A stretch of DNA of 23,937 bases from a virus. Both the position numbers and the translations under genes were made by a program. The stretch covers positions 1 through 23,937 of the IMG/VR virus record IMGVR_UViG_3300034066_001649. One strand, given 5' to 3'. The notes beneath the pieces were generated by a model. It was not told where the DNA came from, ran no database searches, and was given only the letters and a program-made list of their open reading frames with translations. Numbering within the stretch: the stretch's first letter is position 1; every line of letters starts with the position of its first letter. This document shows positions 1 to 23,937 of this stretch, piece by piece.

Positions 1-2
1 TT

Positions 3-734
3 GTTGATAGTGATTTACAAGAAACCTGGCAACACACAGTTGATATCAATCAACTAGCAGCCGTTTGTGTCAAATGGATTGAAAGTCAAAACCCTCAAGG
101 ACCGCAACAAACTGCAACTGTTGCTGAACTAGCAAAAAAAGCAGGTATTTTCTCAAGCTTGAGAAAAGACACCCAAAAATACATCCTGGACGATCACTTC
201 TACAGAAATCCCTTGACTATCACAGTGGACTTTGCAAGCCCCCAAGGTGCAGCCTATGGATACTATAACCAAGGCAATCACAACATACGAATATTATATA
301 AAACTGCAAAATCATTTGGCCTTGCAGAAGCCATAGCTCATGAACTACAGCATGCTATTGATGAAATAAGAATTGCTTGGCATGCCTATCAAGGAGATCC
401 TGTTAAAGTTACGGATATGGTAAGTTTTCGTAAATATCTAAAAGATCCCAGTGAAATAAATGCACGACTGGCGGAAGTTTTGTTCAAGCTCAGCCAAATG
501 AACATCACCACACAGCAGCTACCCGGGGCCTTGGCTACATTGCTAGATCAACATCATCTCAGTCCTCGCGGTAAGTTTCCTTTAGGCAACAGCAAGTATA
601 AAAAACTGCTGTCGAGATCTTACAAGTTTTATGCCAATAGTAAAACTCTACAACAGCAACGGCCTGCAAAAACCATGTGGGAAAAAATAAAATATTATGC
701 TGCTCGTGTAGCCGAGGCTGTGTTAGGTCCATAA
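3..734 (+). CDS. 5'-truncated protein with HExxH zinc-peptidase motif
   Basis: The reading frame is open from the first complete codon at 3, so the gene starts outside the window; a TTG at 159 is only an internal codon. The visible 243 residues contain AHELQHAID (encoded near 337-363), an HExxH zinc-binding motif followed by an Asp. About 30 residues further on, PSEINARLAEV offers a candidate third ligand (Glu), an arrangement seen in small phage and plasmid zincin domains. No signal peptide or membrane segment is visible in the part present. The product is probably a metallopeptidase-like domain of a larger phage protein. Its substrate is unknown. The next gene follows after 24 bases on the same strand. 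The motif is clear; the family assignment is inference. Confidence 0.75.
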   Translation, partial: VDSDLQETWQHTVDINQLAAVCVKWIESQNPQGPQQTATVAELAKKAGIFSSLRKDTQKYILDDHFYRNPLTITVDFASPQGAAYGYYNQGNHNIRILYKTAKSFGLAEAIAHELQHAIDEIRIAWHAYQGDPVKVTDMVSFRKYLKDPSEINARLAEVLFKLSQMNITTQQLPGALATLLDQHHLSPRGKFPLGNSKYKKLLSRSYKFYANSKTLQQQRPAKTMWEKIKYYAARVAEAVLGP

Positions 735-743
735 CTGTGTTGT

Positions 744-751
744 GATAAATA
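744..751 (+). promoter_or_regulatory. Possible T4-type late promoter octamer (GATAAATA)
   Basis: GATAAATA differs by one base from the T4 late -10 element TATAAATA and lies in the 24-base gap before the start codon at 759, which has no recognisable Shine-Dalgarno sequence. The start site it would give falls almost on the ATG, so the transcript would be nearly leaderless. That weakens the call. Confidence 0.25.
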
Positions 752-758
752 TCACGAC

Positions 759-1397
759 ATGCCCTATCTCAATCACAACATACCTGTCGTCACATGCCTA
801 ATACGCAACGAGTATCTATTCAACCACACCCATGGACATGGCGAGTTTACTCCCTGTGATGTCCACAGTGTGGCAAGCTTGCAAAAACGCACACCGTTAT
901 TTGAAGCATTTTTGGAAAATGGAGTTAATTGGACACGGCGACCTATTTCGGCATTTTGTTGGCGGCCCGATGCACCAGTAAGACCTCTACAAGATCATGT
1001 TTATTGGGATTGTTTTAGTCCCTACATTGATGTGCAAGTTCGTGCTAGATTGGCAGGGTTGCGGGCAGATTTGATCACATGGCAAGGTCATAAACGTCAA
1101 GGTCATTACATGATGACGCTGGATTGGAGTTGGGAAAATGCTGTTATGGCCGATCTCAACTTCAGTGAAACTCCCGAGCATAAATGTGCTCACATGTTTC
1201 GCATGGATGAAGGCAACTATTACCTTTATCCCAACAACAGAATTATTTGGCATGACAATGCCTGGGTGAAAAATCCCATTACACAAAATCCCGGCTATTT
1301 GATAGACATGAACATCTACAGTGTGGAAAATGCTGTGAAGTTTTTCACAGATGATCAATATGTCACAGCCGTAGTTCCTGGAGACAACACACAATGA
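759..1397 (+). CDS. Conserved T4-like phage protein of unknown function
   Basis: This 212-residue protein has many aromatic and His residues and a start (MPYLNHNIPVVTCLIRNEYL) that I recall from a family of uncharacterised proteins in marine T4-like phages, which supports the ATG at 759 despite the lack of a ribosome binding site. No catalytic motif, membrane helix or signal peptide is visible. Residues around EHKCAHMF and GNYYLYPNNRI resemble conserved blocks of that family as I remember them. The stop overlaps the start of the next gene (ATGA at 1394-1397), so translation of the two is probably coupled. The function is not known, and the family recollection should be confirmed by search. 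Confidence 0.8.
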   Translation: MPYLNHNIPVVTCLIRNEYLFNHTHGHGEFTPCDVHSVASLQKRTPLFEAFLENGVNWTRRPISAFCWRPDAPVRPLQDHVYWDCFSPYIDVQVRARLAGLRADLITWQGHKRQGHYMMTLDWSWENAVMADLNFSETPEHKCAHMFRMDEGNYYLYPNNRIIWHDNAWVKNPITQNPGYLIDMNIYSVENAVKFFTDDQYVTAVVPGDNTQ

Positions 1398-3064
1398 TGT
1401 TATGGGAAATACTAGATTGTCACATAGCTGATCTAGAAGAAAAATGGACCAAAAAGTATAAGAAGAGTATCAACTGTAGTAACCCCCGAGGGTTCAGCCA
1501 GCGTGCCCACTGTGCTGCTAGACGCAAGCGACAAAAGGGAGGTCAAACCACCAGCAAGAGCGTGAGCGAGACTGGCAGTCCTAATCAATCACAAGTTACA
1601 GAAATAGAAATCACGCCAGAACAACAGTTTGGGCAAGATCATATTTTGCAGAGGTTGCATTTAGCCACTCAACAAAAAAACTTGATTGATGGGTTTGAAA
1701 TTTATCTTTATGATGAAAATCACACAAGACTGATTGCCGCTTGGGACGACAAAAACAAGCAACTGGCTGCTGCTGTGGTATTCCAACATATGCCCAAGTT
1801 GAGATCACGGTTGTATGTAGCTAAAAATACAGAAGTTTTTCCACAGTATCAAGGACAAAGACTATCAGGTAAACTTTACAAATATTGTTGTGAAGTTTTA
1901 GACATGACTATTCAAAGCGACATGTGGCAAAGTGCCAGTGCAAAATCACTGTGGACCAAAACTTTGCCAGCCTTGGGGTTACATCCACAAATACTAGATA
2001 CAACCACAAATAGAACTTTTTCTCCTGACAAAATTGATCCTTACAAAAACAACAATCACCGCTATTGTTGGATATTGGAAGCACATGATAACTACCCCAA
2101 CCATATATCAGAACAAAGTTTGATTCAACCATATAGAGGAATATATGCAAGTGCCAGTCAACTGTTGGGGATTACACCCAGCAGGGGACCAGAAAGCCGC
2201 ATGGATGCTCTAGTGGAAACCCTGCTCACACAATTGACCTTACAAGGTCTAACTGAAGCCCAAGCTGTTGCTCACATTAATGGGAGGCTGGATGAGGACT
2301 TGCGCAAGTGGTTTCAACAAAAATGGGTGAGATTTGGTCCCGATGGAAAAATACGTGGAGCCTGTGCCCGAGGCAAAGACAGCGAGGGCAAGCCCAAGTG
2401 TCTGCCACAGTCAAAAGCGCATGCCTTGGGTAAAAAAGGTCGAGCAACAGCAGCGCGGCGCAAGCGTAGAGAAGATCCCAATCCTGAACGTGAAGGCAAG
2501 GCCCGGAATGTTGCCACCCGAGAGAGTATTGCAGAAGTAGCCAATGTAAGAATCAGTCTAGATCCCAAGGATTTGGGCGCATATGTGTATGATGAAGACC
2601 CTCCTGAACCCACCACACTGATTCCTCTAGGTGAAATTACATATGTCTTGGAGCCTGATCAATTGCATGCTACAAAACCTGGCGCCAAGGCAAGAATATT
2701 AAGAATGGTCAAGGCTCTTGAAAAGGGCAAACAACTACCACCTATTCTGGTTAGAAAATATCAAGGCAGCTATCAAATCCTAGATGGGCATCATAGATTC
2801 AAAGCCTATCGTATGGTAAATGCCAAGGAAATACCAGCTCGTATTGTTGCTCCAGAGAATATCACTGGAGATATAGCCGAACAATCACAAGATACCTGTC
2901 CTCATTGTGGAGGACCTGTTTATGATCGTATGCTAGCAGAAAAACATGATGCATGTTATTACAAGGTCAAAAGCCGTTACAAGGTTTGGCCATCAGCTTA
3001 TGCCAGTGGAGCTCTTGTGCAGTGTAGGAAACGAGGCGCAAAAAACTGGGGCAAGGATTCATAA
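1394..3064 (+). CDS. Multi-module protein: Cys/basic motifs, acetyltransferase-like, ParB-like, zinc-binding C-terminus
   Basis: The 556 residues fall into recognisable blocks. Residues about 25-57 carry a basic Cys motif (NCSNPRGFSQRAHCAARRK) found at the start of many phage accessory proteins. About 76-205 resembles a GNAT acetyltransferase fold, with VFPQYQGQRLSGKLYKY in the place of the acetyl-CoA loop. About 303-370 holds a second Cys/Lys block (RKWFQQKWVRFGPDGK, then GKPKCLPQSKAHALGKKG). About 415-490 is ParB/sulfiredoxin-like (PPILVRKYQGSYQILDGHHR). The C-terminus has CPHCGG and a block ending WPSAYASGALVQCRKRGAKN, again typical of phage proteins. It overlaps the preceding gene by four bases. 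I infer a modular nucleic-acid-related accessory or virion-packaged protein; no single reaction can be assigned. Confidence 0.8.
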   Translation: MMLWEILDCHIADLEEKWTKKYKKSINCSNPRGFSQRAHCAARRKRQKGGQTTSKSVSETGSPNQSQVTEIEITPEQQFGQDHILQRLHLATQQKNLIDGFEIYLYDENHTRLIAAWDDKNKQLAAAVVFQHMPKLRSRLYVAKNTEVFPQYQGQRLSGKLYKYCCEVLDMTIQSDMWQSASAKSLWTKTLPALGLHPQILDTTTNRTFSPDKIDPYKNNNHRYCWILEAHDNYPNHISEQSLIQPYRGIYASASQLLGITPSRGPESRMDALVETLLTQLTLQGLTEAQAVAHINGRLDEDLRKWFQQKWVRFGPDGKIRGACARGKDSEGKPKCLPQSKAHALGKKGRATAARRKRREDPNPEREGKARNVATRESIAEVANVRISLDPKDLGAYVYDEDPPEPTTLIPLGEITYVLEPDQLHATKPGAKARILRMVKALEKGKQLPPILVRKYQGSYQILDGHHRFKAYRMVNAKEIPARIVAPENITGDIAEQSQDTCPHCGGPVYDRMLAEKHDACYYKVKSRYKVWPSAYASGALVQCRKRGAKNWGKDS

Positions 3065-3067
3065 CTC

Positions 3068-3727
3068 ATGAAGATAAATGACCTATTGTTGGAATATTCC
3101 AGATCAAGATCGGTAATTGTGGTTGACGTACAACCTGAATACAGTGGCATCATGGATGGTGATGAGAATCCAGTGTTTGAGGAAATCATTCAGTTTGTGA
3201 ACAATCAAACAGGGCCTGTGCTGATGTTTGTAAATGCAGAAGATCAAGGCATGACTGGTGACACGGTTCAGGATATTAAAGTCTACTGGGAAGATACTAT
3301 CAGAGGCGAAGAATGGGATCCAGAAGAATATGATGAGGCTCCTATTGACTGGAACAGGTTTCAAATAGTCGACAAGGGATACGGATATTTCAGAAGTTGG
3401 CATGATCAGGGTATCAGTGCCAACACAATCATCAAAACCATTAGATTCATGTATCAAAACCGTGTAAATGACAGCAGAGATTTGTTTGGTGGAGATGATA
3501 GTGATGACTATGCAGAAAAATTCCAGCAATTTATAGGCCCAGAATTTAAACCCTGGATGTTGAGTGATGGCATTACCATAAATTGGACCAGTATTGCGCA
3601 ACTCAAGAGATTCAATGGTAGCTATATAGTTGGGGGCGGCAGAAATCAATGTTTGAGAGAAGTTGAATTACTCATGAATGCCTTCAACATCAAATATATA
3701 AGAATAGACTCCTTGGTATATGGATAA
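3068..3727 (+). CDS. Isochorismatase-like phage protein with MKIN N-terminus
   Basis: The 219-residue product begins MKINDLLLE and then reads SRSVIVVDVQPEY, a hydrophobic strand followed by D-x-Q as in the isochorismatase-like hydrolase fold. Near the C-terminus GSYIVGGGRNQCLREVELL matches the place where that fold carries its catalytic Cys, here C197 in GRNQCLRE. The middle is acidic (GEEWDPEEYDEAP). I recall close relatives in T4-like phages. The start at 3068 is preceded by AAGGA at 3053-3057 and lies three bases after the previous stop. The first nine residues resemble the T4 capsid-targeting sequence, with LLE a possible prohead-protease site. Enzyme activity is unproven; it may be a structural use of the fold. 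Confidence 0.75.
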   Translation: MKINDLLLEYSRSRSVIVVDVQPEYSGIMDGDENPVFEEIIQFVNNQTGPVLMFVNAEDQGMTGDTVQDIKVYWEDTIRGEEWDPEEYDEAPIDWNRFQIVDKGYGYFRSWHDQGISANTIIKTIRFMYQNRVNDSRDLFGGDDSDDYAEKFQQFIGPEFKPWMLSDGITINWTSIAQLKRFNGSYIVGGGRNQCLREVELLMNAFNIKYIRIDSLVYG

Positions 3728-3732
3728 CACAC

Positions 3733-4404
3733 ATGAAAATATCTGAACTACAATCTCATCCTCCCTATCTCATGGTAGATGTCAAAGGACATACAGTCAA
3801 GGCCAACAAAGTTGATCCTCAACCCAAAGCACCTGCTGGCTGGTATTACATGGACCCTGTGCAAAAGGTATGGGTTTATCCTGCTGTGGGCAGTCAGGAT
3901 GCCAAAATTTTTGATCAGGTGTGGGCTGCAAAAACCATGCGCGAAACCGTTCTTGCAGAAGATGTCGGCAACTATGACAATTGGGTGAGATATACTCCAC
4001 AAAGTCTCAAGGATGATTTTGTGGAATACAAAAAGAAGGAATCCAGCAAATGGAAAGGCCGATCTCGTGTGATTGGCAGCCGCTGGCCCATGTTTGACAG
4101 CATGGAGCAGTTTCAACAAGCTCTGTACCAAGCTGACATTGTGAATATAGACACTCTGGGTAATGTCAACAATCTCACCAAGAATCGCACCCTGGATGAC
4201 ATCAAACAAATGGTGGGTGGATATCAAATGCCCAGAGATGTTGATCGCATTGTGCAGGGTTATGAAAACAATGTGCCATTACCATTGCCAATCATCCTCA
4301 AAGGCAATGATGGATTATGGATCATGGCTGGCAACACACGCCAGAGCACTGCAAGAGTGTTGGGCATCAAGCCTCAGGCACTGTTGGTGGATATCAGCAA
4401 CTAA
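3733..4404 (+). CDS. ParB/Srx-like domain protein
   Basis: This 223-residue protein starts MKISELQ. Its C-terminal third (about 165-223) has the ParB/sulfiredoxin-like pattern: a predicted helix with PRDVDRIVQGYENNVP, then PLPIILK and LWIMAGNTRQSTARVLGI, where the GNTR block replaces the usual G[HN]xR. The N-terminal part has no family I recognise. Members with this fold bind DNA or act as nucleases or kinases, and which applies here is not known. It is the second ParB-like protein within 3 kb. Its TAA stop (4402-4404) overlaps the stop of the convergent minus-strand gene, leaving no room for a terminator between them. Confidence 0.75.
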   Translation: MKISELQSHPPYLMVDVKGHTVKANKVDPQPKAPAGWYYMDPVQKVWVYPAVGSQDAKIFDQVWAAKTMRETVLAEDVGNYDNWVRYTPQSLKDDFVEYKKKESSKWKGRSRVIGSRWPMFDSMEQFQQALYQADIVNIDTLGNVNNLTKNRTLDDIKQMVGGYQMPRDVDRIVQGYENNVPLPLPIILKGNDGLWIMAGNTRQSTARVLGIKPQALLVDISN

Positions 4405-5150
4405 ACTCTGCCCTGAGCTACAAAAGGACTGGCCAAGAATCCTGGATTGCCATATAGGATAGTGTTGCCCTGATGGTCAGTAAAGGTGCCGCCCGCAGCG
4501 ATGACAATGGCATCGCCTGCTGCAATATCCCATTCACTCAGCCAATCTCGTCTTGCATAAATGTCAGCCAGGCCCTGGGCCACCCATGTGAATTTGATGG
4601 CACTGTGAACACTCACATATGTGATGTTGTCCCCAGGTATGGTAACTCTGGCACTTGTTGGGCTTTCCACAGCAACCATGGAACGTGGATCTCTCAATCT
4701 AGTTTGGGTGATACTCCTGATTCCCTGTGTATCTATACAGTAACTGATCATTTCTGGAACTATACCCACATGTACTGTGTTGAGGGCAGGGGCTGCTATC
4801 ACTCCCAGAACTGGTTTGTTGTTTTCCACCAACCCCATGCAGATGGCATATTCATCACTGCCTCGCACATAGGCACTGGTGCTGTCAATGGGATCAATCA
4901 ACCAAAATCGTTCATGTTTGACAAACTGCGGGTTCTGGGAATATTCTTCCTCGCTGACAACTGGAATATCAGGAAATTGCTGTCTCAAACCTTCCACAAT
5001 GATGCGTTCACTGGCTAGATCACCATTGGTGACTGTGCTGCCGTCCTTTTTCTTTTGAGCTTGAAGATTGGTTTTGCGAACATATTGTGTGGCCTCGCTG
5101 GCCTTGTGTGCTAGATGTGTAGCGTATTCTGCTATTTGTTGATAATTCAT
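4401..5150 (-). CDS. cysQ: 3'(2'),5'-bisphosphate nucleotidase / inositol monophosphatase family (CysQ-like)
   Basis: This family removes a phosphate from 3'-phosphoadenosine 5'-phosphate (CysQ) or from inositol phosphates using two or three metal ions. The 249-residue sequence has the full set of motifs: KKDGSTVTNGD (34-44), the metal-binding VSEEE (65-69), WLIDPIDST (83-91, the DPxDxT metal motif) and WDIAAGDAIVIAAGG (207-221). Length matches CysQ. It is one of only three convincing minus-strand genes and, unlike the other two, is not a homing endonuclease, so it probably has its own promoter. A TTGACA/TAGGAT pair lies just upstream. In a phage it could act as an auxiliary metabolic gene in sulfur or nucleotide turnover. 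Substrate choice between PAP and inositol phosphate is not certain. Confidence 0.88.
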   Translation of the reverse strand: MNYQQIAEYATHLAHKASEATQYVRKTNLQAQKKKDGSTVTNGDLASERIIVEGLRQQFPDIPVVSEEEYSQNPQFVKHERFWLIDPIDSTSAYVRGSDEYAICMGLVENNKPVLGVIAAPALNTVHVGIVPEMISYCIDTQGIRSITQTRLRDPRSMVAVESPTSARVTIPGDNITYVSVHSAIKFTWVAQGLADIYARRDWLSEWDIAAGDAIVIAAGGTFTDHQGNTILYGNPGFLASPFVAQGRV

Positions 5151-5155
5151 ACGCT

Positions 5156-5185
5156 ATCCTATGAGTTGCATTCATCGTGTGTCAA
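5156..5185 (-). promoter_or_regulatory. Sigma70-like promoter for the CysQ-like gene
   Basis: Read on the minus strand, TTGACA (5185-5180) is followed after 18 bases by TAGGAT (5161-5156). The expected start point lies at or next to the ATG at 5150, so the message may be leaderless. TTGACACAC and a downstream AACTCA are shared with the element at 18158. Confidence 0.45.
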
Positions 5186-5222
5186 GAGTCCAGTAAATAA
5201 TTTCATACACAAGGCAACAATT

Positions 5223-6668
5223 ATGAAAATCAATCAACTCTTGGACAAGCCCACTCCTACCATCAAGGATTTGGCAAACAAATATCAGGTGAGTGTGAAT
5301 GTTGTACAACAGCAATTACGCTCAGGCATAGAAGTGGAAATGGAACACACACATGATCCCACAGTGGCTAGAGAAATTGCCTTGGATCATTTGGCTGAAC
5401 GATTGGATTATTATCAACTATTATCTCACATGGAAACTCCCACACAAGAAAGCACAACCAGAACCAGTGCACAAGGAGCACCAGGCACTCTCAAGGCTAA
5501 AATTTCCGGCAAGGTCACCTGTGCCAAAGTCAAGGCTCTCAAGTCTAGAAAAAACACTACCCCACATGACAAAGCTCAGGCCAATTGGTTTATCAACATG
5601 CACGATTGTAATGAGCAACACATACAAGAAATATTCCGAGAACCATCATCCCAAGTAACATGGCGAAAGTTCCCCTATGGTATGTGGGAGGCCAATTTTG
5701 ACTATCAGGGGCACAACGTGGTTGTGGAAATGAACGAGTATATAAGTCAGGATTATGCCAGATTTGTTTTTTATCAAAATGATTTAGATATGCCCGATCA
5801 TTATAGAGGCTACAATATTGTGTTTAGAGTTGACAAACAGACAGATGTGACTGGACAATGGGGAGTTAAATCTGTGGGGTTGATAAGCCGCGTGTTGCAG
5901 GTGGTGATGTCATTTTTGGAAAATCACAACTGGGATTATGTTGTGTTCAGTGGTCAACACGGCAGTCGCAACAAATTGTATGCTGCCATGAGTGAAAAAC
6001 TTGCACAACAATTTCACTTGAAAATTGCCACCAGCTTTGATGATTTTGTTGTTTACAAACCCTATGAATCCTTGGATGAATCTTTTGACTGGAAACTACC
6101 CAAAAATGCATGGCAAGTGCTGGCACGAGGCGACAATTACATAACCCTGGATTTCACAATAGGAGGCAGTGATTATGAAATTGACATAATGACTATCCCC
6201 AAAGCTCCAGGCATATATGATGTAGTGTTTGCTAGCATGGACGCAGATGATCCCACTGGCATAACTGGCAGCGGACAACCATTCAAGGTGTTCAGTGCTG
6301 TGAAACAAATGATAGATCATGCACGATCACAACAGACAGCTCAACCCATACGAGGCCTTTTTTTCACTGCCAAGGGTGCAAGCAGACAAAAATTGTATGC
6401 AGCCCTGGCGCCCAAGCTGGCCCAGGCTTATGGATGGAAATACACCACAGATCCCCAGAAGATGCCCTATGAACCCAATCCCAAATTTGAAAAAGGATGG
6501 TTGATTTGGGATCCCAAATATTTGGATGAAACAGCTGGTGTAGGATTGGTGGTGCCAGGTGTGAACATGCCTGCAGGCATGCACAAAAATGAAATACAAC
6601 GTCAAGCCAAAAAATTTGGCTTCAGAGTGTCTCCAACTGGTGTACCACCTCTAATACGTGCATCTTGA
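5223..6668 (+). CDS. Protein with DUF5661-like N-terminus and two copies of a ~130-residue domain
   Basis: The start at 5223 is chosen because MKINQLLDK matches the MKI[NS] starts of two neighbours; an upstream in-frame ATG at 5115 would overlap the divergent CysQ-like gene. Residues about 10-70 hold GIEVEMEHTHDP and AREIALDHLAERLDYYQLL, which match what I remember of DUF5661, a short helical domain common in phage and metagenome proteins. The rest contains an internal duplication: VVFSGQHGSRNKLYAAMSEK (241-259) and LFFTAKGASRQKLYAALAPK (379-398) end the two copies, each preceded by beta-rich sequence. The C-terminus has GMHKNEIQRQAKKFGFRVS. Function is unknown. Its place in the cluster suggests an accessory or head-packaged protein. 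Confidence 0.8.
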   Translation: MKINQLLDKPTPTIKDLANKYQVSVNVVQQQLRSGIEVEMEHTHDPTVAREIALDHLAERLDYYQLLSHMETPTQESTTRTSAQGAPGTLKAKISGKVTCAKVKALKSRKNTTPHDKAQANWFINMHDCNEQHIQEIFREPSSQVTWRKFPYGMWEANFDYQGHNVVVEMNEYISQDYARFVFYQNDLDMPDHYRGYNIVFRVDKQTDVTGQWGVKSVGLISRVLQVVMSFLENHNWDYVVFSGQHGSRNKLYAAMSEKLAQQFHLKIATSFDDFVVYKPYESLDESFDWKLPKNAWQVLARGDNYITLDFTIGGSDYEIDIMTIPKAPGIYDVVFASMDADDPTGITGSGQPFKVFSAVKQMIDHARSQQTAQPIRGLFFTAKGASRQKLYAALAPKLAQAYGWKYTTDPQKMPYEPNPKFEKGWLIWDPKYLDETAGVGLVVPGVNMPAGMHKNEIQRQAKKFGFRVSPTGVPPLIRAS

Positions 6669-6672
6669 TGAC

Positions 6673-6680
6673 TATAAATT
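6673..6680 (+). promoter_or_regulatory. Possible late promoter element (TATAAATT)
   Basis: TATAAATT lies 33 bases before the start codon at 6714, in the gap after the preceding gene. It matches seven of eight bases of the T4 late -10 box. The same TATAAATTG recurs at 15962. An A/T-rich genome gives such matches by chance, so this is weak. Confidence 0.25.
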
Positions 6681-6713
6681 GATTTCCTGCAAAAGATTGT
6701 TCAATATTACTGA

Positions 6714-7400
6714 ATGTCCAATGCGCAACAAGAATGGCTAACACATCTGAGCAACAATCAATACATCCCAGAGGATCATCAAACCTACCTATCAGGTTTG
6801 CGTGAACAGGGATATCAACCTGGCATAATTTGGGACGTAGGATCAAGTGTTCTGCACTGGTATCATCTGGCACACACCATCTGGCCTCAAGCTAAAATTT
6901 ATTGTTTTGATGGCAATAGAACCTGTGAATTCCTCTACCAACAAGAGGGTGTCAACTATCATTTGGGAGTGCTCAGCAACAGCGACAGACGCACAGTTAG
7001 ATTCTGGCAAAATAGCATGCACCCTGGTGGCAGCAGTTATTATAGAGAGAATCCTGAACGATCACTGCAAAGTGAACAACTGTATACATTAGATCAATCT
7101 CTGTTGGTAAGTTGTAAAACACTGAAAACCATTGCCCATGAAAAACAATGGCCTACACCCAGCCTGCTCAAAATAGACGTACAAGGAGCAGAATTGGATG
7201 TGTTGCAGGGCATGGGTCATTTATTACAACAGGTGGATCATTTGATCCTGGAATTGCAACATGTGGACTACAATCTGGGTGCACCACAGGCCAGTGAGGT
7301 TGTTGATTGGCTGGACAACATGAATTTCCAATTGGTTCAAGCAAAATTTTGTGATAATGGACCAGATGCTGACTATCACTTCAAAAGGAAACAAGTATGA
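6714..7400 (+). CDS. FkbM-family SAM-dependent methyltransferase
   Basis: FkbM-type enzymes transfer a methyl group from S-adenosylmethionine, often to sugar hydroxyls. In this 228-residue protein IIWDVGSSVLHW (about 38-49) is the SAM-binding glycine region, KIYCFDGN the acidic second strand, and LLKIDVQGAELDVLQGM with LILELQHVDYN the conserved C-terminal FkbM block. The usual DVGAN is DVGSS here. There is no obvious Shine-Dalgarno before the ATG at 6714, and a TATAAATT box lies upstream. The stop overlaps the start of the glycosyltransferase gene (ATGA, 7397-7400), so the methyltransferase probably modifies a glycan made by that protein. The substrate is inferred from context only. Confidence 0.85.
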   Translation: MSNAQQEWLTHLSNNQYIPEDHQTYLSGLREQGYQPGIIWDVGSSVLHWYHLAHTIWPQAKIYCFDGNRTCEFLYQQEGVNYHLGVLSNSDRRTVRFWQNSMHPGGSSYYRENPERSLQSEQLYTLDQSLLVSCKTLKTIAHEKQWPTPSLLKIDVQGAELDVLQGMGHLLQQVDHLILELQHVDYNLGAPQASEVVDWLDNMNFQLVQAKFCDNGPDADYHFKRKQV

Positions 7401-10222
7401 AAATAGCCATAGTTGACATTTTGGGTCTCCCCTACGATGGCAACACAGTTTATCAAAGAGGCCTGGGAGGCAGTGAAAGTGCTGTCATTTACATGGCTGA
7501 AGAGCTTGCCAAGATTGGCTTTGAGGTAACTGTATTCAATGAGTGTTCGGCAGATGAATGTCAGCCGGGCACATACAACAGAGTGCGATATCAGCCATTG
7601 CAGGATATAGCCAACCATGTCTGTGATTTCGATATTGCCATCAGCAGCCGAACAGTAGAACCCTGGTTACCAGATCACATGCGAGAAGGCCTGATCTGCA
7701 AAGCTGATCCCAACATTTTCAACAACCTGCGAGCCAATGCCAAATACAAGGTGTTGTGGTTGCATGATACTTTCTGTTATGGTGATCAGCTGCTGGAACG
7801 CCTGGTTGTGGAAAATCACATACATAAATTATTTGTGCTGAGTGATTGGCACATGAGTTATGTGCTCAATTGTGATCATAATAACCGTAGAAACTTTGAA
7901 GTGCTCAAGAACAAAACCTGGATTACCAGAAATGGTGTTAAAAATTGGCTGGACTGGGTGGACATCAGTGAGAAAAATCCACATCAGTTTGTCTACAACA
8001 GCAGTGTGAGCAAGGGCATGGTACCCTTGTTGCAGAGAATATGGCCACAAATTCAGCAACAAATACCAGAAGCCACTCTCAAGATTGTGGGTGGTTACTA
8101 TAAATTCCGCAGTGATGTGCCACCTGATGAGCAAGAGCAAACATGGCATCAGTTGAGAGATCAATTTGATAATCAATTGGGTGTGGAATTCACAGGTATT
8201 ATTCCCCAAAAACAAATTGCTGAAATCCTAGCACACAGCAGCTTCATGCTTTATCCAGGAGCATTTCCAGAAACATTTGGCATCAGTGCCATGGAAAGTC
8301 TCAACTATCACACTCCCTTGATCACAACAAGGTTTGGTGCTCTGGAAGAGAATGCGCTGGAGATGGCTTGCTATAAAATTGATTATGCCATTGAGCCCAA
8401 TGGCTTGTTCCCCAACATCAACACAGATCAACAAATCCAACAATTTGTAAACCTAGCTGTCTGGGCGCACAACAACAAATATCTCCTGCAACAAAAACAA
8501 CAATATTGTGGTGTTGTGAGGGATCTTGTGGGTTGGAATCATGTGGCCCTACAGTGGAAAAAACATTTTCACACAGTGTTGGACATGCCTTTCAGTGTGG
8601 AAGAATTTGCCAGGGTGAGTGTCAATCAGCAACAACTGGGCGACATATTTGGCAGAAGAACTGTGAATCCAGAAGATCGACAAATCTACACCAAACCTGA
8701 ACAGCCCATATATGTGATATCACCTTTCTACAACTGTAGAGAATACATCAGCAGATGTATTGTGAGTGTGGCCACACAAAATTATGAATCCTACACACAC
8801 ATATTAATTGACGATGCCAGCACTGATGACAGTTATCTTATTGCTGAGCAAACCATCAACAGTTGTCCTGCTCACATAAGGTCCAGATTTGTGCTATTAC
8901 GCAACAAGGAGAATCAGGGAGCAGTGTTCAACCATCATCAGGGTCTGGAACACTGCAAGCTCATGGGCACACACAAGAATGCCATCATCATGCTGTTGGA
9001 TGGTGATGACTGGTTGGTAAATCGCAATGACATTTTCACCAAATTTAATCTGCATTTTGATAAAACCGCAGAATTCAGTTATGGCAGTTGTTGGAGTCTG
9101 GCAGACAATATTCCGCTGGTTGCGCAAGAGTACCCTCCCAGCATTCGCAGCCTGCGTGCCTATCGCAGTTACCAATTTAATTGGATAGTGCCCTACACCC
9201 ACATGAGAGCATTCAGATTTGAATTATATGATCGTGTCAACACCCTTCTCTGGAAGGACATGGATGGCAATTGGTTTAGAGCTGGGGGAGATACTCCTGT
9301 GTTCTACAGTTTGCTGGAATGTGCTCATCCTGACAAGATCAAAGTCATGAAAGAAATTGTGGTAAACTACAATGACCTCAATCCTTTGAACGACTATAAA
9401 ATCAATAGCTCTCAACAGTTGGCAAATGCACATTATGCTCTAGAACAAACCAGCGAACTAACAGGCTCACCACCTATACAATCACATACAGATGTAGCTC
9501 AGAGCCATGAGCACCAGGAGTTGTCACCAGGTGTGCCCTTGTTTGCCACCATGCCCCAACTGCCACAAGCTGTGGCGCCACCACCTGCGCCCACATATAT
9601 TAGACCCAATCGCATATTGGTGGCCATCCCCACTGCCAAATACATTGAAGTGGAAACCTTCAAGAGCATTTATGACCTGGATCTTCCTCGCAATACCGAA
9701 TTGGACTTTCAATATTTCTATGGATATAATGTGGAGCAGGTGCGCAATATCATGGCGCAATGGAGCCTTTTGAATGGATTCAGCTGGATGTTGAGTGTGG
9801 ACAGTGACATCATCATACCCAAACACACACTGCAACGTCTGCTGGACATACAGGACAGCACCAGGGCCATCAGCAGCGGCACTTATATTCAAAGAAAAGA
9901 CAATCTACGCATTCCAGAAATCTACATCCACAATCCAGAAACTGGTGGACACCAGCATCTGCCCATCGAACAAGCAGAAATAGACCAGGTGTTGGATGTG
10001 GAAGCAGTGGGCTTTGGATGTTGTTTGGTGCGTAGAGATGTGTTTGAACAGGTGGGCAACCCCTGGTTTACCTATCACAGCAGCATTGAATTTGACAAAA
10101 TTCTCAGCGAGGATGTGGATTTCTGCATGAAAGCCAAACAGCATGGATATCAGGTTGTGGTGGACACAGGATTGAAACTGGGCCACATCAATAAGACTGT
10201 GTTGCAGGTAAATAAAGTTTAA
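7397..10222 (+). CDS. Triple glycosyltransferase fusion (GT4-like, GT2-like, GT-A-like)
   Basis: The 941-residue product joins three transferase modules. Residues 1 to about 395 are GT-B/GT4-like: GGSES near 24-28, a Rossmann-type second half and PETFGISAMES (291-301) with the E-x7-E donor motif. Residues about 436-665 are GT2-like: PIYVISPFYNC, DDAS (472-475) and the metal-binding DGDD (535-538). After a linker rich in Ser, His and Pro (about 685-735), residues 738-941 form another GT-A-like module: RILVAIPTAKYIEVETFKSI, the DSD at 802-804 and SEDVDFCMKAKQHGY near the end. The gene overlaps the methyltransferase gene by four bases and has AAGGA before its ATG. It may build a glycan on a virion protein, on DNA or on host surface material; the acceptor is unknown. 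Confidence 0.88.
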   Translation: MKIAIVDILGLPYDGNTVYQRGLGGSESAVIYMAEELAKIGFEVTVFNECSADECQPGTYNRVRYQPLQDIANHVCDFDIAISSRTVEPWLPDHMREGLICKADPNIFNNLRANAKYKVLWLHDTFCYGDQLLERLVVENHIHKLFVLSDWHMSYVLNCDHNNRRNFEVLKNKTWITRNGVKNWLDWVDISEKNPHQFVYNSSVSKGMVPLLQRIWPQIQQQIPEATLKIVGGYYKFRSDVPPDEQEQTWHQLRDQFDNQLGVEFTGIIPQKQIAEILAHSSFMLYPGAFPETFGISAMESLNYHTPLITTRFGALEENALEMACYKIDYAIEPNGLFPNINTDQQIQQFVNLAVWAHNNKYLLQQKQQYCGVVRDLVGWNHVALQWKKHFHTVLDMPFSVEEFARVSVNQQQLGDIFGRRTVNPEDRQIYTKPEQPIYVISPFYNCREYISRCIVSVATQNYESYTHILIDDASTDDSYLIAEQTINSCPAHIRSRFVLLRNKENQGAVFNHHQGLEHCKLMGTHKNAIIMLLDGDDWLVNRNDIFTKFNLHFDKTAEFSYGSCWSLADNIPLVAQEYPPSIRSLRAYRSYQFNWIVPYTHMRAFRFELYDRVNTLLWKDMDGNWFRAGGDTPVFYSLLECAHPDKIKVMKEIVVNYNDLNPLNDYKINSSQQLANAHYALEQTSELTGSPPIQSHTDVAQSHEHQELSPGVPLFATMPQLPQAVAPPPAPTYIRPNRILVAIPTAKYIEVETFKSIYDLDLPRNTELDFQYFYGYNVEQVRNIMAQWSLLNGFSWMLSVDSDIIIPKHTLQRLLDIQDSTRAISSGTYIQRKDNLRIPEIYIHNPETGGHQHLPIEQAEIDQVLDVEAVGFGCCLVRRDVFEQVGNPWFTYHSSIEFDKILSEDVDFCMKAKQHGYQVVVDTGLKLGHINKTVLQVNKV

Positions 10223-10236
10223 AGGATTACTCTCAT

Positions 10237-11370
10237 ATGACTGCACTGTATGGTTTTGGTAACAATTCATTGTATTATTTTAGCCAAAGTGGTGCAGTCA
10301 CCAGTGTTGTGGGTGATCCCACCGCATTTGTTCCAGTTGGTCACACTCCTTTTGATGTGCATTCTGCGTGTGTGGGTGCAGCCTACAATAGTGTTCCCAA
10401 CCCTCCTAATTGGATAGCTGTGAGCAACCGAGGAGAGATAGCCTACAGTGAAGATCTTGCCCAGCCCTGGGCCAGGTATTTTCTAACTCAGCTGCCTGCA
10501 AATATTACCCCTTTGTTGAATATCCGGCGCATCATTGTACATCTGGGGTTGTATATCATCATAGGCAGCCAAAAAGATCCCCAAACACTTCATGAATATG
10601 GTGTTATCTACACAAGCGCCTTGGGCAACGCTGCCAACACCTGGTATTTGGCATACAAATGCACAGACAGTCACAGCATGATCATGGATGTCTCTGCTGT
10701 TGCTGCCACTACCACCCTTGTGGCTGTGGGATACAAACAGGGCATGAAAACTGCCTTATTGCTTGTAAGCAGTGATTCAGGACTCAACTGGGAGGAACAG
10801 TCCATAGACACCAATGCAATTAAGGGAGCTATCTACAGTGTTGCCATTGCAGGCAATCCCATAAATGTTGTGCCTGCCGACACCATCAAATTGTATCTGG
10901 GCGGTAATGGTTGGGTAAGTATTGTGGACTTTGCCACCAATCAATTCTATTTGTTGACTGATCAATTTTTATTGAATGGTAGGCCCAAACCCATTTATAG
11001 ACTGATAAGTGTCAACAGCGAGGATAGCCCACCCACAGGCAAAATCATTACCAGTAATATTGTGGCTCTTCAAAACCACAAAATTTATTTTACCAGCAAT
11101 TTATTTGATTGGCAAACTGTTGAACAACCTGGCTACAATTTTTCCAGTGCTGCATACAGTGAGTTGTTCAACAGCGGCACATGGTATTTTGGCAGTGAAA
11201 GCATGCTCAACCAATACAATTTGTTCACTCTCAAAACCAATCCTATAACAATAACCAGAATTGTCAATGACGTAAGCTATACTACAACCTATCACCAGAT
11301 TGCTGAGGATCAGGATCTCCTCAAGTTCAACTGTGTTTTACAGATTCAGGAATTTGTTGAAGGCAGTTGA
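10237..11370 (+). CDS. Beta-propeller-like protein with a BNR/Asp-box motif
   Basis: The 377-residue protein is rich in beta-strand patterns and contains SSDSGLNWEEQ, which fits the Asp-box (BNR) consensus SxDxGxxW. The repeating blocks (for example IAVSNRGEIAYSEDL and IYFTSNLFDWQTVE) look like blades of a sialidase-type propeller. No sialidase catalytic residues can be recognised, so an enzyme name is not justified. AAGGA at 10222-10226 precedes the ATG, fifteen bases after the glycosyltransferase stop, so the two are probably co-transcribed. A role in the virion, such as glycan binding on a fibre or baseplate decoration, is plausible but is inference. Confidence 0.7.
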   Translation: MTALYGFGNNSLYYFSQSGAVTSVVGDPTAFVPVGHTPFDVHSACVGAAYNSVPNPPNWIAVSNRGEIAYSEDLAQPWARYFLTQLPANITPLLNIRRIIVHLGLYIIIGSQKDPQTLHEYGVIYTSALGNAANTWYLAYKCTDSHSMIMDVSAVAATTTLVAVGYKQGMKTALLLVSSDSGLNWEEQSIDTNAIKGAIYSVAIAGNPINVVPADTIKLYLGGNGWVSIVDFATNQFYLLTDQFLLNGRPKPIYRLISVNSEDSPPTGKIITSNIVALQNHKIYFTSNLFDWQTVEQPGYNFSSAAYSELFNSGTWYFGSESMLNQYNLFTLKTNPITITRIVNDVSYTTTYHQIAEDQDLLKFNCVLQIQEFVEGS

Positions 11371-11405
11371 CACACCGGTAAGGCACAGCCACACTTGTGT
11401 ATTAT
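11367..11405 (+). promoter_or_regulatory. Possible promoter region (CAGTTGACACAC element)
   Basis: TTGACA at 11367-11372 overlaps the stop of the preceding gene. The twelve bases CAGTTGACACAC (11364-11375) recur exactly at 18155-18166 before the clamp gene. The best A/T-rich box, TATTAT at 11400-11405, is 27 bases away, too far for sigma70. CACACT at 11390 has normal spacing but poor sequence. It may be a phage-specific promoter. Confidence 0.35.
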
Positions 11406-11428
11406 CCTAACACATGGAGTTAAGTAAA

Positions 11429-11710
11429 ATGACTGGTGCAACAACTGCAAATTTTGGTCCAGCCGACAAAGCCAAGATCACACACCTCATCAACAGTGGT
11501 ATTGATGTGATGAGAGAAATTGCCACCCTCAAGGAAGGGCTCAAGGACACTGTTACTGCTGTGGCAGATGAACTGGATCTGGAAAAGAAAACCCTCAATC
11601 GTGCCATACGTCTTGCCTACAAGAAGAGCCAGAACAACCAAAATCCCATCGAGGATGCTCAGGAAGAACTGGACACTGTGGAGCAACTGTTGGCAGCAGC
11701 CGGAGTTTGA
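11429..11710 (+). CDS. dsbA: DsbA-like double-stranded DNA-binding protein
   Basis: The 93-residue protein resembles T4 DsbA, a small dsDNA-binding protein linked to late transcription. The shared pattern is a helix around INSGIDVMREIATLKEGLKD, then ADELDLEKKTLNRAIRLAYK, then an acidic C-terminal helix (EELDTVEQLLAA); T4 DsbA has DELGVDGKMFNRLLALYHK in the same place. I chose the ATG at 11429 because GGAG at 11416-11419 sits nine bases before it, whereas the in-frame ATG at 11414 overlaps that site. The stop overlaps the next start as TGATG (11708-11712). The location just before the polymerase fits a replication and transcription module. The assignment rests on remembered similarity, not on a search. 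Confidence 0.7.
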   Translation: MTGATTANFGPADKAKITHLINSGIDVMREIATLKEGLKDTVTAVADELDLEKKTLNRAIRLAYKKSQNNQNPIEDAQEELDTVEQLLAAAGV

Positions 11711-11979
11711 TGTTTAACAAACTCATAGGATCTCTGTGCAGAGAATGGCACAGAGATCCTATTCTCATCTGTATGGAAGTTGTGGGAACTGTTGCCAGCG
11801 TGATTGCTGCAATAGTTCTCAGTTTTAATCTAGTGGGTATCTGGGCAGTTTATTGGATGTGGTGTGTGGGTAGCATGAGCTTGACTTTTACCAGTTATAG
11901 ACGCAACAATTTGCTACTCACAGGCTTGATGGTGTTTTATACCATCCTAAACATTATAGGACTTTGGAATTTTGCATGA
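11710..11979 (+). CDS. Small membrane protein with two to three transmembrane helices
   Basis: The 89-residue protein has a short basic N-terminus and hydrophobic stretches at about 17-40 (ICMEVVGTVASVIAAIVLSF), 44-60 (VGIWAVYWMWCVGSMSL) and 68-88 (LLLTGLMVFYTILNIIGLW). The ATG at 11710 overlaps the previous stop (TGATG) and its own stop overlaps the polymerase start (ATGA at 11976-11979). Codons 6-18 form one of the strongest inverted repeats in the window, so the hairpin may tune translation of this gene or of the polymerase below it. Similar small hydrophobic proteins occur before polymerase genes in marine T4-like phages as far as I recall. The function is unknown. Confidence 0.75.
   Translation: MFNKLIGSLCREWHRDPILICMEVVGTVASVIAAIVLSFNLVGIWAVYWMWCVGSMSLTFTSYRRNNLLLTGLMVFYTILNIIGLWNFA
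11725..11762 (+). repeat. Perfect 15-bp inverted repeat inside a coding region
   Basis: ATAGGATCTCTGTGC (11725-11739) and its exact reverse complement (11748-11762) flank an 8-base loop, AGAGAATG. The hairpin begins 15 bases after the start codon of the small membrane protein. No T-run follows, so it is not a normal intrinsic terminator. Confidence 0.9.
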
Positions 11980-14204
11980 CATATGTGGATGCTTACTTGA
12001 ACCGTGAAAAAAATCAAATTGACGTTGTGGAACGTGTGAATGGCAAAAGAGTCTACAACAGGTATCCCAGCAGATACGTGGTGTATTTTCCCAGTGCCAA
12101 GGGCAAATACACCAGCATTTTTGGTGACCGTCTGGACAAATATGAAACCCACAAGCATGAAGATTTTCAACGTGAACTGAGGATGTTACCCAAGGACAAG
12201 CAATTTGAAAGTGACAGCAATCCCATCTTTAGATGCTTTTATGATCACTACAAAAATGCTTTGCCCCCCAAGCTGAATGTTGCATTCTTCGATTTAGAAG
12301 TGTCTTTTCACAAAGAACGTGGGTTCAGCAGCACTGAAGAAGCATTCAATCCCATCACAGCAGTTAGTGTGTATTGCAATTGGTTGAGCACCAATTTCAC
12401 ACTGGTTCTCAAACCACAGACCTATACCTGGCAACAGGCAGAAGACATATGTGCAAAGTTTGACAACACAGTGTTGTGTGAAGATGAAGCACAGTTGATT
12501 GATGTGTTTTTGACACTGATTGAAGATGCTGACATCCTCAGTGGTTGGAATTCAGAGGGGTATGATATTCCCTACTTGCACAATCGTATTGTTCAGGTGC
12601 TCAGCAAAGAACACACCAAAAGATTGTGTTTGTGGAACAGACTGCCTCGCAAGAGGGAATATGAAAGCTATGGCAAACCCACAGTCACATATGATCTAGT
12701 GGGCAGAGTGCATTTGGATTATCTGCAACTGTATCGCAAGCACACCTATCACGAGATGCACAGCTATCGTCTGGACTTTGTGGGCGAATATGAAGTGGGT
12801 GAAAAGAAGGTGGCATATGAAGGCAGCCTGGACAAGCTCTACAATGAGGATTTTGAGAAATTCATCGCCTACAACAGACAGGACGTGATGCTGTTGGTGA
12901 AAATTGATCTCAAGCTTCAGTTTATTGACCTGTGTAATGCTCTGGCACATGACAATGGAGTGTTGCTGGCCACCACCATGGGATCAGTTTTGTTGATTGA
13001 TAATGCCATCACCAATGAAGCTCATGATCTAGGCAGGATTGTTCCCATACGATCCAGAGATAATCTGCAGTACAAGCGTGAAGATAATGACGAGGATGCA
13101 GAACCCCGAGGCATTGTGGGTGCATATGTGGCTGATCCCATACAAGGCATGCACGACTGGATTGGCGGTGTGGACATCAATAGTCTGTATCCATCCACTA
13201 TTCGCAGTCTCAACATGAGCAAGGAAACTGTGGTGGGTCAGATCCGAAGCACCAGCACAGAAAAGCTGATCACACATCGTATAAACAAGGAAAAAAGATC
13301 ATTTGCTGACAGCTGGAACGAAATGTTTGGCACCATTGAGTACACTCAGGTAATGAATCGTGAACTCAGCATGCTCACTGTGGACTTTGAAGATGGCACC
13401 ACAGCTGAACTGAGTGGTGATGAATTGTATCAGTGGATATTTCAGAATCCCAGCAAGCCCATGGCCATCAGTGCCAATGGCACAATTTTTGATCTCAGTC
13501 AGGATGGTGTGGTGCCAGGCCTACTTGCCAGATGGTACAAGGAGCGCAAGGAACTGCAAGCTGAAGCCAAAAAATATGGCAAAATGGCTGATGAACAATC
13601 AGATGAGGACAAAAAAGCAGAATATCGTCAGTTGGCTGAATTCTATGACAGACGCCAATTGATCAAGAAAATTTTGCTCAACAGCTTGTATGGAGCAGTT
13701 GGCAACAGCGCCAGCCTTTACTTTGATAATAGGATTGCACAAAGCACCACACTCACTGGTAGGTGTATCGTCAAACACATGGCAAGCAAAATCAATGAAG
13801 TGATTGCAGGTGATTACAATCACAAAGGTGCTGCTATTGTGTACGGAGATAGTGTAACAGGTGATACAATAGTCCGCACTGACAGTGGAGAAATGACCAT
13901 TCAACAATTGTTTGAAGAATGTGTTGAGCATGCTAAACTATCAGATGGCAAAGAGTATGGGTTGTGGAGTCAAGCAAAAGTCATTGGCTTCAATGGGCAT
14001 GATATGCAGCCTGTTACAAGTGGTATTGAAGCTGTAATGCGACACAAAACAAAGAAAAAGTTATATCGCCTTACTACTGCTAATGGCAAACAGGTAACTG
14101 TTACAGAAGATCACAGTATTATGGTGGATAGAGACGGGTTCCTTGTGGAAGTCAAACCAAATGATATCCAAGAGGGTGATAACATTATCACTCTTACACT
14201 ATAA
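11976..14204 (+). CDS. 43: DNA polymerase family B (gp43), N-terminal part fused to split intein N-half
   Basis: Residues 1-625 are the N-extein of a T4-type replicative polymerase. The 3'-5' exonuclease motifs are FFDLEV (D106, E108), GWNSEGYD (N192, D197) and YNRQD (Y299, D303). Polymerase motif A is DINSLYPS (D400) and motif B is KKILLNSLYG (564-573). The frame reaches the start of motif C, VYGD (622-625), and then runs directly into an intein N-half of 117 residues ending in TAA at 14202. The start at 11976 is preferred over an in-frame TTG at 11964 because it overlaps the preceding stop as ATGA. The protein alone lacks the second half of the active site and must be joined to the product of 14574-15593 by trans-splicing. 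Confidence 0.95.
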   Translation: MTYVDAYLNREKNQIDVVERVNGKRVYNRYPSRYVVYFPSAKGKYTSIFGDRLDKYETHKHEDFQRELRMLPKDKQFESDSNPIFRCFYDHYKNALPPKLNVAFFDLEVSFHKERGFSSTEEAFNPITAVSVYCNWLSTNFTLVLKPQTYTWQQAEDICAKFDNTVLCEDEAQLIDVFLTLIEDADILSGWNSEGYDIPYLHNRIVQVLSKEHTKRLCLWNRLPRKREYESYGKPTVTYDLVGRVHLDYLQLYRKHTYHEMHSYRLDFVGEYEVGEKKVAYEGSLDKLYNEDFEKFIAYNRQDVMLLVKIDLKLQFIDLCNALAHDNGVLLATTMGSVLLIDNAITNEAHDLGRIVPIRSRDNLQYKREDNDEDAEPRGIVGAYVADPIQGMHDWIGGVDINSLYPSTIRSLNMSKETVVGQIRSTSTEKLITHRINKEKRSFADSWNEMFGTIEYTQVMNRELSMLTVDFEDGTTAELSGDELYQWIFQNPSKPMAISANGTIFDLSQDGVVPGLLARWYKERKELQAEAKKYGKMADEQSDEDKKAEYRQLAEFYDRRQLIKKILLNSLYGAVGNSASLYFDNRIAQSTTLTGRCIVKHMASKINEVIAGDYNHKGAAIVYGDSVTGDTIVRTDSGEMTIQQLFEECVEHAKLSDGKEYGLWSQAKVIGFNGHDMQPVTSGIEAVMRHKTKKKLYRLTTANGKQVTVTEDHSIMVDRDGFLVEVKPNDIQEGDNIITLTL
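13851..14201 (+). other. Split intein N-half (Ser1 type) at the polymerase YGD/TDS site
   Basis: The 117-residue intein half starts at Ser1 in SVTGDTIVRTDSGEM, straight after YGD. Block A is SVTGDTIV and block B is TVTEDHSIMV, with the TxxH pattern needed for the N-S acyl shift. It ends EGDNIITLTL and then stops. Codon choice differs from the surrounding polymerase (for example CTT ACT ACT GCT). Confidence 0.92.
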
Positions 14205-14598
14205 TATCACGCTAACCAAACTCCTGTCAGGTATAAGTGAACTACCGCGCAGCAAGCTGTCGCGGCTTCCTGGCTCCTTATCTCATACCAACAACAATGC
14301 TCCCTTTGGTAAATGGAGTAATGACATGAATAGGTATGTGGTATATGACGTCAAACATTGTAATTGTATTGTTGAATTCCATGGAGATTATTGGCATGCT
14401 AATCCTAAAATTTACTCTGCTGATGATCTTATTAGAGGCAAGCGTGCTCAAGACATTTGGGTACAGGATGAACAGAAGCTTGATATTGCACGAAATGCAG
14501 GCTTAAATGTGATGGTAGTATGGGAAAGCGACTACCTTGCACGCAAAGAACAGATTCTAGAGGAAGTTTCAAGATGGATATTGAATACACAAAAGTAA
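14161..14598 (+). CDS. Vsr-like (EDxHD) homing endonuclease between the split-intein halves
   Basis: The core NCIVEFHGDYWHANP (about 72-86) followed by RGKRAQDIWVQDEQKLDIARNAGLNVMVVWESDY is the signature of the very-short-patch-repair-like EDxHD homing endonucleases (I-Bth0305I type). They were described mainly from fractured phage genes that carry split inteins. The gene lies in a different frame from both intein halves. It overlaps the N-half by about 44 bases, and its stop at 14596-14598 overlaps the start of the C-half. The start is uncertain: ATG 14161 has GTGGAAG before it and keeps the SEL/SKL helix that normally begins this domain, while ATG 14326 with TGGAG also works but would drop it. 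The Glu usually found after SK[LI] is Ser here, so activity is doubtful. Confidence 0.75.
   Translation: MISKRVITLSLLHYNITLTKLLSGISELPRSKLSRLPGSLSHTNNNAPFGKWSNDMNRYVVYDVKHCNCIVEFHGDYWHANPKIYSADDLIRGKRAQDIWVQDEQKLDIARNAGLNVMVVWESDYLARKEQILEEVSRWILNTQK
14244..14265 (+). repeat. GC-rich hairpin inside the homing endonuclease gene
   Basis: CCGCG (14244-14248) pairs with CGCGG (14261-14265), and the bases between them can pair further (CAGC with GCTG) around a very small loop with one bulged T. It lies just after the stop of the polymerase/intein N-half gene. No T-run follows. Confidence 0.6.
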
Positions 14599-14699
14599 CA
14601 AAAGTTGAATGCCTAGGCGAGGTAGATGATTACGTGTATGACATTAGTGTTAAAAACCAAGATCCTTATTTCTTTGGTAATGATATACTCTTGCACAAT
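14574..14699 (+). other. Split intein C-half ending in His-Asn before Thr+1
   Basis: The 42 residues contain block F, VYDISVKNQDPYFFGNDIL, and block G, LLHN, followed by Thr as the +1 nucleophile. The end FFGNDILLHN closely resembles the phage gp41-1 intein C-half as I remember it (FYANDILTHN). Confidence 0.93.
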
Positions 14700-15593
14700 A
14701 CTGATTCCGCATATTTCTCAGCATATGCAGTCATGAGCCAGCTCAAGGAATTTGAGGATTTTGATTGGAGCAAGGAAGCAGTTGTGCAATTGTATGATCA
14801 GATAGCTGACATCACCAATGCAAGTTTTCCAGAATTCATGAAAATAGCATTCAATGTTCCAGACAACAAATGTGTGATCAAGGCAGGCAGAGAGCTGGTG
14901 GCCACCAAAGGGCTGTTTATCACAAAAAAGCGTTATGCTGTGCTGATTTATGACAAGGAAGGCAAGCGCAAGGATCTGGATGGCAAACCTGGTGAAATCA
15001 AGGCCATGGGTCTGGATCTCAAGAGGAGTGATACTCCCAAACCTGTGCAAGAGTTCCTGCATGAGATTCTGGTTCTGGTGCTCACAGATGGCACCAAGAA
15101 GCAGGTGTTTGATCGCATCAGGCAGTTCAGAACAGGGTTTGCCAGCTGGCCAGCTTGGGCCAAGGGCACACCCAAGAGGGTGAACAAGCTCACATATTAT
15201 GGTGACCTCATGAGAAAGCAGGAGGGTGGCATGAAGGATGTGTTCAGCCGGACCCACGAGGATGCCAAGAAGACCATTCCGGGCCATGTGAGAGCCAGCC
15301 TCAACTACAATCAGTTGAGAAAGATTTACAATGATTACAGCAGTTTGGAGATCACTGATGGATTCAAGGTGACTGTGTGTAAATTGAAAGACACCGTCCT
15401 GGGGTTGCAGAGTGTGGCACTGCCTGCTGACCAGCTGGTGATCCCAGACTGGTTCAAGCAATTGCCCTTTGATAATGATGCTATGGAGGAAGCTCTCATC
15501 ACAAAGAAGGTGGAAAACTTGTTGGGTGTGTTGGGTTGGGATCTGAATGATGGCCGCAACAACAAAACTTTTGATGACATGTTCAGTTTCTGA
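14574..15593 (+). CDS. 43: Split intein C-half fused to DNA polymerase C-terminal part (gp43)
   Basis: The 339-residue protein starts with a 42-residue intein C-half and continues with the polymerase C-extein, TDSAYFSAY onward, which completes motif C as YGD/TDS. KKRYAVLIYD and KAMGLDLKRSDTPKPVQEFL match T4 gp43 blocks. The tail KTFDDMFSF resembles the C-terminal sliding-clamp-binding peptide of T4 gp43. The start ATG at 14574 is set by AGAGGAAG at 14558-14565 and by the length of known intein C-halves; upstream in-frame codons have no such support. After trans-splicing the polymerase would have 922 residues (625+297), close to the 898 of T4 gp43. The gene overlaps the endonuclease gene by 25 bases. 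Confidence 0.95.
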   Translation: MDIEYTKVTKVECLGEVDDYVYDISVKNQDPYFFGNDILLHNTDSAYFSAYAVMSQLKEFEDFDWSKEAVVQLYDQIADITNASFPEFMKIAFNVPDNKCVIKAGRELVATKGLFITKKRYAVLIYDKEGKRKDLDGKPGEIKAMGLDLKRSDTPKPVQEFLHEILVLVLTDGTKKQVFDRIRQFRTGFASWPAWAKGTPKRVNKLTYYGDLMRKQEGGMKDVFSRTHEDAKKTIPGHVRASLNYNQLRKIYNDYSSLEITDGFKVTVCKLKDTVLGLQSVALPADQLVIPDWFKQLPFDNDAMEEALITKKVENLLGVLGWDLNDGRNNKTFDDMFSF

Positions 15594-15605
15594 TCAAACA
15601 CTGAG

Positions 15606-15638
15606 ATTTGGAGGCTATATATTATATAGCCTCCAAAT
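15606..15638 (+). repeat. Perfect 16-bp palindrome after the polymerase gene
   Basis: ATTTGGAGGCTATATA (15606-15621) and its exact reverse complement (15623-15638) are separated by one base. It sits 12 bases after the polymerase stop and ends 16 bases before the start of the next gene. A T-run is absent, so it may be an RNA-processing or mRNA-end-protecting hairpin rather than an intrinsic terminator, or a binding site for a dimeric regulator. Confidence 0.9.
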
Positions 15639-15654
15639 AACAAAGGAAAACCAA

Positions 15655-15942
15655 ATGCTGCACAGAATCAAATCTTGGGTTAGAAGTCTCGTGGCTGGTC
15701 CAGAACAACCACTAGTTGTGGGTGAGCCTATTACTCCTATTGTATTTATCACACCACCTGTGGTTAAGCAAGCACCTGCACAAGAGCATATGCCTGTCAA
15801 ACCAGCCAAGCCACCAAAACCAAAAAAAGTTCCTGTGCAGAAGGAACAAACTGCAACTGTGGAGAAACTAGTCAAGGCTGACCTGCCAGCCAAGCCACGT
15901 GCTGTGAAAAAAAGAAAAAGTGTTGACACTGCTGGCAATTAG
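15655..15942 (+). CDS. Small Lys/Pro/Ala-rich basic protein
   Basis: The 95-residue protein starts with an amphipathic basic helix (MLHRIKSWVRSLV), has a short proline-rich hydrophobic segment (EPITPIVFITPPVV) and then a long low-complexity basic tail (KPAKPPKPKKVPVQKEQ and AKPRAVKKRKS). AAAGGAAAA precedes the ATG at 15655, and the palindrome lies just upstream. It probably binds nucleic acid or a partner protein through its charged tail. No family is recognised, and low complexity makes homology hard to judge. Its 3' end carries the -35 box of the promoter for the next gene. Confidence 0.65.
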   Translation: MLHRIKSWVRSLVAGPEQPLVVGEPITPIVFITPPVVKQAPAQEHMPVKPAKPPKPKKVPVQKEQTATVEKLVKADLPAKPRAVKKRKSVDTAGN

Positions 15943-15951
15943 CTGTATTAT
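15923..15951 (+). promoter_or_regulatory. Near-consensus sigma70 promoter before thg1
   Basis: TTGACA (15923-15928), a 17-base spacer and TATTAT (15946-15951) make the best bacterial-type promoter I found in the window. The -35 box lies inside the preceding gene. A start near 15958 would give a leader of about 24 bases before the original Thg1 start codon at 15982. Confidence 0.6.
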
Positions 15952-15977
15952 GATCTCATAATATAAATTGTGAGATC
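15952..15977 (+). repeat. 7-bp inverted repeat just after the promoter
   Basis: GATCTCA (15952-15958) and TGAGATC (15971-15977) flank a 12-base A/T-rich loop that contains TATAAATT (15962-15969). It follows the -10 box immediately. It could be an operator, a hairpin at the 5' end of the mRNA, or a late promoter box held in the loop. Confidence 0.6.
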
Positions 15978-15981
15978 AATC

Positions 15982-16056
15982 ATGGACGCACTAGGAGATC
16001 GCCTCAAAGCATATGAGGCACAGGAAACTGCCCGGACGCTGATTCCGGGCCATTAG
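15982..16056 (+). pseudogene. Remnant N-terminus of the original thg1 gene
   Basis: The frame from ATG 15982 gives 24 codons before TAG at 16054. It reads MDALGDRLKAYEAQ then ETARTLIPGH, and aligns with the N-terminus of the intact Thg1 gene at 16951 (DLGDRMKEYESSETSRKLMKF). Removing 16051-17025 would join its 23rd codon (Gly) in frame to LPIYARIDGR of the intact copy, with no residues gained or lost. The remnant keeps the strong promoter. It was evidently cut off when the endonuclease segment arrived, and may still be translated as a short peptide. Confidence 0.75.
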
Positions 16057-17025
16057 TTACTATGACTTTGGCAGTCTGCCCCTAACCCATCCGCATCCAG
16101 GGTGTTCTTTGGCACAAATTTCCTTCTGGCTATCGTTGTACCATTTTTTACCTTGCTGCGATGTTTTCATTCTAGAGTGCATCTCTTCTGTCCATTTAAC
16201 AAGTGATCCCAGAATCCAACCTGAGCCTGGACACTCTCTAGCTTGGCGAGTATTTGAACCATTATTCCAATATTTAAACCCACGTCGTGCCTTACCCGCA
16301 TTTATTGCATGCTGCAATGGTAGCTTTTTGCCCTTCCTATGAGAAGGCTTCCCCTTCTGGGCTCTACTCATATTATTCCTAGTTTCATCTGTTATTACTT
16401 GTAGAGCACGTGCCTTTTTAATTTTTAATCTTGTTTCGAACGACACAACCTTGTTTTCTTGAAGTCTTACCACTTCCTCCCTTATTCTTTGGTACACGGA
16501 ACCTACTACCTTATGTCTTTGACTCTTGTCACCTATACAGCACATACGCCATACAGCATAAATCATTTTGTTTTGATCTCTGCCTGTTGTCATCTTAGTC
16601 AATAATAAGTGACATACAAAATGTTCCTTAGCAGTAAGCCTTGCTAGATTTGAAGAGTCATTGGTTCCTTTGAGACATTTAGGAATGACATGATGTATTT
16701 CGGTATAAATATCGTTAGGAATTTGACGATCCTTTGACTTGATTATTATACTAAAGTACCATTTGGAGTATTTGTTCGACAGGAATGGATGACAAGCCGG
16801 AATAACTGGCTGTGGTAATAACTTCATGCTGGATGCTCCATAACAGCGTTTAGAGTGGTTGGGATGTAGGAGTCCGTGAACCACATGATATTTAGTTGAC
16901 TGATAGTTCAATATCGGATAAGTTTTATGACAATTTAAAGGTTAGCATATATGAGTAATGATGACCTCGGAGATCGTATGAAAGAATATGAATCTTCAGA
17001 AACAAGCAGAAAGTTAATGAAATTC
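16051..17025. mobile_element. Endonuclease segment with replacement thg1 N-terminus
   Basis: The boundaries are inferred from the alignment of the two Thg1 N-termini. The segment holds the antisense HNH gene, a 3' intergenic region with its own ribosome binding site (AAAGG before 16951) and 25 new Thg1 codons. Its codon use (AGA, TTA, TCT) differs from the rest of thg1. Exact ends cannot be seen without an uninterrupted relative. Confidence 0.5.
16060..16827 (-). CDS. HNH homing endonuclease with NUMOD3-like repeats
   Basis: The 255-residue protein begins MKLLPQPVIP. It contains YTEIHHVIPKCLKGTNDSSN and LARLTAKEHFVCHLLL, the HNH motif of phage homing endonucleases. NUMOD3-like DNA-binding repeats follow (FETRLKIKKA, then TDETRNNMSRAQKGK), and two C-terminal blocks of the form W-N-G/D-S ... 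P-G-x-G-W-x-x-G (KYWNNGSN ... GSGWILG and KWYNDSQK ... GCGWVRG). The ATG at 16827 has GGAG eight bases upstream; the frame continues upstream only to a TTG at 16911 without similarity to the family. It lies antisense between two versions of the Thg1 N-terminus, so thg1 is the likely homing site. Its stop is a few bases from the stop of the remnant. Confidence 0.85.
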   Translation of the reverse strand: MKLLPQPVIPACHPFLSNKYSKWYFSIIIKSKDRQIPNDIYTEIHHVIPKCLKGTNDSSNLARLTAKEHFVCHLLLTKMTTGRDQNKMIYAVWRMCCIGDKSQRHKVVGSVYQRIREEVVRLQENKVVSFETRLKIKKARALQVITDETRNNMSRAQKGKPSHRKGKKLPLQHAINAGKARRGFKYWNNGSNTRQARECPGSGWILGSLVKWTEEMHSRMKTSQQGKKWYNDSQKEICAKEHPGCGWVRGRLPKS

Positions 17026-17781
17026 TTGCCCATCTATGCACGCATCGACGGGCGTGGATTCAGCAAGTTTACCCGTGGCATGGAGAGACCCTATGACACC
17101 AGGATGACTCAGGCCATGATCCATGCCACCAAGATCTTGGTGGACAAAACACATGCCACTGTAGCCTTCGTTCAAAGTGATGAAATCAGCCTGGGCTGGA
17201 CCAACATGGATCACAACAGTCCTGTGATTTTTGATGGCAAGCTGCACAAACTTCACAGTGTGTTGGCCAGTCTTGCCACCATTGCATTTGTGCAGGGAAT
17301 TCAGGCTCATTTTGAGGATACACAGTCCTGGCTGGATCGCATGCCGCATTTTGACGCTAGAGTGTTCAATGTGCCCAACCTACAAGAGCTGGCCAACTGT
17401 TTTTTGTGGAGAAATTTGGATTGTTTGAAGAATAGTGTGACCCGAGCTGCACATCACTACTACAGCCACTCAGAGCTGCAACATAAGAATAGTGATCAGC
17501 AGCAGGAAATGCTGTTGAGCAAGGGCATTAACTTCAATGACTTCCCAGCAGAATTCAAACGCGGCACATTTGTTCGTCGTCGCCAAGCTCATCAGGAATT
17601 TGATCCAGTGGCCTGGGTGTTGATCCCCTTGGCTCATAGGCCGCCTCTGGATCAGGTGATCCTGCGCACACAAACTGTGGCATATGACCTGCCACCGTTG
17701 AGCAGAATCCCCAACAGGGTGCTAGTGTTGTTTGAGGATGCACAACCAGAGAATGCAGATGACACCACCCATCAACTATAA
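16951..17781 (+). CDS. thg1: Thg1-like tRNA(His) guanylyltransferase / 3'-5' polymerase
   Basis: Thg1 family enzymes add nucleotides in the 3'-5' direction to the 5' end of tRNA; bacterial-type members repair truncated tRNA 5' ends. The 276-residue sequence has RIDGRGFSKF (31-40, metal ligand D33), TRGMERPYDTRM and FVQSDEISLGW (73-83, metal ligand D77), all diagnostic. Length is typical. The ATG at 16951 follows AAAGG at 16936-16940 and gives a normal family N-terminus (LGDRMKEYE). The first 25 codons are A/T-rich and unlike the rest, because they arrived with the adjacent HNH segment. In the phage it may repair tRNAs damaged by host defence nucleases, which is inference. Confidence 0.93.
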   Translation: MSNDDLGDRMKEYESSETSRKLMKFLPIYARIDGRGFSKFTRGMERPYDTRMTQAMIHATKILVDKTHATVAFVQSDEISLGWTNMDHNSPVIFDGKLHKLHSVLASLATIAFVQGIQAHFEDTQSWLDRMPHFDARVFNVPNLQELANCFLWRNLDCLKNSVTRAAHHYYSHSELQHKNSDQQQEMLLSKGINFNDFPAEFKRGTFVRRRQAHQEFDPVAWVLIPLAHRPPLDQVILRTQTVAYDLPPLSRIPNRVLVLFEDAQPENADDTTHQL

Positions 17782-17866
17782 CTGGAAAGCCAGCTTGCCT
17801 CTGGAAGACAAGAAACTTCTGGAGCAGGCCTGGCAAAACTATCGCAGTTGCAGCATGCGGATTTGA
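17759..17866 (+). CDS. Possible small protein overlapping the 3' end of thg1
   Basis: An ATG at 17759 opens a 35-codon frame that reads MTPPINYNWKASLPLED and then KKLLEQAWQNYRS, with a stop at 17864. It overlaps the Thg1 end by 23 bases in another frame. A shift into frame 3 near 17850 would continue as CGFETNVAFIVPEDYTCDD to a stop at 17933-17935, which looks protein-like. The gene may be frameshifted, or the resemblance may be accidental. Confidence 0.35.
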   Translation: MTPPINYNWKASLPLEDKKLLEQAWQNYRSCSMRI

Positions 17867-17932
17867 GACCAATGTTGCGTTTATTGTTCCTGAAGATTAT
17901 ACTTGTGATGATTTCAAAAACAGGGACTCATC

Positions 17933-18139
17933 ATGACAGTGAAAAAAACCACCCACAAATACTACACAGCCGAAGAACTCAAATGTTTGTTTGACGCACT
18001 CAGCAGTGCGCCCAGCTATCTCAGCAAAAGATTCATCCTACTTCACATGCTGGGCTGGGATGAGGAACAACTCAAACTCAACATGCAATTGGTGGACCAG
18101 GAAAAAGACCTGGGTCGCATGGGAAAAACTGGCATTTGA
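17933..18139 (+). CDS. Small hypothetical protein
   Basis: The 68-residue protein starts at ATG 17933 after AGGGA at a suitable distance. It is mostly helical by eye, with a basic N-terminus (MTVKKTTHKYYTAEEL), a central FDALSSAPSYLSKRFILLHML and an acidic C-terminal helix (GWDEEQLKLNMQLVDQEKDL). I recognise no family. It lies between thg1 and the clamp gene and shares their codon use, so it is likely a real phage gene. The promoter-like element at 18158 follows it. Confidence 0.6.
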   Translation: MTVKKTTHKYYTAEELKCLFDALSSAPSYLSKRFILLHMLGWDEEQLKLNMQLVDQEKDLGRMGKTGI

Positions 18140-18157
18140 TTGTATTGATAAAACCAG

Positions 18158-18194
18158 TTGACACACAATTGCCTAACTCACACTAGACTATATC
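18158..18194 (+). promoter_or_regulatory. Possible promoter before the sliding clamp gene
   Basis: TTGACA (18158-18163) lies in the exact repeat CAGTTGACACAC that is also at 11364. Candidate -10 boxes are TAGACT (18184-18189, 20-base spacer) and TATATC (18189-18194). AACTCA between the boxes is shared with the minus-strand element at 5156-5185. AAGGA and ATG 18216 follow. Confidence 0.4.
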
Positions 18195-18215
18195 CATACA
18201 ACAAGGACATCATTT

Positions 18216-18968
18216 ATGGTCACTATCAATATCAAAGACATAACTCAAGACATTGTGAAAAATGTTGTCAGCACTGGATTCTTTGACAAGATCAAAGTCA
18301 CTGCTGGCAAAAAATCAGCTGCCATTGAAGCACTGGAAGCCAACAAGCAGGTGATTCTCAAGGCTGCAACACTGCATCAGGTGGATGGATGGGACGGTGA
18401 GTTTGGCTTAGCCAACCTCAGCTTGCTGAGCTCAATTGTCAATAATGGTGAATATGCTCACAAAGACAGTGTTCTGGAAATGCAATACCAGCAAAAGGGT
18501 GGTGTGGATGTTCCCAGCGAACTGCACTACACCAACAAGAGCAAAAGCTTTCTAGCCTATCGTTTTGTCAGCAAGGACCTGGTGCCAGATCAGCCCAAGT
18601 ATAACGAGCCCACCTGGGACGTCACCATCAAGCCCACCAAGGCAGGTATCCAACAGTTCAACTGGGCTGCCACCAGCCTCAGCACCTATGAACAATATTT
18701 CATCCCCAAGACTGTGGATGGCGACCTCAAGTTCTTTATTGGTGAAGAAAACGGTGCCAATCAGCGTGGCGGTGTGGTGTTTGCTCAGAATGTCACAGGT
18801 GACTTTGACAGCACATTCAAGTGGCCCATTGCACTGGTGAGCACAATTCTCAAGCTGGCAGATAGTGCAGATGCAGAAATGAAACTGAGCATAAAAGGCG
18901 CCATTCAGCTAGAACTCAATACTGGGCTAGCCACCTATAAATTTGTATTTCCTGCAAAAATGAAGTAA
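18216..18968 (+). CDS. 45: Sliding clamp (gp45-like DNA polymerase processivity factor)
   Basis: The clamp encircles DNA and tethers the polymerase; in T4 it also activates late transcription. The 250-residue protein has the layout of a gp45-type PCNA-like clamp: an early helix (IVKNVVSTGFFDKIKV), WDGEFGLANLSLLSSIVN where T4 gp45 has its YDLNGFLGILSLVND, a central beta-rich linker, and a second domain (IKPTKAGIQQFNWAATSLS) ending in the strand LATYKFVFPAKMK. T4 gp45 has 228 residues. Similarity is low, so the call leans on this pattern and on the position 2.6 kb after the polymerase. AAGGA lies before the ATG. A hairpin follows the stop. Confidence 0.65.
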   Translation: MVTINIKDITQDIVKNVVSTGFFDKIKVTAGKKSAAIEALEANKQVILKAATLHQVDGWDGEFGLANLSLLSSIVNNGEYAHKDSVLEMQYQQKGGVDVPSELHYTNKSKSFLAYRFVSKDLVPDQPKYNEPTWDVTIKPTKAGIQQFNWAATSLSTYEQYFIPKTVDGDLKFFIGEENGANQRGGVVFAQNVTGDFDSTFKWPIALVSTILKLADSADAEMKLSIKGAIQLELNTGLATYKFVFPAKMK

Positions 18969-18971
18969 CTG

Positions 18972-19000
18972 TTTTTGGGGCGCTAGATGCGCCCCAAAAA
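18972..19000 (+). repeat. 12-bp perfect hairpin after the clamp gene
   Basis: TTTTTGGGGCGC (18972-18983) pairs exactly with its reverse complement (18989-19000) around the loop TAGAT. The T-run precedes the stem and the A-run follows it, the reverse of an intrinsic terminator, so U-A pairs extend the stem instead. It may still stop or protect transcripts. Confidence 0.85.
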
Positions 19001-19016
19001 ATCTAGGAGCAATCAC

Positions 19017-19553
19017 ATGCCTGTAGAAAATGAACGCAAACTGTTGTTGGACACCAGCAAGTCCCTGGATTTGCTAAAACAACTGCGCAAAACTGATTGT
19101 AAGTTTTATGATATCACACAAGGCTATCTCAATGGCGCAGGCAGGATCAGACATGTGGTACCCCACAAGCCTACTGACGTGGATATTGAGGCCTATTGGT
19201 TTACCTACAAGGCCAAAGTACAGGGCAGCACTGTGGAAATTGAAACACAAATCAGCACTCATGACTACCAGAAATTGTTTCTTATAGTCAAGCCCTGGTT
19301 GATCAAAACAAGAACCAAAATTCAAGATGGTGCATACACCTGGGACATTGATTTCTTTCGCACAGCTAGGCAGGGCGCCATTTATTTGGCCATGGCTGAA
19401 GTGGAGATGCCTGAGTTTGAAACTGAGACTCCTGACACTCTGGACATTCTCAAACCCTACGCACTCAAATGGATTGAGAATGGAGACAAAAGATTCAACA
19501 ACAAGAATCTGTGCAACCCCAAACAGGTATTGAAACACCTGGCCAGCATATGA
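19017..19553 (+). CDS. CYTH-domain (triphosphate tunnel) protein
   Basis: CYTH proteins hydrolyse or cyclise triphosphate-bearing substrates such as thiamine triphosphate, tripolyphosphate or ATP inside a beta-barrel lined with acidic and basic residues. The 178-residue protein starts MPVENERKLLL with the defining ExExK (E4, E6, K8). Later strands alternate charged residues as expected: GAGRIRHV, YWFTYKAKV, VEIETQIS, IKTRTKIQDGAYTWDIDFF and YLAMAEVEMP. The start at 19017 is fixed by AGGAG at 19005-19009; an upstream in-frame ATG at 18987 lies inside the hairpin. The substrate cannot be read from the sequence. Neighbours suggest a role in nucleotide or RNA metabolism. Confidence 0.82.
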   Translation: MPVENERKLLLDTSKSLDLLKQLRKTDCKFYDITQGYLNGAGRIRHVVPHKPTDVDIEAYWFTYKAKVQGSTVEIETQISTHDYQKLFLIVKPWLIKTRTKIQDGAYTWDIDFFRTARQGAIYLAMAEVEMPEFETETPDTLDILKPYALKWIENGDKRFNNKNLCNPKQVLKHLASI

Positions 19554-19562
19554 GTTTGTGAC

Positions 19563-19790
19563 ATGAAAAAAACATCTTTGCCTCTGAATTCTCCCAGCCT
19601 TGTATGTGAGAACTGCCGCCAGCCTGCTCCAGCCATGGAGAAATGGGCCCACGACAATCAAGGCAAGTTATTCTTGGCTGCTGTTGACGCTTGGCCCACC
19701 TACTACCGTGACGTGGCTGGTGTGAGAGTGGAATTTTGCAGTTGTGAGTGTGGTGTTGCCTGGATGCAGAAAAAACAACTGTCACCTTGA
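19563..19790 (+). CDS. Small Cys-rich, probably zinc-binding protein
   Basis: The 75-residue protein carries two pairs of Cys that could bind one zinc ion: CENC (about 15-18) and a later CSCEC (59-63), separated by a short alpha/beta segment (MEKWAHDNQGKLFLAAVD, then RDVAGVRVEFCS). This treble-clef or zinc-ribbon-like spacing is seen in many small phage proteins. It starts nine bases after the CYTH gene stop with a weak ribosome binding site. No specific family is recognised, and binding of nucleic acid is a guess. Confidence 0.65.
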   Translation: MKKTSLPLNSPSLVCENCRQPAPAMEKWAHDNQGKLFLAAVDAWPTYYRDVAGVRVEFCSCECGVAWMQKKQLSP

Positions 19791-19814
19791 TTTACTGCTC
19801 TGGATTGAGTAAAT
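19790..19814 (+). repeat. 7-bp inverted repeat between two genes
   Basis: ATTTACT (19790-19796) and AGTAAAT (19808-19814) flank an 11-base loop directly after the stop of the Cys-rich protein. It is A/T-rich and weak. It could be a processing site or chance. Confidence 0.45.
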
Positions 19815-19841
19815 TTATACAAACAACAAGGAAAAATTCTC

Positions 19842-20222
19842 ATGAACAAAAAAACCTTTGTTTATTGCACATTTCAAAAAGAAGCCTATCATTTTTTTCC
19901 AGGCGCTGATCAAGATCCACAGTATGCCACTGGTGATGAATATGACGTAAGTCATCTTGCTTCCAGACACATGCACTATTTCAATTTTAAGGTTTGGGTT
20001 GAGGTTACACATAATAACCGTCAAATCGAATTTATACAATTGCGACGTTGGATTGAAAGCCTGTATGCAAAGGGCACGCTAGAGCTAAATCACCAAAGTT
20101 GTGAAATGCTGAGCGATGCCCTTTGTGAAAAATTGGCAGAACGTTATCCTGGTATGGAAATTAGGATTGACGTCAGTGAAGAAGGAATCAACGGTTCATA
20201 TACTGAGTTTGTACCCGAATGA
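19842..20222 (+). CDS. QueD/PTPS-like T-fold protein lacking the catalytic Cys
   Basis: 6-carboxytetrahydropterin synthase (QueD) makes an early precursor of 7-deazaguanines. Aligned by eye to E. coli QueD, this 126-residue protein keeps the zinc ligands: H17 in KEAYHFFP (QueD EAAHRLP) and H43, H45 in SRHMHYFNFKVWVEV (QueD RLHGHSFMVRLEI). It also matches at QIEFIQLRRW (QueD WIIDFAELK) and has a Glu at VSEEG (QueD VKETC). The catalytic Cys and the LDHH segment are not present. It is therefore either a diverged enzyme or a binding protein with the same fold. I recall relatives in other marine T4-like phages. AAGGA precedes the ATG. The antisense endonuclease frame runs into its last 79 bases. 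Placement near a DpdA-like gene supports the pathway link, but this remains inference. Confidence 0.6.
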   Translation: MNKKTFVYCTFQKEAYHFFPGADQDPQYATGDEYDVSHLASRHMHYFNFKVWVEVTHNNRQIEFIQLRRWIESLYAKGTLELNHQSCEMLSDALCEKLAERYPGMEIRIDVSEEGINGSYTEFVPE

Positions 20223-21052
20223 TTATTGATAGAGTTATTATATCTCTCTAGTAGTTGTTCAAGTGTTATGTGGCATTTGGTGTTCTTGCGACAATTATCC
20301 AAATGCCACATCATTCTTAAGTTTGTGTAATGTCCTATAACCTCTGCAGGCACGTTATTCTTGAATCCTTCCTCAACAGAATAAATGTGGTCCACATGGT
20401 ACTCAAACCTGCTACGTGGAAGATTATCCGGGTTGATTACATAGTAATAATCATGATATGATCTTGCAGTTATAGACTTGACAGCTAGCCTGTATTTCTC
20501 TAGCTCTGATCTTAAATGATCAGCACGTCGTCTACCCTGTGCTACATGCACATCATTTATCTTCTTAAGGATGTCTGAATTTTTAGATACGTTAGTAACT
20601 CCATACCTGTCCACAACAGTCTTTACTTGTTTTTGCTTAATTTCCTCGACTTTGAACACATTATCAGTACCATATTTTTCAAGACAGGTGTTAATGACTT
20701 GATCCCGAAATGTCTTTGATTGGGATGCCCATTCTGTGCCATAAACTTCCATAGTAGTCTTCTTGGCCTTGGTAACGACGTCTGGATTAGCGGATCTACA
20801 AGATATTGAGCAATTATTAGCATAACCTCCTTTAATACCTTTGAACTTCAGAGGCTTGATTTGACACACTGGACACAATGGTTCTTCGGGACTACCGTTC
20901 AAATATAGTTCATGATATGCCATTCTGAACAGCTTCCAAGACTGAGGATACTTCAAAGTCTTATCATTCATGAAGAGCTTTATCTGAGGCTTTAAGTCAG
21001 GTGCTTTCTTGCATGTGTCTAGTAAATGTTGAATAGTATCTTGGCTTATCAT
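20144..21052 (-). CDS. HNH homing endonuclease with zinc finger and YG repeats
   Basis: The 302-residue protein has an N-terminal Cys pair block (CPVCQIKPLKFKG ... NNCSISC), repeated helix units of the form K-T-x-x-E-x-YG (TTMEVYGTEW, NTCLEKYGTDNV, KTVVDRYGVTNV) and a C-terminal HNH domain, EYHVDHIYSVEEGFKNNVP, followed by NLRMMWHLDNCRKNTK. This is a common free-standing phage homing endonuclease type. ATG 21052 has GAGG upstream on the minus strand. The last 26 residues run antisense through the end of the QueD-like gene, as if the element landed just past that gene's stop and lost its own. Its likely target is the neighbouring glycosyltransferase gene. Confidence 0.87.
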   Translation of the reverse strand: MISQDTIQHLLDTCKKAPDLKPQIKLFMNDKTLKYPQSWKLFRMAYHELYLNGSPEEPLCPVCQIKPLKFKGIKGGYANNCSISCRSANPDVVTKAKKTTMEVYGTEWASQSKTFRDQVINTCLEKYGTDNVFKVEEIKQKQVKTVVDRYGVTNVSKNSDILKKINDVHVAQGRRRADHLRSELEKYRLAVKSITARSYHDYYYVINPDNLPRSRFEYHVDHIYSVEEGFKNNVPAEVIGHYTNLRMMWHLDNCRKNTKCHITLEQLLERYNNSINNHSGTNSVYEPLIPSSLTSILISIPG

Positions 21053-21111
21053 ATTGATTATACCTCATATCTTATATATAATTCACTATATTTAGCACGC
21101 AGGATCGTCGC

Positions 21112-22212
21112 ATGAAAAAAAACATCATAATTTTGGGACTTGAACCTTTACCCAGTCGTTATTCGGAGCAATGGCATGAAGCCATTCCCAAAGCCCTCAA
21201 GGACATAGTCAACCAGCAAGGGCTGGACATACATGTGATGCAAATTGATGGTATTCAACGCACTACTGTTACTACTCAAGGTGCATTTCTTAACTTCTCT
21301 GATACTAATTACTGGAAGAGCTCTCAACTACTTAAATTTATTGAGTTTCATGATAAGGGACTTATTACTCCAAATGATGTGTTTTTGTTCACAGATGGCT
21401 GGAATCCAGTGATCCTTCAGATCAAGTACATGAATGATTTGTTAGGATATAATTGGAAGATACATTCTCTGTGGCATTCTGGAGCATATGACCCCACGGA
21501 TATCCTAGGCTACAAGATGGAGAAGCCCTGGCCCTGGATGGCAGAAACAGCCATGTTTCATGCCAGCAGCACAAACTGGTATGCCACTGATTTTCACAAA
21601 CACATGTTCTTGAACAATCTCAACATTCCACAAGAATATCACAGCAAGGCCAGCACCAGTGGGCAGCCGCATGGTGCGATTGTGCAACATATGAAAACCA
21701 TTCAGCAACAATATAAAGGATCCCAACAGGGTGTGATTTGGCCTCACAGATACAATGATGACAAACAGCCCATGATTGCTGAAGATCTCAGTGAAAGCAT
21801 GAAACAGCCCTGGTGTATCACACAAAAGCTCAACCTCAGCAAGCATGATTATTATGCTGAGATTGCACAACATCAGGTTGTTTTCTCCTGTAGCTTGCAT
21901 GAGAATTTGGGTATCAGCATCATGGAAGCTGTGTTGGCAGATGTGATTCCTGTGCTGCCTGATCGTTGTTCCTACAGTGAAATGTATGTGAGTGACTTTT
22001 TATATCCCAGTGAGTGGACTCTCAGCTATGAAAGCTATGTGGAACACAAACAAAAACTCATGGATTTCATCCAATATAGATTGGATCATCCCAAAAAATT
22101 CAGCCGTCAGCTGGCCAAGCAGAAAAAAGTTCTCTTGCAGAAGTATCTGTCAGCTGATGTAATGTTTGACGGCATTGTTGCTGATATTGCAAAAAATACA
22201 TCCCTCATTTAA
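21112..22212 (+). CDS. Glycosyltransferase resembling queuosine-tRNA mannosyltransferase (QTMAN/GTDC1)
   Basis: The 366-residue GT-B protein has an N-terminal half I recall from marine T4-like phages (GAFLNFSDTNYWKSSQL at 58-74; DVFLFTDGWNPVILQ) and a C-terminal half with the marks of QTMAN: VIWPHRYNDDKQP (208-220; the family has WNHRWEYDKNP), SLHENLGISIMEAV (261-274; STAxHEFFGVAxxEAV), then VLPDRCSYSEMY and FLYPSEWT. In that family the enzyme mannosylates queuosine. AGGA at 21101-21104 sets the ATG. Ten bases separate it from the DpdA-like gene, so the two are co-transcribed. Codons for residues about 46-90 look foreign and may be a conversion tract. The acceptor is not known; a modified base in DNA or tRNA is the context-based guess. 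Confidence 0.75.
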   Translation: MKKNIIILGLEPLPSRYSEQWHEAIPKALKDIVNQQGLDIHVMQIDGIQRTTVTTQGAFLNFSDTNYWKSSQLLKFIEFHDKGLITPNDVFLFTDGWNPVILQIKYMNDLLGYNWKIHSLWHSGAYDPTDILGYKMEKPWPWMAETAMFHASSTNWYATDFHKHMFLNNLNIPQEYHSKASTSGQPHGAIVQHMKTIQQQYKGSQQGVIWPHRYNDDKQPMIAEDLSESMKQPWCITQKLNLSKHDYYAEIAQHQVVFSCSLHENLGISIMEAVLADVIPVLPDRCSYSEMYVSDFLYPSEWTLSYESYVEHKQKLMDFIQYRLDHPKKFSRQLAKQKKVLLQKYLSADVMFDGIVADIAKNTSLI

Positions 22213-22221
22213 GATTGAGAC

Positions 22222-23880
22222 ATGACAAACATCAGCAGTCCCAACCCACATTTGAAAAACTCCTATGATAACATGAAATCTGTAGTGGGCAGAGACATGT
22301 GGACCACCAATCAGGATTTTGCCGTTTTTTTGCCAAGTATTTCAGCAATTTACGCGAGACTGGTGAGCAAACCCAATGACAGAACTGTAGCTGGATTGCC
22401 TGATGGACTCAGGGATTTGGATTTCCTGCAACCCAACACCAACCTGTTCTACTATCCCATTGCACTCTACAGCAGTGGTCACAGTGTATGGGATCTAGCC
22501 CAAAGCGACATCCAGGAGAGCATGGTTCAAAAACGTGACAAAAACGCAACTGTGATCATAGGCGACAGTGGTGGATATCAGATTGCCACTGGTGTTCTCA
22601 AATGGCCCTGGCAGAAGAAAAAGGATCAGAGCGACCAGGATTGGGTCAAGGACAAGGATGCTATTCGCATGCAGATCCTGCGTTGGCTGGAACACACATG
22701 TGAATACAGCATGGTGTTGGACGTGCCCACAGGCAGTTTGTTGAAATTTGGCAATGACCCCATCACAGGCGAAAATCTGCATCCTGGTGTGAAAAACTTC
22801 CGTGACTGTCTCAACAGCAGCATGGAAAACCACGATTTCTTCATACGAAATCGCAAGGAGGGAGCAACTCAATTCCTCAACGTGCTACAGGGCAGAAATC
22901 AAGATGAAGGTGATGTTTGGTGGGATGTTGTAAAAGACCTACCCTTTGAGAGCTGGGCATTCTCCAACGTGCAAGCCAGCAACTTTGCCATCAACCTGCG
23001 CAGGATCATCATCATGCGTGACGGAAAATATCTGGACAACAGAGACTGGATCCACTATCTGGGCAATGGCAAGATCAAGGCTGGATGTGCCCTCACTACC
23101 CTACAGCGTGCCTGGAGAAAGTTCATCAATCCCCAGGTGACCCTCAGTTATGATGCAGCCAGTCCTTTTGTGAATGTGGCCAAAGGCCACATCTATTACA
23201 GTTGGGAAGTATCTCCTCAGAGTATTGCATTCAAAGGAGGAGCAGTGCCTGACCGAAAAGACCTCAAGGGCAACCAGGAACTGTTTCAGGATTGGATCAA
23301 TCGTCACAACACAAAATGGGCTGTGAAAACAAGTGAAGTGGCCAAACATGTGACAATTGGTGACATCTGTGTCAAAGGATATGAGGACCTCAACTTCAAG
23401 AAAGTTGCCTTTAGCCACCGTGAACTGGAAAGTCTAGAATATCAAACCAGCCTGGAAGCGCAGCATGCTGAAAAATTCCGCTACAGTGATGCCTATCGTC
23501 AGTATCTCATGCACGAACATGAGGAACATGGTAATGGTTTGTTTGGTTGGGGCAAGCAGGAATTTCAAGAATATGAGAAATACCAGGTCAAGTGGCCCAG
23601 CAGCATGGACGGATTGAGCTACGTGTTGGGCATGAGTCACAATGTGGAATTGCACATTGATGCCATTCAGCATGCGTGTGCCATGCAGGACTTGCCTGCT
23701 CATGAACGCAAACAGCACATCAGTTCAGATTTGATTGAGTTTGCTGGTGGTTTGTGTGAAGAAATTTTCACATCAGAAAAGCCCATGGACCTGATTGACA
23801 AACATGCCAGAATGCTCACAAAAATTACAGGCATGGATGCTGACAACAACATCACCATGGATTTGGCAGAATTTGTATGA
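22222..23880 (+). CDS. dpdA: DpdA-like member of the tRNA-guanine transglycosylase superfamily
   Basis: TGT exchanges guanine for a 7-deazaguanine base in tRNA; DpdA relatives do so in DNA. Motifs along the 552 residues are GDSGGYQ (114-120; TGT DSGGFQ, acid/base D115), DVPTGSLL (167-174), FLNVLQGRN (218-226; TGT FGIVQGG), WIHYLGNGK (276-284; TGT YLMGVG) and LSYDAASPF (308-316) with D311 at the place of the TGT nucleophile. The C-terminal CxCxxC zinc site of tRNA TGT is absent, and the protein is about 170 residues longer than bacterial TGT, both in line with phage DpdA. The glycosyltransferase gene lies ten bases upstream, and another gene follows with its own ribosome binding site. Family membership is strong. 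The DNA rather than RNA substrate is inferred. Confidence 0.82.
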   Translation: MTNISSPNPHLKNSYDNMKSVVGRDMWTTNQDFAVFLPSISAIYARLVSKPNDRTVAGLPDGLRDLDFLQPNTNLFYYPIALYSSGHSVWDLAQSDIQESMVQKRDKNATVIIGDSGGYQIATGVLKWPWQKKKDQSDQDWVKDKDAIRMQILRWLEHTCEYSMVLDVPTGSLLKFGNDPITGENLHPGVKNFRDCLNSSMENHDFFIRNRKEGATQFLNVLQGRNQDEGDVWWDVVKDLPFESWAFSNVQASNFAINLRRIIIMRDGKYLDNRDWIHYLGNGKIKAGCALTTLQRAWRKFINPQVTLSYDAASPFVNVAKGHIYYSWEVSPQSIAFKGGAVPDRKDLKGNQELFQDWINRHNTKWAVKTSEVAKHVTIGDICVKGYEDLNFKKVAFSHRELESLEYQTSLEAQHAEKFRYSDAYRQYLMHEHEEHGNGLFGWGKQEFQEYEKYQVKWPSSMDGLSYVLGMSHNVELHIDAIQHACAMQDLPAHERKQHISSDLIEFAGGLCEEIFTSEKPMDLIDKHARMLTKITGMDADNNITMDLAEFV

Positions 23881-23894
23881 CAGGAGCAACAAAC

Positions 23895-23937
23895 ATGGAC
23901 CCCAAACAAGAACTAGCAGCCAGTATAACCACGCATG
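23895..23937 (+). CDS. 3'-truncated gene start
   Basis: AGGAG at 23882-23886 and an ATG at 23895 open a frame that reads MDPKQELAASITTH to the end of the window. Too little is visible to identify the product. It probably continues the operon of the DpdA-like gene. Confidence 0.6.
   Translation, partial: MDPKQELAASITTH

What the first reader, a model, noticed from the sequence alone, without database searches (positions are those of the whole stretch)
15982..17030. Thg1 N-terminus replaced by a homing endonuclease segment, leaving the old N-terminus behind
A 23-codon remnant (LGDRLKAYEAQETARTLIPG) precedes the antisense HNH gene, and the intact Thg1 has its own different N-terminus (LGDRMKEYESSETSRKLMKF). 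The two align end to end, and deleting 16051-17025 would restore an uninterrupted gene. The element seems to have carried a recoded 5' end of its target, keeping the host gene functional and destroying the cleavage site, without an intron or intein.
Basis: seen in the sequence. Interest (0 to 1): 0.75.

Follow-up and report, generated by a model that had tools for sequence, protein, structure and literature searches.

The report
Homing element swaps host gene's start
In an uncultured phage, a selfish DNA-cutting gene has inserted at the start of the tRNA-repair gene thg1, supplied thg1 with a foreign replacement start and left the old start behind as a stub; related phages show the same trick on other genes, and these cutting genes share a previously uncatalogued folded RNA leader whatever kind of nuclease they encode.

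Summary
A close relative (L001/L219) has an uninterrupted thg1 whose first 23 codons match the window's stub at 67/69 nt, while the window's intact thg1 carries a foreign 5' end (58% identical to the native one, 33% GC against 57%) fused to a native body (84%). An antisense HNH/NUMOD3 homing endonuclease (HEG) gene sits between stub and gene. A contig from another sample confirms the left junction. No intron is found.

This matches yeast WHO elements and fungal atp6 hybrids, which replace an end of their target gene. A screen of 138 related HEG units found four further clear cases, all at 3' ends: polB (L219), thg1 (L002), a PTPS/QueD-like gene (L256) and an exonuclease (L344).

Following the HEG led to something less expected. 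Its late-promoter-like TAAATA is followed by a two-hairpin leader. I found about 179 relatives, essentially all preceding HEGs of unrelated families (HNH, GIY-YIG, TnsA-like, DUF7487, DUF723). All ten pairs of hairpin 1 show compensatory changes, and a second stem around the Shine-Dalgarno co-varies. Nearly identical leaders precede HNH and GIY-YIG genes. It is absent from Rfam. Cleavage, immunity and regulation are inferred, not tested.

The parts
15982..16056 (+). Stub: former 5' end of thg1 (23 native codons, then CAT and stop)
   Evidence: 67/69 nt identical to uninterrupted thg1 of L001; same N-terminus type in L131-L134 and L211-L217; present in independent contig L129
16050..16051 (.). 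Left junction of the insertion
   Evidence: alignment to L001 breaks after GGGC; confirmed by L129
16060..16827 (-). HNH/NUMOD3 homing endonuclease gene, antisense to thg1 (the longer reading from TTG 16911 would run through the leader)
   Evidence: Pfam NUMOD3 2.4e-05 above its cut-off, HNH 0.012 below its cut-off; phrog_655 homing endonuclease 4.6e-40
16825..16886 (-). Two-hairpin RNA leader of the endonuclease gene (stem GUGGUU/AACCAC plus GGA/UCC; second stem around the Shine-Dalgarno), ending at the start codon
   Evidence: CM R1 62 bits, E about 2e-16, but this sequence is one of the 18 used to build the model; covariation across 106 distinct relatives
16889..16894 (-). TAAATA, core of a T4-type late promoter, just upstream of the leader
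   Evidence: TAAATA at this place in 177 of 179 leaders; direct sequence
16951..17034 (+). Acquired foreign 5' end of thg1 (MSNDDLGDRMKEYESSETSRKLMKF and a few further codons; right-hand limit uncertain)
   Evidence: 57.6% nt identity to native 5' end over 66 nt, GC 0.33 against 0.57; GDRMKEYE type of other phage Thg1
17035..17781 (+). Native body of thg1 (tRNA-His guanylyltransferase)
   Evidence: 84% identical to L001; Pfam Thg1 5e-30 over the whole protein

Best explanation
A free-standing homing element that moves by end replacement, as yeast WHO elements do at FBA1. Proposed steps: the HNH enzyme of a donor phage cuts a sensitive thg1 near codons 23-27. Repair copies the donor unit (stub, antisense HNH gene, resistant 5' end). 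On the right the break recombines within conserved thg1 sequence (RIDGRGFSKF); on the left it is joined at codon 23, perhaps through the donor's own stub. The result is an intact hybrid thg1 with a divergent start that the enzyme should no longer recognise, and the recipient's old start remains as the stub. The enzyme is expressed from its own T4-type late promoter through a conserved two-hairpin leader whose second stem holds the Shine-Dalgarno, so translation is probably kept low or conditional. SHOWN: stub, insert, foreign 5' end, empty relative, further end-replacement cases, leader covariation and its link to HEGs. INFERRED: cleavage, immunity, direction of transfer, late transcription, translational control.
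For: Uninterrupted thg1 with the stub's sequence in a close relative and the same N-terminus type across the clade. Foreign 5' end by identity, GC and motif type. Left junction in an independent sample. Other end replacements: polB 3' end in L219 with tail EAKTHDVFDNLFG and a decayed native 3' copy beyond the HNH; thg1 3' end in L002, 98 aa, E 2e-31; PTPS gene in L256, E 4e-12; 3'-5' exonuclease in L344, E 9e-9. In all of these the HEG is antisense to the target. 76 of 115 scorable leader-HEGs lie tail-to-tail with a neighbour ORF, 44 of those 76 overlapping it. Leader: 98.4% of cells paired, 10/10 pairs with compensatory changes, 0/500 shuffles; Shine-Dalgarno stem swap test 0/5000; leaders about 98% identical before HNH and GIY-YIG genes. 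Precedents: PMC7282813, PMC3630166, PMC2988022.
Against: No donor locus with this HNH beside a GDRMKEYE-type thg1 was found. The right junction rests on one contig. L219 joins DNA 99.98% identical to the window to more divergent DNA at its polB junction, so an assembly chimera there is not excluded. The Pfam HNH match alone is below its cut-off. Only 5 of 138 units pass the 30-bit duplication screen, so end replacement is either a minority route or usually loses its stub. The single-sequence fold of the window's leader is not unusually stable (z -0.27).
Confidence: 0.78

Rival explanations
1. Passive recombination: an ordinary recombination with another phage replaced the thg1 5' end, and an HEG that targets something else happened to sit at the boundary.
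For: Cleavage of thg1 is untested. HEG genes are reported at boundaries of genetic exchange between phages (PMC10448857).
Against: The same stub-HEG-replaced-end order recurs at other genes and in other phages, always with the HEG antisense to the target, and HEG and target ends often overlap.
Confidence: 0.13
2. Local duplication of the thg1 5' end, one copy drifting, with an HEG inserted between the copies.
For: Both copies begin LGDR(L/M)KxYE and the stub is still an open frame.
Against: The drifted copy would be the functional one: 58% nt identity to the native 5' end while the body keeps 84%, GC 0.33 against 0.57, and its motif is of the foreign type.
Confidence: 0.04
3. An intron or other RNA-level rejoining of the stub to the thg1 body.
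Against: No Rfam match in 15900-17150 at E up to 5; the stub ends in a stop; intact thg1 has its own start codon, so no splicing is needed.
Confidence: 0.02
4. Metagenome assembly artefact joining two strains.
For: The virus record is a fragment from a mixed population; the right junction has a single witness.
Against: The left junction recurs at 99.96% in another sample; similar architectures recur in unrelated contigs.
Confidence: 0.03

Closest known systems
WHO elements at FBA1 in Torulaspora and Lachancea yeasts (PMC7282813)
   Same: Free-standing HEG between an intact hybrid gene with a replaced, divergent end and a leftover fragment of the old end; no splicing.
   Different: WHO replaces 3' ends, with intein-like zinc-finger fusion proteins in yeast nuclei. 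Here a phage, an HNH enzyme and, at thg1 in the window, the 5' end; cleavage is shown for WHO, not here.
Mobile-ORF gene hybrids in fungal mitochondria: atp6 of Allomyces; atp6, atp9, cox2, nad3 of Glomus (PMC3630166)
   Same: Endonuclease ORF brings a foreign gene end and leaves the native end behind.
   Different: Those are C-terminal ends, LAGLIDADG or GIY-YIG enzymes, mitochondrial.
Phage HEGs that split genes: mobE in Aeh1 nrdA, mobA in T4 gene 60/39 (PMC2988022, PMC3014915)
   Same: HNH HEG inserted into an essential phage gene.
   Different: Those leave a split gene; here the gene stays whole by acquiring a replacement end.
RBS-sequestering hairpins of T4-type HEGs: I-TevI, I-TevII, I-TevIII, segB, Aeh1 mobE (PMC2988022)
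   Same: Late promoter next to a structured leader affecting the Shine-Dalgarno of an HEG.
   Different: Those are described one by one. Here one covarying two-hairpin family is shared and exchanged between unrelated nuclease families, with an additional 5' hairpin at the expected transcript start.

Membership tests
Free-standing HNH homing endonuclease (NUMOD3 type) | HNH nuclease motif and NUMOD DNA-binding motif | tested here: met
   NUMOD3 above cut-off; Pfam HNH weak (0.012, below its cut-off) with the HH..P.....N motif visible; phrog_655 homing endonuclease 4.6e-40
Free-standing HNH homing endonuclease (NUMOD3 type) | Site-specific cleavage of the HEG-free allele | not testable with these tools
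   needs an enzyme assay
WHO-type end-replacement homing element (mechanism) | Intact hybrid target gene plus leftover fragment of the native end, HEG between | tested here: met
WHO-type end-replacement homing element (mechanism) | Replacement end diverged from the native end while the rest of the gene is not | tested here: met
   58% against 84% nt identity
WHO-type end-replacement homing element (mechanism) | Hybrid allele resistant to the enzyme, native allele sensitive | not testable with these tools
   needs a cleavage assay
WHO gene family proper | Intein-like protein fused to zinc fingers | tested here: not met
   the protein is HNH/NUMOD3; it works like WHO but is not a WHO protein
Group I or II intron | Intron RNA core | tested here: not met
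   no Rfam match at E up to 5 in 15900-17150
Known Rfam RNA family (for the leader) | Match to a covariance model | tested here: not met
   no match at E up to 1 in the window and seven leader loci

The most novel reading that the evidence does not exclude
Phage homing endonucleases of unrelated families share and exchange one portable expression cassette: a late promoter, a hairpin at the transcript's 5' end, a second hairpin holding the Shine-Dalgarno, and a TATTTA motif in codons 2-5 that can pair with the promoter's own RNA copy in read-through transcripts. Such genes form a class of phage elements that can home by replacing either end of a target gene.
Probability: 0.6. Interest if true: 0.8.

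Novelty: new variant of a known kind. Interest (0 to 1): 0.68.

Why it matters
It would show in phages an intron-free, intein-free route by which a homing gene can sit in an essential gene: bring a resistant replacement end. That explains chimeric phage genes with stubs beside HEGs. The shared leader gives an RNA handle for finding HEGs in unannotated viral DNA and suggests that regulation of selfish nucleases is itself a transferable module, testable with reporters and in vitro cleavage.

Tried and rejected
Donor search: no locus with this HNH beside a GDRMKEYE-type thg1 among 47 thg1 loci, 80 HNH loci and 8 loci from a degenerate 5'-end pattern. Intron: no Rfam match. Leader in named phages: blastn of one leader against 50,697 phage records found nothing; four HNH loci of isolated phages lack it; none in genome contigs for one pattern. 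Whole isolate genomes were not scanned with the model. Pairing of the promoter's TAAATA with TATTTA in codons 2-5: outward extension only slightly above swapped pairs (0.96 against 0.78, 2/2000; inward not), so left as a hypothesis. Thermodynamic folding of single leaders was uninformative; covariation carried the case. My first polB C-terminus comparison used a wrong frame and was redone. A motif-based nuclease classing left 58 of 160 as 'other', so family statements rest on Pfam/PHROGs.

Full report
OBSERVATION. The window is a 23,937-base virus record. The stub MDALGDRLKAYEAQETARTLIPGH* (15982-16056), an antisense ORF (ending 16060) and an intact thg1 (16951-17781) are all present. The ORF is a NUMOD3/HNH homing endonuclease and the gene a tRNA-His guanylyltransferase (Pfam 5e-30, phrog_4717 4e-80).

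THE EMPTY SITE. The closest relative, contig IMGVR_UViG_3300042869_000651 (L001/L130/L219), has one uninterrupted thg1 beginning MDALGDRLKAYEAQETARKLIPGVPVYSRIDGRGFSKF. The stub equals its 5' end at 67/69 nt; the window's functional 5' end equals it at only 38/66, while the body is 84% identical; GC is 0.57 (stub), 0.33 (new 5' end), 0.50 (body). All neighbours sharing this gene order whose thg1 is held (L131-L134, L140, L211-L217) carry an uninterrupted thg1, most of the LGDR(L/I)KxYE type; L140/L212 alone have GDRMKGFE. The GDRMKEYE of the window's new end is the form in nearly all other viral thg1 loci found. So the new end is best read as foreign. L129, from a different sample, is 99.96% identical over 9520-16807 and confirms stub and HNH. 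No donor was found.

THE SAME TRICK ELSEWHERE. In L219 polB runs into a tail, EAKTHDVFDNLFG*, unlike the tails of its near relatives, which resemble xARNNETFDxxFSF; an antisense HNH follows, then a decayed copy of the native polB 3' end. Because L219 is 99.98% identical to the window up to that tail and diverges after it, recombination or an assembly chimera are both possible there. I then screened 138 leader-bearing HEG units for translated direct repeats between their two flanks. Five passed 30 bits: L002 (thg1 3' end, 98 aa, E 2e-31), L219, L256 (PTPS/QueD-like, E 4e-12), L344 (3'-5' exonuclease, E 9e-9) and the window (E 7e-5), against 93 of 18,906 unmatched flank pairs. In L002, L256 and L344 the HEG overlaps the intact gene's 3' end; in L256 two small ORFs lie between HEG and stub. 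A T4 neck-protein gene in L087 has a weaker, 12-residue repeat. In every case the HEG is antisense to the target. The window is the only 5' case seen. More widely, of 115 units with a scorable 3' neighbour, 76 are tail-to-tail and 44 of these overlap it; this uses mechanical ORF calls and had no control set.

THE LEADER. The HNH of L219 and that of the window share a 40-nt stretch around and upstream of their start codons (85%) although the proteins match only weakly and partially (28%). A pattern from it hit 23 viral contigs, every one in front of an HEG-like ORF by inspection. A pattern using only the 5' half plus the promoter gave further cases that also had the 3' half. A covariance model from 18 leaders then found strong matches upstream of HEGs in loci fetched solely by HNH protein similarity, so that part of the link does not depend on the patterns. 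In 106 distinct aligned leaders 98.4% of pair cells are standard pairs and all ten pairs show changes on both sides, 170 cells against 38.6 in shuffles, 0/500 shuffles reaching the score; slid controls fail. This alignment was fitted to the model and so leans to it, but the variety of stem-1 sequences (GUGGUU/AACCAC, GUAGUU/AACUAC, GCGAGU/ACUCGC, GUUCAU/AUGAAC and others) is visible in the raw sequences, and swapping arms between leaders loses pairing (0/20,000). A second stem around the Shine-Dalgarno also fits its own partner better than swapped ones (mean 3.71 against 3.15, 0/5000).

Of 179 leaders, 177 have TAAATA just upstream, matching T4-type late promoters, and 160 have TATTTA within codons 2-5 at several offsets, hence in different reading frames (MTIY/MNIY, MIFI/MLFI, MYL). 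The downstream proteins are HEGs by PHROGs and Pfam: NUMOD3, HNH, GIY-YIG, I-TevI-like, SegE-like, TnsA-like, DUF7487, DUF723; several short ORFs are broken HEGs, and a few could not be assigned. Leaders scoring about 98% identical stand before HNH and GIY-YIG genes (L302/L306, L328/L350), so the leader is exchanged between nuclease families. Rfam has no match.

MECHANISM. The anatomy fits the model proposed for WHO elements (PMC7282813), which replace the 3' end of FBA1 with a resistant version and leave the previous end as a fragment that can serve as a recombination arm, and the atp6-type hybrids of fungal mitochondria (PMC3630166). The leader fits the known practice of T4-type HEGs of combining a late promoter with an RNA structure over the ribosome-binding site (PMC2988022, PMC3014915). 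Cleavage, immunity of the hybrid, late transcription and repression are inferences.

VERDICT. The element type is a new phage variant of a known mechanism; the 5' version appears unusual. The shared leader family is the most novel part. Literature was searched only in the open-access library, so prior description elsewhere is possible.

Noticed in passing
window 11964-15593: polB is split: N-part ending in an intein N-half, a separate endonuclease-like ORF (14143-14598, phrog_22677), and a C-part starting with the intein C-half; it looks like a fractured gene with a split intein. In L217 the polymerase and intein segments lie nearly continuous without this ORF.
   Followed up: partly
window 19842-21052: A DUF7487 homing-endonuclease-like gene (minus strand, ending 20144) overlaps by 79 nt the 3' end of a small gene (19842-20222) that resembles L213/L214/L216 (76%) more than the otherwise closer L134 (44%): a possible further gene replacement linked to an HEG.
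   Followed up: partly
L002:3992-5955: A GIY-YIG/NUMOD3 HEG with the same leader has replaced the 3' end of thg1 in another phage, leaving a 98-residue stub.
   Followed up: yes
L219:10316-11580: polB 3' end replaced, antisense HNH_3 HEG with the same leader, decayed native polB end beyond it; DNA left of it is 99.98% identical to the window and right of it 81-89%.
   Followed up: partly
leader-bearing loci, codons 2-5 of the HEG: TATTTA, the reverse complement of the late-promoter core TAAATA, occurs in 160 of 179 HEGs at several frame offsets; neither the window's HEG nor that of L219 has it. It may pair with the promoter copy in read-through RNA or be an outward promoter.
   Followed up: partly
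window 22222-23880: 552-residue ORF conserved in relatives (about 70-88%) with no Pfam or PHROGs match.
   Followed up: no
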